Source of the DNA: Microcella sp.
Lineage (GTDB): Bacteria; Actinomycetota; Actinomycetes; Actinomycetales; Microbacteriaceae
DNA: 64,000 nt
Assembly (NCBI RefSeq): GCF_019739195.1
Contig: NZ_JAHHDS010000003.1
Coordinates: 2,046,001-2,110,000 of the forward strand
Direction of reading: 5' to 3'
Part shown: in pieces, positions 1 through 64,000 of the stretch
Position numbering within the stretch: position 1 is the first letter of the stretch
How the letters are laid out: every line of letters begins with the position of its first letter
Position numbers and translations under genes: made by a program
The notes under the pieces: model-generated
Told to the model about the DNA's origin: nothing
The model's input: only the letters and a program-made list of their open reading frames with translations
The model's database searches: none

Positions 1-36
1 CTCGAACAACTGACCCCGCTCGGCAACGGAGGCGAC

Positions 37-621
37 ATGGCTCGCGCGCTCTTCATCATCGACGTGCAAAACGACTTCACGGAGGGTGGTGCACTCGGCG
101 TGGAGGGGGGCGCCGCCGTGGCCTCGGCGATCACAGAGCACGTGCGCGAGCATCCCGAAGACTACGACGTCGTGATCGCGTCACGCGACTGGCACGACCC
201 CGACAACGACAACGGCGGTCACTTCGCCCTCGAAGGCGACCCCGACTTCGTGGCGACGTGGCCGCAGCACTGCATGGCGGGCACCGACGGGGCCGAGTAT
301 CACCCGTCGATCGATACCGGACTCATCGATATCCACGTGCGCAAGGGTCAAGGTGTTCCGGCGTACTCGATCTTCGAGGGCACCACCGACGACGGGCGCG
401 GCATCGTGACGGCACTCGACGAGCTCGGCGTGACCGAAGTTGACGTCGTCGGCATCGCGACCGACTACTGCGTGCGCGCCTCGGCTCTCGATGCTCTCGC
501 TGCGGGTCGGCGGGTGCGCGTGCTCAGCGACCTTGTCGCGGGGGTCGCCCCCGAGTCGAGCGAGGCGGCGCTGCGCGAACTCGCCGCCGCCGGTGCGACG
601 GTCGAGCCTGCCACCGCCTGA
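37..621 (+). CDS. pncA: Nicotinamidase (isochorismatase-like)
   Basis: Hydrolyses nicotinamide to nicotinate and ammonia in NAD salvage; cytosolic, 194 aa, usual length. The isochorismatase fold is complete: Asp9 in IIDVQNDF, Lys103 in VRKGQG and Cys145 in ATDYCVRAS form the expected Asp-Lys-Cys triad. Asp51, His53 and His62 fit the metal site. A GGAGG ribosome site at 28-32 lies 4 bases before the ATG. Another reading frame meets a TGA at 11-13, so an upstream gene may end there, possibly the nicotinate phosphoribosyltransferase often found next to pncA, but too little of it is visible to name. The gene ends 10 bases from the convergent exporter gene, leaving no room for a terminator. Confidence 0.93.
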   Translation: MARALFIIDVQNDFTEGGALGVEGGAAVASAITEHVREHPEDYDVVIASRDWHDPDNDNGGHFALEGDPDFVATWPQHCMAGTDGAEYHPSIDTGLIDIHVRKGQGVPAYSIFEGTTDDGRGIVTALDELGVTEVDVVGIATDYCVRASALDALAAGRRVRVLSDLVAGVAPESSEAALRELAAAGATVEPATA

Positions 622-631
622 GCTGCCCGTC

Positions 632-2470
632 TCAGACGAGCAGCTGGTGCTTCGCGAGGTCGCGATAGAGCGGCACGTCGCGCACGAGCTCACTGTGCGT
701 GCCGACGCCGACGACCTGCCCGTGGTCGAGCACGACGATCTGATCGCTGTCGACGACGGTCGAGAGCCGGTGAGCGATGACGATGAGGGTTCGGTCTTCG
801 GCGACGGCGTCGATCGCCTCACGCATGCGCTGCTCGTTGACGCCGTCGAGCGATGACGTCGACTCGTCGAGCAGCAGAATGGGCGGTGCGGCGAGCAGCG
901 CTCGGGCGATCGCGAGGCGCTGGCGCTCGCCGCCCGAGAGCATCACGCCGTCTTCGCCGACCTGGGCGTCGAGCCCGCGCTCGTCGCGGTCGAGCACCTC
1001 GCCGAGGTTGACGCTGCGCAGCACGGCCGCGCACTGCTCGTCGGTCGCGCCGGGCGTGCCGAGCAGCAGGTTGTCGCGCAGCGTGCCGGCGAGCACGGGA
1101 GCATCTTGCTCGACGTAGCCGATCTGGCCGCGCAGCGCGTCGCGCTCGAGCGCTCTGATGTCGGTGCCGCCCATGCGGATCACGCCCTCGGTCGGGTCGT
1201 AGAACCGCTCGATGAGCGAGAGCACCGTGCTCTTGCCGGCGCCGCTCGGCCCGACGAGCGCGGTGCGCGAGCCCACCGGCACGCTGAACGTCACGCCGCG
1301 AAGCACAGTCTTGTCGCGCACCTCGTCGCCCACGACCTCGGCCACGAGCTTCTCGGCCTCGGTGCGGTGCGCCGACTCGGGGTAGCTGAAGTGCACGTTC
1401 TCGAAGGTGATCGCCGCCGCGTCGACGGTCGCGGCCGCGGGCACGACGGTGGCATCGCCCTCGGTCTCGCTCGGCAGCGCGATGATCTCTTGAATGCGAC
1501 CGAGCGCGCCGAGAGCCGCATTGACGCTCGTGATGGCGCCGAACGCCTGCCCGAGCGGGCCGATGAGCAGGAACAGAAACAGGATGAACGCCACGAGATC
1601 GGCGACCCCGATGGCCCCGGAAGCGACTCGGAAGCCGCCGACCCCGAGCACGACCAAGAACGACACCTGCAGGGCGATCGATGAGATCGGCACGACGAGG
1701 GCTGAGATCTTCGCGACCTTGATGCCCTGCTCCCACGCGCCGACGGCGTTCTGCTCGACGATGGCGATCTCGCGCTCGGTCGCCGTGGCCGCGCGCACGG
1801 TGCGCACCGACGAGATCGATCGCTCGACGGCCGCGGCGAGGTCGCCGACCTTCTCCTGCGCCTTGCGACTGGCGATGCGGATGCGCTGCGACAGCACCAC
1901 GACCGTGACCACCGACACGGCGATGACGAGCACGGTCAAGCCGAGCAAGGTCGGGTCGATGATGATCATGGCGATGAGCGCGCCGATGAACGTGAGGCTG
2001 CCGCCGATCGCCTCGACGAGCCCCTGCGTGAGCACGGCCCGCAGCAGTGTGGTGTCGCTGCCGACGCGGCTGACGAGGTCGCCCGTGCGGCGCTGGTCGA
2101 ACTCGCTGATCGGCAGGTGCAGCATGCGGCGCACGAGCGCGCGGCGGCTTGAGAGCACGACGCCCTCGCCCGTGCGCTGCAGCAGGTAGTGGCCGAAGCC
2201 GCTCAGCAGCGCCCCGACGACGACGAGCGCCACGAGCACAGCGACGAGGGGCCCGAGGTCGCCGTCGTTCTCGACGACTGTGATGACCTGGCTGACCAGC
2301 AAGGGCTGCGCGAGAGACGCGGCGGCCCCCAGCACGCTGATCACGATGACCCAGCCGAGCACCACGCGGTGCTCGAGCAGGTAGGGCAGCAGCTGGCCGA
2401 AAGTGGCGCGTGGACCGTCGTCGACAGGGCGGCCGAAGCGGCGGCGGGGTGCGTCGGTCGTAGTGCTCAT
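632..2470 (-). CDS. ABC exporter half-transporter (membrane domain fused to ATPase)
   Basis: A 612-aa exporter with an N-terminal membrane domain (about residues 30-320, six predicted helices) and a C-terminal ATPase. Walker A GPSGAGKST is at about 407-415, the signature LSGGERQRLAIARAL near 514, and Walker B ILLLDESTSS near 535, followed by an H-loop in IAHRLSTV. This is the multidrug/lipid exporter (MsbA/LmrA-like) architecture; the substrate cannot be read from sequence. Odd point: about 20 extra charged residues sit between the A-loop FSYP and the first beta strand (RTEAEKLVAEVVGDEVRDK). It starts at ATG with a GGGAGC-type ribosome site and is divergent from the ABC-2 exporter operon. Confidence 0.9.
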   Translation of the reverse strand: MSTTTDAPRRRFGRPVDDGPRATFGQLLPYLLEHRVVLGWVIVISVLGAAASLAQPLLVSQVITVVENDGDLGPLVAVLVALVVVGALLSGFGHYLLQRTGEGVVLSSRRALVRRMLHLPISEFDQRRTGDLVSRVGSDTTLLRAVLTQGLVEAIGGSLTFIGALIAMIIIDPTLLGLTVLVIAVSVVTVVVLSQRIRIASRKAQEKVGDLAAAVERSISSVRTVRAATATEREIAIVEQNAVGAWEQGIKVAKISALVVPISSIALQVSFLVVLGVGGFRVASGAIGVADLVAFILFLFLLIGPLGQAFGAITSVNAALGALGRIQEIIALPSETEGDATVVPAAATVDAAAITFENVHFSYPESAHRTEAEKLVAEVVGDEVRDKTVLRGVTFSVPVGSRTALVGPSGAGKSTVLSLIERFYDPTEGVIRMGGTDIRALERDALRGQIGYVEQDAPVLAGTLRDNLLLGTPGATDEQCAAVLRSVNLGEVLDRDERGLDAQVGEDGVMLSGGERQRLAIARALLAAPPILLLDESTSSLDGVNEQRMREAIDAVAEDRTLIVIAHRLSTVVDSDQIVVLDHGQVVGVGTHSELVRDVPLYRDLAKHQLLV

Positions 2471-2583
2471 GCGTCGTCAGCTCCCGTCGTGCGCGCGTCG
2501 GCGCTCGACCAGTCTGCCTGAGCACATCCCTGCGCATCCGCGTGTTCGCTGAGGGGTGATCGTTCGTGACCGAACATCGGGTC

Positions 2584-2589
2584 TAGGCT
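2584..2589 (+). promoter_or_regulatory. Leaderless -10 box (TAGGCT) of the DrrA-like gene
   Basis: TAGGCT ends 8 bases before the GTG at 2598 and no ribosome site precedes that GTG, so transcription should start at or just before the start codon. This decides for GTG 2598 over the upstream in-frame start at 2556. Confidence 0.6.
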
Positions 2590-2597
2590 TTTCTCTC

Positions 2598-3524
2598 GTG
2601 CCCCAGCCCGTCATCACCGCGAGCCAGCTGACCAAGACTTATGGCGACTTCACGGCCGTCGACGCCATCGATTTCGAAGTCGCTCCTGGCGAGTCGTTCG
2701 GCCTGCTCGGCCCCAACGGCGCGGGCAAGTCGACGACCATGCGCATGGTCGGGGCGGTGTCAACGCGGACGAGTGGTGACTTGAGCATCCTGGGCCTCGA
2801 TCCGAACCAGCATGGCCCCGACATCCGCTCGCAGCTGGGAGTCGTGCCGCAGCAAGACAACCTCGATCAAGAGCTGCGCGTGCGCGACAACCTTCTCGTC
2901 TACGGCCGCTACTTCGGCCTACCGCGCGCGGTTGTCGCCGAACGGGCGGATGCTCTTCTCGAGTTCGCGCAGCTCTCAGACCGCCGCAAGTCGAAGGTTG
3001 ACGACCTCTCGGGCGGTATGAAGCGCCGCCTGACGATCGCGCGCGCGCTCATCAACGAGCCACGCATCCTGCTGCTCGACGAGCCGACCACCGGGCTCGA
3101 CCCGCAAGCGCGGCACATTCTCTGGGACCGCCTTTTCCGCCTCAAGGAGCAGGGCACGACGCTCGTGCTCACCACCCACTACATGGACGAGGCCGAGCAG
3201 CTGTGCGACCGCCTCGTGGTCATCGACAAAGGCCGCATCATGGCCGAGGGCTCGCCGGCCGCGCTGATTCGCGAGCACTCGAGCAAAGAGGTGCTCGAAG
3301 TGCGCTTCGGCAGCGACAAGAACGCCGAGATCGCGGAGAGCATCCGCGACATCGGCGAGCGGCACGAAGTGCTGCCCGACCGCATTCTCATCTACACGGG
3401 CAACGGCGAGGCCGAGCTCGAGCAGATCACGCAGCGCGGCCTGCAACCGATCACCTCGCTCGTGCGCCGATCGAGCCTCGAAGACGTCTTCCTTCGCCTC
3501 ACCGGCCGGAGCCTCATCGAATGA
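2598..3524 (+). CDS. ABC-2 type exporter, ATPase subunit (DrrA-like)
   Basis: ATP-binding subunit of about 308 aa. Walker A is GPNGAGKST, the signature is LSGGMKRRLTIARAL, Walker B is ILLLDEPTTGLDP and the H-loop is LTTHYMDEA. The DrrA/NodI group energises export of drugs, lipids or polysaccharide precursors. I chose GTG 2598 because a TAGGCT box lies 8 bases before it; the open frame extends back to 2556 but adds only 14 residues without family likeness. The stop overlaps the next gene's ATG (ATGA), giving translational coupling with two permease genes. The substrate is unknown. Confidence 0.9.
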   Translation: MPQPVITASQLTKTYGDFTAVDAIDFEVAPGESFGLLGPNGAGKSTTMRMVGAVSTRTSGDLSILGLDPNQHGPDIRSQLGVVPQQDNLDQELRVRDNLLVYGRYFGLPRAVVAERADALLEFAQLSDRRKSKVDDLSGGMKRRLTIARALINEPRILLLDEPTTGLDPQARHILWDRLFRLKEQGTTLVLTTHYMDEAEQLCDRLVVIDKGRIMAEGSPAALIREHSSKEVLEVRFGSDKNAEIAESIRDIGERHEVLPDRILIYTGNGEAELEQITQRGLQPITSLVRRSSLEDVFLRLTGRSLIE

Positions 3525-4348
3525 CGGTTCAGACAACTCGAGAAGATACGGCGCGGGCCATCGCCGGCGGCGTCGCCCCGCGACGCTGGGGCTCGTGGTA
3601 CATCGCCGAGCACCGCATCCGCGCCATGAAGGGCTATGCGGGCGACGCGATCTTCCAGAGCTTCGGCAACCCGCTCATCTACCTCTTCGCTCTCGGGGTG
3701 GGGCTCGCGAGCCTCGTGCCGCAGGGTGTCGGCGGGGTCACCTACCTGCAGTTCGTCGCGCCCGCCCTCATGGCGACTGCGGCCATGACGGTCGCCGCCA
3801 ACGAGACGAGCTACCCCGTGCTCATGGGCTTCAAGTGGAACCCCATCTTCTTCGGCATGAACGCCTCGCCCATCACGGGGGCGCAGATCGTCAACGGCAT
3901 GATGATTCAGATCGCGCTGCGCGCCGTCGTCACCGTGGCGATCTACTTCGGCGTCATCGTGCTGTTCGGCGGAGTGCCCGCGGCGACCGGCTGGCTCGCG
4001 ATTGGTGCGGCCACGCTGACCGGCATGGCCATCGGCGTCGTCATCTCGAGCTACACCTCGACGATCACCGAAGACCGCGGCCAGATGGCGATGCTGCAGC
4101 GCTTCGGCATCACCCCGCTGTTCCTCTTCTCGGGCACCTTCTTCCCGCTCGAGCAGCTGCCGATCTACCTGCAGCCCATCGGCTGGATCTCACCGCTCTG
4201 GCACGGCACCGAGCTCGGCCGTGTCGCGACCTATGGCCTCGATGAGCCGATCTGGCTCACCGTCACCCACGTGGGCTACCTCGCGACCCTGTTCATCGTC
4301 GGGCTCTGGGCGACCCGCAAGCACTTCACGACGAGGTTGAACAAGTGA
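3521..4348 (+). CDS. ABC-2 type exporter, permease subunit 1
   Basis: A 275-aa integral membrane protein with about six helices, matching the ABC2_membrane family (DrrB-like). The conserved late segment FRFSGTFFPLEQLP-like is present as LFSGTFFPLEQLPIYLQP. It begins with the ATG that overlaps the ATPase stop and ends overlapping the GTG of the second permease. Two different permeases with one ATPase imply a heterodimeric membrane part. Confidence 0.86.
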   Translation: MTVQTTREDTARAIAGGVAPRRWGSWYIAEHRIRAMKGYAGDAIFQSFGNPLIYLFALGVGLASLVPQGVGGVTYLQFVAPALMATAAMTVAANETSYPVLMGFKWNPIFFGMNASPITGAQIVNGMMIQIALRAVVTVAIYFGVIVLFGGVPAATGWLAIGAATLTGMAIGVVISSYTSTITEDRGQMAMLQRFGITPLFLFSGTFFPLEQLPIYLQPIGWISPLWHGTELGRVATYGLDEPIWLTVTHVGYLATLFIVGLWATRKHFTTRLNK

Positions 4349-5169
4349 GCACGGCGACGGCCTCAGAGCAGGGCGCCCTGCAGCCGCGCCGCAGTGCTTT
4401 GTACGCCGGCAATACCGGGGCGGTCATCCATCGTGGCCTGCTCGCGACCCGCAGCACCAACTACCTCGTCGTGCTCAGCGGGTTCTTCGAGCCGGTGTTC
4501 TACCTGCTCTCGCTCGGCATCGGCTTCGGCGCCCTCGTCGGCTCGGTGCAGACCTCGACCGGCCAGGAGGTGTCGTACGCGGCGTTCATCGCCCCGGCGC
4601 TGCTCGCCGTCTCGGCCATGAACGGCGCCGTCTACGACTCGACCTGGAACGTCTTCTTCAAGCTCAACTACTCGAAGCTCTATCAGGGGATGCTCACGAC
4701 CTCGCTCGGCCCGCTCGACGTGGCCCTCGGCGAGATCTTCTTGGCCCTGCTGCGCGGCGCGATGTATGCCGTCGGCTTCATGGTCATCATGCAGGCCTTC
4801 GGGCTCAACCTGGCCTGGACGGCGCTGCTGGCCCTGCCGGCCGTGCTGCTCATCGCGTTCGGATTCGCGAGCCTCGGCATGGCGATCACGAGCTACATGA
4901 AGACCTTCCAGCAGATCGAGTGGGTCACGTTCATCATGCTGCCGATGTTCTTGTTCTCGGCGACGTTCTACCCCATCACGGTCTACCCCGAAGCGATTCA
5001 GTGGGTCATTCAGGCGCTGCCGCTGTGGCACGCCGTCGAGCTCGTGCGCGGGCTCACGACGGGGGCGCTGAGCGCGATGATGTTCGTGCACATCGGCTAC
5101 TACCTCGTCATGATCGCGATCGGCATCGTCTTCACGACGAGCCGGTTGCGCGCGCTGTTCTTGAAGTAG
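4345..5169 (+). CDS. ABC-2 type exporter, permease subunit 2
   Basis: A 274-aa membrane protein of the same family as the preceding one, about six helices, with the related segment FLFSATFYPITVYPEA. The GTG start overlaps the preceding stop by four bases (GTGA). Its TAG stop is followed directly by the stop of the convergent ribH, with no base between them, so a terminator for either operon would have to lie inside the opposing gene. Confidence 0.86.
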   Translation: MSTATASEQGALQPRRSALYAGNTGAVIHRGLLATRSTNYLVVLSGFFEPVFYLLSLGIGFGALVGSVQTSTGQEVSYAAFIAPALLAVSAMNGAVYDSTWNVFFKLNYSKLYQGMLTTSLGPLDVALGEIFLALLRGAMYAVGFMVIMQAFGLNLAWTALLALPAVLLIAFGFASLGMAITSYMKTFQQIEWVTFIMLPMFLFSATFYPITVYPEAIQWVIQALPLWHAVELVRGLTTGALSAMMFVHIGYYLVMIAIGIVFTTSRLRALFLK

Positions 5170-5640
5170 CTAGGCGCGAATGGCCTGCAGCACGCGGGCG
5201 GTCGCGAGCGCGGCCTCGGCGGCCTCGGCGCCCTTGTCTTCGTGCGACCCGGGCAGCCCGGCACGGTCGAGGCCCTGGGCCTCGTCGTCGAGCGTGAGCA
5301 CGCCGAATCCGACGGGCTTGCCGGTGTCGAGCGCGACCCGCGTGAGGCCGTCGGTCGCGGCGGCGCTCACGTACTCGAAGTGAGGTGTGCCGCCCCGGAT
5401 GATCACGCCGAGCGCGACCACGGCATCCGCCCCCTGCTCGAGTGCGGCCTTGCTCACCACGGGCAGTTCGAACGAGCCCGGCACGGCGTACTCGACGATG
5501 GTTGCTCCGGCCGCCTCGAGCACGCGCCGGGCGCCCGCCTTGAGGCCCTCGCTGATCTCGGTGTGCCACTGGCCGGCGACGAGGGCCACCGTGAGGCCCG
5601 TGCCGTCGATGTCGAGAGTGGGGGATCCGGCGCCGCTCAT
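5170..5640 (-). CDS. ribH: 6,7-dimethyl-8-ribityllumazine synthase
   Basis: Penultimate step of riboflavin synthesis: joins 5-amino-6-ribitylaminouracil with 3,4-dihydroxy-2-butanone 4-phosphate. 156 aa, normal length. Family blocks are present: [21 protein letters not shown], and [17 protein letters not shown] with the catalytic His after the GGTPHF turn. Last gene of the rib operon; its start overlaps the ribBA stop by four bases. It forms icosahedral assemblies in most bacteria. Confidence 0.96.
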
Positions 5641-6935
5641 GCAGACTTTCCTTCCAGCGTGGTGAACACGGGTGCGCTCGTGATGCTATCGGGCAGGCGG
5701 TGGCCCATGCGGTCGCGCTTGGCGTTGAGGTAGCCCTCGTTGTCGCTGCCGACGCCGACGACGAGCGGCACGAGCGACGTGACCGTCATTCCGTACTCGA
5801 CGAGCTGGCGCTGCTTCTCGGGGTTGTTGGTGAGCAAGCGCACGCTGCTGACGCCGAGGTCGCGCAACATGTCGACGGCGGCCTCGTAGTCTCGCGCGTC
5901 GGCGGGCAAGCCCAGCGCGAGGTTAGCGTCAAGCGTGTCGTACCCGTCTTCTTGCAGGCGGTAGGCCTTGAGCTTGTTGATGAGGCCGATGCCGCGGCCC
6001 TCGTGGCCGCGCATGTAGAGCACGGCACCACCCTGGCGCTGGATGACATCGAGCGCCGCGTCGAGCTGCGGCCCGCACTCGCACTTGAGCGAGCCGAAAG
6101 CTTCGCCCGTCAGGCACTCGGAGTGCACGCGCACGATCATGTCGTCGTGCGGCATGCCGCTGACGATCGCCACGTGATCGGCGCCCGTCTTGCGGTCGCG
6201 GTAGGCGCGCATCGAGAACGGCCCGTGCGAGGTCGGCACCGTGGTCTCGACCTCGAAGCTCACGCTGCTCGGCCTCGAGGGCGGGGCGACGGCCTCGGTC
6301 GTCGGGCTGTTCTCGAACGAGCCGGGCGACCCCGCCTCGAGGTAGGCAATGAGGTCGACGATGGTGATGACGACGAGGCCCTCGCTCTGACCGAAGCGAA
6401 TCAGTTCGGGCAAGCGCATCATGTCGCCGGTCTCGTCGATCACCTCGCCGATCGCGGCGACGGGGCGCAGCCCGGCGAGCCGCATGAGCTCGACGGCGGC
6501 CTCGGTGTGACCTGCACGCTCGCGAACGCCCCCCGGCTTGGCGCGCAACGGCACGACGTGGCCGGGCCGGCGCAGGCTCGCGGGCGTCGAGGCGGCATCG
6601 CCGAGCACGCGCAGGGTGCGCGCGCGGTCTCCGGCACTAATGCCAGTGGTGAGGCCTTCGGCCGCGTCGACCGTCACGGTGTACGCGGTGCCGCGCGGGT
6701 CTTCGTTGTGCATGACCATGAGCGGCAGCTCGAGTCCGTCGGCGATCTCGTCGGTCATCGGCGCGCAGAGGAAGCCGCTCGTGTGGCGGATCGACCACGC
6801 CACCCACTCAGGGCTCGCGAGCTGCGCCGAGATGATGACGTCGCCCTCGTTCTCGCGGCTCTCGTCGTCGGCGACGAGCACCGGCCTGCCTGCCCTCAGG
6901 GCCTCGAGGGCCTCAGGAATCGTTCCGATGCTCAT
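5637..6935 (-). CDS. ribBA: Bifunctional DHBP synthase / GTP cyclohydrolase II
   Basis: A 432-aa fusion feeding both arms of riboflavin synthesis. The N-terminal half (about 1-205) is 3,4-dihydroxy-2-butanone 4-phosphate synthase, with the acidic metal motif [12 protein letters not shown]. The C-terminal half is GTP cyclohydrolase II, with the zinc ligands in [17 protein letters not shown] and the downstream HEGRGIGL. Both active sites look intact. A linker rich in Ser, Pro and Thr (about 208-225) joins them. Start and stop overlap ribE and ribH by four bases each. Confidence 0.96.
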
Positions 6936-7561
6936 GAGAGCGTCCTTTCACCATCGTGCTGATCAGCGCTTGCGCCGAATCGCACCAGCCGCGCCACGTG
7001 GCGGGCCAGAATGTCGGTCTCGATGTTCGCCGTGCTGCCGACGACCTTGTCGCCGAGCGTCGTCGCGGCGAGCGTCTCAGGAATCAGTGAGACCTCGAAC
7101 CAGTCGTCGCCCGCGGCGCTGACGGTGAGGCTCACCCCGTCGACCGCGATCGACCCCTTGTCGACGACGAGGGGTGCGTGCGCTGCATCGAGCGAGAACC
7201 GCAGCACGCGCCAGTCGCCGTGCTCGCGGCGGTCGAGCACGGTCGTCGTGCCGTCAATGTGGCCTTGCACGATGTGCCCGCCGAGCCGGTCGCCCACCGC
7301 GGCGGCGCGCTCGAGGTTGACGGCGTCGCCGATAGCCCACTGCGAGATCGTCGACATCGCGAGGGTCTGGCCCATGACGTCGGCGGTGAACCAGTCGTCG
7401 CCCTGATCGGCGACCGTGAGGCACACGCCGTTGACGCTGATCGAGTCGCCGTGCGCGGCGTCGCTGACCGCGAGCGGCCCGTGCACGGTCAGCCGCCCGG
7501 CATCGCCGTTCAGCTCCCACCGCACGATGCGGCCCTGTTCTTCGATGAGTCCGGTGAACAT
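6932..7561 (-). CDS. ribE: Riboflavin synthase, alpha subunit
   Basis: Dismutates two lumazine molecules to riboflavin. 209 aa with the typical start MFTGLIEEQG and two similar lumazine-binding halves, each with a GDSISVNGVCLTV-type or KGSIAVDGVSLTV-type block, as expected for this duplicated barrel. Third-from-last gene of the rib operon, two bases after ribD and overlapping ribBA by four bases. The gene is called ribC in Bacillus nomenclature. Confidence 0.95.
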   Translation of the reverse strand: MFTGLIEEQGRIVRWELNGDAGRLTVHGPLAVSDAAHGDSISVNGVCLTVADQGDDWFTADVMGQTLAMSTISQWAIGDAVNLERAAAVGDRLGGHIVQGHIDGTTTVLDRREHGDWRVLRFSLDAAHAPLVVDKGSIAVDGVSLTVSAAGDDWFEVSLIPETLAATTLGDKVVGSTANIETDILARHVARLVRFGASADQHDGERTLS

Positions 7562-7563
7562 GA

Positions 7564-8655
7564 TCAGGCTCCTTCTGCCGGCTGGTGCGGGCGGGCGACG
7601 ACGAGCAGGTCGTCGCCGAGCGTCTCGATGCGGTGGATGCGCAAACGATGCGCCTCGCCGATCGTGGTGACGCCGAGCTCATCGAGGGCGACGCGCGGCC
7701 CGCCGATGAGCATCGGTGCGAGGTAGATCAGCACTTCGTCGACGAGGCCCGCGCGCACGAAGGCTGAGGCGAGCGTCGGGCCGCCCTCGACGAACAAGCG
7801 GCGGATTCCCCGTGCGTCGAGGTCGCGCATCCCGGCCTCGAGGTCGCGGTGCCCGAGCTCGATGAGCCCGGCGGGGTGATGGCGCAGTCGAGCGTCGGTG
7901 GGCACGGGCGTCGTGCCGAACACGACCGGCACCGGCTGGTGCGCGAGCAGCTCGCCGCCATCGCCGCGCGCGGTGAGGCTCGGGTCGTCGGCGATCACGG
8001 TGCCCGTGCCCACCGCGATGGCGTCGTGGGCGGCGCGCTGCTCGTGCACGCGCTGGCGCGAGGCCGTGCCGGTGATCCACTGGCTCGTGCCGTCGGCCGC
8101 GGCCGCGCGGCCGTCGAGGCTCGTCGCCCACTTGACGGTCACCCACGGGCGCCCGGTGCGCACGCTCGTCAGCCAGGGCAGCAGCAGTTCGGTCGCCTCA
8201 TCGGCGAGGAGGCCCCCGATGACCTCGACGCCCGCGGCGCGCAGACGGTCGGCGCCGCCGCCGGCCACGGGGTTGGGGTCGTCAAGCGCATAGACCACGC
8301 GGGCGACGCCCGCATCGATGAGCGCCTGCGCGCAGGGGCCCGTGCGACCGGTGTGATTGCAGGGCTCGAGGGTCACGACGGCCGTGAGGCCTCGGGCGTC
8401 GGGAATGTGCGAGAGAGCATCCACCTCGGCGTGCGCGGTGCCCGCCCCGCGATGCCAGCCCTGCGCGACCATGGTGCCCGCCGCGTCAAGCAGCACGCAG
8501 CCGACCTGGGGGTTGGCGCCGACCGCGGGGCCGTGCGTCGCCAGACTGAGGGCGCGGCGCATCGCTGACTCGAAGCGCTCGGCGACTCCGATGCGGTCAT
8601 TGCCCGGGCGCGCGTCGGCACGGCTGGTGCCGTGCGGGGCGCTGTCGCTGGTCAT
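7564..8655 (-). CDS. ribD: Bifunctional riboflavin deaminase/reductase
   Basis: 363 aa. The N-terminal deaminase domain carries the zinc motif: HAEVDAL, then EPCNHTGRTGPC. The C-terminal reductase domain (about 160-363) contains VKWATSLDGR and the late VEGGPTLASAF. ATG 8655 is preceded by GAGGAC. The frame stays open to 8814, but that stretch reads through the FMN riboswitch and has no family likeness, so the longer start is rejected. First gene of the rib operon. Confidence 0.94.
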   Translation of the reverse strand: MTSDSAPHGTSRADARPGNDRIGVAERFESAMRRALSLATHGPAVGANPQVGCVLLDAAGTMVAQGWHRGAGTAHAEVDALSHIPDARGLTAVVTLEPCNHTGRTGPCAQALIDAGVARVVYALDDPNPVAGGGADRLRAAGVEVIGGLLADEATELLLPWLTSVRTGRPWVTVKWATSLDGRAAAADGTSQWITGTASRQRVHEQRAAHDAIAVGTGTVIADDPSLTARGDGGELLAHQPVPVVFGTTPVPTDARLRHHPAGLIELGHRDLEAGMRDLDARGIRRLFVEGGPTLASAFVRAGLVDEVLIYLAPMLIGGPRVALDELGVTTIGEAHRLRIHRIETLGDDLLVVARPHQPAEGA

Positions 8656-8696
8656 CCGGGTCCTCGTTCGATGTCGGGACGTTTCCGGGGTCGCTG

Positions 8697-8721
8697 CGCT
8701 GGCGGCAGGCTGCCGCCAGCG
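8697..8721 (-). other. GC hairpin between FMN aptamer and ribD
   Basis: An 11-bp perfect stem (8697-8707 with 8711-8721) with a 3-base loop begins exactly where the aptamer P1 helix ends, overlapping it by two bases. No T-run follows in the ribD direction. It could be the expression platform, acting as a U-poor terminator, but its mode of action is not visible. Confidence 0.5.
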
Positions 8722-8848
8722 TGCTCCTCCCATCCGGACTCTCACCGTCGGTACCGGAATTCCACCGGTTCCACCGCTGCCGACTTGCGTCGACCTCGGG
8801 TCGCGGACTCTCACCGCCGGCTCGGACTTTCACCGACCCCGGAGCACG
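8720..8848 (-). promoter_or_regulatory. FMN riboswitch (RFN element)
   Basis: Read on the minus strand, the closing helix P1 is CGTGCTCC (8848-8841) with GGAGCACG (8727-8720). Between them lie the RFN hallmarks: GGTGAAAGTCC, GGCGGTGAGAGTCC, CCGGTGGAATTCCGG and GACGGTGAGAGTCCGGATGG. The aptamer senses FMN and represses the downstream ribD-ribE-ribBA-ribH operon. The aptamer ends about 65 bases before the ribD start. Confidence 0.96.
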
Positions 8849-8858
8849 TACTGCTGTC

Positions 8859-8864
8859 AGAGTA
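8859..8864 (-). promoter_or_regulatory. Probable -10 box of the rib operon (TACTCT)
   Basis: TACTCT on the minus strand would start RNA near 8852, only a few bases before the 5' strand of riboswitch P1, which is where a riboswitch transcript normally begins. No convincing -35 box was found. Confidence 0.42.
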
Positions 8865-8941
8865 GTCAACAGGGCCGTCTCTGCAGTATTCCCGAACGTT
8901 TGCTGGGAATGGTTCGGGATGCGCGACGCGCCCAGACTGCG

Positions 8942-8947
8942 TAGCGT
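8942..8947 (+). promoter_or_regulatory. Possible -10 box of glpK (TAGCGT)
   Basis: TAGCGT would give a start near 8954 and a short leader that includes the AAGAGGAG ribosome site before the GTG at 8983. The stretch between this and the riboswitch shows nothing else. Confidence 0.35.
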
Positions 8948-8982
8948 CGACAGCGCGTCCGCCACTCGAAGAGGAGCCACTC

Positions 8983-10500
8983 GTGACCACGCACATCATC
9001 GCCATCGACCAGGGCACCACGAGCACGCGCGCCGTGGTCGTCGATCATGCCGGCGCGATCGTCTCGGTCGGTCAGCACCCGCACGAGCAGATCTTTCCCC
9101 AGGCGGGCTGGGTCGAGCACGATGCGCACGAGATCTGGATCAACACGCAAGAGGTCATCGGCATGGCGCTCGGCAAGGCCGGTCTGACGCGTCACGACAT
9201 CGCGGCCATCGGCATCACCAACCAGCGCGAAACGGCCGTCGTCTGGGATCGCGCGACGGGCGACCCGGTCTACAACGCCATCGTCTGGCAAGACACGCGC
9301 ACGCAGCCGCTCGTCGACGAGCTCGCCGCCGACGGGGGAGTGCGCCGGTTCGCCTCGATAACCGGTCTGCCGCTCGCCACCTACTTCAGTGCCACCAAGA
9401 TCGCGTGGATTCTCGACAACGTCGACGGCGCTCGTGCCCGCGCTGAGGCGGGCGAGCTCGCCTTCGGCACGATCGACACCTGGCTGCTGTGGAACCTCAC
9501 GGGCGGCGTCGACGGCGGAGTGCACGCTACTGACGTCACCAACGCCTCGCGCACGCTGCTCATGAACCTCGAGACGCTCGACTGGGACGACTCGCTGCTC
9601 GCGGCGTTCGGTGTGCCGCGATCGATGCTGCCCGAGGTGCGCTCGTCGTCTGAGACCTATGGGGTAGCGCGGTCGAGCTCGCTGCTGCGTGAGGTACCCA
9701 TCGCGGGCATCCTGGGCGATCAGCAGGCGGCCACGTTCGGGCAGACGGCCTTCGACGCCGGCGAGTCGAAGAACACCTACGGCACCGGCAACTTTCTGAT
9801 CGTGAACACGGGCGAGGAGCGCGTGGCCTCCGACGCTGGGCTGCTCACGACCGTGGCCTACCGGCTCGGTGACGAGCCTGCGCGCTACGCCCTTGAAGGC
9901 TCGGTCGCCGTCACCGGATCGCTCGTGCAGTGGCTGCGCGACAACCTGCAGATGCTCTCGTCGTCGGCCGAGGTCGAGACACTCGCCGCCTCGGTCGAAG
10001 ATTCGGGCGGGGCCGTCATCGTGCCGGCCTTCAGTGGTCTCTTCGCCCCCTACTGGCGACCGGATGCTCGCGGCGCCATCGTCGGACTCACCCGGTTCAT
10101 CACGCGCGCGCACCTAGCCCGCGCGGCCCTCGAGTCGACGGCCTTCCAATCGCGCGAGGTGTTTGACGTGGCGCAGGCCGCGATCCCCGTGCCGATCAGC
10201 GAACTGCGCGTCGACGGCGGCATGACGGCCAACGATTTGCTCATGCAGTTTCAGGCCGACATTTTGGGTATTCCGGTCGTGCGGCCGCGCATCATCGAGA
10301 CCACCGCGCTCGGCGCGGCCTACGCGGCCGGGCTTGCCGTCGGATTCTGGTCGTCGCGCGACGAGCTGCGCGAGCTGTGGGCCGAAGACCGCCGGTGGCT
10401 GCGCGACATGGCCGACGACGAGCGGGCACGCCGCATGCGGGTCTGGCACAAGGCGGTGACCCGCACGTTCGACTGGGTCGACGACGACACGTCGGCCTAG
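8983..10500 (+). CDS. glpK: Glycerol kinase
   Basis: Phosphorylates glycerol to sn-glycerol 3-phosphate; FGGY family, 505 aa, normal length. Recognisable blocks are [14 protein letters not shown] (ATP loop), [35 protein letters not shown] and GTGNFLI; the second FGGY signature falls in [23 protein letters not shown] start with AAGAGGAG 7-8 bases upstream. No glycerol facilitator or glycerol-3-phosphate dehydrogenase is adjacent, so it looks like a stand-alone gene. Copy 1 of the 76-bp palindromic repeat begins 57 bases after the stop. Confidence 0.96.
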
Positions 10501-10556
10501 CGTCTTCGCGCCGTTGCAGCAGCCCTCGGTTGCCAGCTCAACTCTCGGGCGGGTGT

Positions 10557-10632
10557 GTTCGCAACTCATGCTCAGCGGCACGATGTGACCCAGTGACCCA
10601 GCACATGGGCCCGTTCAGCCTGAGTTGCGAAC
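10557..10632. repeat. 76-bp palindromic repeat, copy 1
   Basis: Outer arms are GTTCGCAACTCATGCTCAG (10557-10575) and a right arm ending CAGCCTGAGTTGCGAAC at 10632; the left arm departs from the family consensus at two bases. Inner stem ATGTG/CACAT. It lies between glpK and the DUF559-type gene, at the left side of a unit with copy 2 on the right. The remaining bases of the 10501-10725 gap show no gene. Confidence 0.85.
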
Positions 10633-10713
10633 GGCCTCTCCGCCACAAGTCGCTGGGCAGCGCCAGTTTTCGGCAGTTCTTCGCGAGCGCGAGGTGGTCT
10701 CGGTCACAGCGGG

Positions 10714-10719
10714 CACAGT
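10714..10719 (+). promoter_or_regulatory. Possible leaderless -10 box (CACAGT)
   Basis: CACAGT keeps the conserved A and final T of a -10 box and ends exactly 6 bases before ATG 10726, with no ribosome site present. This is the spacing seen at most leaderless genes in the window. Confidence 0.42.
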
Positions 10720-10725
10720 GCGGCG

Positions 10726-11625
10726 ATGGATGCCCTCACCGTGTTTGCACGCCACTCGACACTGTGCCTGAGACGACGTGAGTTGCTCCTCGCTGGGGTC
10801 TCGCCCCGATCCATTGCGGCGGCGGTACACGCCAGAGTCATCATCCGCGCCCGCCGTGGTGTGTACTGCCCGGCGAGCGCGCCGCGACACGTTGTCCGTG
10901 CCCTTCGCGTGGGCGGTCTCGCCGCCTGCACCACGGCCGCGGAGAGTTATGGGCTGTGGGTGCCCGAGCAGCGGATCACCGAGGTCTGGCTACCGCGCCA
11001 AGCGTCTCGGCTGCGGGCACCCGATAACCGTCGTGTTCCTCTCGCTCACGCCGATCGCTCTCGGCTCCGCACGCACTGGCATCCGCTGAACGACCCTGGC
11101 GCAGCCGATTCGTGGCGGGTGGGGGCGTTCGACGCGGTCGCGCAGTGCGTGGGTTGCCTACCGCGCGATGTCGCCATCGCCGTGCTCGACAGCGCCCTGC
11201 GAACGGGAGCGATCGGAGCACACGAGCTCACCGCCCTCGAAGTGGTGGTGCCCGCACGCCGGCGGGGATGGGTGAACTTGGCCGACGGGCGGGCGGGTTC
11301 CGGCACCGAGTCGCTCGTTCGACTCGCTCTACAACACGCTGGACTACGGGTCACGCCGCAGGTGTGGATTGCTGGTGTGGGAAGAGTGGACTTGCTGGTC
11401 GGTACACGTGTCGTCGTGGAGGTCGACAGCGAGAAGTGGCACTCGACTCCCGAGCAACGAGCCGAAGACTCCCGCCGTGACCTGGAGTTGATTCGGCTCG
11501 GGTATGTGGTGGTGCGAGTGCGTTATGGCCAGGCCTTCCGGCCAGATGAGGTGGTCACCGCCGTCCTGCGTGCGGTGCGAACGAGCCGCTCGGTTACAGC
11601 GGCTCTGCGCCATCGGCGTTCATAA
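10726..11625 (+). CDS. AbiEi/DUF559-type protein with Vsr-like nuclease fold
   Basis: 299 aa. The N-terminal part (about 1-60: short helices, LLLAGVSPRSIAAAV, then RARRGVYC) looks like the winged-helix domain of AbiEi-type antitoxins. The C-terminal 100 residues resemble DUF559, a very-short-patch-repair/restriction-like fold: Glu in SGTESLVR, Asp in GRVDLLV, EVDSEKWH, and the late YVVVRVRYGQ. These fit a PD-(D/E)XK site, though activity is inference. Multi-copy proteins of this type are common in actinobacteria with no settled role. The gene is bracketed by copies 1 and 2 of the 76-bp repeat, and copy 2 supplies its last codon and TAA stop. No AbiEii toxin partner lies next to it. Confidence 0.72.
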   Translation: MDALTVFARHSTLCLRRRELLLAGVSPRSIAAAVHARVIIRARRGVYCPASAPRHVVRALRVGGLAACTTAAESYGLWVPEQRITEVWLPRQASRLRAPDNRRVPLAHADRSRLRTHWHPLNDPGAADSWRVGAFDAVAQCVGCLPRDVAIAVLDSALRTGAIGAHELTALEVVVPARRRGWVNLADGRAGSGTESLVRLALQHAGLRVTPQVWIAGVGRVDLLVGTRVVVEVDSEKWHSTPEQRAEDSRRDLELIRLGYVVVRVRYGQAFRPDEVVTAVLRAVRTSRSVTAALRHRRS

Positions 11626-11693
11626 CTCAGGCTGAGTGCTCAGTTGTGCGGGAGTACTCGCGCACATTGCCTCGCACAACCTGAATTGCGAAC
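11618..11693. repeat. 76-bp palindromic repeat, copy 2
   Basis: Left arm GTTCATAACTCAGGCTGAG (11618-11636), right arm ending CTGAATTGCGAAC at 11693; inner stem TGTGCG/CGCACA. Its left arm contains the TAA stop of the preceding gene (11623-11625). It fills almost the whole gap between two convergent genes and might therefore terminate both. Confidence 0.85.
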
Positions 11694-11703
11694 GGAGGCG
11701 CGA

Positions 11704-12540
11704 CTATCGGGCGAGCAGACCGGGCAGCGCGAGCAGGCTCGGGATTCTCGGCACGTCAGCTGGCGCATCACCCTCGGCCGCATCGGTAATGCTGTTGCGG
11801 GCCGAGCCGCGGTCGAGCCAGAGGCCGAGCATCCCCGCGTCGCGGGCGCCGACCGCGTCGGTGCGCACCCGGTCGCCCACGTACGCGCATCGTGCGGGCG
11901 CGACATCGAACGCCGCGGCTGCAGCGTGGAAGATGCGCGGGTCGGGCTTCGTGAAGCCGAGCTCGCCAGAGGCGATGACGCGGCCCTGCCGAGTGTGGTC
12001 GTCAATCGTGCCGTCGCTACGAACCGGCGTGAGGTCGAGGCGATCCCACAACCCGATGCGGTGCAGCTTGTCGGTCTGGAAGCCGAGGTCACCGTTCGTG
12101 ATGATTCCGTAGCGGATGCCCGGCAGCGCCCGCTCGATCGCGTCGAGTGCGGGCAGCACGTCGTCGAAGAGTGCCCAGGTGTCGCGGTATCCGAGCAGGT
12201 ACTCGTCGAACCAGGCGAGGGCAGCCCCCTCGTCGAGCGTCACGCCGTGCTCGGCATAGAGGTCGTGCGCGCGGGCGACCCGCTGGCCCAGGTAGTCGAG
12301 CTCGCCGGCGAGGTAGCGGTGGTAGTGCAGGTCTTCGAGTTCGTGCCAGCGCACACGCACGGCCTCGGGGTCGGCGGCGGCGAAGGCAGCGGCATGCCAT
12401 GGCCCGGCGTCGCCCGCGCGGGAACGAGCGCGGTCGATCGCCGCCTCGACAGCGGCGGTGTGCGCCATGAGCGTGTCGTCGAGGTCGAACAGCAGCACCT
12501 CGATCGCCGGCGCCTGTGATCGGGCTTTGCCCCCTCTCAC
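11704..12540 (-). CDS. HAD-superfamily hydrolase
   Basis: 278 aa. HAD motif I LFDLDDTL near the N-terminus (both Asp present), motif II Thr in GIITNGD, motif III Lys in GFTKPDPRIF, motif IV in YVGDRVRTDAVGA. The fold and order match the YjjG/pyrimidine-nucleotidase-like HAD group that dephosphorylates small phosphate esters; the exact substrate is unknown. The GTG at 12540 overlaps the stop of the acetyltransferase gene (GTGA), which fixes the start although the frame is open much further. Third gene of trpS-acetyltransferase-HAD. Confidence 0.84.
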   Translation of the reverse strand: MRGGKARSQAPAIEVLLFDLDDTLMAHTAAVEAAIDRARSRAGDAGPWHAAAFAAADPEAVRVRWHELEDLHYHRYLAGELDYLGQRVARAHDLYAEHGVTLDEGAALAWFDEYLLGYRDTWALFDDVLPALDAIERALPGIRYGIITNGDLGFQTDKLHRIGLWDRLDLTPVRSDGTIDDHTRQGRVIASGELGFTKPDPRIFHAAAAAFDVAPARCAYVGDRVRTDAVGARDAGMLGLWLDRGSARNSITDAAEGDAPADVPRIPSLLALPGLLAR

Positions 12541-13099
12541 GCGAGCACCGGCCACGCGGCGTCGAGCGTGCCCGACTCGTGGTCTTCGCGGGTCAGCGCC
12601 GCCTTCCATCCGCGGCTCTCCTGGCCCGGACTCGCGTTCTCGATGCGGCCAAGCCCCTGCCAGCGGAACCCGCACCGCTGCGCGACGACCGCCGAGCCTG
12701 TGTTGCCCTCGACAGCCTCCCACTGCACCAGATCGACGGGGTTGTGCGCGAACACCCACGCGACGAGCGCGCCGAGCGCTTCGGTCATGACCCCGCGACC
12801 CCGGTGCTCGCCCGCGAGCCAGTAGCCGACAGCGCCAACCTCGCGTTGCCACGAGACCACTCCCATGAGCGGTGCATCGTCGTGCTCGCGGATGCCGAAG
12901 ACGTACTCGACGTCGTCGCGCCACCATTGCGGCACGAGGTCGAGCACGAAGCCTTCGCCGTGCGAGCGCTCGTACGGCACAGGCACCGGCACGAACCGCT
13001 GCAGCTCTGCATCCTGGCACGCGGCGAAGACCGCATCGACGTCGGATGCCCGGGGCGCGCTCAGCACGAACCGCGCCGTGCGCAGGGTGACGGGCTCCA

Positions 13100-13100
<1 letters not shown>
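12537..13100 (-). CDS. GNAT-family N-acetyltransferase (RimJ-like)
   Basis: 187 aa. Resembles ribosomal-protein-alanine acetyltransferase-type GNATs: N-terminal LRTARFVLSAPRASDVDAVF, acetyl-CoA loop in GEHRGRGVMTEAL, and the C-terminal EGNTGSAVVAQRCGFR block. The acceptor (protein N-terminus or small molecule) is not known. ATG overlaps the trpS TGA by one base and the stop overlaps the HAD gene start, so the three genes should be translated together. Confidence 0.85.
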
Positions 13101-14116
<1,016 letters not shown>

Positions 14117-14139
14117 TCATTGGGATGCTCGAACTGAGT

Positions 14140-14988
14140 TCAGGGCAACTCGTAGTCGACCACCACGGGCGCGTGGTCGCTCCACCGCGTGTCCCACGAG
14201 GGCGCGCGGTCGACGGCGTACGACTGCACGGTCGCGGCGAGGGCAGGCGTGGCCACGTGGTAGTCGATGCGCCAGCCGGTGTCGGTGTCGAAGGCCTGGC
14301 CTCGCTGCGACCACCAGGTGTAGGGGCCGGGCACCTCTCCGGCGTGCACGCGGCCGACGTCGACCCACCCGAGGCCGGGGCGCGTGATGCCGTCGACGCA
14401 CTCGATGGGAGCATCCAGTGCCCCGAAGAAGCGGTCGAAGTAGGCGCGCTCGTCGAGCAGGAAGCCCGCGTTCTTACGGTTGCCCTTCCAGTTCTTGATG
14501 TCGAGCTCGCGGTGACCGACGTTGAGGTCGCCGACCACGAGCGCGTAGGGCGTGTGCGCGGCGAGCAATGGCAAGCGCTCGGTCATCGCGTCGAGAAACT
14601 TGTACTTCTCGACCTGCTTCGGGGTGTCGACTTCGCCAGAGTGCACGTAGCAGCTCACGACCGTGAGGGTCGTGCCGTCGATGTCGAGGTCGGCTTCGAG
14701 CCAGCGGCCGGCCGAGTCGAAGTCGTCGGGCCCGAGCTCGACGCGGTGCGCGGCGAACTCGCGGCGCGCGGCGATCGCGACACCCGCGCGACCTTTCGCG
14801 GTCGCGGCGTCGTGCACGACAGTCCAGTCGGGGCCGAGCAGACCGGTCACATCGTCGGTCGATGCCCGCACTTCCTGCATCGCCAGCACGTCGACGTCGC
14901 GCGCGGCGAGCCACTCGCCCATGCCCTTGCGGTACGAGGCTCGAATGCCGTTGACGTTGACAGAGGCGATGCGCACGGTATTCGGCAT
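14140..14988 (-). CDS. xth: Exodeoxyribonuclease III
   Basis: AP endonuclease/3'-5' exonuclease of base excision repair, 282 aa. Exonuclease-endonuclease-phosphatase fold: VNVNGIRAS at the N-terminus, metal-binding Glu in MQEVRAS, VGDLNVGHRELDIKN, and the C-terminal GWRIDYHVAT followed by WSDHAPVVVDY with the catalytic Asp-His. Complete. A TAGAAT box six bases before the ATG and no ribosome site suggest leaderless expression. Confidence 0.95.
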   Translation of the reverse strand: MPNTVRIASVNVNGIRASYRKGMGEWLAARDVDVLAMQEVRASTDDVTGLLGPDWTVVHDAATAKGRAGVAIAARREFAAHRVELGPDDFDSAGRWLEADLDIDGTTLTVVSCYVHSGEVDTPKQVEKYKFLDAMTERLPLLAAHTPYALVVGDLNVGHRELDIKNWKGNRKNAGFLLDERAYFDRFFGALDAPIECVDGITRPGLGWVDVGRVHAGEVPGPYTWWSQRGQAFDTDTGWRIDYHVATPALAATVQSYAVDRAPSWDTRWSDHAPVVVDYELP

Positions 14989-14994
14989 GCCTCG

Positions 14995-15000
14995 ATTCTA
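14995..15000 (-). promoter_or_regulatory. Leaderless -10 box of xth (TAGAAT)
   Basis: TAGAAT on the minus strand, exactly six bases (CGAGGC) before the ATG at 14988. Confidence 0.62.
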
Positions 15001-15038
15001 TGAGCGGCAACCGACAGCTCGCCGTGCACGGTCGAGGA

Positions 15039-16085
15039 TCAGGGCCCGTCGCGCCGCAGCAGTCGCGCGAACCACGACCGTGTGTCGGGCTCCGGTTCGG
15101 GCTCGTGCGCCTTGACGAGCGCGCGAGCACGCTCGAGCCTCAGCGCCGCCACCTTCTCATCGAGCACGACCTGGTCGTCGTCGACTCCGACCGCGATCCA
15201 TGACGCACCGAGCAGAATCACTTGGCAGGCGAAGTTGAACCAGATGAGAAGACCGAGCAGCACGGCGAACGAGGCGAGCAGCGGGTTGTTGCTGGCGCCG
15301 CCGAGCAGGGCACTACCGAGCACCTTGAGGCCGCCGAGCGCCAGGGCGCCGAGAAGCGCGCCGCGCCAGAGATGCCGCAGCGGAATCTTGACGCCCGCGA
15401 GCACTCGGTAGAGCATCCCGAGCACGAACGCATCGAGTACGAACATGACACTGAGCGTGATCGTGCGGCCCAGCACAGTGCTGAGGGTCGAATCGCGGAT
15501 GCCCGCCCACTGCAGCACCGATTCGAGCGCGAGCGTTCCGACGACCGAGAGTCCGGCCGAGAGCAGCAGCAGTGCACCGAACCCGAGCGCGAGCCCTAAG
15601 TCTTTGGCCTTGAGCAGCAAGAAGTTGGTGCGGTCGGGCGGCAGCGTGAAGATGACGCGCGCCGCGTCGCGCGCGGCGGCGAGCCAGTTGAGCGCCGCGA
15701 AGAGCAGCACGACGAGCGCGACGGCACCCTGCCAGCCGAAGTTGCCGGCGGCCAGCAGGGTCTCGGGGTCGACGATGCCATCGGCGCCGTCGGTGTTGAT
15801 GAGCCCCGGCACCGTCTGAGCGAGCACCTCGATGAGCGAGGTGCGCAGGCCGATGTTGTTCTGAATCACGATGCCGGCGATCGAGAAACCCACCCAGAGC
15901 CCGCCGAAGACGGCAAAGATGGCCTGGAACGCGAGCCCCGACGCGAGGATCGGCCCGCGTGACTCGGCGTAGTGCGTGAACACGCGCACGGGCTTGAGAG
16001 CGGTGACCCACTCGACGATGCGTCCGATCCGCGCCATCAGACGGGCCCAGGCGCCCTGATGTTCGGCGTCGTCGGGCTCAGTCAC
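15039..16085 (-). CDS. YihY/BrkB-family inner-membrane protein
   Basis: 348 aa. Six predicted membrane segments between about residues 45 and 300; the region THYAESRGPILASGLAFQ followed by a hydrophobic stretch is typical of the family. A charged C-terminal tail of about 45 residues follows. The family was once called ribonuclease BN, but that activity belongs to another protein, so the function is open. GTG start with TAGTGT exactly six bases upstream and no ribosome site. It reads away from the sdh terminator. Confidence 0.88.
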   Translation of the reverse strand: MTEPDDAEHQGAWARLMARIGRIVEWVTALKPVRVFTHYAESRGPILASGLAFQAIFAVFGGLWVGFSIAGIVIQNNIGLRTSLIEVLAQTVPGLINTDGADGIVDPETLLAAGNFGWQGAVALVVLLFAALNWLAAARDAARVIFTLPPDRTNFLLLKAKDLGLALGFGALLLLSAGLSVVGTLALESVLQWAGIRDSTLSTVLGRTITLSVMFVLDAFVLGMLYRVLAGVKIPLRHLWRGALLGALALGGLKVLGSALLGGASNNPLLASFAVLLGLLIWFNFACQVILLGASWIAVGVDDDQVVLDEKVAALRLERARALVKAHEPEPEPDTRSWFARLLRRDGP

Positions 16086-16091
16086 CCCGCC

Positions 16092-16097
16092 ACACTA
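16092..16097 (-). promoter_or_regulatory. Leaderless -10 box of the YihY gene (TAGTGT)
   Basis: TAGTGT on the minus strand, six bases (GGCGGG) before the GTG at 16085. It lies just downstream of the sdh terminator hairpin. Confidence 0.6.
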
Positions 16098-16102
16098 GCG
16101 AA

Positions 16103-16126
16103 GGCCCCGGAAAGATCTCCGGGGCC
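16103..16126 (-). terminator. Terminator hairpin of the sdh operon
   Basis: GGCCCCGGA (16103-16111) pairs with TCCGGGGCC (16118-16126) around a six-base loop, about 22 bases after the sdhB stop. There is no real T-run, as often in actinobacteria. Confidence 0.62.
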
Positions 16127-16148
16127 TGTCGCGAGATGTCAAGACGTG

Positions 16149-16898
16149 TTACGGCTTGCCTCGCAGGATCGCCTGCTTCACCTCGGCGATGGCCTTGGTG
16201 ACTTCGATGCCGCGGGGGCAGGCCTCCGAGCAGTTGAAGGTCGTGCGGCAGCGCCAGACGCCCTCTTTGTCGTTGAGGATGTCGAGGCGCACCTGAGCCT
16301 GGTCGTCGCGGCTGTCGAAGATGAAGCGGTGCGCGTTGACGATCGCCGCGGGGCCGAAGTACTGCCCGTCTGTCCAGAACACCGGGCACGACGAGGTGCA
16401 GGCGGCGCAGAGGATGCACTTGGTCGTGTCGTCGAAGCGGGCGCGCTCCTCGATCGACTGGATGCGCTCTTTCTCGGGCTTCGAGCTCGACTGCAGGAAG
16501 GGCTGCACCTGGCGGTACGACTCGAAGAAGGGCTCCATGTCGACGATGAGGTCTTTCTCGAGCGGCAGACCCTTGATCGCCTCGATGTAGATCGGCTTCG
16601 TGATGTCGAGATCTTTGATGAGGGTCTTGCAGGCGAGGCGGTTGCGGCCGTTGATGCGCATGGCGTCAGAACCGCAGATGCCGTGGGCGCACGAGCGGCG
16701 GAACGAGAGCGTGCCGTCTTGGTCCCACTTCACCTTGTGCAGGGCATCCAACACGCGGTCGGTCGAGTACATCTGCACGTCGAAGTCTTGCCAGTAGGGC
16801 TCGGTGTCTTGCTCGGGGTCGAACCGACGGATGATGACCGTCACGGTGAACTCTTGAATGGCGCCGACCTCGGCGGGCGTCTCGGTGGCGGTCGCCAT
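16149..16898 (-). CDS. sdhB: Succinate dehydrogenase iron-sulfur subunit
   Basis: Electron-transfer subunit of complex II, 249 aa. The 2Fe-2S domain contains CAHGICGSDAM preceded by SFRRS; the C-terminal ferredoxin domain has CILCAACTSSCPVF and CSEACPRGIEV, giving the usual 4Fe-4S and 3Fe-4S ligands. The ATG overlaps the sdhA TGA by one base and follows GGAGAGGAAG. Last gene of sdhCDAB. Confidence 0.96.
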   Translation of the reverse strand: MATATETPAEVGAIQEFTVTVIIRRFDPEQDTEPYWQDFDVQMYSTDRVLDALHKVKWDQDGTLSFRRSCAHGICGSDAMRINGRNRLACKTLIKDLDITKPIYIEAIKGLPLEKDLIVDMEPFFESYRQVQPFLQSSSKPEKERIQSIEERARFDDTTKCILCAACTSSCPVFWTDGQYFGPAAIVNAHRFIFDSRDDQAQVRLDILNDKEGVWRCRTTFNCSEACPRGIEVTKAIAEVKQAILRGKP

Positions 16899-18688
16899 CA
16901 GTACTTCCTCTCCATCGGCTGGTAGTGCGTGATCACGACGGGCTTCCAATCCATGCGGATGTGGTCGCTGGCGTCGGCGCTGTGCGCGTCGCCCGTGAGG
17001 TAGGCCATCGTGTGCTGCATGTATTCGGCGTCGTTGCGGTCGGGATAGTCGTCACGCATGTGGCCACCGCGGCTCTCTTTGCGGTTGCGGGCCGAGTAGA
17101 CGACCACCTCGGCGATGTCGAGCAAAAAGCCGAGCTCGATCGCCTCGAGCAGGTCGGTGTTGAATCGCTTGCCGCGGTCGTGAATGCCGATGTTCTGGTA
17201 GCGCTCGCGCAGCGACTGGATGGTCTTCGTGACGCTCTCGAGGCTCTCCTCGGTGCGAAAGACCTGGGCGTTCTTGTCCATCTCTTCCTGCAGCTCTTTG
17301 CGCAACACCGCGACGCGCTCGGTGCCGTTCGACGTGCGCAGGCGCTCGACGAGCTCGCGCACCTCTTTGGCCGGGTCGGCCGGCATCGGCACGAACTCGG
17401 CGCTGTTCGCGTACTCGACCGAGTACTTGCCCGCGCGCTTGCCGAACACGTTGATGTCGAGCAGCGAGTTGGTGCCGAGGCGGTTCGATCCGTGCACCGA
17501 GACGCACGCGCACTCGCCCGCGGCGTAGAGGCCGGGGATCACGGTGTCGTTGTCACTCAGCACTTCGGCCTTGATGTTGGTCGGAATACCGCCCATGGCG
17601 TAGTGCGCCGTCGGCATGACGGGCACGGGCTCGACGACAGGGTCGACGCCGAGGTAGGTGCGCGCGAACTCGGTGATGTCGGGCAACTTGGTCTCGAGCA
17701 CTTCGGCACCGAGGTGGGTGCAGTCGAGAAGCACGTAGTCTTTGTTCGGGCCCGCGCCACGGCCTTCGGCGACCTCTTGCACCATGCAGCGCGAGATGAT
17801 GTCGCGCGGCGCGAGGTCTTTGATGGTCGGGGCGTAGCGCTCCATGAAGCGCTCGCCGCTCGCATTGCGCAGGATCGCTCCCTCGCCTCGGGCGCCCTCG
17901 GTGAGAAGGATGCCCAGGCCGGCCAGCCCGGTCGGGTGGAACTGGAAGAATTCCATGTCTTCGAGCGGGATGCCCTTGCGCCAGATGATGCCGACGCCGT
18001 CACCCGTGAGGGTGTGGGCGTTCGAGGTCGTCTTGTAGATCTTGCCGAAGCCGCCCGTCGCGAAGACGATGCTCTTGGCGTGGAACACGTGCAGGTCGCC
18101 CGTGGCGAGCTCATAGGCGACGACGCCCGCGGCCTTGCCTTCGTTCATGACGAGATCAAGCACGTAGAACTCGTTGTAGAACTCGATGCCGAGCTTGACG
18201 CAGTTCTGGAACAGCGTCTGCAGAATCATGTGGCCCGTGCGGTCGGCGGCGTAGCAGGCGCGACGCACCGGAGCCTTTCCGTGGTCGCGGGTGTGGCCGC
18301 CGAATCGCCGCTGGTCGATCTTGCCGTCGGGCGTGCGGTTGAACGGCAGACCCATATTCTCGAGGTCAATGATCGCGTCGATCGCCTCTTTGGCCAGAAT
18401 CTCGGCCGCGTCTTGGTCGACGAGGTAGTCGCCGCCCTTGACGGTGTCGAAGGTGTGCCACTCCCAACTGTCTTCCTCGACGTTCGCGAGCGCGGCGGCC
18501 ATGCCGCCCTGCGCAGCGCCCGTGTGAGAGCGCGTGGGGTAGAGCTTCGAGATGACGGCGGTCTTGGCGTTGGGCCCGGCCTCGATGGCCGCGCGCATGC
18601 CGGCGCCACCGGCGCCGACGATGACGACGTCGAACTGGTGCTCGTGCACGACCGGAGTCGCGGGCGTGGTCATGGTCTCAGTAGTCAC
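16898..18688 (-). CDS. sdhA: Succinate dehydrogenase flavoprotein subunit
   Basis: Oxidises succinate with covalently bound FAD, 596 aa from GTG 18688. FAD loop [14 protein letters not shown], the flavinylation segment [12 protein letters not shown]-like as [13 protein letters not shown], the substrate-binding block [14 protein letters not shown], and HFHPTG-like [13 protein letters not shown] 18673, five codons later, is also possible; I prefer the GTG because a weak GAAAG lies six bases before it while the ATG has nothing. The frame continues upstream through sdhD without likeness, so longer starts are rejected. Confidence 0.94.
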
Positions 18689-18701
18689 AGCGGGCTTTCG
18701 T

Positions 18702-19157
18702 CTAGAGGATCTCGGCGCAGAACGAGGCGACGAGCTCGGGGTCGGCCCCAGCGGGGCACGGGTCGAAGGTAAAGATGACGAGCGTGCCGAGCACGAGCAG
18801 CACGACGGTCGATGACAGCAGGGCGCCCTGCAGAATGCGCCGCACGCTCGCCGTGGCGACGTAGTCGTTGATGATCGTGCGCATGCCGTTCGTGCCGTGA
18901 ATAAGCGCGAGCCACAGCAAGAAGAAGTCGTACCACTGCCAGAACGGGTCACTGAGCTTGCCCGCCACGAACGCGAAGTCGATTTGGCTCACGCCGTCGC
19001 CCAAGAAGAGGTTGACGAACAGGTGCCCGAAAATGAGCGCCACGAGGGCGACGCCCGAGACGCGCATGTAGATCCAGCCCCATTTCTCCCAGTTGATGCC
19101 GCGCTTCGAGCGGGCATAAGGGGATCGGGGGGCGTCGAGGGAGACGTCGGTCGTCAT
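18702..19157 (-). CDS. sdhD: Succinate dehydrogenase membrane anchor
   Basis: 151 aa with three predicted helices. The stretch [20 protein letters not shown] and [15 protein letters not shown] carry the histidines expected to serve heme and quinone binding, and the latter is typical of sdhD anchors. GGAGG lies before the ATG. Two bases separate it from sdhC. Confidence 0.92.
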
Positions 19158-19159
19158 GA

Positions 19160-19606
19160 TCAGCCTCCGAACACGTTCATCAGGTGGCGGGGGGTGAACC
19201 CGATCATGAGCACGAGCCACACGACGAGCACGATGTAGAACATCGCCTTCTGGTGGCGGGTGCCGACCCCCCAGAAGTCGATGAGGATGATGCGCAAGCC
19301 GTTGAGCGCGTGGAACCCGATCGCGCCGACGAGGGCGACCTCGCCGAGGCCCATGATCGGCGTCTTGTACGCACCGATGACGGCGTTGTACGCCTCCGGG
19401 CTGACGCGCACAAGGGCGGTGTCGAGAATGTGCACGAGCAAGAAGAAGTAGATGGCGACACCCGTGATGCGGTGCAGCACCCACGACCACATTCCCTCAT
19501 TGCCGCGGTAGAGCGTGCCGCCTGGAATGACAGAACGCCGCGGTGCAGGTACTTCGATGGTTGCCGACGAGCTCATCGCTCCGGCTCCCGTTGCCTTCGC
19601 TGGCAC
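19160..19606 (-). CDS. sdhC: Succinate dehydrogenase cytochrome b556 subunit
   Basis: 148 aa, three predicted helices. WVLHRITGVAIYFFLLVHIL is the usual SdhC signature, with the His of HRITG and the later LLVH; FHALNGLRIILID is the third-helix block. GTG 19606 is chosen because GAGGAGG lies seven bases upstream; an in-frame ATG ten codons later lacks one. First gene of sdhCDAB; the 124 bases up to the glycosyltransferase gene hold its promoter, which I could not place. Confidence 0.92.
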   Translation of the reverse strand: MPAKATGAGAMSSSATIEVPAPRRSVIPGGTLYRGNEGMWSWVLHRITGVAIYFFLLVHILDTALVRVSPEAYNAVIGAYKTPIMGLGEVALVGAIGFHALNGLRIILIDFWGVGTRHQKAMFYIVLVVWLVLMIGFTPRHLMNVFGG

Positions 19607-19730
19607 GAGAAACCCTCCTCAGGGCAGTGACGACGCACGCGATCTCTCGCGCCCGTGGACTCCGGCTGGATTCCGATTCTCGACTTGGTGGTCGCCGATA
19701 CCAGCAGTCTACGTCGACTTGTCTGAGTGC

Positions 19731-20909
19731 TCAGAACAGCCGAGCACCAGACGAGCCCAGTAGGCGAAACATCGTCTCGGCATCGGCCGAGCGCCGCGCG
19801 CGCACCTCGTCGATGACGCGCTCGTAGTGCCCGATGAGCTCGTCACCCACGGCCTGCCAGGTGCGACCGAGAACCGACCGGCGGGCGGATTCGCCGAGCC
19901 TCGCGCGCACGGCGGCGTCGGCCGCGAGCTCACGAACTGCGGTGCGTAGCGAGCGCGGGTTGTCGGGGTCGGTGAGTAGCCCGCTGCGCCCGTGGTCGAT
20001 CAGGTCGATAGGCCCGCCCGACCGCGGGGCAATCACCGGCAGGCCCGAGGCCTGCGCCTCTTGGATGGTCTGGCCGAAAGTCTCTTCGCACCCGGTGTGG
20101 GCGAACACGTCGAACGAGGCGTAGGCGAGCGCGAGCTGCCGGCCGTGCAGGGCGCCGAGGTACTCGACCGGCATCCCCGCCAGTGCACTGCGCACGCTGG
20201 GTGCGGAGGGCCCGTCGCCGACGATCACGATGCGGATGCCCGGCACGCCGCGCAGCGTGGCGAACCGTTCGACCTGCTTCTCGGGAGCGAGCCTGCCGAC
20301 ATAGCCGACGAGCAACTCGCCGTCCGGTGCGAGCCGTGCCCGCAGCGCGAGCGCGTCAGGATCGTGGCGGAGCCGGGGGTGATACCCGTCGAGGTCGACG
20401 CCGCGGCCCCAGCGGTCGAGGCGCTGCACGCCCGCCGCGGCGAGGTCGTACAGGGCCGAGCTCGAGGGCGCGAGCGTCAGGTCGGCCTTGTCATGCACGA
20501 GGTTCACGACGCGCCAGGCGAACGACGTGGCAGCCGCGAGTCGGTTGCGCTGGGCGTAGCCGGCTACGTCGGTCTGGAAGATCGCGACCGAGGGAATGCC
20601 GAGTCGCCAGGAGGCGCCGATGGCGTGCGCCCCGAGCAGGAACGGCGAAGCGGCGTGCACGACGTCAGGCGCGAAGTCGGCGAGGGTGCGCGAGACGATG
20701 GGCGTCGGGAGCCCGACGGGAAACTCGCGGTACGACAGGGTCGGCACCGGCACGACACGCGCCCCGGCATAGCGCGCCGGCGCGCCGGCGGGGGCGATGA
20801 CGACGGTCTCGTGGCCCCGTGCCCGCAGGTGCTCGAGCACGCGCAGCACGCTCGTCGTGACGCCGTTCACGGTGGGCAAGAAACTCTCACTGACAACGGC
20901 CACGCGCAT
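19731..20909 (-). CDS. GT4 glycosyltransferase, probably GDP-mannose dependent (MgtA-like)
   Basis: 392 aa, GT-B fold. N-terminal VVSESFLPTVNGVTTSV and IFQTDVAGYAQR are typical of the actinobacterial alpha-mannosyltransferases MgtA/PimB-like; the C-terminal donor half has VGYVGRLAPEKQVERF and the EX7E-like block EETFGQTIQEAQASGLPVIAPRSGG. The divergent neighbour makes GDP-mannose, which supports a mannosyl donor. It probably acts on a glycolipid at the membrane, but the acceptor is inference. GAAGGG precedes the ATG. Confidence 0.82.
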   Translation of the reverse strand: MRVAVVSESFLPTVNGVTTSVLRVLEHLRARGHETVVIAPAGAPARYAGARVVPVPTLSYREFPVGLPTPIVSRTLADFAPDVVHAASPFLLGAHAIGASWRLGIPSVAIFQTDVAGYAQRNRLAAATSFAWRVVNLVHDKADLTLAPSSSALYDLAAAGVQRLDRWGRGVDLDGYHPRLRHDPDALALRARLAPDGELLVGYVGRLAPEKQVERFATLRGVPGIRIVIVGDGPSAPSVRSALAGMPVEYLGALHGRQLALAYASFDVFAHTGCEETFGQTIQEAQASGLPVIAPRSGGPIDLIDHGRSGLLTDPDNPRSLRTAVRELAADAAVRARLGESARRSVLGRTWQAVGDELIGHYERVIDEVRARRSADAETMFRLLGSSGARLF

Positions 20910-20987
20910 GAGATTCGCCCTTCTCGAGTCGGCTAAGGGTCACGGTAGGCGATGCCGGTTGCCCGCACGTGAACGCAGGTCGACCGA

Positions 20988-20993
20988 TAGGGT
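20988..20993 (+). promoter_or_regulatory. Leaderless -10 box (TAGGGT) of the guanylyltransferase gene
   Basis: TAGGGT ends seven bases before ATG 21001. The open frame back to 20797 would run through the divergent gene and is rejected. Confidence 0.57.
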
Positions 20994-21000
20994 GACCCGC

Positions 21001-22122
21001 ATGCAGGCGCTCGAGGGAACCCTCAAGGACTTTCACGCGATCATTCCCGCGGGCGGGGTCGGCTCGCGCCTGTGGCCGCTCTCGCGGGCTGAGGCGCCCA
21101 AGTTCTTGCACGACCTGACCGGCAGCGGCCACACCCTGCTGCGCGACACGTGGAACCGTGTTCTGCCGCTGGCCGGCAGCGCCGGCATCGTTGTCGTCAC
21201 TGGCCGTGCGCACCGCGCCGCCGTCGAGGCCCAGCTGCCGGATCTGCTCGAGAGCAACATCGTGCTCGAGAGTGAGCCGAAAGACTCGTCGGCGGCGATC
21301 GGCCTCGCGGCGGCGATTCTGCACCGCCGATACCCCGACGTCATCGTCGGCTCGTTTGCCGCCGACCACGTCATCACGGACGCGGAGCGTTTTCGGCACA
21401 CCGTCGCCGAAGCGGTAGCAGTGGCACGCGAGGGATACATCACGACGATCGGCATCGCACCGACCGAGCCGTCGGTCGGTTTCGGCTACATCGCGAAAGG
21501 TGAACCTCTGGCGATCGAGGGCGCGCCTCATGCGCACCTCGTCGAGCGGTTCGTCGAGAAGCCCGACCTCGCCACCGCGACTGCCTACCTCGAGTCGGGC
21601 GAGTACCTGTGGAACGCCGGCATGTTTATCGCGCGCGCCGACCGGCTGCTCGAGCAGCTCGCTGTGACCGAGCCGCTTCTGCACGAGGGCCTGCTCGAGA
21701 TCGCCGCGGCGTGGGATACCTCGTCGCGCACTCACGTGACCGATGCCGTCTGGCCGCTGCTGCCCAAGATCGCGATCGACTACTCGGTGGCCGAACCCGC
21801 GGCGGCCGCCGGCCGCCTCGCCGTCGTGAGGGGCGACTTCGCGTGGGACGACGTCGGCGACTTCTCGTCGCTCGCGAAGCTGCTCTCGGGCAACCGCCCC
21901 GGCGAGCTGGCCATCCTCGGTGAGGGTGCCCGCGTACTGGCCGACTCGTCGAGCGGCGTGGTCGTCAGCCAGTCGAGCCGGGTGATCTCGCTCATCGGGG
22001 TGCACGACATCGTCGTCGTCGACACTCCCGATGCTCTGCTCGTGACCACGCGAGAGCACGCGCAGCGCGTGAAGAGCGTGGTCGACGCCATCAAGCTCGC
22101 GGGGCGCGACGACCTGCTCTAG
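21001..22122 (+). CDS. manC: Mannose-1-phosphate guanylyltransferase
   Basis: 373 aa. Makes GDP-mannose from mannose 1-phosphate and GTP. The nucleotidyltransferase signature is IIPAGGVGSRLWPLSRAEAPKF; later blocks are FVEKPDLATATAYLESGEYLWNAGMF-like (FVEKPD and EYLWNAGMF) and the C-terminal DFAWDDVGDFSSL. No C-terminal cupin isomerase domain, so it is monofunctional. Divergent from a mannosyltransferase-like gene, which fits supply of its donor. Symbol follows common usage; some actinobacterial annotations call it manB. Confidence 0.9.
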   Translation: MQALEGTLKDFHAIIPAGGVGSRLWPLSRAEAPKFLHDLTGSGHTLLRDTWNRVLPLAGSAGIVVVTGRAHRAAVEAQLPDLLESNIVLESEPKDSSAAIGLAAAILHRRYPDVIVGSFAADHVITDAERFRHTVAEAVAVAREGYITTIGIAPTEPSVGFGYIAKGEPLAIEGAPHAHLVERFVEKPDLATATAYLESGEYLWNAGMFIARADRLLEQLAVTEPLLHEGLLEIAAAWDTSSRTHVTDAVWPLLPKIAIDYSVAEPAAAAGRLAVVRGDFAWDDVGDFSSLAKLLSGNRPGELAILGEGARVLADSSSGVVVSQSSRVISLIGVHDIVVVDTPDALLVTTREHAQRVKSVVDAIKLAGRDDLL

Positions 22123-22300
22123 CCGCGCGGCGGCCGTTCGGAATGACCTGCGCCGCGCATCCGATCTGCTCATTCGCGCACGATCGCGCGCGAGTGATGC
22201 GTCATGACCAGTATTTCCGCGGGATGTCGCCAGAGTCCCGCTTTCGTAACGCTTGTGTCTTCCAGGCCCTTCGGCACTGCTGAGGGGGCTATCCGTTCGC

Positions 22301-22336
22301 TAACGTGGAGCCAATTCGCTCCAGCGTTCCCGCTGG
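22301..22336 (+). promoter_or_regulatory. BMP operon promoter box and leader hairpin
   Basis: TAACGT at 22301-22306 is a plausible -10 box. In the short leader, CCAGCG-TTCC-CGCTGG (22321-22336) is a perfect 6-bp hairpin with a tetraloop. It is followed six bases later by TTTTT and then by the GGAGG of the lipoprotein gene, so it could act as a weak attenuator or a 5' stabiliser. The rest of the 22123-22300 gap shows nothing clear. Confidence 0.35.
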
Positions 22337-22357
22337 GCAGCATTTTTGGAGGACACA

Positions 22358-23440
22358 GTGATCAACACCACCCGCAAGCGCGGCCTGGGCGCATTCGCCC
22401 TGCTCGGCGCGAGCGCCCTCGTGCTCGCCGGCTGCGCCGCAGCCCCCGAGGCCGAGGCGCCCGAAGAGACCGAAGCGCTCGACTTCCTTCCCTGCATCGT
22501 CTCCGATGCTGGTGGTTGGGATGACCGCTCGTTCAATGAGGCAGCGTTCGACGGCATCGAGACCGCCGCCGCCGAGCTCGGTGTCGAGTTCATCGCGGTC
22601 GAGTCGGCCGACGAGAACGCCTACGAGCCCAACGTGCAGAACCTCGTCGACCAGGGCTGCGACCTGATCGTGACCGTGGGCTTCCTCCTCGCCGAGGCCA
22701 CCACGAATGCCGCGGCGGCCAACCCCGACATCAACTTCGCGATCATCGATGAGTTCATCGACGCACCGAACGTCAAGCCGATTCAGTTCAACACCGTCGA
22801 GGCCGCGTTCCTCGCGGGCTACGTCGCTGCCAGCTACTCGGAGACCGGCGTCGTCGGCACCTTCGGCGGCATCCCGATCCCGCCCGTCACCATCTTCATG
22901 GACGGCTTCGTGCAGGGCGTCGACTACTACAACGCCGAGAAGGGCACTGACGTGCAGGCGCTCGGCTGGGACCTCGAGGGCCAGACCGGCGCGTTCACCG
23001 GTGGCTTCGCCCCCGGCACCGAGGCGCTGACCACGGCCCAGGGTCTCATCGACCAGAACGCTGACGTGCTGCTGCCCGTCGGTGGCCCCATCTACTTCAG
23101 CGCTGCTGAGGCGATCCGCGACTCCGGCCGCTCGATCGCGCTGATGGGCGTCGACAAGGACATCTTCGTGTCTGACCCCGACATCGCCGACCTGGTTCTC
23201 ACCTCGGTGCTGAAGAACATCTCGAACGCCGTCTTCGACGTCGTGACCGGTTCCGCCACCGGCGGTTTCGACGCGTCGCCGTACGTGGGCACGCTCGAGA
23301 ACGAGGGCGTCGGCGTTGCCGAGTTCCACGACTTCGAGAGCGCAGTCGACGCCGAGCTCGCGGGCGAGATCGAGGCTCTGATCGCCGGCATCATCGACGG
23401 CTCGATCACGGTCACCTCGCCGGCCTCACCCGGCCAGTAG
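22358..23440 (+). CDS. BMP-family nucleoside-binding lipoprotein
   Basis: 360 aa. N-terminal signal peptide with lipobox LVLAGC, so the mature protein is a membrane-anchored lipoprotein. The BMP/PnrA fold follows: IVSDAGGWDDRSFNEAAFDG, then GFLLAEATTNAA and the downstream VGTFGGIPIPPVT. Relatives bind purine or other nucleosides for ABC import, and the neighbouring ATPase, permeases and salvage enzymes support this. GTG 22358 follows GGAGG by seven bases; a TTG four codons earlier would bury that site. A strong hairpin after the gene suggests it is made in excess of the transporter. Confidence 0.92.
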   Translation: MINTTRKRGLGAFALLGASALVLAGCAAAPEAEAPEETEALDFLPCIVSDAGGWDDRSFNEAAFDGIETAAAELGVEFIAVESADENAYEPNVQNLVDQGCDLIVTVGFLLAEATTNAAAANPDINFAIIDEFIDAPNVKPIQFNTVEAAFLAGYVAASYSETGVVGTFGGIPIPPVTIFMDGFVQGVDYYNAEKGTDVQALGWDLEGQTGAFTGGFAPGTEALTTAQGLIDQNADVLLPVGGPIYFSAAEAIRDSGRSIALMGVDKDIFVSDPDIADLVLTSVLKNISNAVFDVVTGSATGGFDASPYVGTLENEGVGVAEFHDFESAVDAELAGEIEALIAGIIDGSITVTSPASPGQ

Positions 23441-23457
23441 GCAGTACCCGTACGACC

Positions 23458-23488
23458 CGAGGGAGGCCAGCGCTGCTGGCCTCCCTCG
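23458..23488 (+). terminator. Hairpin terminator after the lipoprotein gene
   Basis: Thirteen-base perfect arms (CGAGGGAGGCCAG with its complement) around a five-base loop, followed by GCCTTTATC. It lies 18 bases after the lipoprotein stop and may set the ratio of binding protein to transporter. Confidence 0.75.
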
Positions 23489-23561
23489 GCCTTTATCGGG
23501 CATCCGTCATCGATGCTCAGATGCGCACGATTCTGCTCAGATTCCGGTAGCGCCTCTGGCC

Positions 23562-23567
23562 TACAGT
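23562..23567 (+). promoter_or_regulatory. Possible -10 box of the transporter operon (TACAGT)
   Basis: TACAGT lies between the terminator and the ATPase gene and would give a leader of about 96 bases. No good -35 box was seen, so this rests on position and hexamer alone. Confidence 0.33.
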
Positions 23568-23669
23568 GGTGTCACGAGCACACCGCGGTCGCTGTTTTCG
23601 GTCGCGTGAGCACCCCCCAGTTGCGACTGAGCTCCGACTCACCCGGTCGGCGCAGGAAGGCCCGCAGGC

Positions 23670-25180
23670 ATGAAACTCGAGCTTCGCGGCATCACGAAGC
23701 GCTTCGGCGCTCTCGTGGCCAACGACCATATCGACCTCGTAGTCGAACCCGGTGAGATCCACTGCTTGCTCGGCGAGAACGGCGCAGGCAAGTCGACGCT
23801 CATGAACGTGCTCTACGGCCTGTATCAGGCCGACGAGGGCGAGATTCTGCTCGACGATGTCGTGCAGAAGTTCGCCGGCCCGGGCGACGCGATGAACGCC
23901 GGCATCGGCATGGTGCACCAGCACTTCATGCTCATCCCCGTGTTCACGGTCGCCGAGAACGTCATGCTCGGGCACGAGCAGACCAAGGCTGGCGGGCTGC
24001 TCGACCTCGACGCAGCGCGCGCCGTCGTACGCGAGATCTCCAGCCGTTTCGGCTTCAACATCGACCCCGACGCCAAGATCGAAGATCTGCCGGTCGGCGT
24101 GCAGCAGCGGGTCGAGATCATCAAAGCTCTCTCGCGCAACGCCAATGTGCTCGTCTTCGACGAGCCGACCGCCGTGCTCACGCCGCAAGAGACCGACGAG
24201 CTCATGGGCATCATGCGCCAGCTGCGCGATGAGGGCACGTCGATCGTCTTCATCACCCACAAGCTGCGCGAGGTGCGCGAGGTCGCCGACCGCATCACCG
24301 TCATCCGGCTCGGCAAAGTCGTCGGCGAGGCCTCGCCCACGGCGACAAACGTCGAGATGGCCTCGCTCATGGTCGGCCGTGCGGTCGAGCTCACGGTCGA
24401 GAAGACTCCGGCCGCGCCCGGTGACCCTGCACTCGTCATCACCGACCTCACCGTCACCGACCATGTCGGGCACGTGCTCGTCGACTCGGTCAGCCTCACC
24501 CTGCACCGCGGCGAGATCCTCGCCATCGCGGGAGTGCAGGGCAACGGCCAGACCGAGCTCACCGAGGCGATCATGGGGCTGCAGACCCGAGTGCTCGGCT
24601 CGATCACACTGGGCAACAACGAACTCGTCGGGCGCAGCACCCGGCAGGTGCTCGACGCGGGAGTCGGCTTCGTGCCCGAAGACCGCACCGAAGACGGCCT
24701 AGTCGGCACGTTCACGATCGCCGAGAACCTCATGCTCGACCGTTCGACGGGCGAGCCGTTCGTCAAGCGCGGCACACTACAACTCGCCGAGCTCGCCCAA
24801 TTCGCAGCCGACCGCATCGTCGAGTTCGACGTGCGCACCCAGGGCATCACCTCGACGGCTAGCAGCCTCTCGGGCGGCAACCAACAGAAGGTCGTGCTCG
24901 CGCGCGAGCTGAGCCGCGACCTCAGCCTGCTCGTGGCGGCTCAGCCCACGCGCGGCCTCGATGTCGGCTCGATCGAGTTCGTGCACAAGCGCATTGTCGC
25001 GACGCGCGACGCGGGCATTCCCGTCATCGTCGTCTCGACCGAACTTGACGAGGTCGCCGCGCTCGCCGACCGCATCGCGGTCATGTACCGGGGTCGCATC
25101 ATCGGCATCGTGCCGGGCGACACCCCTCGTGATGTTCTCGGATTGATGATGGCCGGAGAAGCTCCGGCGGAGGTGGCCGC

Positions 25181-25184
<4 letters not shown>
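23670..25184 (+). CDS. nupA: Nucleoside ABC importer, double ATPase subunit
   Basis: 504 aa with two ATP-binding halves, as in RbsA/NupA-type importers. First half: Walker A GENGAGKST, Walker B VLVFDEPTAVLTP. Second half: the degenerate loop GVQGNGQTELTEAIMG, signature LSGGNQQKVVLAREL and a Walker B in which the usual Glu region reads LLVAAQPTRGLD, normal for this family. It powers the two permeases that follow (ATGA overlap). The substrate is inferred from the BMP lipoprotein and the downstream cytidine deaminase and phosphorylase. Confidence 0.9.
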
Positions 25185-26421
<1,237 letters not shown>

Positions 26422-26425
<4 letters not shown>

Positions 26426-27708
26426 GCGTCGTGACCACGACCCGCGATGCCGGTTCGGGCCTCGCCCCGTCGACCATTGCTGTGCGCAGTTGGAAGGCCC
26501 CGATCGCCTTCGCGATCTTCACGGTGCTCGGTGCCGTGCTGTTCATCGCCCTCGCGCGCGGCGGCGACACGACCTACCGGCTCAGCAACGACGGCGACGC
26601 CATCGTGCTGCCCTCGATCGTGCTGCCGGCCGATGCCACCGGTATCGCGACCGTCGTTCTCATGGCGGCGATCGCCGTCTACGCCTTCCTGCTCGTGCGC
26701 TCGGTGCGCAAGGTTCCGCTCTGGCTGACGACGATCTTCGCGATCCTCTTCCTGCTCGGGTTCTTGACCTGGGCGGCGGCGGGCTCGACCGTTCCGCTCG
26801 TCGGCCTGCTGGCCGGCGCGCTCACCGTGAGCACACCGCTCATCTTCGGCTCGCTCGGCGGTGTCATCTCTGAGCGCGTCGGCGTTGTCAACATCGCGAT
26901 CGAGGGTCAGCTTCTCGCCGGAGCCTTCGTCGCTGCGATGGTCGCGACGCTGACAGGCTCTGCCGTCGTTGGCCTCCTCGCCGCGATGGTCGCCGGGGCC
27001 CTGGTGTCGGTGATTCTCGCCTCGTTCGCCATCAAGTACCTGGTCGACCAGGTCATCGTCGGCGTCGTGCTCAACGTGCTGGTCATCGGTCTCACGAGCT
27101 TCTTCTACTCGACCGTGATGGTCGCTGATCCAGACCTGTTCAACAAGCCGGCCCGGTTCGAGCGCCTAACCATCCCGCTGCTCAGCGACATCCCCGTGCT
27201 CGGGCCGATCCTGTTCAACCAGACGATCATCGTGTACATCATGTTCGCGCTCGTGCCGACGGTATGGTTCGCGCTCTTCAAGACGCGCTGGGGCCTTCGC
27301 CTGCGCTCGGTCGGCGAGCACCCCAAGGCCGCCGACACCGTCGGAATCAACGTGCGGGCCACGCGCTTCTGGAACGTGCTGCTCGCGGGTGCGATCGTCG
27401 GCGGCGGTGGGGCGTTCTTCACCCTGGCCGCGATCGGGTCGTTCACGAAAGAAATGACGAACGGCGCGGGCTTCATCGCCCTCGCCGCCGTGATCTTCGG
27501 TCAGTGGAACCCGATCAAGGCGACGCTCGCCGCGCTGCTGTTCGGCTTCGCGACGAACCTGCAGTCGACACTGTCGATCGTCGGGTCGCCCGTGCCGAGC
27601 GAGTTCATGCTCATGCTGCCGTACCTCGTGACAATCTTCGCGGTGGCCGGCCTGGTGGGCATCTCCCGGCCGCCAGCGGCTTCGGGCAAGCCCTACATCA
27701 AGTCGTGA
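26422..27708 (+). CDS. nupC: Nucleoside ABC importer, permease 2
   Basis: 428 aa, same family, about ten to twelve helices. SLGGVISERVGVVNIAIEGQ is the signature of the second permease; GFIALAAVIFGQWNPI is the late block. The N-terminal 130 residues add extra helices and a non-conserved loop. GGAGGT lies before the GTG, which overlaps the preceding stop. The frame is open much further back through the first permease gene and is rejected there. Confidence 0.9.
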
Positions 27709-28127
27709 GTGGCACGCCCATGACCGACATCGATTGGGATGCCCTGCGCGCCGTCGCCCTCGAAGCGATGTCGCACGCCTATGTGCCGTACTCGAAGTTT
27801 CCGGTCGGGGTCGCGGCGATCGTCGATGACGGTCGGGTGATCTCGGGCTGCAACGTCGAGAACGCGTCGTACGGCCTGACTCTGTGCGCGGAGTGCGCGC
27901 TCGTATCGAGCCTGCACATGACGGGCGGCGGCAAGCTCGTGGCCTTCACCTGCGTCGACGGCGACGGCGGTGCGCTCATGCCCTGCGGTCGCTGCCGGCA
28001 GCTGCTGTTCGAGCACTCGGCCGAGGGCATGCTGCTCGAGACGGTCTCGGGCATCAAGACAATCGATGAGGTGCTGCCCGACGCGTTCGGCCCCCGCACG
28101 CTGAAGGAGTACCATGATGGCCATTGA
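27705..28127 (+). CDS. cdd: Cytidine deaminase
   Basis: About 140 aa. Deaminates cytidine and deoxycytidine to the uridine forms. Zinc motif CAECALVSS (Cys and the proton-shuttling Glu) and PCGRCRQLL; the family blocks YSKFPVGVAA and GCNVENASYGLT are present. GTG 27705 overlaps the permease stop by four bases; ATG 27720 five codons later is an alternative and neither has a ribosome site. Co-transcribed with the importer and deoA, so import and first catabolic steps are coupled. Confidence 0.94.
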   Translation: MSGTPMTDIDWDALRAVALEAMSHAYVPYSKFPVGVAAIVDDGRVISGCNVENASYGLTLCAECALVSSLHMTGGGKLVAFTCVDGDGGALMPCGRCRQLLFEHSAEGMLLETVSGIKTIDEVLPDAFGPRTLKEYHDGH

Positions 28128-29412
28128 GCCGTTCGACGTCGTCGACCTCATCCGCATCAAGCGCGACAAGGGGGTGCTGACCACCGCGCAGATCGACTGG
28201 ATGGTCGACGCCTACACGCGCGGCTACATCGCCGACGAGCAGATGTCGGCCATGACGATGGCGATCTTCTTGAACGGCATGGAGCGCGACGAGATTCGCG
28301 ATCTGACCCTTGCGATGGTGGCCTCGGGCACGCGCCTCGACTTCTCTGCGCTCTCAAAGCGCACCACCGACAAGCACTCGACCGGCGGTGTCGGCGACAA
28401 GATCACGCTGCCGCTCGCCCCGCTCGTCGCCTCGTTCGGCGTTGCGGTGCCGCAGCTCAGCGGCCGCGGGCTGGGTCACACGGGGGGCACGCTCGACAAG
28501 CTCGAGAGCATCCCGGGATGGCGCGCCTCGATCACGGTCGACGAGATGATGCAGCAGCTCGACGCGGTCGGCGCTGTCGTGTGCGCGGCCGGCTCGGGCC
28601 TCGCCCCCGCCGACGGCAAGCTCTACTCGCTGCGCGACATCACGGGCACGGTCGAGTGCATTCCGCTCATCGCGTCGTCGATCATGTCGAAGAAGATCGC
28701 GGAGGGCACCGCCGCGCTCGTGCTCGACGTGAAGTTCGGCTCGGGCGCGTTCTTGAAAGACATCTCACAGTCGCGTGAGCTCGCGAAGGTCATGGTGCGC
28801 CTCGGTGAAGACGCCGGGGTCGCCACGCGCGCGGTGCTCACGAACATGAACGTGCCGCTCGGCCTCGCGATCGGCAACGCTAACGAGGTGCGCGAATCGG
28901 TCGAGGTGCTCTCCGGCGGCGGCCCCGCCGACGTAGTCGAGCTCACGGTCGTGCTCGCGCGGCACATGCTCGAGCTCGCCGGAGTCACCGATGTCGACGT
29001 CGAAGGCGCGCTGCAGAACGGGCAGGCGATGGACGCCTGGCGCGCCATGATCAGCGCCCAGGGCGGAGACCCGGATGCTGCCATGCCGGTCGCCCGTGAG
29101 ACTCACGTCGTGACGGCCGACCGTGACGGCGTGCTCGTCGAGCAGCATGCTCTGCCCTTCGGTATTGCAGCCTGGCGCCTCGGAGCGGGCAGGGCCCGCA
29201 AAGAAGACCCGGTGGATCACGGCGCGGGCATCGACTTGCACGCCAAGCCCGGCGACACGGTCACGAAAGGGCAGCCGCTCTTCACAATGCTCACGAACGA
29301 CGAAGCGAGATTCGCCCGCGCGCTCGAAGCGCTCGAGGGCGGTTACCGCATCGGCGACCCGGGCGACCAAGTGCACACGGGCGGACCGCTCATCGCGGGA
29401 GTCGTCGACTAG
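28114..29412 (+). CDS. deoA: Thymidine (pyrimidine-nucleoside) phosphorylase
   Basis: 432 aa. Cleaves thymidine or deoxyuridine with phosphate to the base and deoxyribose 1-phosphate. Signature block SGRGLGHTGGTLDKLESIPG and phosphate-binding KHSTGGVGDK are intact. GAAGGAG precedes two possible adjacent ATGs (28114 and 28117). The start overlaps cdd by 14 bases. The TAG stop sits in a CTAG shared with the stop of the convergent nucleoside hydrolase gene. Confidence 0.95.
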   Translation: MMAIEPFDVVDLIRIKRDKGVLTTAQIDWMVDAYTRGYIADEQMSAMTMAIFLNGMERDEIRDLTLAMVASGTRLDFSALSKRTTDKHSTGGVGDKITLPLAPLVASFGVAVPQLSGRGLGHTGGTLDKLESIPGWRASITVDEMMQQLDAVGAVVCAAGSGLAPADGKLYSLRDITGTVECIPLIASSIMSKKIAEGTAALVLDVKFGSGAFLKDISQSRELAKVMVRLGEDAGVATRAVLTNMNVPLGLAIGNANEVRESVEVLSGGGPADVVELTVVLARHMLELAGVTDVDVEGALQNGQAMDAWRAMISAQGGDPDAAMPVARETHVVTADRDGVLVEQHALPFGIAAWRLGAGRARKEDPVDHGAGIDLHAKPGDTVTKGQPLFTMLTNDEARFARALEALEGGYRIGDPGDQVHTGGPLIAGVVD

Positions 29413-30356
29413 AGCGCGGGCTCAGCGATGCGCTCGAGCGCATCGACCACCAGACCCCAGAAGCGGTCGTTGTCGATGTCGAGGGCGACCTGCGTCGTGC
29501 ATCCGTCGGGGGCGGGCCCGCGCAGATCGGCGACGGTCATGCCGAGCGTGAGTCCGCCGGTCAGTTCGACGTCGAGCGGAGCCTTCACAACCCGCAGCAG
29601 CGTGGGGTCGATGACGAAAGCGACGGCGCAGGGGTCGTGCACGGGCGGGTGGTCGAAGCCCTGCGCATCTTTGTAGCTGTGCGCGAAGAACTCGAGCAGC
29701 TCGCCGACGAAGCGCGCAGGGGCCGTGCCGACTGCGGCGATGCGCGCGGCCACCTCGTCGGTCGCGAGCGCCTGGTGCGTCGCGTCGAGCCCGATCATCG
29801 TGAGCGGCCACGACTCGTTGAACACGATGTGCGCGGCCTCGGGGTCGATGATGATGTTGAACTCGGCGACGGCGCTCCAGTTGCCGACGTGCACACCGCC
29901 GCCCATGAGCACGACCTGCTTGACGCGCTCGACGATGCGGGGCTCCTTGCGCGCTGCGAGGGCGATGTTCGTGAGGGCTCCGGTCGGCACGAGTGTCACG
30001 GTGCCGGGCTCGTGCGCCATGACGGTGTCGATGATCACGTCGACCGCGTGGCGCGGGTCGAGCTCGACGCTCGGCTCGGGCAGCACCGGACCGTCGAGCC
30101 CCGACTCGCCATGAATATCGGGCGCGGTCTCGACAGTGCGGACGAGCGGGCGGTGGGCTCCGCGGGCGATGGGAACAGCATCCATGCCGATGACGCGCGC
30201 GACGGCCAGCGCGTTGCGCGTCACCTTCTCGATCGTCTGGTTGCCCATGACGGTGGTCACGGCCAGCAGTTCGATCTCGGGGCTGCCGTGCGCGAGCAGC
30301 ATCGCGACCGCATCGTCGTGGCCGGGGTCGCAGTCGAGGATGATCTTCTCGGGCAT
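29409..30356 (-). CDS. Nucleoside hydrolase (IU-NH family)
   Basis: 315 aa. Hydrolyses ribonucleosides to base and ribose. The N-terminal calcium motif is ILDCDPGHDDAVA, with TVMGNQTIEKVTRNAL following; QVVLMGGG and the late HDPCAVAF complete the active site. Substrate range (inosine/uridine or pyrimidine) is not determined. Leaderless start: TAGGCT exactly six bases before ATG. Convergent with deoA, sharing the CTAG stop; divergent from add. Confidence 0.92.
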   Translation of the reverse strand: MPEKIILDCDPGHDDAVAMLLAHGSPEIELLAVTTVMGNQTIEKVTRNALAVARVIGMDAVPIARGAHRPLVRTVETAPDIHGESGLDGPVLPEPSVELDPRHAVDVIIDTVMAHEPGTVTLVPTGALTNIALAARKEPRIVERVKQVVLMGGGVHVGNWSAVAEFNIIIDPEAAHIVFNESWPLTMIGLDATHQALATDEVAARIAAVGTAPARFVGELLEFFAHSYKDAQGFDHPPVHDPCAVAFVIDPTLLRVVKAPLDVELTGGLTLGMTVADLRGPAPDGCTTQVALDIDNDRFWGLVVDALERIAEPAL

Positions 30357-30362
30357 GCTTCG

Positions 30363-30368
30363 AGCCTA
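30363..30368 (-). promoter_or_regulatory. Leaderless -10 box of the nucleoside hydrolase gene (TAGGCT)
   Basis: TAGGCT on the minus strand, six bases (CGAAGC) before the ATG at 30356. Confidence 0.65.
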
Positions 30369-30458
30369 GGATGCTTGCGCCCGGTCACCCGCCCGCGCAG
30401 GCCGCGCACTCGCGCACCATCGCCCGTCTTCTCGGGTCACAGCACGGTAACGAACCGG

Positions 30459-30464
30459 TAGGTT
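30459..30464 (+). promoter_or_regulatory. Leaderless -10 box of add (TAGGTT)
   Basis: TAGGTT ends six bases before the ATG at 30471. It lies about 90 bases from the divergent leaderless box of the nucleoside hydrolase gene. Confidence 0.63.
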
Positions 30465-30470
30465 TGGGGT

Positions 30471-31589
30471 ATGACAACGGCGACTCCGACCCTGCTTGCG
30501 GGCACCGACCTCGACCTCGCGCAGCTGCCCAAGGTGTCGTTGCACGATCACCTCGACGGCGGCCTGCGCCCGCAGACGATCATCGAGCTCGCTGACGAGA
30601 TCGGGCTCGCGCTGCCGTCGACCGATGCGACCGAGCTCGCCGACTGGTTTCTGGCGCAGTGCACCGCGGGCTCGCTCGTCGAGTACCTGAAGACCTTCGA
30701 CATGACGACCGCCGTCATGCAGACCCGCGAGGGCCTCGAGCGGGTCGCGCGCGAGTGCGTGCTCGACCTCGCGGCCGACGGTGTCGTGTGGGGCGAGATC
30801 CGCTGGGCGCCCGAGCAGCACCTCACCGCAGGGCTCAGCCTCGACGAGACGGTCGAAGCCGTGCAGGCGGGTCTGGATGCCGGGGTCGAGCAGGCGCGCG
30901 GCGCCGGTCACAGCATCCAGGTCGGTCAATTGGTGACGGCCATGCGCCACGCCGACCGGGGGCGCGAGATCGCCGAGCTGGCTCTGCGCCATCGCGACGC
31001 AGGGGTCGTCGGTTTCGACATCGCGGGCGCCGAGGCGGGCTTCTTGCCGAGCCGCATGCGCGACGCCTTCGACCTGCTTGCCGCAGAGTGGATGCCCGTG
31101 ACCGTGCACGCCGGCGAGGCCGACGGGCTCGAGTCGATTCGCAGCGCCCTGCTCGACGGCCGCGCCCTGCGACTCGGGCACGGTGTGCGCCTTGCTGAAG
31201 ACATCGAGCTGCGCACCGAGGGCGACACCACGTTCGCAACGCTCGGGCGCATGGCCGAGTGGGTCAAAGACCGCCAGATCGCGCTCGAGACGAGCCCGAG
31301 CTCGAACCTGCAGACCGGGGCGATCGCGGCCTGGGGCACCGAGCTCGTCGACCACCCGCTCGATCTGCTCTACCAGCTGGGGTTTCGGGTCACCGTCAAC
31401 ACCGACAACCGCCTCATGAGCGCCACGACTCTGAGCCGCGAGCTGCAGCTCGTGAGCGAGGCATTCGCCTACGACCTCGACGACCTGCTCGCCCTGCAGC
31501 TCAATGCTGCCCAGGCCGCCTTCTTGCCCGTCGACGACCGCGAAGCGCTCATGGAGACGATCATCGCCGGGTTCGAGGCCGCGGCATGA
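30471..31589 (+). CDS. add: Adenosine deaminase
   Basis: 372 aa. Converts adenosine to inosine. Zinc ligands in VSLHDHLDGGLRP (His-x-His), then VTVHAGEAD, RLGHGVRL with the catalytic His, and the late TVNTDNRLMSATTL with the metal Asp. Usual length for actinobacterial Add. Its stop overlaps the next ATG, coupling it to two PTS-like proteins, which is unusual for add. Confidence 0.95.
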   Translation: MTTATPTLLAGTDLDLAQLPKVSLHDHLDGGLRPQTIIELADEIGLALPSTDATELADWFLAQCTAGSLVEYLKTFDMTTAVMQTREGLERVARECVLDLAADGVVWGEIRWAPEQHLTAGLSLDETVEAVQAGLDAGVEQARGAGHSIQVGQLVTAMRHADRGREIAELALRHRDAGVVGFDIAGAEAGFLPSRMRDAFDLLAAEWMPVTVHAGEADGLESIRSALLDGRALRLGHGVRLAEDIELRTEGDTTFATLGRMAEWVKDRQIALETSPSSNLQTGAIAAWGTELVDHPLDLLYQLGFRVTVNTDNRLMSATTLSRELQLVSEAFAYDLDDLLALQLNAAQAAFLPVDDREALMETIIAGFEAAA

Positions 31590-32038
31590 GCCTGCCTGCC
31601 CTCGCCGACCGCGCGATCGTGCTGCACGCCCGTGCGCACGATTGGCGCGCCGCCGTGCGGCTCGCGGGTGATGCGCTCGTCGAGAGCGGCTGCACGACCG
31701 CGGAATACACCGAGGCGATGATCCGCATGGTCGACGACCACGGGCCCTACATCGTCATCGCGCCCGGCCTCGCTCTCGCGCATGCCCGCCCCGGCTCTGA
31801 CGTGCGGTGCGACGGGCTCTCGGTCGTCACCCTCGCCGAGCCGGTCGAGTTCGGTCACGCCCACAACGACCCCGTACGCGTCGTCATCGGCCTCGCCGGT
31901 GTGGCTCCGGATGCGCACCTCGAGGCCGTCGCGCAACTCGCCAACGCGTTCAACAACGCCGACGCGATTCCTGCGCTCGCCGACGCGACGACGCGTGACG
32001 AGGTGCGCGCGATTCTGACGGCGGGCGCTCCGGCGTGA
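31586..32038 (+). CDS. PTS EIIA component (mannitol/fructose/ascorbate type)
   Basis: 150 aa. Phosphotransferase-system EIIA domain of the EIIA-2 type: the phosphorylated His is His66 in GLALAHARPGS, and the flanking EYTEAMIRMVDDHGPYIV matches UlaC/FrvA-like proteins. It would receive phosphate from HPr and pass it to EIIB. The ATG overlaps add (ATGA) and the end overlaps the EIIB gene (GTGA). No EIIC transport subunit is present here, so the pair may work with a remote EIIC or as a regulatory relay. Confidence 0.86.
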   Translation: MSLPALADRAIVLHARAHDWRAAVRLAGDALVESGCTTAEYTEAMIRMVDDHGPYIVIAPGLALAHARPGSDVRCDGLSVVTLAEPVEFGHAHNDPVRVVIGLAGVAPDAHLEAVAQLANAFNNADAIPALADATTRDEVRAILTAGAPA

Positions 32039-32307
32039 AGATCGTCACGATCTGCGGCGCCGGCATCGGCTCGAGCGGCATTCTCAAGGTGAACGCCGAG
32101 CGCGTGCTGCAGCGGCTCGGGCTCACGGCCACCGTGGTCGCCGCCGACATCGCCTCGGTCGGTCGGGTCGCCGCCGACGCGCAAGTCATTCTCACGAGCG
32201 CTGAGTTCGTCGAGGCCATCGGCCCGACGCGCGCCGACGTGGTCGTGATTGAGAACTACTTCGACACTGACGAGCTCTCGACGAAGCTCGAGGCCGCGAT
32301 CGGCTGA
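32035..32307 (+). CDS. PTS EIIB component (ascorbate/galactitol type)
   Basis: 90 aa. EIIB fold with the phosphorylated Cys7 in ITICGAGIGSS-like VTICGAGIGSSGILK, a P-loop-like turn, and the usual short length. It forms a translationally coupled pair with the EIIA. No EIIC follows: the next gene is convergent, about 60 bases away. Its role is uncertain; sugar-specific phosphorylation needs an EIIC, which the window does not show. Confidence 0.86.
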   Translation: MKIVTICGAGIGSSGILKVNAERVLQRLGLTATVVAADIASVGRVAADAQVILTSAEFVEAIGPTRADVVVIENYFDTDELSTKLEAAIG

Positions 32308-32368
32308 GTGCCGGTTGCCGGATGCTCGCTGCCGGCCGCGCTCGCCGTGGGTCTCGGCGGCTCTGGCG

Positions 32369-33025
32369 TCAGTGCTGCCCGGCCGGCCCGTTCGCCGGGT
32401 CGTAGCCGCTGCCCCCGCGCTTGCGCATGAGCAGGGCCACGCCGATGCCGAGAGTGGCGAGCGGCGCGATGAACGGCGCGAACGAGAAGAGTGCGAGCGC
32501 GACGAGCACACCGATGCCGGCGGCGAGCACGGCGCGCCGCACGGGCGACGCCGCCGCCTGAGCGAGCGGAACAATCGCGGCCGACGCAAGCGCGGCGGCG
32601 AGACCGGTGGTCGCGAGCAGCAGGTACGGCACGAGAGGCCCGAGAGGAATGAGCACCGAGTCGGGGAATGCCGCCGCCTCGACGCCGAGGGCGAGCGGCC
32701 GGGCCAGTAGCACGAGGTAGGCGGCGAGCATCAGCGACGCGGGCGTGGCTCGAGTACCCATGAGCGCGTGCACCGCGGTCAGCAGGGGCAGAAAGCCGAG
32801 GAAGGCCAGCACGTTGCCCAGCAGTAGCGGCACAGTGTTGCTGGCGAGCTGCTCGAGCCCGTCGACCTGATCGCCGTCGGGCACCGCGACGAAGGTCGAG
32901 GGCAACACCACGGCCCCGATGAGCATCATCGCGAGGGCGAGGGCTGCCGCCACGACTCCCGCCGTGCGCGACGGGGCGGCCGCGAGCCGGTCGAGCACAC
33001 TGCTGCCGGAAGAAGAGTCGGTCAT
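32369..33025 (-). CDS. Small multi-pass membrane protein, unknown
   Basis: 218 aa with about six predicted helices, an Ala/Leu-rich body and a short Gly-rich cytoplasmic tail (LLMRKRGGSGYDPANG). I do not recognise a family. GAAAGG precedes the ATG, which overlaps the stop of the larger membrane protein upstream (ATGA), so the two are probably made together and may interact. Confidence 0.7.
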   Translation of the reverse strand: MTDSSSGSSVLDRLAAAPSRTAGVVAAALALAMMLIGAVVLPSTFVAVPDGDQVDGLEQLASNTVPLLLGNVLAFLGFLPLLTAVHALMGTRATPASLMLAAYLVLLARPLALGVEAAAFPDSVLIPLGPLVPYLLLATTGLAAALASAAIVPLAQAAASPVRRAVLAAGIGVLVALALFSFAPFIAPLATLGIGVALLMRKRGGSGYDPANGPAGQH

Positions 33026-34284
33026 GCGCGAACCTTTCGACGGAGGGCAATGAGTGTCGTGATGACACCGATGAAGGCGAGCGGCAGTGCACCCGTCGGC
33101 ACCAGCACGAGCAGCCAGGCCAGTGCGGCCGTCGTGCCGAGCATGACGCGACCGAGGGCCGTGGCGCGTGGCACGAGCAGCGCGGCTGCGTACCCGATCG
33201 CGAGCGACTGCACGATCACGGCACCGAGATAGACCTGCGGCACGGGCGCCGTGATCACGGCGAGCGATGCTGCGATGAGCATCCCGCTCGCGACGGTCAG
33301 CGGGTACCGTGCGGTCGACACGACCCGCAGCAGCAGCGACACCTGCCAGAGCAGGGGCACGACGCCGAACGCGACCGCGGCGTACCCGGGGCCGATGAGG
33401 CCGAGCACCGGCAGGAAGCCGAGCTCACCGAGGGTCGCACCGACGGCCCAGACGAGGGCGACGATGACAATGGCCGCGACGCCGAGCCAGATCGTCAGAC
33501 TGCGCTCGCGCGCCGACCAGGGCAGCGTCGGGCGCGGGGCACGCGGAGTGGGCGGACGGCCGGGCAGCCCCGAGACGCCGATGCCGCGACCGGCGTCACC
33601 CTCCTGCGCAATGCGTTCGGCCTCCAGTGCGTGCCGGAAGGCAAGGTCGGTTTCGACCCGCAGACCGTGCACGCGATCGAGCGTGGCGAGAAGCATGGCG
33701 CCAGCCATGATGAACATCGGCGAGACGCCGGCGACCATGAAGGGCAGCGCAATGCCGGCGCCGCCGATACCGGCCCAGACGTGCGCCGCCATGACGTCGA
33801 CATACGGACGGATGAGAACGGCCGTGGATGCTGCTGCCGCGGCCGTCGCGAGCGCCGCACCTGTGCCCACGGGAATGTCGACGAGCCCGATCGGCCGGTC
33901 GGGTCCGGCGGCGACGAGGGCGAGCACCGCGACGGCCGAGAGCGCCCCGGCTACGGCCATGACGCTCGCCGAGAGCGCGGCGACCCGGTCGAGCGGGTCG
34001 GGCTCGCGGCGCATCCAGAGCACGGCGAGGCCGATGGCGGCGAGCACGACGGCGAGTGTCGTCGGCAGCGACTGCAGCGCACTGAGGCGTTGCGCCTCGG
34101 CGAGCCACTGCGCGTCGAAGACGACGCTGCCGCCGAGGTCAGCGGGAGGGTCGGGGAGCGAGAAGGCTCCGAACTGGGGGAGAAGTCGGCCCGTGGCCCA
34201 GCTGACCGCGGAGGCGAACCACAGCAGCGCGACCGGGGTCGGCAGCAGCGGGCGCCGCGGGGCGGCTGTGCTCGGGTCAGTCAC
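33022..34284 (-). CDS. Large multi-pass membrane protein, unknown
   Basis: 420 aa with about ten to twelve predicted helices in two blocks separated by a cytoplasmic segment (about residues 210-270: AFRHALEAERIAQEGD, then a Pro/Arg-rich RPPTPRAPRPTLP). No catalytic motif or known family recognised. GTG start with TAGGGT six bases upstream; the end of repeat copy 3 supplies a TTGCGA 15 bases before that box, a possible -35 element. Coupled to the 218-aa membrane protein. Confidence 0.7.
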   Translation of the reverse strand: MTDPSTAAPRRPLLPTPVALLWFASAVSWATGRLLPQFGAFSLPDPPADLGGSVVFDAQWLAEAQRLSALQSLPTTLAVVLAAIGLAVLWMRREPDPLDRVAALSASVMAVAGALSAVAVLALVAAGPDRPIGLVDIPVGTGAALATAAAAASTAVLIRPYVDVMAAHVWAGIGGAGIALPFMVAGVSPMFIMAGAMLLATLDRVHGLRVETDLAFRHALEAERIAQEGDAGRGIGVSGLPGRPPTPRAPRPTLPWSARERSLTIWLGVAAIVIVALVWAVGATLGELGFLPVLGLIGPGYAAVAFGVVPLLWQVSLLLRVVSTARYPLTVASGMLIAASLAVITAPVPQVYLGAVIVQSLAIGYAAALLVPRATALGRVMLGTTAALAWLLVLVPTGALPLAFIGVITTLIALRRKVRA

Positions 34285-34290
34285 CCTCCC

Positions 34291-34296
34291 ACCCTA
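34291..34296 (-). promoter_or_regulatory. Leaderless -10 box (TAGGGT) with repeat-derived -35
   Basis: TAGGGT on the minus strand lies six bases before GTG 34284. Fifteen bases upstream is TTGCGA, which belongs to the arm of repeat copy 3. Confidence 0.58.
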
Positions 34297-34309
34297 CGGC
34301 CGCGCGGGT

Positions 34310-34385
34310 GTTCGCAACTCAGGCTGAGACGACTCATGTGAGCCCGTAAACCGTCACATAGGGCTTCTCAGCCTGAGTTGCGAAC
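34310..34385. repeat. 76-bp palindromic repeat, copy 3 (perfect arms)
   Basis: Perfect 19-bp arms at 34310-34328 and 34367-34385, extendable by two bases on each side (GTGTTC/GAACAC). Inner stem ATGTGA/TCACAT. It lies 35 bases after the pgm stop and upstream of the membrane-protein gene, so it could end one transcript and provide promoter sequence for the next. Confidence 0.88.
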
Positions 34386-34419
34386 ACGCACATCAGTGCA
34401 GCTGGCGGGCAGCTTTGGT

Positions 34420-36093
34420 CTACGCGATCAGTTCGCGCATGCCTGCCTCGAGCGCGGCGACGCGCGCCGTGGCACTCGCGCGCCGCTCGTCGACCGAGCC
34501 TTCGTCGCACGACGCGTCGATGTACACCTTGACCTTGGGCTCGGTGCCGCTCGGCCGCACGATGACGCGGCTGCCGTCGAGCATCCAGAACCGCAGAATG
34601 TCTCCCGGAGGGAACACGCCGAAACCGGTGATGAAGTCGTCGACTTGGCTCACGCGCACGCCGCCGATCTCGTTCGGCGGGTTGTCGCGCAGCGCGGCCA
34701 TGATGGCGCCGATGCGGCTCAGGTCGGTCACCCGCAGCGACACTTGCGCGCTCGAGAAGGCGCCGAAGCGCTCGTCGAATTCGCGCTGGTGGTCGTCGAG
34801 CGTTTTGCCTTGGGCGGCGAGCTCGCCGACGAGCGCCACGAAGTCGACGGCGGCCGAGATGCCGTCTTTGTCGCGGATCGTGCCGGGGTTCACGAGATAG
34901 CCGAGCGCCTCTTCGAAGCCATAGCCGAGGCCGCCGACCCGCGAGATCCACTTGAAGCCCGTGAGCGTGTCGCTGTAGCTGAGCCCGTAGGCGCTGGCGA
35001 CGGCCGCGAGGGCGGGGGACGAGACGAGGGATGCCGCGAGCTTGGCCTGCGTGCCCGAGCGCTGTAGGCGTTCCGCGACCCGCCAGCCGAGCAGGGCCCC
35101 GACCGCGTTGCCACTCAGGCGGCGCCACCCGGCGGCCTCGGAGCTGTCGGGCACGGCCACCGCGAGGCGGTCGGCATCGGGGTCGTTCGCGATGATGAGC
35201 GCGGCACCGGCGCGACTCGCGGTCTCGAACGAGAGATCCATCGCGCCCGGCTCTTCGGGGTTCGGAAAGGCCACGGTCGGAAACGCGCCGTCGGGCTCGA
35301 TCTGCTCGGCGACGACGGTCGGCTCGCCGAGGCCGGCGGCGGCGAAGACGCGTTGCGAGACCTCCCACCCGACGCCGTGCATCGCGGTGTAGACGAACGG
35401 CACGGTCGTGCGTTCAGCCGTCTCGTCGAGTGCCACGGCCGCCGTGCGCTCGATGTAGGCGTCGATGACGCTCTCGTCGGCGACCTCGTAGTCGGTCGAG
35501 CGCGGCAGCTCTCCGATGACCTCGGTCTCGGCGACGGCGACGATCGCCGCATGGATCTGCTCATCGCTCGGGGCGACGATCTGCGAGCCGCCATGGCGGC
35601 CGCCCAGGTAGACCTTGTAGCCGTTGTCGCGGGGCGGGTTGTGGCTCGCGGTCACCATGATGCCGGCGCTCAGCCCGAGGTGGCGCACGGCAAAGGCGAC
35701 GAGCGGGGTCGGCAGCATGCGCGGCAGCAGCACGACGCGCACGCCGGCCCCGGCCATGAGCTCGGCCGAGTCGCGCGCGAACACGTTGCTGTTGACACGG
35801 CCGTCGTAACCGATGACGACGCTGGCGTTCTCGTCGCGGTCGAGCAGCCAGCGGGCGAATCCGGTCGCGGCCTGCGAGACGAGCACGCGGTTCATGCGGT
35901 TCGAGCCCGCGCCGAGCTCACCCCGCAGACCAGCGGTGCCGAACGTGAGGCGGGTGTCGAAGCGGTCGCGGAGAGCATCCATCGCCGTCGCATCGCCCGC
36001 CTCGGCGGCCGGGATGAGCGCCTCGAGCTCGGCGCGCGTCTCGGGGTCGGGGTCTTGCTCGAGCCAGGCCTTCGCAGAGTCGAGAGTCGTCAT
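34420..36093 (-). CDS. Phosphosugar mutase (phosphomannomutase/phosphopentomutase type)
   Basis: 557 aa, alpha-D-phosphohexomutase superfamily. Active Ser150 in MVTASHNPPRDNGYK, metal loop DPDADRLAVA, and the sugar-specificity block GFKWIS-type as LTGFKWISRVGG; the C-terminal phosphate loop is RPSGTEPKVKVY. It has the length and order of the PGM2/PMM-like group, which in salvage clusters interconverts ribose or deoxyribose 1- and 5-phosphates. Its place next to PNP supports that, but glucose or mannose phosphates cannot be excluded. AGGAGG lies before the ATG. Confidence 0.88.
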   Translation of the reverse strand: MTTLDSAKAWLEQDPDPETRAELEALIPAAEAGDATAMDALRDRFDTRLTFGTAGLRGELGAGSNRMNRVLVSQAATGFARWLLDRDENASVVIGYDGRVNSNVFARDSAELMAGAGVRVVLLPRMLPTPLVAFAVRHLGLSAGIMVTASHNPPRDNGYKVYLGGRHGGSQIVAPSDEQIHAAIVAVAETEVIGELPRSTDYEVADESVIDAYIERTAAVALDETAERTTVPFVYTAMHGVGWEVSQRVFAAAGLGEPTVVAEQIEPDGAFPTVAFPNPEEPGAMDLSFETASRAGAALIIANDPDADRLAVAVPDSSEAAGWRRLSGNAVGALLGWRVAERLQRSGTQAKLAASLVSSPALAAVASAYGLSYSDTLTGFKWISRVGGLGYGFEEALGYLVNPGTIRDKDGISAAVDFVALVGELAAQGKTLDDHQREFDERFGAFSSAQVSLRVTDLSRIGAIMAALRDNPPNEIGGVRVSQVDDFITGFGVFPPGDILRFWMLDGSRVIVRPSGTEPKVKVYIDASCDEGSVDERRASATARVAALEAGMRELIA

Positions 36094-36102
36094 GAGGGCC
36101 TC

Positions 36103-36936
36103 CTACAGCTGGGCAACGATGCGGGCGAGCAGCGCGCTGATGACGGGCTCGGCGGCCTTGCCGGCGTCGATCACCTCGGCGTGGCTCAGCGGTTCGGGCG
36201 AGATGCCGGCCGCGAGATTGGTAATGAGCGAGAGGCCGAGAACCTCCATGCCGGCCTGGCGGGCCGCGATGGCTTCCAGCGCCGTCGACATGCCGACGAT
36301 GTGCCCGCCCATGGCCTTCGCCATCTGCACTTCGGCGGGTGTCTCGTAGTGGGGCCCGCGAAACTGTACGTACACGCCCTCGTCGAGTTCGGGGGCTACG
36401 GTGTGCGCGAGATCGCGCAGGCGCTGCGCATAGAGGTCGGTGAGGTCGATGAACGTCGCGCCCTCGAGCGGCGAGTTCGCGGTCAGGTTGAGGTGGTCGC
36501 TGATGAGCACGGGCGTGCCGGGAACCCAGTGGTCTTTGATGCCGCCCGCGCCGTTGGTGAGGATCATGACGGATGCCCCCGCCGCAGCCGCCGTGCGCAC
36601 CGAGTGCACCACCCGCCGCACGCCGTGATTCTCGTAGTAGTGGGTGCGGGCGCCGATGACGAGCGCGCGCTTGCCGCTCGGCAGCAGGATCGAGCGCAGC
36701 GTGCCGACATGCCCCTCGAGCGCAGGCTTGCTGAACCCAGCGATGTCGGTGGCGGCGATGGTGTGCGTGGTCTCGCCGATGAGGTCGGCGGCCTTCGCCC
36801 AGCCCGAGCCGAGCGTGAGGGCGATGTCGTGGTGCTCGACGCCTGTGGCGTCTCGCAGCTGCTCGGCGGCCTGAGCGGCGATGGCGAAAGGGTCGGCGTG
36901 CTCGTCGTCGAGCGGGTTCACGGCGGTGTGCGACAT
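36103..36936 (-). CDS. deoD: Purine nucleoside phosphorylase (class I)
   Basis: 277 aa. Phosphorolysis of inosine or guanosine (trimeric PNP type): phosphate-binding LTLGSGWAKA, ARTHYYENHGV, MILTNGAGGI, and VGMSTALEAIAARQAGMEVLGLSLITN. Start ATG 36936 with TAGGCT seven bases upstream; the longer open frame is rejected. It leads an operon with the phosphosugar mutase (9-base gap), a natural pairing. Symbol follows M. tuberculosis usage; punA is the name for trimeric enzymes in other genera. Confidence 0.93.
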   Translation of the reverse strand: MSHTAVNPLDDEHADPFAIAAQAAEQLRDATGVEHHDIALTLGSGWAKAADLIGETTHTIAATDIAGFSKPALEGHVGTLRSILLPSGKRALVIGARTHYYENHGVRRVVHSVRTAAAAGASVMILTNGAGGIKDHWVPGTPVLISDHLNLTANSPLEGATFIDLTDLYAQRLRDLAHTVAPELDEGVYVQFRGPHYETPAEVQMAKAMGGHIVGMSTALEAIAARQAGMEVLGLSLITNLAAGISPEPLSHAEVIDAGKAAEPVISALLARIVAQL

Positions 36937-36943
36937 GACTGCC

Positions 36944-36949
36944 AGCCTA
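36944..36949 (-). promoter_or_regulatory. Leaderless -10 box of the PNP gene (TAGGCT)
   Basis: TAGGCT on the minus strand, seven bases before the ATG at 36936. Confidence 0.62.
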
Positions 36950-37014
36950 CTGAGCGGGCCCGCTGCGAGCATCCGCGCATGAGCGCATCGTGCGGGCGCT
37001 GACACAATGGAGAC

Positions 37015-38457
37015 ATGGATACCTCCACGTTCGACCGGACGCACCGCATCGCCGTTCTCGGAGGAGGCCCCGGTGGCTACGAGGCGGCGCTCGCCGGAGC
37101 CCAGCTGGGGGCCGACGTCACGCTCATCGAGCGCGTCGGAGTCGGCGGGTCGGCGGTGCTCACCGATGTCGTGCCGTCGAAGACCCTCATCGCGACGGCC
37201 GAGGCCGCGGGGGCCATTCGCGATGCGGCCGATCTCGGCGTGCAGTTCTTCGCGCGCGGCGAATCGGGACGGGCCACGAAGCCCGAGGTCGCCGTCAACC
37301 TCACGCAGGTGAACAAGCGACTGCTGAAGCTCGCGCAAGATCAGTCTGACGACATGCGCGACCAGCTCATCGACGCTGGCGTGCGCATCATCGTCGGCGA
37401 CGGGCGGCTCGAGGGGCCGAATCGCATTGTCGTGGCGACGAGTCAGGGCAAGAAGCGGGTCGACTTCGATCAGTGCGACGCCGACACGGTCATCGTCGCG
37501 GTCGGCGCCTCGCCGCGCGAGCTGCCGAGCGCGCAGCCCGACGGCGAGCGCATTCTCACCTGGACCCAGCTCTACCGCCTACCTGACGTGCCCGAGCACC
37601 TCATCGTCGTCGGCTCGGGCGTCACGGGCGCCGAGTTCGCGAGCGCCTATCGCGCGCTCGGCGCGCAGGTGACCCTCATTTCGAGCCGCGATCAGGTGCT
37701 GCCGGGCGAGGATGCTGATGCTGCGCACCTCATCGAACAGGTCTTCCGGCGCAACGGCATGACGCTGCTCGCGAAGAGCCGCGCCGACTCGGTCGTCAAC
37801 ACGGGCGACGGCGTGCAGGTGACCCTGAGCGACGGCACGGTGATCGACGGCTCGCACTGCCTCATGGCCGTCGGCTCGATTCCCAACACGGCGGGCATCG
37901 GCCTCGAAGAGGCGGGCGTGCAACTCACCGAGTCGGGCCACATCGCCGTCAACAAGGTGGCGCGCACCTCGATGCCGAGCGTCTACGCCGTGGGTGACTG
38001 CAGCGACTCGCTGCCTCTCGCCTCGGTCGCTTCGATGCAGGGCCGCACGGCGGTCTATCACGCCATGGGCGACGCCGTGACACCCATCAAGCTGCGCAAC
38101 GTGACCTCGAACATCTTCACGGCGCCCGAGATCGCCACGGTCGGCTTCTCGCAGAAGCAGATCGAAGACGGCGAGACCCGCGGCATCGTGCACAAGCTCA
38201 TGCTCGAGACGAACGCGCGGGCCAAGATGCAGAACGTCACCGACGGCTTCATCAAGCTGTTCGCGGCCAAGACCTCGGGCACGGTCATCGGGGGCGTCGT
38301 CGTGGCACCCCGGGCATCCGAATTGATTCTGCCGATCGCTCTCGCGATCGAGCACCGGCTCACGGTCGACCAGCTCGCCCGCGCCTACTCGGTGTACCCC
38401 TCGCTGTCGGGCGGCATCACCGATGCCGCGCGGGCGATGCACGCACCCCGCGACTAG
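37015..38457 (+). CDS. lpdA: NAD(P)H-quinone dehydrogenase (LpdA-like flavoprotein)
   Basis: 480 aa of the flavoprotein disulfide reductase family: FAD loop VLGGGPGGYEAA, NAD loop VVGSGVTGAEFA, FAD-closing VYAVGDCSDSLPLASVA and the dimerisation domain with a late HRLTVDQLARAYSVYPSLSGG. The usual redox pair CxxxxC is absent (GVGGSAVLTDVVPSK), as in M. tuberculosis LpdA (Rv3303c), which reduces quinones rather than lipoamide. ATG start; a weak -10-like CACAAT (37003-37008) lies six bases before it. Confidence 0.88.
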   Translation: MDTSTFDRTHRIAVLGGGPGGYEAALAGAQLGADVTLIERVGVGGSAVLTDVVPSKTLIATAEAAGAIRDAADLGVQFFARGESGRATKPEVAVNLTQVNKRLLKLAQDQSDDMRDQLIDAGVRIIVGDGRLEGPNRIVVATSQGKKRVDFDQCDADTVIVAVGASPRELPSAQPDGERILTWTQLYRLPDVPEHLIVVGSGVTGAEFASAYRALGAQVTLISSRDQVLPGEDADAAHLIEQVFRRNGMTLLAKSRADSVVNTGDGVQVTLSDGTVIDGSHCLMAVGSIPNTAGIGLEEAGVQLTESGHIAVNKVARTSMPSVYAVGDCSDSLPLASVASMQGRTAVYHAMGDAVTPIKLRNVTSNIFTAPEIATVGFSQKQIEDGETRGIVHKLMLETNARAKMQNVTDGFIKLFAAKTSGTVIGGVVVAPRASELILPIALAIEHRLTVDQLARAYSVYPSLSGGITDAARAMHAPRD

Positions 38458-38473
38458 TTCTGCGTTGCGCGGC

Positions 38474-40249
38474 TCAGCTCGTGATGCTGAGCAGCACGTG
38501 ACCCGAGGCCACGGTTTCGCCCACGGCCGCGCCGATGCCGGTCACGGTGCCGTCTTTGTGCGCCGTGAGGGGCTGCTCCATCTTCATGGCCTCGAGCACG
38601 ACGACGAGGTCGCCCGCGACCACCGAGTCGCCGTCAGCGACAGCGAGCTTCACGACTGTGGCCTGCATGGGGCTCTTGACGGCGTCGCCGGAGGCGGCGG
38701 ACGACACGGCTGAGCCGGTGCGCCGCTTGGGCGGTGCGGCGAGTGTCGTCGCGGTGCGGGACGCTCCGGTCGGCATGAGCGTCTCGGGCAGAGACACCTC
38801 GAGCCGCTTGCCGGCGACTTCGACGACCACGGTGTGGCGCGGGCCCGGCTCGGCGTGCGGCTCGGCGAGCGAGCCGCTCCACGGCTCGAGCTGGTTGTCG
38901 AACTCAGTCTCGATCCACCGCGTGAACACGGTGAACGGCTCGCCGTTCGCGGGGGCGAACGCCGGGTCGTCGACGATCGCGCGGTGGAACGGCAGCACGG
39001 TCGGCAGGCCCGCGACCTCGAACTCGGCGAGGGCGCGGCGCGAGCGCTCGAGGGCGTCATCGCGGCTCGAGCCCGTCACGATGAGCTTGGCGAGCAGCGA
39101 GTCGAAGGCGCCCGAGATGACGTCACCCGTCGTGACACCCGAGTCGACCCGCACGCCGGGCCCGCCCGGAAATCGCAGCGCGTGCACGGGGCCGGGCATG
39201 GGCATGAAGTTGAGCCCCGGGTCTTCACCGTTGATGCGGAACTCGAACGAGTGACCATGCGCCACCGGGTCGTCGTAGCCAATCTCTTCGCCCTCGGCGA
39301 GGCGGAACTGCTCGCGCACGAGATCGATGCCCGTGACCTCTTCAGAGACGGGGTGCTCGACCTGCAGGCGCGTGTTGACCTCGAGGAACGACACGGTGCC
39401 GTCGGCGCCGATGAGGAACTCGCAGGTGCCGGCGCCGAGGTAGCCGACCTCTTTCAAGATGGCCTTCGACGACGAGTACAGCAGTTCGGTCTGCTCGGGG
39501 GTGAGGAACGGCGCGGGTGCCTCCTCGACGAGCTTCTGGTGCCGGCGCTGCAACGAGCAGTCGCGCGTCGAGATGACGACGACGTTGCCGTGCGCGTCGG
39601 CGAGGCACTGGGTCTCGACGTGGCGCGGCTTGTCGAGGTACTTCTCGACGAAGCACTCGCCGCGGCCGAAGGCCGCGATCGCCTCGCGGGTCGCCGAGTC
39701 GAACAGTTCGGGAATCTCTTCGCGAGTGCGCGCCACCTTGAGGCCGCGGCCGCCGCCGCCGAAGGCCGCCTTGATGGCGACCGGCAGCCCGTGCTCGTCG
39801 ACGAACGCGAGCACCTCGTCGGCTCCGCTCACGGGGTTCAACGTGCCGGGCGCCAGGGGGGCGCCGACTTTCTCGGCGATGTGCCGGGCGCTGACCTTGT
39901 CGCCGAGCTTCTCGATGGCCTCAGGCGAGGGCCCGATCCAGATGAGCCCGGCATCGATGACGGCGCGGGCGAAGTCGGCGTTCTCGGCGAGGAACCCGTA
40001 GCCCGGGTGCACCGCGTCCGCTCCAGACCGGCGGGCGATGCTGAGCAGCTTGTCGATGACGAGGTACGTCTCGGCGCTCGTCGTGCCGTGCAGGGCATAG
40101 GCCTCGTCGGCGAGGCGCACGTGGCGGGCATCCCGATCTTGATCGGCGTAGACGGCAACGGTGCCGAGACGGGCGTCACGAGCGGCGCGGATGACGCGGA
40201 CGGCGATCTCGCCCCGATTGGCGATGAGTACCTTGCTGATGCGGGCCAT
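38474..40249 (-). CDS. Acyl-CoA carboxylase alpha subunit (biotin carboxylase + BCCP)
   Basis: 591 aa. Residues 1-450 are biotin carboxylase ([23 protein letters not shown]-grasp loop [12 protein letters not shown]; catalytic [18 protein letters not shown]). The C-terminal biotin carrier domain has [12 protein letters not shown] with biotinylated Lys556. It would pair with the beta and epsilon subunits at 45.9-47.8 kb and be modified by the BirA at 53.6 kb. Similar to accA3 of mycobacteria. ATG 40249 with TAGGCT eight bases upstream; the extra 17 residues of the open frame are rejected. Confidence 0.94.
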
Positions 40250-40257
40250 GGTTCCCC

Positions 40258-40263
40258 AGCCTA
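40258..40263 (-). promoter_or_regulatory. Leaderless -10 box of the carboxylase alpha gene (TAGGCT)
   Basis: TAGGCT on the minus strand, eight bases before the ATG at 40249. Confidence 0.57.
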
Positions 40264-40318
40264 GGGGGGTGATCGACCGCGCGGTTTGGCGGTGCCCCAC
40301 AAAAGGCAGGCGAATCGC

Positions 40319-40981
40319 TTAGCGGTTCCAGAGATCGGTCCAGCGGCCGCCGAGCTCGTGCACGAGTTTGCGCAGCAGCGGCACTGAGAGCCCGACGACG
40401 GTGTGCGGGTCGCCCTCGATGCGATCGATGAAGCCGGCGCCCTTCGAGTCGATCGTGAAGGCGCCCGCGACCTTCAGCGGCTCGCCCGTGGCGATATACG
40501 CGTCGATCTCTGCCGTCTCGATGTCGTCGGCGAAGTGCACGGTGGCGCGGGATGCTCGCCCTACGGCGCCGTGCAGCGATCCTCCCCGGTGATCGATGAG
40601 CCAGTGGCCCGAGTGCAGCACCCCGCTGCGTCCGCGCTGAGCGAGCCAGCGCTCGCGGGCCACCTCGGGCTCGTGCGGCTTACCGAAGACGGTGCCGTCG
40701 AGCTCGAAGGCCGAGTCGCCGCCGAGGATGAAGCCGTCGATGTCGCTCGCGACGAGCCCAGCGCCGGCGAGCACCGCGGGGTCGAGGCCCGCCTCGGCCT
40801 TGAGCCGGGCGAGAAGCTGCACCATCTCGTCGGCCGGCAGCCGACCGTCGGGATGCGCGGCAGCGGCCGCATCCACCGCCCGATCTTCGTCGACTCCCGG
40901 CGCGAAGGCGACCGGTTCGATGCCGACCGCTCGCAGGGTGGCCAGGCGGGCGGGCGAGGTCGAGGCGAGATACAGGCGCAC
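40319..40981 (-). CDS. maf: Maf-family nucleotide pyrophosphatase
   Basis: 220 aa. Hydrolyses non-canonical or modified nucleoside triphosphates to monophosphates, a house-cleaning role. N-terminal LASTSPARLATLRAVG corresponds to the ASxSPRR loop; FILGGDSAFELDG and FGKPHEPEVARERW give the catalytic Asp and phosphate contacts. A long central region (about 40-85) differs from the short E. coli Maf but is usual in actinobacteria. GTG start with TAGCAT exactly six bases upstream. Confidence 0.9.
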   Translation of the reverse strand: MRLYLASTSPARLATLRAVGIEPVAFAPGVDEDRAVDAAAAAHPDGRLPADEMVQLLARLKAEAGLDPAVLAGAGLVASDIDGFILGGDSAFELDGTVFGKPHEPEVARERWLAQRGRSGVLHSGHWLIDHRGGSLHGAVGRASRATVHFADDIETAEIDAYIATGEPLKVAGAFTIDSKGAGFIDRIEGDPHTVVGLSVPLLRKLVHELGGRWTDLWNR

Positions 40982-40987
40982 GGCTCG

Positions 40988-40993
40988 ATGCTA
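40988..40993 (-). promoter_or_regulatory. Leaderless -10 box of maf (TAGCAT)
   Basis: TAGCAT on the minus strand, six bases (CGAGCC) before the GTG at 40981. It lies 11 bases from repeat copy 4. Confidence 0.6.
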
Positions 40994-41003
40994 CGGCGGT
41001 CGT

Positions 41004-41079
41004 GTTCGTAACTCAGGCTGAGAGCGCCGATGTGCCGGGCTGTTCGCGCACAGGAGGTCGTACAGCCTGAGTTGCGAAC
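41004..41079. repeat. 76-bp palindromic repeat, copy 4
   Basis: Left arm GTTCGTAACTCAGGCTGAG (41004-41022); right arm ending CAGCCTGAGTTGCGAAC at 41079; inner stem TGTGC/GCACA. It sits between two divergent leaderless genes (maf and the methyltransferase), so here it cannot be a shared terminator. Its right arm puts a TTGCGA 15 bases before the methyltransferase -10 box. Confidence 0.86.
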
Positions 41080-41092
41080 AGGGGCGCGCACC

Positions 41093-41098
41093 TAGGCT
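41093..41098 (+). promoter_or_regulatory. Leaderless -10 box (TAGGCT) with repeat-derived -35
   Basis: TAGGCT ends six bases before ATG 41105; TTGCGA from repeat copy 4 (41072-41077) precedes it by 15 bases, the same layout as at 34.3 kb. Confidence 0.63.
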
Positions 41099-41104
41099 GG
41101 GCGC

Positions 41105-42337
41105 ATGGGCGAGAACATCGGAACGCAGATCGAACTCACGGTCGACAAGATCGCGCACGGCGGCATCACGGTCGGGCGACTCGACGGTCGAGTGGTGTTC
41201 GTGAGCGACGCGATTCCGGGCGAGACGGTGCGCGCGCGGGTGAGCGACGACCGCAAGAAGAGCTTCTGGCGGGCCGACACGGTCGAGGTGCTCGAGGCGA
41301 GCGAGCACCGTCGCCCGCACATCTGGGGCGCCGCGAGCCTCGAACGCGACCCCCGGGGGCGTGCCGGCGGCGCCGAGTTCGGCCACATCGAACTCGCTCA
41401 CCAGCGCGAGCTCAAGCGGCAGGTACTCGCCGAGTCGCTGCAGCGCATGGCAGGGCTCGAAAGCGACGTGCAGGTGGAAGCGCTGCCGGGCGATGACACC
41501 GCGAACGGGCTCGGTTGGCGCACCCGCATCCGGCTGCACGTCGACGATCAGGGCCGACTGGGGCCCATGGCATCGCGCTCGCACACGGTGATTCCGGTGA
41601 CGGATGCTCCCCTCGCGACGACCGAGGTGCAGGCCATCATTCCTTTCGCCGAGCGGTTCGTCGGCCTCGGCACCGTCGATGTGCTCGCGCCGAGCGGAGG
41701 AGAGCCGCGGCTCGTGATCGGCGAGCAGAAGCCGACCGTCATCACCGAGGTCGTGGGCGACCGCAAGTTTCAGCTCGACGACACGGGCTTCTGGCAGGTG
41801 CACCGGTCGGCGGCGGTCGCGCTGACCGGCGCGGTGCAGCAGGCGATCGACGAGTCGCTGTTCGACCCGCGCGCCGAGAATCTCGACCTCTACGGCGGCG
41901 TCGGGCTGCTCGCTGCCGCGGTCGCCGATCGCTTCGGCGCTGACACGCGCATCACGAGCGTTGAGTCCGACGAGCGCGCGACCGACCACGCCTCAGAGAA
42001 TCTCGCCGAGTGGCTCGGCGCCTCGGCTGAGAGCGGCCGCGTCGACCGCTGGCTACGAGCGCTCGAGTCCAGTGCCTCCGCGGGCGATCGCGAGCGGTTG
42101 CGCGCGGCGACGATCGTGCTCGACCCGCCGCGGTCGGGTGCCGGTGCCGAGGTCATGGCGCTGCTCGGCGCGCTGGCTCCGGCTCAACTAGTCTACGTCG
42201 CCTGCGACCCGGTCGCGCTGGCCCGCGATGTCGCTCTCGCGGCGCAGTCGGGATACCGGCTGGCGCGCATCCGCGCCTTCGATCTCTTCCCGCACACCCA
42301 CCACGTTGAGGCGGTCGCCACGCTCGTGCGCGACTGA
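41105..42337 (+). CDS. TrmA/RlmD-like RNA methyltransferase
   Basis: 410 aa. N-terminal TRAM domain (about 5-60: IELTVDKIAHGGITVGRLDG), then a Rossmann methyltransferase with AENLDLYGGVGLLAAAVADRF and the catalytic block ATIVLDPPRSGAGAEV / VYVACDPVALARD containing the nucleophilic Cys. The iron-sulfur cysteines of RlmD/RumA are missing: the region reads HIWGAASLERDPRGRAGGA, without Cys. Expected to make 5-methyluridine in tRNA or rRNA; the target is not known. Leaderless start. Confidence 0.86.
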   Translation: MGENIGTQIELTVDKIAHGGITVGRLDGRVVFVSDAIPGETVRARVSDDRKKSFWRADTVEVLEASEHRRPHIWGAASLERDPRGRAGGAEFGHIELAHQRELKRQVLAESLQRMAGLESDVQVEALPGDDTANGLGWRTRIRLHVDDQGRLGPMASRSHTVIPVTDAPLATTEVQAIIPFAERFVGLGTVDVLAPSGGEPRLVIGEQKPTVITEVVGDRKFQLDDTGFWQVHRSAAVALTGAVQQAIDESLFDPRAENLDLYGGVGLLAAAVADRFGADTRITSVESDERATDHASENLAEWLGASAESGRVDRWLRALESSASAGDRERLRAATIVLDPPRSGAGAEVMALLGALAPAQLVYVACDPVALARDVALAAQSGYRLARIRAFDLFPHTHHVEAVATLVRD

Positions 42338-42474
42338 CCGCGCTCGCCGGAAGGGGGACTCGCCGCTGCTCGAATGACCCTGTGCCGTGGATGCCACGGA
42401 TAGCATGGAAGCCCCGGTGCACCCGAATCACTCGGCCACGGCACCCTCATCGGCAAAGGGCAGGAATCCTGATC

Positions 42475-43152
42475 GTGGTGGCTTCGACCAGCAAGCATGT
42501 GCGCGTCGCGATCGTCGACGATCACGAGTCGGTGCGCCTCGGTCTGCAGGCTGCCTTCACCAATGCCGGTTTCGAGGTGATCGACACCGCGGCGAGCGTG
42601 CCTGAGCTCGTCGAAGGCCTCGACGGTCGCGAGATTGATGTCGTGGTGCTCGACCTCTCGCTCGGTGACGGCTCGAGCGTGACCGAGAACGTCAAGGCCG
42701 TGCAGGCCACCGGCAGCGCGGTGCTCGTGCACTCGATCGCCGACCGGGTCGCGAGTGTCCGTGAGGCGCTCGCCGCCGGCGCCGCCGGCGTGATTCCGAA
42801 GTCGTCGGCCACCAGCACCGTCATCGCCGCCGCCGAGACGGTGGCCAGGGGCGAAGTTCTCAACAACCTCGAGTGGGCGAGCGCGATCGACGCCGACCGC
42901 GACTTCGCGAAGGCCCAGCTGGGCCGGCGCGAGCGCGAGATCTTGCACTTGTACGCCAGCGGTCTTCCGCTGAAGCTGGCCGCGCAGCAGCTCGGCATCG
43001 GCTACTCGACGGCGCGCGAGTACCTTGATCGCATTCGGGCGAAGTACGTCGAGGTTGGGCGCCCCGCGCCGACGAAGGTCGATCTGCTGCGTCGGGCCGT
43101 CGAAGACGGAATCCTTCCTGGTCTCGAACCCGACGGTGATGACTCCGCCTGA
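42475..43152 (+). CDS. LuxR-type response regulator
   Basis: 225 aa. Receiver domain with VRVAIVDDHESVRLGL and phosphoacceptor Asp60 in VVVLDLSLGDG. The C-terminal helix-turn-helix LGRREREILHLYASGL, then LAAQQLGIGYSTAREYLDRIRAKY, resembles a NarL/LuxR domain. The start is GTG 42475 or the adjacent GTG 42478; earlier in-frame starts add residues without domain likeness. A TAGCAT box at 42403-42408 may be the -10. Its stop overlaps the kinase gene by 14 bases. Confidence 0.88.
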   Translation: MVASTSKHVRVAIVDDHESVRLGLQAAFTNAGFEVIDTAASVPELVEGLDGREIDVVVLDLSLGDGSSVTENVKAVQATGSAVLVHSIADRVASVREALAAGAAGVIPKSSATSTVIAAAETVARGEVLNNLEWASAIDADRDFAKAQLGRREREILHLYASGLPLKLAAQQLGIGYSTAREYLDRIRAKYVEVGRPAPTKVDLLRRAVEDGILPGLEPDGDDSA

Positions 43153-44413
43153 GGCGGTCGCGGCCGCGGCGAGCACAAGCAAGCCGGCCCGCAGCCCACT
43201 GAGCCGCAAGCGCGTCGACACCGTCATCTCGCGCTCGGTCGCCTGGTTCGGCATCGTCTTCGGCCTGCAGGCCGTTCCGCTACTGCTCACGCAGTACCAC
43301 CTCGGCCAACCGGTGTGGTCGGCGATCACGGTCGGCGCGATGTTCGGCTCGCTCGTCGTGGCGCTGCTCTGCTCGACGATCAAGCGATGGGTGATCGGCT
43401 CGCACCTGCTCGTCTCGTTCGTCTATGTGGCCGCGCTGCTGAGTTGGCCGTTCTTCTTGGCTGATCCGGCCGTGACGCAGGTTGGCAACCACTGGCTCTA
43501 TCAGCTGACCACGGTAGCGACGGCCACGGCGGCCATCGGATTCCCGGTGCGGCGGGCGCTCGCGTATCTCATCGTCGTGCCGATCATCTACGGCGTCATT
43601 AGGGTTACCCCGGCGGGCGGCGGTGCGCCGTGGGAACTCGGGGTCTTCGACGCCGTCTACGCGATCATTCTCGGCGGTGCGGTGCTCGTGATCGTGACCA
43701 TGACGCGCGTCGCGGCCACCTCGGTCGACGAGGCGCAGGGCGCAGCGCTAGACCGCTACGCGCGCGCCGTGCGCCAGCATGCGACCGAGGTCGAGCGCGT
43801 GCACGTCGATTCGATCGTGCACGACAGCGTGCTGACGACGCTCCTGACGGCGGCGCGCGCCGAGTCGTCAGAGCAGCGGGTGCTCGCCGCGCAGATGGCG
43901 TCGAATGCCATGCAGCATTTGCGCGAGGCAGCACTTGTCTCGCCAGACGACGGCTCGACCGTGCGCCTGAGGCAGCTAGCCGACCGCATCGTGTCGGCAG
44001 CGCGCGAGATGCAGGCCCCGTTCGCGGTGCGCGTGCGGTCTCTCGACACCCGGGTCATCCCCTCGGGCCAGGCTGAGGCGCTCTACTCGGCCGCGGTGCA
44101 GGCCATGATCAACAGCGTGCAGCACGCGGGCGGCCCCGACGTTCGCCGCTGACTGCGGGTGTCGGGCGTGCACGGCGGCGCCGTCGAGATCGAGGTAGGC
44201 GACGCGGGGCCGGGCTTCGACCTGGCGTTGGTGCCCGAGGCCCGTCTCGGCGTGCGGCGCTCGATCATCGAGCGCACCGCGAGCGCCGGCGGCCAGGCCA
44301 CCGTGGTCTCTGCCCCGGGCAAGGGAACGGTCGTGACGCTCGCCTGGCCGGTCTTCACGCTCGACGCGCTCGACGATGACGACGCGGCTCTCGACGAGGA
44401 GGCGCGCTCGTGA
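43139..44413 (+). pseudogene. Sensor histidine kinase interrupted by an in-frame TGA
   Basis: Would be 424 aa: about six N-terminal membrane helices, a HisKA_3-like dimerisation helix with His228 in VDSIVHDSVLTTLL, an N-box in AAVQAMINSVQHAGG, and a G-box/ATP lid in VGDAGPGFD and [13 protein letters not shown]. Codon 338 is TGA (44150-44152), between the N-box and G-box, and the reading frame continues unchanged after it. A GTG at 44159 could restart the second part (about 84 aa). Either the gene is dead, the base is an error, the TGA is read through (TGAC is a leaky context), or two pieces reassemble. The ATG at 43139 overlaps the regulator; the end overlaps the next gene (GTGA). Confidence 0.8.
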
Positions 44414-45447
44414 GAATCGGAGTTCCCCGCTCGCTCATCGTGTCGATGGCCGCGATCTTCTCGGCGTACCACATCGTGCTCGGGCTCTACACGATCGATG
44501 TACCCAGCAACCCCCTGCCGATCCTCGCAGCTATGGCGCTCTACGCCTCGGCGACGGCCCTCAGCCTCATGCCGGGCCAGCCGGAGCGTATGCCCACCTG
44601 GCTCGCGGGTCTCAACGTCGTGGTCTGCGTCGTCATGACGTTGCTCATCACTCCAGAGCTCGACCCGCTGCGCGAGGGCGGGCTCGGCTACGCCACGTGG
44701 TACGTGGCCGCGGTCGGCACACTCATGACGATCACCTCGACGCGACGCCGGCACCTCTTCGCGTGGATCGGCATCGCGGCACTCGTCGTGCAGACCATCG
44801 CCTGGGGAGGCCCGCTGCTGCTGCTCGGCATCGGCGTCATCGGCAGCGCGGCCTGGGTCGCCGTGTCGCACATCCTGTCGCGGGCGCTCTTGAAGGCCTC
44901 GGCCGACGCTGCCCGGTTCGCTCAGGCCGAGCGCGAGGCGACCGACTGGCAGGCCGCACAAGAGGCGCACCTCTACGAGCGGCAGTTCCGTCTGGGGCAG
45001 ACAGGCACGACGGCAGTGCCCATGCTGCAGATCATCGAAGCCACGGGTGGCGAGCTGACGCTTGACCAGCGGGCGGAGTGCCTGCACCTTGAGGGCGCGA
45101 TCCGCGACGAGATCCGCGGTCGTCGACTGCTCAACGACGCCGTGCGCCGCGAGGTGATGTCGGCGCGGCGCCGCGGAGCCTCGGTGAGCCTGCTCGACGA
45201 GGGCGGGCTCGACGATCTCGACGACGTCAACCGCGAGCGGGTGCTCGACGCACTCGCCGAGGCGATTCGCACGACCGGCGCGATGCGCGTCATCGCCCGC
45301 ACCGCTCCGATCGACTCGGATGTCGCGGTCACCGTCGTGGGGCTGACCCCGGCGAGCGACGGGCACGCGCGCGATCTCGGCCAGAGCCACGACGACGATG
45401 ACGACGCGGTCGACCTCTGGCTCGAGATTCCCCGGACCAGCGCCTGA
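44410..45447 (+). CDS. Membrane protein resembling a kinase without catalytic motifs
   Basis: 345 aa: about six membrane helices (residues 1-170), a coiled-coil-like stretch ([20 protein letters not shown]), then a soluble domain with [18 protein letters not shown] and [18 protein letters not shown] that recalls a histidine-kinase ATPase module, but no phosphoacceptor His motif, N-box or G-box can be seen. An acidic run DDDDD lies near the end. Probably an accessory or decoy sensor for the two-component system; this is inference. GTG overlaps the kinase stop. A strong terminator follows. Confidence 0.68.
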
Positions 45448-45540
45448 GAGCGAATCGCTGAGCGATTCGCCGGCGCGCATGTCGCGTGACACCAACTCGT
45501 CACGTGCCCATCTGGGCGCCGAGCAAGGCCTTAAATGCTG

Positions 45541-45571
45541 GAAGGGCCGGAGTACCCAGCTCCGGCCCTTC
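45541..45571 (+). terminator. Terminator of the two-component operon
   Basis: Perfect 12-bp arms GAAGGGCCGGAG / CTCCGGCCCTTC around a seven-base loop, 94 bases after the last gene. Symmetric, so it may also stop the convergent accD-accE transcript, although that lies about 380 bases away. Confidence 0.8.
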
Positions 45572-45954
45572 TCAACGTATCGAGGTAGAGCAGCAACCCG
45601 AATGCGGCCCTACCTCGCCCCCCAATCACGAACCGCTACCCGTGCGGCTGTGGTGATCGGTGGTGAGCTCTAAGAGCGTCACCTGACACGTTCTATGGTG
45701 TCGAACAGGCCGCGCGAGCACAGTCGTCATTTTGGGGGACACGTGGGGGACCAATGTGCGGCGAAATCGTCAGAAAACCGCGGAATTCCGGGGTTGTGAG
45801 ACCGTTCTGTGGCGCGTCGTGGGGTACATATCCCCCGAACTGGGGTCAGTTCCTCACTTGTGCGGCCGTCTCCGTGCAGTAGCAGTGAATTTGCCACTGA
45901 TCTCGTCGCTCCAGGCCGCGAAATTCTGCGTATTGCGCAGTATCTGAGCGACGC
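45572..45954. other. Gene-free stretch with small inverted and direct repeats
   Basis: Noticeably less GC-rich than its surroundings. CGAGGTAG/CTACCTCG arms lie at 45581-45588 and 45610-45617; a nested set ATCAC-CCGC/GCGG-GTGAT follows around 45629-45655. GGGGGAC is directly repeated with a CACGTG centre at 45734-45751. TATGGT at 45694-45699 could be a -10 box. The only open frame (45732-45947, from a TTG) shows no recognisable protein. It could hold a small RNA or a decayed gene; nothing is firm. Confidence 0.4.
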
Positions 45955-46215
45955 TCAGCCGGTGCGCAGGCCCCGGGACGCACTCCAGGCGCCGGGACCG
46001 GGTGAGAGAGGCCCGCGCATGTGGCGCCCGCTCTGGCTCCACCCGTCGATGCGCGGCTCGAGCAACGGAACCCCGGCCGCAGCCTGTTCGGCGAGCGCGG
46101 CGGCGATGACCGCGTGCACGGCTGCGAGCTCGGCATCGGTGGGATTCCCGTTGACGATACGCACCACGGGTGCCTCGGCGCCGCCCGGCAGGGCGCTCGA
46201 CGCGTGCGCACTCAC
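45955..46215 (-). CDS. accE: Acyl-CoA carboxylase epsilon subunit
   Basis: 86 aa. Small actinobacterial carboxylase subunit: [20 protein letters not shown], then a variable stretch and the C-terminal [16 protein letters not shown] block, matching AccE/PccE proteins that tie alpha and beta subunits together. GTG overlaps the accD stop (GTGA), which fixes the start. Confidence 0.87.
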
Positions 46216-47825
46216 AGGGGGATGTTCCCGTGCTTCTTCGGCGGCAGGCTCGCCCGCTTGCCCTTGAGAGCGCGCAGAGCCTTGATGACGGCGACGCGCG
46301 TGGCCGCCGGCTCGATGATGCCGTCGAGCTCGCCGCGCTCGGCCGCCAGGAAAGGGCTGGCCACGTTGTAGGTGTACTCGTTCGCGAGTCGCGTGCGCAC
46401 GGCCGCGACGTCTTCGCCGGCCGCCTCAGCCGCTCTGATCTGGTCGCGGTACAGGATGTTCACCGCACCCTGCCCGCCCATGACGGCGATCTCGGCCGTG
46501 GGCCACGCGAGGTTCATGTCGGCGCCGAGCTGCTTCGAGCCCATGACGATGTAGGCACCGCCGTAGGCCTTGCGCGTGATGACGGTCACGAGTGGCACGG
46601 TGGCCTCGGCATAGGCGTAGAGCAGCTTGGCGCCGCGGCGGATCACGCCCGTCCACTCCTGGTCGGTTCCGGGCAGGTAGCCGGGAACATCCACCAGGGT
46701 CAGAATCGGAATCGAGAACGCATCGCAGAATCGCACGAAACGGCTCGCCTTCTCGCCCGCGTCGATGTTGAGCGTGCCAGCCATGGCGTTCGGCTGGTTC
46801 GCGATGACGCCCACGCTGCGGCCCTCGACCCGCGCGAAGCCGATGACGATGTTGGGCGCGAACAGCGGCTGCACCTCGAGGAACGAGCCCTCGTCGACGA
46901 CATGATCGATGATGTCGATGACGTCGTACGGCTGGTTAGGGCTGTCGGGGATCATCGCGTTGAGCTTGCGGTCGCTGTCGGTGATCTCGAGTTCGACCTC
47001 TGCCGCGTACTGAGGCAGCTCGGCGAGATTGTTGTCGGGCAGGTAGCTCAACAGCGAGCGGGCGTAGTCGAAAGCGTCGTTCTCGTCGCTCGCCAGGTAG
47101 TGCGAGACGCCCGAGGTGCGGTTGTGCGTGAGGGCGCCGCCCAGTTCTTCCATGCCAACGTCTTCGCCCGTGACGGTCTTGATGACGTCGGGGCCGGTCA
47201 CGAACATCTGGCTCGTCTTGTCGACCATGATGACGAAGTCGGTGAGGGCAGGCGAGTAGACCGCGCCGCCGGCCGCCGGGCCGCAGATGATCGAGATCTG
47301 GGGTATGACGCCGCTCGCGGCCGTGTTGCGCCGAAAGATCTCGCCGTACTTGCCGAGGGCCACGACGCCTTCTTGAATGCGCGCCCCGCCCGAGTCGAGA
47401 ATGCCGATGATGGGCACGCCCGTCTTGAGCGCGAGCTCCATGACCTTGATGATCTTCTCGCCGGCGACCTCGCCGAGCGAGCCGCCGAAGATCGTGAAGT
47501 CTTGGCTGTAGACGGCGACCTGCCGGCCGTGCACGGTGCCCGTGCCGGTGACGACGGCGTCGCCGTAGGGGCGCTTGGCGTCCATGCCGAAGGCGTGGGT
47601 GCGGTGGCGCACGAACTCGTCGAGCTCGACGAAGCTGCCGTGGTCGAGCAACGTGTCGATGCGCTCCCGGGCGGTCATCTTGCCCTTGGCGTGCTGCTTC
47701 TCGATCGCGGCCTCGCCGCTCGCGGTGACGGCCTCGTGGTACCGCACTTTGAGGTCGGCGATCTTGCCGGCGGTCGTCGAAAGGTCGGGGGCGGCGGGGG
47801 CGGGCGCGTTGGCGTCGTCGGTCAC
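46212..47825 (-). CDS. accD: Acyl-CoA carboxylase beta subunit (carboxyltransferase)
   Basis: 537 aa, propionyl/acetyl-CoA carboxylase beta type. N-terminal acyl-CoA half with [19 protein letters not shown] and [19 protein letters not shown]-terminal carboxybiotin half with [32 protein letters not shown] and [13 protein letters not shown]. Substrate (acetyl, propionyl or longer acyl-CoA) is not decided by what I can see. GTG start with TAGGCT exactly six bases upstream. Followed by accE with a four-base overlap. Confidence 0.95.
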
Positions 47826-47831
47826 AGTGTC

Positions 47832-47837
47832 AGCCTA
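47832..47837 (-). promoter_or_regulatory. Leaderless -10 box of accD (TAGGCT)
   Basis: TAGGCT on the minus strand, six bases (GACACT) before GTG 47825. Confidence 0.65.
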
Positions 47838-47921
47838 TCCACCGGTCACGACCCGGCACCGTTGGCGATCATCCACAAAACTGGCCACGAGGCTGTGTGC
47901 ACCTCGCGGCTCACCGCACGA

Positions 47922-48845
47922 TTAGGCCGAGGCTGCGATGGTCGCGACGCCGATGAAGACCGCGATGACGCCGACCACCTGCACGCGCAGCAGCCGCTCA
48001 CCGAGCACGCGCCAGCCGAGCAACGCGGTCACGACCGGATACAGCGAGGCGAGCACCCCGACAACGCTGAGGGCGCCAGCCTGGCTCGCGAGGGCGAAGC
48101 AGACGTTGGCGAGGTAGCCGAGCAGCCCGATCGCGGCGATGCCCACGAGGTCTCGGCCGCGAACGGGGTGGGGCAGCAGCGCGGGGCTCGCCACCTGGCC
48201 GGTGTGAAGTCGCGCCGCCGCCGATCGCAGGCGCACGTGCACCCAGATCGACAACGCCACGATGTAGAGCGCGAGCACGACCGCGGTGTTGACGATGAGG
48301 GTCGTCGTGATGCTCGTCGCGCTGCCGAGTGCGACTGAGACGTTCGCGAGGCCGAAGCCCGCGGCGGCAACAAAGGCCAGCACGATCGACTGCACGCGAT
48401 GGCGGTGCACCTGCTCGCCTCCGACCCGCGAGCGCACTTCCGGCCCGCTCGCGAGCACGGTGCCGATGATGGCGACGCCGAGCCCGAGGGCCAGGATGCC
48501 CGTGACCGGGTCACCCGACGCGACCCCCACCATGACCGGCACGATGACGGCGAGCGAGGTGATGGGAGCGACAACGCCCATCGTGCCGATCGCTAGAGCG
48601 CGGAAGAGAGCCGAGACCCCCACGGCCGTTCCGAGCCCACCGATGACTCCCCACTGCACGGCGTTGGCGTCGTCGAGCGCCAGCGGTTCGACGAGCAACC
48701 TCGTGGTCACGGCGAGAGCGGCGACCAGCTGCGAGCCGAGCAACACGATGATGAGCGGAAGCCGTCGCGACAGTACTCCGCCCAGAAAGTCGGTGATGCC
48801 GAGAAGGCCGCTCGCGACGAGCGCGAGCCAGGTGAGCCCGGGCAT
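47922..48845 (-). CDS. EamA/DMT-family transporter
   Basis: 307 aa with ten predicted helices in two similar halves (EamA repeat), e.g. FRALAIGTMGVVAPITSLAV in the first and FALASQAGALSVVGVLASLYPVVTALL-like in the second, with GERL following. Members export amino acids or metabolites; the substrate is unknown. The ATG overlaps the EcfA1 stop by one base, so it is the last gene of the ECF operon, an unusual companion. Confidence 0.83.
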   Translation of the reverse strand: MPGLTWLALVASGLLGITDFLGGVLSRRLPLIIVLLGSQLVAALAVTTRLLVEPLALDDANAVQWGVIGGLGTAVGVSALFRALAIGTMGVVAPITSLAVIVPVMVGVASGDPVTGILALGLGVAIIGTVLASGPEVRSRVGGEQVHRHRVQSIVLAFVAAAGFGLANVSVALGSATSITTTLIVNTAVVLALYIVALSIWVHVRLRSAAARLHTGQVASPALLPHPVRGRDLVGIAAIGLLGYLANVCFALASQAGALSVVGVLASLYPVVTALLGWRVLGERLLRVQVVGVIAVFIGVATIAASA

Positions 48846-49663
48846 CAGCCGCGCCGCCGACGTTCGTAGGCGTCAACGAAGCTGCTCGGGTCGACGGTCG
48901 TCTCGCTCCAGCCCAATGTCCGGGCGAGTCTGGCGAGCTGCGGAGGCTCGACTGCCGCAGCCTCGAGCGCGGGCTGGTCGGCGAAGACCTGCGCTGCGGG
49001 GCCGTCGGCCCGCACGGTTCCGCGGGCCATGACGACGACGCGCTCGAAGTTCTCGACGCAGAAATCCATGTCATGGGTGATCGCGACGACCGTGGTTCCG
49101 CGAGCCGTCAGGTCGTCGATGATGCCCGCGATGAGCCGAACTCCGCCTTCGTCTTGCCCGGTCGTCGGCTCGTCGAGCACGACGATGGGCGTGCGCATCG
49201 CGAGCACGGCGGCGATCGCCACGCGCTTGCGCTCGCTCAGCGAGAGGTGGTGCGGGTGCACGTGGGCCTCGTGCGCGAGACCGACCGCCTCGAGAGCCGA
49301 CATCACGCTCTGAGTGACCTCTTCGGGTTCGAAGCCGAGGTTCTTCGGCCCGAATGACACGTCGCCCTCGACGGTGCGCGCAAAGATCTGCTCATCGGGG
49401 TTCTGAAAGACGTAGCCCACGCGATGCGAGAGCTCGGCGATCGACTTGTCGCTCGTGATCCAGTCGCCGATGTGCACCGAGCCCTCGGTCGGGCGCACCA
49501 TGCCGTTGAGGTGTCGCACGAGAGTGGTCTTGCCTGCGCCGTTCTGGCCGACGATCGCCACGCGCTCACCCGGTGCGATCGTCAGGTCGACGCCAGCCAC
49601 GGCTTCGACGCCACTCTCATAGGTGTGGCGCAGTGCGTCAACGCGAATGGTCAGATCGTTCAT
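48845..49663 (-). CDS. ecfA1: ECF transporter ATPase A1
   Basis: 272 aa. Walker A VGQNGAGKTT, Q-loop in RVGYVFQNPDEQIF (the FQNP-x-DQ motif typical of ECF ATPases), signature-like LSLSERKRVAIAAVLA and Walker B IVVLDEPTTGQDEGG. With EcfA2 and EcfT it forms the energising module of a vitamin-type importer. ATG lies 4 bases after the EcfA2 stop. Confidence 0.9.
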   Translation of the reverse strand: MNDLTIRVDALRHTYESGVEAVAGVDLTIAPGERVAIVGQNGAGKTTLVRHLNGMVRPTEGSVHIGDWITSDKSIAELSHRVGYVFQNPDEQIFARTVEGDVSFGPKNLGFEPEEVTQSVMSALEAVGLAHEAHVHPHHLSLSERKRVAIAAVLAMRTPIVVLDEPTTGQDEGGVRLIAGIIDDLTARGTTVVAITHDMDFCVENFERVVVMARGTVRADGPAAQVFADQPALEAAAVEPPQLARLARTLGWSETTVDPSSFVDAYERRRRG

Positions 49664-49667
49664 CGAG

Positions 49668-50510
49668 TCACCCCTTCCCGGCGAAGTACGCCGCGCCGTC
49701 GTTCACGCCCACGGGCAGCGGCTCGGTCACCGGCAGCAGTCCGCGCGTGCGCGCCTCGCGCGCGGCCTGTGTGATGCGCGTCTGGCCGACCCCCCAGGTG
49801 CTCAACCGGTCGTCGGCGAAGACCGTCCCGGGTGTGCCGGTTGACACGATGCGCCCGCCGGCGAGCACGGCGATCGCGTCGCAGTGCTCGTGCAGCAGCT
49901 CGGTCTTGTGCTCGATGATCACGATGGTCGTGCCGCCCTCGCTCAAGCGCCCGAGCACGTCGTACACCAGCCGGGTTCCGGCAGGGTCGAGCTGAGAGGT
50001 CGGTTCGTCGAGCACGAGCACCGGAGGGGCCATGACCACCATCGACGCGATGGCGACGAGCTGCATCTGGCCGCCCGAGAGTGCGTAGGGCGAGCGGTCG
50101 AGCAGGGCGGTGAGTCCGAGGGTCGCGGCCACAGCATCCACTCGCTCGATCATCTGCGAGCGTTCGACCGAGCGGTTCTCGAGACCGAACGCGAGTTCTT
50201 CGCGCACCGTGAACCGTGCGCCTGAGATCTGGTTGAACGGGTTCTGCGTCACGAGGCCGACGACGTCGACCGCCTCTGTGAGAGTGCCCTCGCTCAGCAC
50301 GGAGCCGGCGACACTCGCGGTGCCGCGGTACGTGCCGCCCTCGGTCGAAGGGATGAAGCCGGCGATGATCTTGGCGAGCGTCGTCTTGCCGCTGCCCGAG
50401 GCTCCGACGATTCCCATGATCGTGCCGGCGGCCACCTCGAGATCGAGGTGCGCAAGAGTGAAGGCCGGAGCATCTTCATAGGCGAAGGCGACGTTGCGCA
50501 GCTCGATCAC
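49668..50510 (-). CDS. ecfA2: ECF transporter ATPase A2
   Basis: 280 aa. Walker A VGASGSGKTTLAK, Q-loop GLVTQNPFNQISG, signature ALSGGQMQLVAIASMV and Walker B VLVLDEPTSQLDPAG. Partner of EcfA1 in a heterodimer. GTG overlaps the EcfT stop (GTGA); the longer frame reaching 52166 passes through other genes and is rejected. Confidence 0.9.
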   Translation of the reverse strand: MIELRNVAFAYEDAPAFTLAHLDLEVAAGTIMGIVGASGSGKTTLAKIIAGFIPSTEGGTYRGTASVAGSVLSEGTLTEAVDVVGLVTQNPFNQISGARFTVREELAFGLENRSVERSQMIERVDAVAATLGLTALLDRSPYALSGGQMQLVAIASMVVMAPPVLVLDEPTSQLDPAGTRLVYDVLGRLSEGGTTIVIIEHKTELLHEHCDAIAVLAGGRIVSTGTPGTVFADDRLSTWGVGQTRITQAAREARTRGLLPVTEPLPVGVNDGAAYFAGKG

Positions 50511-51283
50511 GCGATCACCCCCACGACCACCAGCACGATGATGGCGGCGGCCGCGGCGGCCAGCAGCCAGCGCCCGATGCGCTCGCTCAGCGGGTCGGCG
50601 ACCACGGTGAGGCTCGTCGGGCGCGGTGTGGCGCCGAAGGCCCGCGCCTCCATCGCCGTCGACCGTTCGTCGACATCGGTGATCATGCCGAGCACGAGCG
50701 GCGCGATGAGCGGCAGCAGCGCTCGTGCCCTGCGCAGCGGACCGCCCGCGATCTCGAGGCCCCTGGCCTGCTGCGCGAGAAGGATGCTGCGCGCGCGTTC
50801 TTGGAAGGCCGGAATGATCTGCAGGCTCGCGCTGATGACGTACGCGATTTTCGAGCTCATGCCCGCCTGCGTGAGAGCGGTCATGAGCCGAGCCGGGTGC
50901 GTCGTCAGCACGAAGACGAGCGAGCCGAGCACGAGCGCGCTCAAGCGCGAGCCGATGGTGAGCGAGAACACGATGCCTTCGACCGTGAGGCGCGCCGGGC
51001 CCCACTGCCAGAGCACGGTCGTGCCGTCGGGGAAGAAGAAGCCCTGCACGATGAACAGCACCACGAGCAGGGGCAGCAGCAAGATCAGGAAGAGCCGAAG
51101 GAGCCTGCCGCCGACTCGAGCGAGCACGGCGGCAGGCACCACGACGAGCACCACGATGCCGAGCGGAATCCACCACTGAGGCACCGCGAACACGATGGCG
51201 ATGATGGCGAGCAGCGCCACCAGCTTCGTCACCGGATTCAGTCGGTGCACCGCGGAGGCGCGCTCGAGATAGAGGGTCGTCAT
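50507..51283 (-). CDS. ecfT: ECF transporter transmembrane subunit T
   Basis: 258 aa, about five to six helices. The two coupling Ala-Arg-x motifs expected in EcfT appear as LLAQQARGLEIAGG and STAMEARAFGATP. It connects the ATPases to the substrate-binding S component encoded directly upstream (18-base gap). Confidence 0.9.
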   Translation of the reverse strand: MTTLYLERASAVHRLNPVTKLVALLAIIAIVFAVPQWWIPLGIVVLVVVPAAVLARVGGRLLRLFLILLLPLLVVLFIVQGFFFPDGTTVLWQWGPARLTVEGIVFSLTIGSRLSALVLGSLVFVLTTHPARLMTALTQAGMSSKIAYVISASLQIIPAFQERARSILLAQQARGLEIAGGPLRRARALLPLIAPLVLGMITDVDERSTAMEARAFGATPRPTSLTVVADPLSERIGRWLLAAAAAAIIVLVVVGVIA

Positions 51284-51301
51284 GGTTCGATTCCTTCGCG
51301 C

Positions 51302-52150
51302 CTAGGCCTTCGGCGCCTCGGGCCCGGCCGGAGCGGCCGGCTCGGCCGGAGCCACCGGTGCCACTTTGCCGAACACGTTGTACTGGCGCACGAACGGGAA
51401 CCGGCCGCGCAATCGACTCGGTAGGGCGAACAAGATGATCACCACGATCGTGAAGGTGATTGTCTTGTCGAGCGGATCGCTCAGCAAACCCTGCAGCGTC
51501 GTCGAGGCGAGCAGCGAGTTGCCCCAGGCCTGGAACGCCGCGACGATCGCACCGGTGCCCGCTCCCGTGGCGCCGCCGAAGATGAAGGCGGCGATCGGGG
51601 CCGAGACGAGGGCGGCGACGATACCGGTGACGAAGCCGGCCACGGGCGCCAGGTAGAAGCGCCGGAACATGCCCCACCGTGCGGCGTAGCCCGCCAGCAC
51701 ACCGATGACCACCGCGGTCACGGCGAACGGCAGGGCGATCGGGCCGATCGTGAGGCCCCAGATCACGTTCGTCAGTGCGCCCGTTACGGCACCTGCTGCC
51801 GGACCCGCCAGAACACCGACCAGCACGGTGCCGATCGAGTCGAGGTAGAGCGGCAGGCCGAGCACCGCGGTCAGCTGACCGACCGCGATGTTGAGCACGA
51901 TCGCGATCGGGATCAGGCTGAGCGTGGCCGTCGGCAAGCGATGGATCGCGCCGGCCGAGATGAGCGCCGCACCGATGAGGTAGCCGGCGAGGGCGATGAG
52001 CGCCGAGGTGCCGAGCCCGCCTTCGGCGAGCTCTTCGGGCTGGGCGAGGATCAGATACAGGTACGTCGCCACAATGACGGCGGCGCCGAGGGCGACGAAG
52101 ATGCGATTTCGGGTTCGATTCGTCTCGCCCGACGGGGTGGATCCACTCAT
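51302..52150 (-). CDS. ECF transporter substrate-binding S component
   Basis: 282 aa with about six helices and an Ala/Pro-rich C-terminal tail (VAPVAPAEPAAPAGPEAPKA). The segment LPLYLDSIGTVLVGVLAGP and GALTNVIWG are typical of an S-component group annotated only as ECF substrate-specific. The adjoining nucleoside hydrolase suggests a nucleoside or nucleobase-like substrate, which is inference. ATG 52150 follows GGAGG; the frame extends upstream to 52507 through the hydrolase gene, rejected. Confidence 0.84.
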   Translation of the reverse strand: MSGSTPSGETNRTRNRIFVALGAAVIVATYLYLILAQPEELAEGGLGTSALIALAGYLIGAALISAGAIHRLPTATLSLIPIAIVLNIAVGQLTAVLGLPLYLDSIGTVLVGVLAGPAAGAVTGALTNVIWGLTIGPIALPFAVTAVVIGVLAGYAARWGMFRRFYLAPVAGFVTGIVAALVSAPIAAFIFGGATGAGTGAIVAAFQAWGNSLLASTTLQGLLSDPLDKTITFTIVVIILFALPSRLRGRFPFVRQYNVFGKVAPVAPAEPAAPAGPEAPKA

Positions 52151-52217
52151 GAATGCCTCCTTGCACTCGTTTGTGTGTGCGGCAGGTGCCGCTGGGGTGA
52201 CCGACAGGTCGCGCGGG

Positions 52218-53282
52218 TCAGCGCGCTGCACCTCCCGGGGCCTCTCCGACGCGCGACGCCAGCGCGGCGACGCGGTCGATGAGGTGGTCGAAGAACGCTG
52301 CGGGATCGGTGTCGACGACGATCGCGGCGTTGGGCTCGCGGCCCCAGAGACCTGCGTAGTCGGCGATCGTCTGGCCGCGGCTGAGCGTGCCGCCGAGCTC
52401 GACATCGACGGTCGCCGGCCGAAGCGTGACGATCTCGGGGTGCAGTGCCACGGCGGCGGCGAACGGGTCGTGCATGTGCGCGAGCCACCCCTGATCATGC
52501 GTGACATGAAACTCGAAGTAGAAGCGCACGGCGTCGGTGAGGTGCCGCAGCACGGGGTTCTGTGCCTGCGATCGCGAACCGAAGGGGCTGTCGGGCGTCA
52601 GCGCGGCATCCTCGTCGCCGATCGCGGCGGCGATGCGCTGCAGATGCTCGGGCTTCATCTCGATGCGCTCGGTCACGTCAAGCGCGCAGACGATCGGAGC
52701 GCGCTCGGGCGGCAGGCCGCTGAACGCATCGAAAACGATCTTGGCGCTCTCGGGGTCGACGGCAATGTTCCACTCACTGACGGGTGTCGTGTTGCCCGAG
52801 TGGTGGAAGCTGCCGCCCATGATGACGAGGCGCTTGAGCAGCCGCGGCAACTCGGGGTCGATGCGCAGGGCGAGCGCGAGGTTCGTCAGGGGGCCCGTGA
52901 CGAGTCCGATGACCTCGCCGGGCGCGCTGCGCACCGCGTCGATCCACACCTGAGTGGCGTGACGGTCGCTGATGGCGGTGCGGGGCGCGGGCAGTTCGGC
53001 GTAGCCGATTCCCTGGAGGCCGTGGGTCTCTTCGGTCGTCATGAGGGGGGCGAGCACCGGAACCTCGCTGCCGAGGGCCACCTCGATGCCCTCGACCCCG
53101 CACAGTTCGAGCCATGCGAGGTTGTTGATCGCCACCTGGCGGGCCGGAACGTTGCCGGCCGTGCACGTGATGCCGAGAATCTTCGCCTCGGGCGACGCGA
53201 GCAGGTAGAGCAGCGCCAGGGAATCGTCGATGCCGGTATCGACATCAAGGATGAGGGGAATGGTGCGTGTGTCGTCTGACAT
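52218..53282 (-). CDS. Nucleoside hydrolase (IU-NH family), second copy
   Basis: 354 aa, longer than the copy at 29.4 kb. Calcium motif ILDVDTGIDDSLALLY, GITCTAGNVPARQVAINNL, RLVIMGGSFHHSGN and HDPFAAAVAL. It lies upstream of the four ECF genes in the same direction, so cleavage of a nucleoside probably goes with its uptake. ATG 53282 with GAGAAGG upstream; an ATG 11 codons earlier has no ribosome site. Confidence 0.9.
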   Translation of the reverse strand: MSDDTRTIPLILDVDTGIDDSLALLYLLASPEAKILGITCTAGNVPARQVAINNLAWLELCGVEGIEVALGSEVPVLAPLMTTEETHGLQGIGYAELPAPRTAISDRHATQVWIDAVRSAPGEVIGLVTGPLTNLALALRIDPELPRLLKRLVIMGGSFHHSGNTTPVSEWNIAVDPESAKIVFDAFSGLPPERAPIVCALDVTERIEMKPEHLQRIAAAIGDEDAALTPDSPFGSRSQAQNPVLRHLTDAVRFYFEFHVTHDQGWLAHMHDPFAAAVALHPEIVTLRPATVDVELGGTLSRGQTIADYAGLWGREPNAAIVVDTDPAAFFDHLIDRVAALASRVGEAPGGAAR

Positions 53283-53447
53283 GGAGCCTTCTCTCACAGT
53301 GCTCCGCCGCGTCAAGGCGAAGGAGCAGGGACCGGGTGGTCAGGAGGGCGGGGTCGACCGTGTCGCAGGGCGGGGGCCGACCTATCCAGTCAAGACACGT
53401 GCTCCGTTTCATCAGATCAGAGAGTCGGGCTGAGCCCGGTGCGGGCA

Positions 53448-53477
53448 ACCATAGCGCCGCGCTGGCACGCGTGTAAA
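53448..53477 (-). promoter_or_regulatory. Promoter of the nucleoside hydrolase-ECF operon
   Basis: On the minus strand TTTACA (53472-53477) and TATGGT (53448-53453) are separated by 18 bases. RNA starting near 53441 would have a leader of about 160 bases, in which I recognise no known riboswitch. The rest of 53283-53581 up to the birA box shows no gene. Confidence 0.58.
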
Positions 53478-53569
53478 GAGCCGGGCGCGCGTGTCTGGCA
53501 GCGGGCGCGCCGGTTTACATTCGAGGTGGTCGATCTCGCTCGGTGAGCGAGTCGCGTGCCGCTCGCTTC

Positions 53570-53575
53570 TAGGCT
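53570..53575 (+). promoter_or_regulatory. Leaderless -10 box of birA (TAGGCT)
   Basis: TAGGCT ends exactly six bases before ATG 53582. Confidence 0.65.
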
Positions 53576-53581
53576 GAGGGG

Positions 53582-54412
53582 ATGCTGCTGCCGTTGAGCC
53601 GCGCGATCGCGCCCGACCTCGACTGGCGCGAGCGCTGCGCGTCGACCAACACCGAGCTCGTCGCGCGCGCGGGCTCGAGCCGTGACCTCGCCGTCATCGC
53701 GACCGACACTCAGACCGCTGGCCGCGGGCGGCTCGACAGGGTGTGGTCGGCGCCGAGTGGCACCGCGCTCGCCGTGTCGGTGCTCGTGCGGCACGACGCC
53801 GGCCTCGCATCCGCTGGCGACGGTGTTTTCGCGACCCACCACTCTGACGCAATGGGCGAGCGCACCGCCCCCGACCCGCGACGGCTTGGCTGGTTGCCGC
53901 TCATCGCGGGCGTCGCCATGACCCGCGCCGTGCAGACGCTGGGGGTCGGCCGCGCCGGGCTGAAGTGGCCGAACGACGTGCTCGTCCACGACCGCAAGCT
54001 CAGCGGCATCCTCACCGAGCTCACGAGCATCGGCGTCGTGATCGGCGCGGGGCTCAATCTCTCGATGACCCAGCCTGACCTGCCCGTGCCGACCGCGACA
54101 TCCCTCGTCATCGAAGGGGTGGAGGCAGACGACGCGCTGACCGACCGTGCTCTTGCCGCATACCTCGGCGAGCTGCTGCCGCTCGTCGCTCAGTGGCGAG
54201 CGGCCGACCTCGAGCTGCTGCCGTCGATCGTCGTGCCGCACCTGCAGACTCTCGGTCGCGCTGTACGGGTCGAGCGCCCCGGTCTGCCGGTGACGCTCGG
54301 CACCGCGATGCGGCTCGATGACGACGGACGCCTCATCGTGCAACCGTCGGCCCAGGGTTCGGCGCTCATCGCCGTGGCGGCCGGAGACGTGACGCATCTG
54401 CGGTATGAATAG
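53582..54412 (+). CDS. birA: Biotin-[acetyl-CoA carboxylase] ligase
   Basis: 276 aa. Attaches biotin to the carrier Lys of the acyl-CoA carboxylase. AGRGRLDRVWSAPSGTAL is the adenylate loop, LKWPNDVLVHDRKLSGILTE the catalytic block. No N-terminal DNA-binding domain, so it is not expected to be a repressor. About 25 extra residues (around 75-100, GDGVFATHHSDAMGERTAPD) interrupt the usual spacing. Leaderless; followed after three bases by the PH-domain gene. Confidence 0.93.
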   Translation: MLLPLSRAIAPDLDWRERCASTNTELVARAGSSRDLAVIATDTQTAGRGRLDRVWSAPSGTALAVSVLVRHDAGLASAGDGVFATHHSDAMGERTAPDPRRLGWLPLIAGVAMTRAVQTLGVGRAGLKWPNDVLVHDRKLSGILTELTSIGVVIGAGLNLSMTQPDLPVPTATSLVIEGVEADDALTDRALAAYLGELLPLVAQWRAADLELLPSIVVPHLQTLGRAVRVERPGLPVTLGTAMRLDDDGRLIVQPSAQGSALIAVAAGDVTHLRYE

Positions 54413-54415
54413 GGC

Positions 54416-54952
54416 ATGACGGGGGAGAGCCGCCAGCCCGAGCGGGCCGTGTCGCGGTTGCGCCCGCACGCGCGAGCCCTCGTGCTGCCCTCGATCGTGC
54501 TGGTTGCGGTCGCCGGTGCGGCGTCGTACGGCGCGTTCGCGCTCGATGAGCTGTGGCTGCAACTGGCCGCGCTATTCGTCGGGCTCGTCGTCATCGGGCT
54601 GCTCTGGCTGCTGCCGTTGCTGAGCTGGCTCAGCACGCAGTACTTGATTACGACGCGTCGCATCGTGCTGCGGCGCGGGCTCTTCGTGCGCACCCGGCAA
54701 GAAGTGTTGCTGAGTCGCGGGCACGACGTCACGGTGCGCCGAGCAGGTCTGCAGTCGGCGTTCCGGTCGGGTGATGTGCTGATCAACACGGGGCTCGACC
54801 GCCCGGTCGTGCTGCGTGATGTGCCGCGCGCCGACCTCGTAGCCGAAGCGCTCACCGATCTGCTCGAGGCCAGCACGACGTCGATCGCCACGGTGCGGCG
54901 TCCGCTCGACGACGAGCCCGCGGCCGCGCGTCGGTCGCGTTCCGCGCGCTAG
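54416..54952 (+). CDS. Bacterial PH-domain membrane protein
   Basis: 178 aa. Two N-terminal helices (about 27-75) then a bacterial pleckstrin-homology domain: YLITTRRIVLRRGLFVRTRQE, with the later GDVLINTG. A basic C-terminal tail follows. An equivalent gene lies beside birA in mycobacteria. Role unknown, probably membrane-linked. Co-transcribed with birA. Confidence 0.85.
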   Translation: MTGESRQPERAVSRLRPHARALVLPSIVLVAVAGAASYGAFALDELWLQLAALFVGLVVIGLLWLLPLLSWLSTQYLITTRRIVLRRGLFVRTRQEVLLSRGHDVTVRRAGLQSAFRSGDVLINTGLDRPVVLRDVPRADLVAEALTDLLEASTTSIATVRRPLDDEPAAARRSRSAR

Positions 54953-55113
54953 GTCACCCGCTCGCGCACGGCTCGCGCACCGCTCGCTCGCCCGCATTCG
55001 CACCGCACGCCCAGGCCGCGCGCATCCACCCGCACTGGCACCCGGCACCGCACGTTCACTTGATCGTCGTCTTCTGCTCGCACGTCGCTCACTGCCCCCG
55101 CGAGCGCCGCTCG

Positions 55114-55119
55114 TACCGT
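55114..55119 (+). promoter_or_regulatory. Leaderless -10 box (TACCGT) of the dehydrogenase gene
   Basis: TACCGT ends six bases before ATG 55126. The rest of 54953-55113 shows nothing recognisable. Confidence 0.55.
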
Positions 55120-55125
55120 GAGGCC

Positions 55126-56496
55126 ATGCGAATCTCGGTGATCGGGTGCGGCTACTTGGGCGCGGTGCACGCCGCGGGAATGGCCGAGCTCGGCCACAAC
55201 GTCATCGGCATCGATGTCGACGCGCAGAAGATCGCGGCGCTCGCTCGCGCTGAGGCTCCGTTCTACGAGCCGGGCCTGCCCGAACTGCTGCGCGCGCACC
55301 GGTCGCGACTGCTGTTCACGACCGACGTCGCCGCGGCGCGGGATGCTCGCGTGCACTTCATCGCTGTCGGAACCCCGCAACGCCCTGACTCGCCGGCTGC
55401 CGACACGAGGTTCGTCGACGCGGCCGTCGACGCTCTGCTGCCGCACCTCGCACCCGGGCACCTCGTCGTCGGCAAGTCGACGGTGCCGGTGGGCACGGCG
55501 GAGCGTCTCGCCGCCCGCGTGCGCACCACGGGCGCCCGCCTGGCCTGGAACCCCGAGTTCTTGCGAGAGGGCCGCGCCGTCGACGACACGCTCCACCCCG
55601 ACCGACTGGTCTACGGTGTCGAGCCCGACGACGACACGAGTGTCGCTGTGCTCGATGCCGTCTACGCCGCGCCGCTTGCTGCGGGCACTCCGCGCATGGC
55701 GACCGACCTTGCGACCGCTCAGCTCGTGAAGACGGCGGCCAACGCCTTTCTCGCGACCAAGATCTCGTTCATCAACGCGATGGCCGAGGTCGCCGAGGCC
55801 TCGGGCGCTGACGTCACGCTGCTCGCCGACGCGATCGGCCTCGATGCCCGCATCGGTCGCGCCTTCCTCAACGCCGGGCTCGGGTTCGGCGGCGGATGCC
55901 TGCCGAAAGACATCCGCGCTTTCCGGGCCCGCGGTGATGAGCTCGGCGTCGGTGAGGCGCTCGCCTTTCTCGGCGAGGTCGACAGCATCAACCTTCGTCG
56001 TCGCACGCGCGTGGTCGACGTGCTCGAGCACGAGCTGGGGCCGCTCATCGGGCGCCGCATCGCCGTGCTCGGCCTCGCTTTCAAGCCCGACTCTGACGAT
56101 GTGCGCGACTCGCCGGCGCTCGCCGTCGTGCAACTGCTGCGCGAGCGCGGCGCGGTCGTCGTGGCCACCGACCCGGTCGCGATCGAGACGGCACGACTGC
56201 GCGACCCGCTGCCGATCTACGCCGCGACCGTCGAGCAAGTGCTCGAGGGCGCCGAGGCTGTCGTGCTCGCGACCGAGTGGGCCGAGTACCGAGGTCTCGA
56301 CCCGGTCGTCGCCGGTTCAGGCGTGGCGAATCGGCTCGTCGTCGATGCCCGCAACGCCCTCGACGTCGACCGCTGGCGTGATGCCGGCTGGGTCGTGCGC
56401 GGCCTCGGTCGGGCGCATGCGTCGCGCGTCGAAGACCCACGAGCGGTACAGCGCGAACCGGAACACGCTACCGAGCGCCAGCCCGATCACGTTTGA
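55126..56496 (+). CDS. ugd: UDP-glucose 6-dehydrogenase
   Basis: 456 aa. Oxidises UDP-glucose to UDP-glucuronate for surface polysaccharides. NAD loop ISVIGCGYLGAVHA, the catalytic Cys258 in GFGGGCLPKDIRAF, Lys in VKTAANAFLATKISFIN, and the C-terminal domain with GLAFKPDSDDVRDSPAL. The recognisable protein ends near residue 429 (VVRGLGR). The last 27 or so residues are Arg/Glu-rich and run antisense through the gtrA gene, with which it overlaps by 180 bases tail to tail. Confidence 0.9.
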   Translation: MRISVIGCGYLGAVHAAGMAELGHNVIGIDVDAQKIAALARAEAPFYEPGLPELLRAHRSRLLFTTDVAAARDARVHFIAVGTPQRPDSPAADTRFVDAAVDALLPHLAPGHLVVGKSTVPVGTAERLAARVRTTGARLAWNPEFLREGRAVDDTLHPDRLVYGVEPDDDTSVAVLDAVYAAPLAAGTPRMATDLATAQLVKTAANAFLATKISFINAMAEVAEASGADVTLLADAIGLDARIGRAFLNAGLGFGGGCLPKDIRAFRARGDELGVGEALAFLGEVDSINLRRRTRVVDVLEHELGPLIGRRIAVLGLAFKPDSDDVRDSPALAVVQLLRERGAVVVATDPVAIETARLRDPLPIYAATVEQVLEGAEAVVLATEWAEYRGLDPVVAGSGVANRLVVDARNALDVDRWRDAGWVVRGLGRAHASRVEDPRAVQREPEHATERQPDHV

Positions 56497-56841
56497 CGCG
56501 ATGTTGTCGGCGAGCAGGCTCGTGAAGCCGAACACGTAGCGCGAGATCGCCAGGCACGCGACGGCGATGAGCAGTCCGCCGATGCTGACGAGCGCGAACT
56601 CGACTACTTCGCGTCCGGCAGGGCGTCGGTGCTCGAGTCGAAAGGTCCAGTAGCGGCTGCCCACCCAGTTGACGATGATCGCGACCGAGGTCGAGATCGT
56701 CTTGGCGATGATCGGGCCCTCGGCGATGACCGCCGGGTCGAGCACGGTGAGCCGCAGCACGTTGAACAGGGCGATGTCGACGATGAGCCCGACCAGTCCG
56801 ACGGCTCCGAAGCGCGCGAGCTGGGTGACGAGTACGGGCAT
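56317..56841 (-). CDS. GtrA-family membrane protein
   Basis: 174 aa, four predicted helices (about 10-32, 42-60, 80-100, 113-132), the usual GtrA/DPMS-like flippase or anchor fold: RFGAVGLVGLIVDIALFNVL and VNWVGSRYWTFR. The recognisable domain ends at WVFDARR (about residue 140); the remaining 35 residues are non-conserved and lie antisense to ugd. GtrA proteins commonly help move lipid-linked sugars. ATG start with AGGTGAG close in front. Confidence 0.84.
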   Translation of the reverse strand: MPVLVTQLARFGAVGLVGLIVDIALFNVLRLTVLDPAVIAEGPIIAKTISTSVAIIVNWVGSRYWTFRLEHRRPAGREVVEFALVSIGGLLIAVACLAISRYVFGFTSLLADNIASNVIGLALGSVFRFALYRSWVFDARRMRPTEAAHDPAGITPAVDVEGVAGIDDEPIRHA

Positions 56842-56963
56842 CTCACCTGGGCAATCGGTCGATCGGCGTGCGGGCTGCGAGGTCGGTCACCCCTATGCGT
56901 GTCACTGGTGCCGCCCGTCTCGGCCAGAATGGGCTCAAGAGTTCGAAGTCTATAAGGAGTCGC

Positions 56964-58061
56964 ATGCCCGTCGTCGGCGTCATCGGTGGTGGCCAGCTCG
57001 CGCGAATGATGATCCCTCCGGCGGTCGCGCTCGGCATCGAGCTGCGGGTGCTCGCCGAGGCGCCCGATGCCTCGGCTCGTCTCGCTGCCACGGCTGTCGG
57101 CGACTATCGCGACGAGGCCACGGTGCTCGCGTTCGCGCGCGAGTGCGACGTCATCACGTTCGATCACGAGCACGTACCCCAGGCGGTGTTGCAGGCGCTC
57201 GTCGCTGCCGGCTCGGCCGTGCATCCGGGGCCGGATGCTCTTCTCTACGCGCAGGACAAGCTCATGATGCGCGAGCGCTTGTCGCGGCTCGGCGTGCCGC
57301 AGCCCGACTGGGCGCGGGTCTCGACCGCTGACGAGCTCGCCGCATTCCTCGCCGACCACGGCGGCCGAGCCGTCGTGAAGACGCCGCGCGGGGGCTACGA
57401 CGGCAAGGGTGTGCGCATGGTTTCTCAGGCGAACGAGGCCGACGACTGGCTCGCCGACGGGCCGGTGCTGGCGGAAGAGCGGGTGTCGTTCCAGCGCGAG
57501 CTCGCGCAGTTGATCGCGCGCCGGCCGAGCGGACCGACCCAGTTGTGGCCGCTCGTCGAGACGGTGCAGCGGGGCGGGGTGTGCGCCGAGGTCATCGCTC
57601 CGGCGCCGCATGCGAGCGATGCGGTCGAGCGCGCTGCGGCTGAGATCGCGACGACGGTGGCGAACGGCGTCGGGGTGACGGGCGTGCTCGCGGTCGAGCT
57701 GTTCGAGTCGACCGACGGCCGTGTGCTCGTGAACGAGCTCGCGATGCGCCCGCACAACAGCGGACACGTCACGATCGATGGCTCGATCACGAGCCAGTTC
57801 GAGCAGCATCTGCGGGCCGTGCTCGACTGGCCGCTGGGCGACACCGAGCCGCTCGCCCCGTGGGGGGTCATGATCAACGTCTTTGGCGAGCTGCCCCCGC
57901 CCGCGATCGCGGCGGCACTGGGCCATCAGCCGACAGTCAAGGTGCACGCGTACGGCAAAGGGCCGCGCGAGGGCCGCAAGGCTGGCCACGTGACGGCGAT
58001 CGGCGACGACCTTGACGAGACCGTTTACCGTGCGCGCGCGGCGGCCGCCCACTTCGACTAG
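56964..58061 (+). CDS. purK: N5-carboxyaminoimidazole ribonucleotide synthase
   Basis: 365 aa, ATP-grasp. Uses ATP and bicarbonate to carboxylate aminoimidazole ribonucleotide in purine synthesis. N-terminal VVGVIGGGQLARMM, ATP loop TPRGGYDGKGVRMV, catalytic NELAMRPHNSGHVTID. AAGGAG lies five bases before ATG, inside a TATAAGGAG that may also serve as a -10. It works with PurE, encoded 3 kb downstream beyond the disrupted endonuclease gene. Confidence 0.94.
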   Translation: MPVVGVIGGGQLARMMIPPAVALGIELRVLAEAPDASARLAATAVGDYRDEATVLAFARECDVITFDHEHVPQAVLQALVAAGSAVHPGPDALLYAQDKLMMRERLSRLGVPQPDWARVSTADELAAFLADHGGRAVVKTPRGGYDGKGVRMVSQANEADDWLADGPVLAEERVSFQRELAQLIARRPSGPTQLWPLVETVQRGGVCAEVIAPAPHASDAVERAAAEIATTVANGVGVTGVLAVELFESTDGRVLVNELAMRPHNSGHVTIDGSITSQFEQHLRAVLDWPLGDTEPLAPWGVMINVFGELPPPAIAAALGHQPTVKVHAYGKGPREGRKAGHVTAIGDDLDETVYRARAAAAHFD

Positions 58062-58070
58062 CAGCTCAAT

Positions 58071-58110
58071 CCGGCGCAACCCGCGGCAACCCGACGCAAC
58101 CCGACGCAAC
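58071..58110. repeat. 10-bp tandem repeat after purK
   Basis: Four consecutive ten-base units, CCGRSGCAAC (two are CCGACGCAAC exactly), starting 10 bases after the purK stop. The period equals one turn of DNA. Nothing else is seen between purK and the end of the broken endonuclease gene. Confidence 0.75.
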
Positions 58111-58472
58111 CCGGCCCGTCCCAGAGCCTCTTCGCAGCCCAGACAAGCCTCGCCCAGCCCCGCGGGAGACTACCGCGTTAGGCGACGCGGCACGGCTCGA
58201 GCGCCCGCCGCGATACGAGCGAGCGAGTCGGTAGCTCGATCGGCTCCCGCGGGTCGCTACCGCTGTCAGGGGGCACCGCTCGATACCCGTCGAGGCCGTC
58301 GGGCCCCTGGCGTCTTTCGATGCGCCAGCCGTTGTTGTGCACGAGCAGGTGATGGTGTCGGCAGAGCAGTATTCCGTCAGCGACATCTGTTCGACCGCCC
58401 TCGGTCAACCACGGTTCAATGTGGTGCGCTTTGGGCTTGCCCGGGTTTGACGGACGGTTGCCGTTTGCAGCT

Positions 58473-59360
58473 TCAGTTGTAGTGAATCGGCGACTTGTAA
58501 CCAAGGCTGGAATGCAACCTGTGGTTGTTGTAGGACCAGATATAGCCGAATAGCCTCGCCCTCGCATTGGCCCGCGTAGCGGGCTGCCCGACGGGATAGA
58601 GCTCTTCGTTCTTCATTGAAGCGAACCAGGATTCCATCACGGCGTTGTCGCGTGGATCCTTTCGCTCCCCGATCGAGACTGTCATCGAGTGTTCAGCAGC
58701 GAGGTTGATCCAGTCGTGGGATGTGAACTGGTATCCGCGGTCCGAGTGGATGACGCATCCCGGCGATGGTTGGCGGATCTTGATTGCCTCTCGCAAGGCG
58801 GTCATGACCGTCCCGGGAGCCTCCTTCGAATCCGTGGCCCAAGAGATCACTTCCCGATTGAACGCATCGAGCACGACGGCGGCGTGCAGCCACCCTTCCC
58901 CGGTGCGAATCATCGTGAGGTCGGTGAACCACAACCGGTTCGCTGCTGCGGCAACGAAGTGGCGTTGCACGACGTCGATGATCTCGACCCGTCTCACCGT
59001 TGGAACAGAGCGTTTGCGGGTTCCGATGCGCCCGCGACGCGCGTGCAGGCCGTTCTCACGGAGCAATCTCGCCACCCGATGCCGGCCGATCCGCATCCCC
59101 TGCAACAGCAAAGCTTGATGCATGCGCGGAGCTCCGTAATAGGGAAAGTCGGCGTGAATCGCCTCGATCTTCTCCAGCGCGGCGGCATCCTCGAGATCAT
59201 GCCGACTCGGGCCGCGAGAGATCCAGTCGTAGTAGCCCGAACGGGAGACCCCGAGCACGCGACACAGCATCGTGACGCGTCGAGAAGGAGCTCTTGCCTT
59301 CTCCGCCGCGATCCACCGATAGATCTCTATCGGTGTCGCCTGGCGAAGAAGGCCAATGCT
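58473..59360 (-). CDS. IS3-family transposase OrfB (DDE integrase)
   Basis: 295 codons when read from the frameshift site, or 265 aa from an ATG at 59270. Contains the rve core with the DDE triad: Asp in WFTDLTMIR, Asp in VIHSDRGYQF, Glu in DNAVMESWFASMKNEEL, plus the N-terminal HTH_21 block FPYYGAPRMHQALLLQG and the GYKSPIHYN end. Expected mainly as an OrfAB fusion (83 + 295 = 378 aa) made by -1 frameshifting at GGGAAAA (59366-59360). Confidence 0.94.
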   Translation of the reverse strand, partial: SIGLLRQATPIEIYRWIAAEKARAPSRRVTMLCRVLGVSRSGYYDWISRGPSRHDLEDAAALEKIEAIHADFPYYGAPRMHQALLLQGMRIGRHRVARLLRENGLHARRGRIGTRKRSVPTVRRVEIIDVVQRHFVAAAANRLWFTDLTMIRTGEGWLHAAVVLDAFNREVISWATDSKEAPGTVMTALREAIKIRQPSPGCVIHSDRGYQFTSHDWINLAAEHSMTVSIGERKDPRDNAVMESWFASMKNEELYPVGQPATRANARARLFGYIWSYNNHRLHSSLGYKSPIHYN

Positions 59361-59608
59361 TTTCCCAGAACCTCTAACTCCTCATTGCGTTCTGCGAGCT
59401 CCCGCTCGAGCCGGGCAACTTTGGCCTTATCCGATTCCGGCGGCTCCCCGGGTGGCGGCTGCGCAGATTTCTTGTCGGCCACTCTCACCCAGTTCGAGAT
59501 GGTCGTGGCCGACAGGTCGAACTCCCTCGCGAGGTCCTTGAACGTTCGACCGCGCCGGTAGAGCTCGACGACTTGATCCTTGAACTCCTGCGAAAACTCC
59601 CGAGCCAT
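59327..59608 (-). CDS. IS3-family transposase OrfA
   Basis: 93 aa. Helix-turn-helix (REFSQEFKDQVVELYRRG, then DLSATTISNWV) followed by a leucine-zipper-like coil (KVARLERELAERNEELEVLGKAL). Near its end the sequence G-GGA-AAA fits the X-XXY-YYZ slippery rule; a -1 shift there enters OrfB directly (SIGLLRQATPIEIYRW). ATG 59608 is taken as the start; the longer frame would leave the element. Confidence 0.9.
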   Translation of the reverse strand: MAREFSQEFKDQVVELYRRGRTFKDLAREFDLSATTISNWVRVADKKSAQPPPGEPPESDKAKVARLERELAERNEELEVLGKALAFFARRHR

Positions 59609-60852
59609 GAGAACACCTTCCCGCGACCAATAGGTCGCTGTCACGATGTCCGTCAAACCCGGGCAAGCCCACTTCGCACCACGAGGGTGGCCGTTCGCAC
59701 CCCGCCCAGCGGCACCCTCCGTCGCGGACCGCGAGCGCAATGCGCTGGCGTACCGTGAACAGCCGCTGCGCGCGACCTACGTCGAGGGGCTGCCCTGTCG
59801 ACGAGATAAGTATCGGAGTCTGCGAACCCCCGCACAGCAGGCGCAGCACGGTCGGAAGGGAGACGACCTCGGTCTGCCCCTCGATCTCGCCAGCCCCGGA
59901 GCCCTCGCGCACGTCTCGAGCCGTGACGACCACTCTCACCGACGGAGCGCCGGTCGACAGCAGTTGCGACGAGTCGGCTGCTGCGCCGACCCTCAACAGA
60001 TCGAGGAACACATCAGAGGCGTACTGGTCGGGGCTGCGGTCATCAGCTCGCATGCGGTCGATGAGCGCTACGTCGTCGGGGGCCAGGAAGGTCGGCCCGC
60101 CCCTTCGGGGAGACGTCGCGCGGTCGTAGAGCTCGGTCACGATGGCCGCCGACTCGGGGTCGAGCAACCAGGTCGCCCGCGTCATGCCGTCAGCGCCACG
60201 ATGGACGCGCAACGAGCGCGCGTGGCGTCGAGCGGCTTCGCGCTCGGCGATTCCGGCGGTGTCGAGCTCGTCGCGCAACTGGCGAGCTCGGCGGTGCAGC
60301 CGGTCGACATCGAGCGTGTCGATTTCGGCGAGCAGTTGCATCACGGCGTCGTGCAAAGCCGCGGCACTCACGGTCTCGCTCACGTCACCGAGGCCACTGC
60401 GAACGGATTCGAGTGCGGCAGTTGACAGCCGACCCTGCTTGACAGGATCGATCAAGGCGCGGGCCCACACCGGAAGCGCCGGTTCGCCCGACGAGCTCGC
60501 GTCGTCGGCCGTGGTGGTGGCGAGCATCGACCCCGCACGCACCGCGATGCGGGCATCGTGTCGCGACGCCCCGGTGGTCACACGCACCAGTTCTTCGGGT
60601 GTGCGGTGCCCGCGCCGCTGAGCGAGGCCCGAGTGGGCGAGCTGCGGAGTCGAGCGCCAAGCGACCTCGCCGGCGAGCACGGCCGAGCGCGCATCCACTA
60701 GCCGGCGCACCGTCGCCGCGCGATCGAGCGCTTCGAGAAGTGCACTGTCGTCGAGAGAATGTGCGGCCTCGTCAGCACTCTCGAGCAGCGCGTGCAGCGC
60801 CGCGTCGAGTGAACCGAGGAGTGAGGAGGTCATGCATCGAGTGTCTCAAGAT

Positions 60853-60868
60853 TCGAACATGTGTTCTA
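60853..60868 (-). promoter_or_regulatory. LexA (SOS) box of the DUF222/HNH gene
   Basis: TCGAACATGTGTTCTA matches the actinobacterial consensus TCGAAC-N4-GTTCGA at all but one position. It lies 20 bases before the ATG at 60833, and a GACACT box (60840-60845) ends six bases before that ATG, so LexA would block a leaderless promoter. Mycobacterial 13E12-family genes carry similar sites. Confidence 0.75.
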
Positions 60869-60912
60869 GGCCGTCGGGCAATCTTGGGATAGCGGCTTGC
60901 CGTCGCCGGCTG

Positions 60913-61002
60913 TGGAGGAGTGGTTGGGGCGGGGCGGGGCGGGAGAGGTGGAGGAGTGGGTGGGGCGGGGCGGGAGAGGTGGAGGAGTGGTTGGGGCCGG
61001 GC
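60913..61002 (+). repeat. G-rich tandem repeat with G-quadruplex motif
   Basis: Two and a half copies of a unit starting TGGAGGAGTGG: 36 bases (60913-60948), 31 bases (60949-60979), then a partial copy of about 23 bases. The first is longer by one GGGGC. It includes GGGGCGGGGCGGGGCGGG (60926-60943), a four-tract quadruplex motif with one-base loops on the purE coding strand, between the broken endonuclease promoter and purE. Confidence 0.85.
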
Positions 61003-61086
61003 TGCACCACCCGGCGCCACGAGGCGAGCACCCGGCCGACGCGGGCCGCCAGGGCGCGCCGCCACCCCCCGCACGCGACCCGCGCC

Positions 61087-61092
61087 TACCCT
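61087..61092 (+). promoter_or_regulatory. Leaderless -10 box of purE (TACCCT)
   Basis: TACCCT ends exactly six bases before ATG 61099. The G-rich repeat ends about 85 bases upstream. Confidence 0.57.
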
Positions 61093-61098
61093 GAAGGC

Positions 61099-61638
61099 AT
61101 GAATGCTCCCCTCGTCGCCGTCGTGATGGGCTCCGACTCCGACTGGTCGGTGATGCACGACGCCGCGACCGCGTTGACCGAGCTCGGCATCAGCCACGAG
61201 GTCGAGGTGCTGAGCGCCCACCGCACTCCTGACGCGATGATCGCGTACGGGCGCGCGGCTGCGGGCAGGGGCATCCGCGTCATCATCGCCGGCGCAGGTG
61301 GCGCCGCCCACTTGCCGGGCATGATCGCGAGCGTGACGACGCTGCCGGTAGTCGGTGTGCCCGTGCCACTGAAGACCCTCGACGGCCTCGACAGTCTGCT
61401 GAGCATCGTGCAGATGCCCGCGGGCATTCCGGTCGCCACAGTGTCGATCGGCGGGGCGCGCAATGCGGGCATTCTGGCGGCGCGCATCATCGGGTCGACG
61501 GATGCGGCCGTCGCCGCCCGACTCGCCGCCTTCGCCGCAGAGCTCGAGCAGACGGTGGCCGGCAAGAACGCCGCGCTGAAGGCGTCGATCGGCCAGGGCG
61601 CCGCGTCGCCGGATCCCGGCGCCGCACCCGCGCAGTGA
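61099..61638 (+). CDS. purE: N5-CAIR mutase
   Basis: 179 aa, class I PurE. Rearranges N5-carboxyaminoimidazole ribonucleotide to 4-carboxy-AIR. [12 protein letters not shown] and [11 protein letters not shown] are the substrate-binding blocks; [15 protein letters not shown] carries the catalytic His. The tail adds an Ala/Pro-rich stretch. Its stop overlaps the next GTG, so the LCP gene is coupled to it. Confidence 0.95.
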
Positions 61639-63011
61639 GTACCCGCACGTCGAACCCCGCCGCGCACCAGCGGGCGGCGCAGCACACGTCTCCGCTGCGG
61701 TTTCCCGATCAGCGCGACCCCGACCTCATGGCTCGACGGGCGTGGTGGCTGCTGGGGCTCAACCTTCTGGTGCCGGGCAGTGCCCAATTGCTCGCGGGCA
61801 GCCGTCGCTGGGGCCGGTTCGCGGTCGGGGCGACGTTCGTGCTGTGGCTCGTCGCGCTCGCCGCGGTCGCGCTGTTTCAGCTCTGGCGCCCCGCCGCGCT
61901 GACGCTGGCGACGAATCCGATCGTGCTCTGGATCGCGCAGTTCGCCCTGCTCTTCTACGCCGTGCTGTGGCTGCTGACGACGGTCAATGCGTTCGCCTTG
62001 GCCCGGCTGGTGAAGGCCCGCCCCTCGTCACGAGCGCCTCTCGCCGTCTTCGTGGCGCTCAGCATCGTGCTCGCGACCGGAACCGCGGGCTACGCCGCCT
62101 ACCTGACGGGGGTGGGGCGGGATGCTCTCGGCGGCGTCTTCGCGGGCGGCGGCATCGAGCAGCCGATCGACGGGCGCTACACGATCTTGCTGCTGGGAGG
62201 CGATGCGGGCGAGGACCGCATCGGTCTGCGGCCCGACAGCATGACGCTGCTGAGCATCGATGCGTCGTCGGGCGCGGTGTCGATGGTCGGGATTCCGCGC
62301 AATCTCTACGACGCGCCGTTCGTCGACGACTCGCCTCTCTGGCAGGCCTGGCCGAACGGCTTCGACTGCGGCGACGACTGCCTGCTCGCCTACCTCTACC
62401 CGTGGGTCGAAGAGCACCCTGAGCTCTACCCCGATGCCGAGCGCGAGGGCAGCACGCCCGCGATCGAGGCGATGAAAGACGCGGTCGGCGGGGTGACCGG
62501 GCTCACTGTGCAGTACGCGGTTCTCATCGACATGGCGGGTTTCGAAGACCTGATCGATGCGCTCGGCGGCGTCGTCGTCACGGTCGATGAGCCAGTGAAG
62601 CTCGGCATCAACGGCGGACCGGTCGTGGGCGAGATCGCCGCGGGCGAGCAGCGCATGAGCGGGTACACCGCGCTCTGGTACGCACGCAGCCGCTACGACC
62701 TCACCGATTTCGACCGCATGCAGCACCAGCGCGACATTCAGGAGGCGATGCTGCGGCAGCTTGACCCGGCGACGGTCGTCACGCGATTCGAGGCGATCGC
62801 CGACGCATCGAGCGAGGTGGCGCGCACCGACATTCCGCAGGCGATGCTCGGGGTGCTCGGCGACCTCGCGGTGCAGTCGCGCGAACACGAGATCGTCCGG
62901 CTCGAGCTCGCACCGCCGCTCGTCGACAACCAGTTTCCTGAGTTCGCGAGCATTCACGAGCTGGTGCTCGAGGCGGTCGCTCCGAGGCCGACCCCGACGC
63001 CCGAGCCCTAG
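61635..63011 (+). CDS. LytR-CpsA-Psr (LCP) family cell-wall glycopolymer ligase
   Basis: 458 aa. N-terminal cytoplasmic part, about four membrane helices (roughly 38-160), then an extracellular LCP domain (about 168-400): [20 protein letters not shown] with the acidic residues and the Arg, [14 protein letters not shown], and [21 protein letters not shown] with the pyrophosphate-binding Arg residues. Such enzymes join teichoic acid, arabinogalactan or capsule to peptidoglycan. GTG overlaps purE. The C-terminal repeat TPTPEP is short. UDP-glucuronate and mannose genes in the window fit a surface-polymer role. Confidence 0.9.
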
Positions 63012-63015
63012 TCCG

Positions 63016-64000
63016 CTACAGGTCGGCGTGCAGCTGCCAGACCTTCTCGGCCGAGTCGCGCCAGCTGTAGACGCCGGCGCGATCGCGCCCGCGCACGCTG
63101 AGCTCGTCGGCAAGGGCGCTGTCGTCGAGCACGCGTTGCACGGCGGCGGCGAGGCGCTCGGGGTAGGTGGCGGGCGACTCACGCTCGACGACGAGCCCGG
63201 CATCGGCGCACACCTCGAGCAGCGCAGGCGCATCGGAGTGCACGACGGGGGTGCCGAGGCTCATGGCCTCGATCGCGGTGAGCCCGAACCCGGTCGCAAT
63301 GCTCGGCACGACGGCGACGCTCGCGCGCGAGTAGGCGACGGCGAGGTCGGTGTCGTCGAGGTCGCCGAGGGCGATGATGCGGCCCTCGTCGAGATGCGCG
63401 GTGTGGGCGAGCTCGGCGAGCTCGTCGGGCGTGACGCCCACGAGTACGAGCGGCACGTCGGGCGCGTGCGTCTCGGCCATGGCCCAGACGAGATCGACGA
63501 TGCCGCTGCGCCGGTCGAGCGGCCCGACGGCGATGATGAAGCGTTCAGGCAGGCCCATGGCCGCAGAACGCGAGTCGCTACTCGGGCCCGGGTTCAGCGT
63601 GGCGCTCGGTGCTCCACCGATGACGCGCACGCGCTCGCCGAGGTCGAGCACGCTCGCCAGCTCGTCAGCGACCGCGTGGGTGGGCACGACGACGGCGTCT
63701 GCGTACCGCTCGGCCCGGCGGGCCATGGCCTTGACCCAGCTGACGCGTCGGCCGGGAAGGGTCTCGGGATGGGTCCAGGCGACGGCGTCGTGCACGGTCA
63801 CGACGAACTGCTCGCCCGGATTGTTGACGGGGTCGTGACGGTAGAGCGGGGCGAGCAGGCTCGGCGCGTGCACCATGCCGCTGCCGGGCAGCCGCGAGAA
63901 GCCGTGCTGCCAGGCCGCCGCGAGCTGGCGGCGGTCGAGGGCGCTTTTCGCGAGGCCGTCGAGCCCCGGCAGGGCCGCTTCGATGCGGTCGTAGTCGGCT
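63016..64000 (-). CDS. GT4-type glycosyltransferase, 5' end beyond the window
   Basis: Partial: the frame is open to the last base of the window, so the ATG at 63876 is not the start. The visible 328 residues show a GT-B C-terminal half with VGPLDRRSGIVDLVWAM, RIIALGDLDDTDLAVAY, and ATGFGLTAIEAMSLGTPVVHSDAPALLEV carrying the EX7E-like pair of Glu. Also QFVVTVHDAVAWTHPETLPG in the acceptor half. Resembles actinobacterial mannosyl- or glucosyltransferases for surface polymers. It converges on the LCP gene with a 4-base gap. Confidence 0.87.
   Translation of the reverse strand, partial: ADYDRIEAALPGLDGLAKSALDRRQLAAAWQHGFSRLPGSGMVHAPSLLAPLYRHDPVNNPGEQFVVTVHDAVAWTHPETLPGRRVSWVKAMARRAERYADAVVVPTHAVADELASVLDLGERVRVIGGAPSATLNPGPSSDSRSAAMGLPERFIIAVGPLDRRSGIVDLVWAMAETHAPDVPLVLVGVTPDELAELAHTAHLDEGRIIALGDLDDTDLAVAYSRASVAVVPSIATGFGLTAIEAMSLGTPVVHSDAPALLEVCADAGLVVERESPATYPERLAAAVQRVLDDSALADELSVRGRDRAGVYSWRDSAEKVWQLHADL

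Follow-up and report, generated by a model that had tools for sequence, protein, structure and literature searches.

A nuclease-fold gene between two palindromes in Microcella and the gene-specific dyad sites of its protein family

Is a small nuclease gene tied to the palindromes between which it lies and, if so, how widely within its protein family and in what way? The question is raised by a 64-kb stretch of DNA from Microcella sp. (hereafter the window), which contains four 76-bp palindromes, two of them around an AbiEi/DUF559-type gene (the window gene) and two solitary. Its features are as follows.

10557–10632, no strand: dyad element of 76 bp upstream of the gene; outer arms GTTCGCAACTCATGCTCAG / TTCAGCCTGAGTTGCGAAC; found at the same place in six relatives
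10726–11625, + strand: gene for a 299-residue AbiEi_4 plus MTES_1575/DUF559 nuclease-fold protein (Pfam; AlphaFold2 model)
10744–10872, + strand: AbiEi_4 N-terminal domain, residues 7–49 (Pfam E 5.8e-6; Foldseek match to AbiEi 6y8q)
11311–11553, + strand: MTES_1575/DUF559 nuclease domain, residues 196–276 (Pfam; alignments; Foldseek match to I-Bth0305I 3r3p)
11618–11693, no strand: dyad element of 76 bp downstream of the gene; its left arm lies over the last 8 bases of the gene and includes the stop codon
34310–34385, no strand: solitary 76-bp copy; the matching place in one relative (G007) also has a copy
41004–41079, no strand: solitary 76-bp copy; the matching place is occupied by a copy with a diverged right arm in G007 and by another copy in G013

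The original prediction of two repeats of exactly 76 bp around the gene is confirmed by the coordinates, by Pfam and by arm-match statistics: the 19-base arm, with up to three mismatches, has eight matches in the window against 0.01 expected from 100 shuffles. The solitary copies predicted at 34.3 and 41.0 kb likewise measure 76 bp each. The repeat–gene–repeat unit spans 1,137 bp, and the stop codon of the gene, TAA (11623–11625), is supplied by the left arm of the downstream palindrome. The gene is intergenic and lies between two whole sites, neither in an intron nor interrupting its own target. Its neighbours are glpK (Pfam FGGY) and an ORF that we take, from a motif, to be HAD-like, and no AbiEii (DUF1814) toxin gene is adjacent to it. 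Searches of plasmid and phage records gave no match to the unit, and at the gathering threshold Rfam placed no RNA family at the window palindromes.

Elsewhere in the window, Rfam identified an FMN riboswitch at 8718–8850 on the minus strand (RF00050, 94.9 bits), with a ribD-like ORF behind it. A presumably IS3-like insertion occupies 58421–59682, where 35-bp inverted ends (91% complementary) surround a 265-residue ORF that we take to be transposase-like; it lies beside or inside a 468-residue ORF that resembles what is presumably a 13E12/DUF222 protein. At 60927–60988, a 31-bp G-rich unit is present in two tandem copies that are 97% identical.

An AbiEi-type domain joined to a nuclease fold

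We know of no role for small AbiEi_4-type proteins with an MTES_1575 domain. The window protein matches the Pfam families MTES_1575 (3.2e-10), AbiEi_4 (5.8e-6) and DUF559 (3.1e-4), with a sub-threshold match to UPF0102, and its AlphaFold2 model has a mean pLDDT of 92.1. Two Foldseek matches fell below 0.001. The best, AbiEi (6y8q), is loose, with a TM of 0.49 over the target and an rmsd of 6.2; the other, the homing endonuclease I-Bth0305I (3r3p, catalytic domain), reaches a TM of 0.79 over the target. A profile search also retrieved 3r3p, together with 3hrl (I-Bth0305I E 2.8e-4). Five residues are invariant in two alignments of 13 and 22 sequences: E195, which lies just before the nuclease domain, D222, E232, D234 and H239. 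Judged from the alignments, these are likely the catalytic residues of the active site. A defence library returned AbiEi matches for all four such proteins of this genome (the window protein and its paralogues p38, p39 and p40) and weak matches to Hhe for the window protein and to a homing endonuclease for p38; NCBIfam had no match for the four, nor PHROGs for three of them.

The protein resembles several known systems in part. Like the EDxHD homing endonuclease I-Bth0305I, which is described as forming a dimer on a target almost 60 bp long (PMC3943268), it has the catalytic fold and its conserved acidic and histidine residues; unlike it, the window gene lies between two whole sites, encodes an AbiEi-type N-terminal domain and is inherited at fixed loci. 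With the AbiE type IV toxin–antitoxin systems it shares the N-terminal AbiEi_4 domain, but its C-terminal half is a nuclease domain and its neighbours include no toxin. Its Pfam family is also that of the MTES_1575 Vsr-type nucleases of large defence-like proteins; the family takes its name from a very long protein that also contains HEPN, transglutaminase and wHTH domains, described in a paper whose relevant passages leave palindromes unmentioned (PMC3710099).

Genes and palindromes pair and diverge together

In all, the 2.88-Mb genome has 12 full window-type copies of 75–76 bp, ten of them solitary, scattered over the chromosome without clustering; one further arm-like match, with three mismatches (C3:1688818), has no partner arm that we could find. 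The three other DUF559-type genes of the genome lie far from every one of these copies. The presence of DUF559 genes without flanking copies had been named in advance as grounds for refutation: the three paralogues do lie far from the window palindrome, yet each is bracketed by a palindrome pair of its own, with arms CTCCACAATTCAGGAG (p40), AAATCACGGA (p38) and TGTCGCATCG (p39). The candidate arrangement of one and the same palindrome beside all DUF559 genes was accordingly rejected. The genome contains ten copies of the p40 palindrome, five of the p38 palindrome (three of them solitary) and two of the p39 palindrome, for which an exact search of the genome revealed no solitary copy. By eye, a core resembling CGACACGCCG recurs in the interiors of several p40-type copies (C3:246–378 kb); it may represent a third block for recognition.

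Is such bracketing general in the protein family? For each gene we asked whether the same 14-mer arm recurs as a palindrome on both its upstream and its downstream side. The 93 distinct genes comprised 76 of 78 genus matches and 17 of 24 loci of a named set; left out were a gene with a short flank (1), the second half of a split gene (1) and duplicate genus loci (7). With thresholds set after the score distributions had been seen, 63 of 93 genes scored at least 33 under a restricted geometry (equal spacing, set positions). The corresponding counts were 10 among 500 non-cognate flank pairs and 2 among 186 other genes; one of these two is an ORF that runs antisense to a tested gene, and the other lies next to a different tested gene. 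An unrestricted score of at least 36 was reached by 61 of 93 genes, against 10 of 400 non-cognate pairs and 10 of 168 other genes. By either criterion 74 of 93 genes pass (63/76 of the genus, 11/17 of the named set and 31/42 protein clusters), compared with 16/500 and 9/186 controls; all nine passing other-gene controls come from loci fetched for the nuclease gene, and elsewhere the count is 0/83. In 53 of 93 cases, with 1.1 expected, a gene's own downstream flank strictly beats every non-cognate flank. Nineteen genes fail both criteria, among them two with equal spacing and weaker arms (L158, L160) and three short fragments (L107, L138, L154).

In the paired arrangement, one palindrome lies about 145–260 bp upstream of the start codon and the other near the stop codon, and the arms are mostly the gene's own. 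The predicted link between DUF559 genes and palindromes thus stands in that 74 of 93 genes are bracketed, and falls in that no one palindrome serves them all; that DUF559-type nucleases depend on the palindrome is supported only indirectly. In a phylum-wide sample of 30 loci, 13 besides that of the window have a recognisable gene, of which three score 35–36 with equal spacing and one 32, in a sample without a control of its own. An MTES_1575 match is present in 54 of 119 sampled phylum genomes, over the family cut-off in 29, and some of these matches lie in long proteins of another build.

The window palindrome itself has a narrow range. Searched for as had been proposed, it has the 12 full copies in the genome itself; in a family-wide sample of 398 genomes it was found in three, each belonging to the window's genus. 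Within the genus it is present in 10 of 26 genomes. Seven of these have both a window-type gene and sites, and three have sites only, namely four copies in G023 (99% complete) and one each in G016 and G017, where the best gene matches are just 44–46% identical. Six genus genomes other than that of the window carry a gene 71–85% identical to the window gene and bracketed by two copies of the palindrome, at a distance of 1063 bp from start to start (1061 in the window). In all six, glpK lies on one side and the same gene, which we take to be HAD-like, on the other, followed by what is presumably trpS in the five with a long enough fetched stretch. At the glpK locus of G009 and G002, the genes are 54% and 59% identical and the palindromes have diverged. 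In G009 (L094), the palindrome upstream of the homologue is tandemly duplicated together with its surroundings.

Vertical inheritance of loci, with clustering and phasing in one family of sites

Among gene pairs that are at least 60% identical, a flank is in common in 155 of 157. The gene loci are vertically inherited and, within a subfamily, the units keep to their loci. Solitary sites are mostly old as well: for nine of the ten solitary window-type copies, another species has a copy at the matching place (matched by coordinates, and by alignment for the copies in the window), in a comparison that cannot count absences because the loci of other species were fetched for holding copies. Given that most solitary sites are at places common to another species, dispersal would be slow. 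The search for empty sites in relatives that the original prediction had suggested was productive, in that one copy in G014 has no counterpart where G000 and G007 align with it, one clear lineage-specific gain, and a nearby copy common to G000 and G007 is absent in G014. The gained copy came with extra flanking sequence and, at this one site, without target duplication relative to G000 and G007. Ten of 32 solitary copies fall within mechanically called ORFs, calls that are too unreliable for use as gene context.

The p40-type palindromes are more widespread: of the 26 genomes of the genus, 24 contain them. Pattern matches number 0–19 per genome, and a reversed control pattern gave none. Of the 19 genomes that are at least 90% complete, 17 have p40-type sites together with the gene, and both are missing from two (G019, G020); three genomes that are 71–75% complete (G014, G015, G021) have sites and no detected gene. 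In nine genomes whose copies were placed, 57 of 63 solitary p40-type copies are no more than 75 kb from the gene, against an expectation of 5.7%; copies that share a site across genomes are not independent. At one orthologous p40-type site, G000, G007 and G008 carry one arm variant and G001–G004 another, as at their genes; the arms of G004 fit its own set just partly. A location of the p40 cluster at the origin was considered and rejected, the start of the G007 contig being unlike an origin and the p40-type gene of G009 lying 1.1 Mb from gyrB. In the latter genome the gene (C1:1115148) and gyrB (5–7 kb, L265) are on a 2.59-Mb contig, which puts the gene roughly opposite the likely origin.

The spacing of the arms is restricted in both types of site. 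All window-type copies are 75–76 bp long despite a much wider permitted gap, and the 83 p40-type copies in nine genomes have lengths solely of 82–83, 93–95, 104–106 and 115–116 bp under a search that permitted about 64–124; these classes are 11 bp apart, with a best period of 11.1 bp. Among 11 orthologous pairs, in which one own site appears four times, the arms match at 361 of 374 positions, compared with 274 of 461 for the interiors, the former figure being inflated because the copies were found through their arms; for the one copy found by synteny instead, the values are 29/34 and 25/42. Across 42 window-type copies, 38 mirrored positions showed almost no covariation beyond column composition, with the exception of two positions (z 2.8 and 2.2) and a deficit at one (z −3.5). 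As the interiors drift with almost no covariation, which speaks indirectly against selection on pairing, the element looks like a double-stranded site with two arms rather than a hairpin, which had been proposed as the recognised form and which also fits poorly with spacing in 11-bp steps. Because the arms keep a fixed or helically phased spacing, the protein most likely binds both together.

What the nuclease may do at its sites

We propose, with a probability of roughly 0.55, that gene and palindromes form one cognate system across the protein family, a functional analogue of REPIN–RAYT whose enzyme is homing-endonuclease-like. The protein, in which an EDxHD/Vsr-like nuclease is joined to an AbiEi-type DNA-binding domain, would have as its partner a two-arm dyad with subfamily-specific arms, both of which it would most likely hold at once. 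Binding at the two sites that bracket the nuclease's own gene would probably also set its expression. We infer that the nuclease binds and cleaves dyad sites, disperses them and homogenises them: cuts or nicks at a site, followed by repair, would keep the set alike and occasionally seed new sites, preferentially near the gene in at least one family. Low copy numbers, old positions and sites without a detected gene argue against dispersal.

The predicted REP/RAYT-like layout with an enzyme other than a Y1 transposase was borne out by the bracketing pair, the solitary copies and the Pfam and fold matches to AbiEi and I-Bth0305I. RAYT genes are described as flanked by two cognate palindromes with which they co-evolve, with solitary copies elsewhere and, in a few genomes, REPs that accumulate around the gene over no more than 200 kb (PMC2817692). 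The system described here shares the cognate pair, the co-evolution of gene and palindrome, the solitary copies and, for the p40 type, accumulation near the gene. Because its enzyme is of a different class, an AbiEi_4 plus EDxHD/Vsr-like nuclease without the tyrosine (Y1/HUH) transposase, it is not a RAYT. It also differs in number: we find from 2 to about 19 copies, whereas REPs usually exceed 100 per genome, which is not a strict criterion, as a table in the RAYT paper has low counts too (PMC2817692). REPINs are described as inverted doublets separated by a spacer (PMC3116915), a form that the two-arm sites share. The sites differ from REPs in bearing almost no sign of hairpin selection and, in one family, in arms spaced in 11-bp steps.

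The strongest competing explanation, which we regard as possible and yet clearly less probable than a cognate system of nuclease and target, is that the palindromes are operators or architectural sites only. The protein would be an AbiEi-like autoregulator, the bracketing sites may loop the gene, the solitary sites would be selected binding sites, and the nuclease would target something else, such as invading DNA. In keeping with this, AbiEi antitoxins are described as autoregulating by binding inverted repeats in their own promoter (PMC7319586). Solitary sites kept at matching places between species, the 11-bp steps and arms that differ in step between groups of genomes all suit an operator. 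The invariance of the likely active-site residues speaks against sites that serve regulation only. Operators do not usually lie at a stop codon, and the members of a regulon would not be expected to cluster around one gene; both features fit this explanation poorly.

It is improbable that the elements act as hairpins in single-stranded DNA or RNA (a REP-type substrate, a terminator or an RNA stabiliser), with the gene link a positional by-product. The outer arms can pair, the layout is REP-like and two of the 38 mirrored positions pair slightly above the mixing prediction; against this, the other positions have no excess and one a deficit, Rfam has no match at the palindromes, the spacing falls into phased classes and the arms are gene-specific. 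Least credible of all is an ordinary mobile element (a composite transposon or MITE family) with palindromic ends by chance and the nuclease as passenger: a gene between two repeats, solitary copies and one lineage-specific gain would suit it, but gene pairs share their flanks, the unit has no room for another gene, the one empty site has no target duplication, the nuclease is constant where the palindrome varies, and the family-wide bracket test makes it unlikely. The short, gene-less, dispersed dyads do recall MITEs, from which they differ in that every set belongs with a nuclease gene.

A limited literature search, which lacked most subscription journals and all bioRxiv preprints, found no description of a link between DUF559 genes and palindromes. 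MTES_1575-domain proteins are common in Actinobacteria, and the family-wide partner site gives most of the small AbiEi_4-type nucleases a predicted target that is directly testable. Taken further, the cognate-system reading leads to a broader one, for and against which we see the balance as about even: that Actinobacteria harbour a widespread, vertically inherited class of homing-endonuclease-like enzymes, each maintaining and slowly spreading, around its gene, a set of helically phased double-stranded dyads of its own, and that this is a REPIN–RAYT-like lifestyle of independent origin. If the nucleases do cut their sites, small palindromes would have a second, independent means of being maintained and propagated in bacterial genomes, and the family would supply nucleases whose target sites are long and readable.
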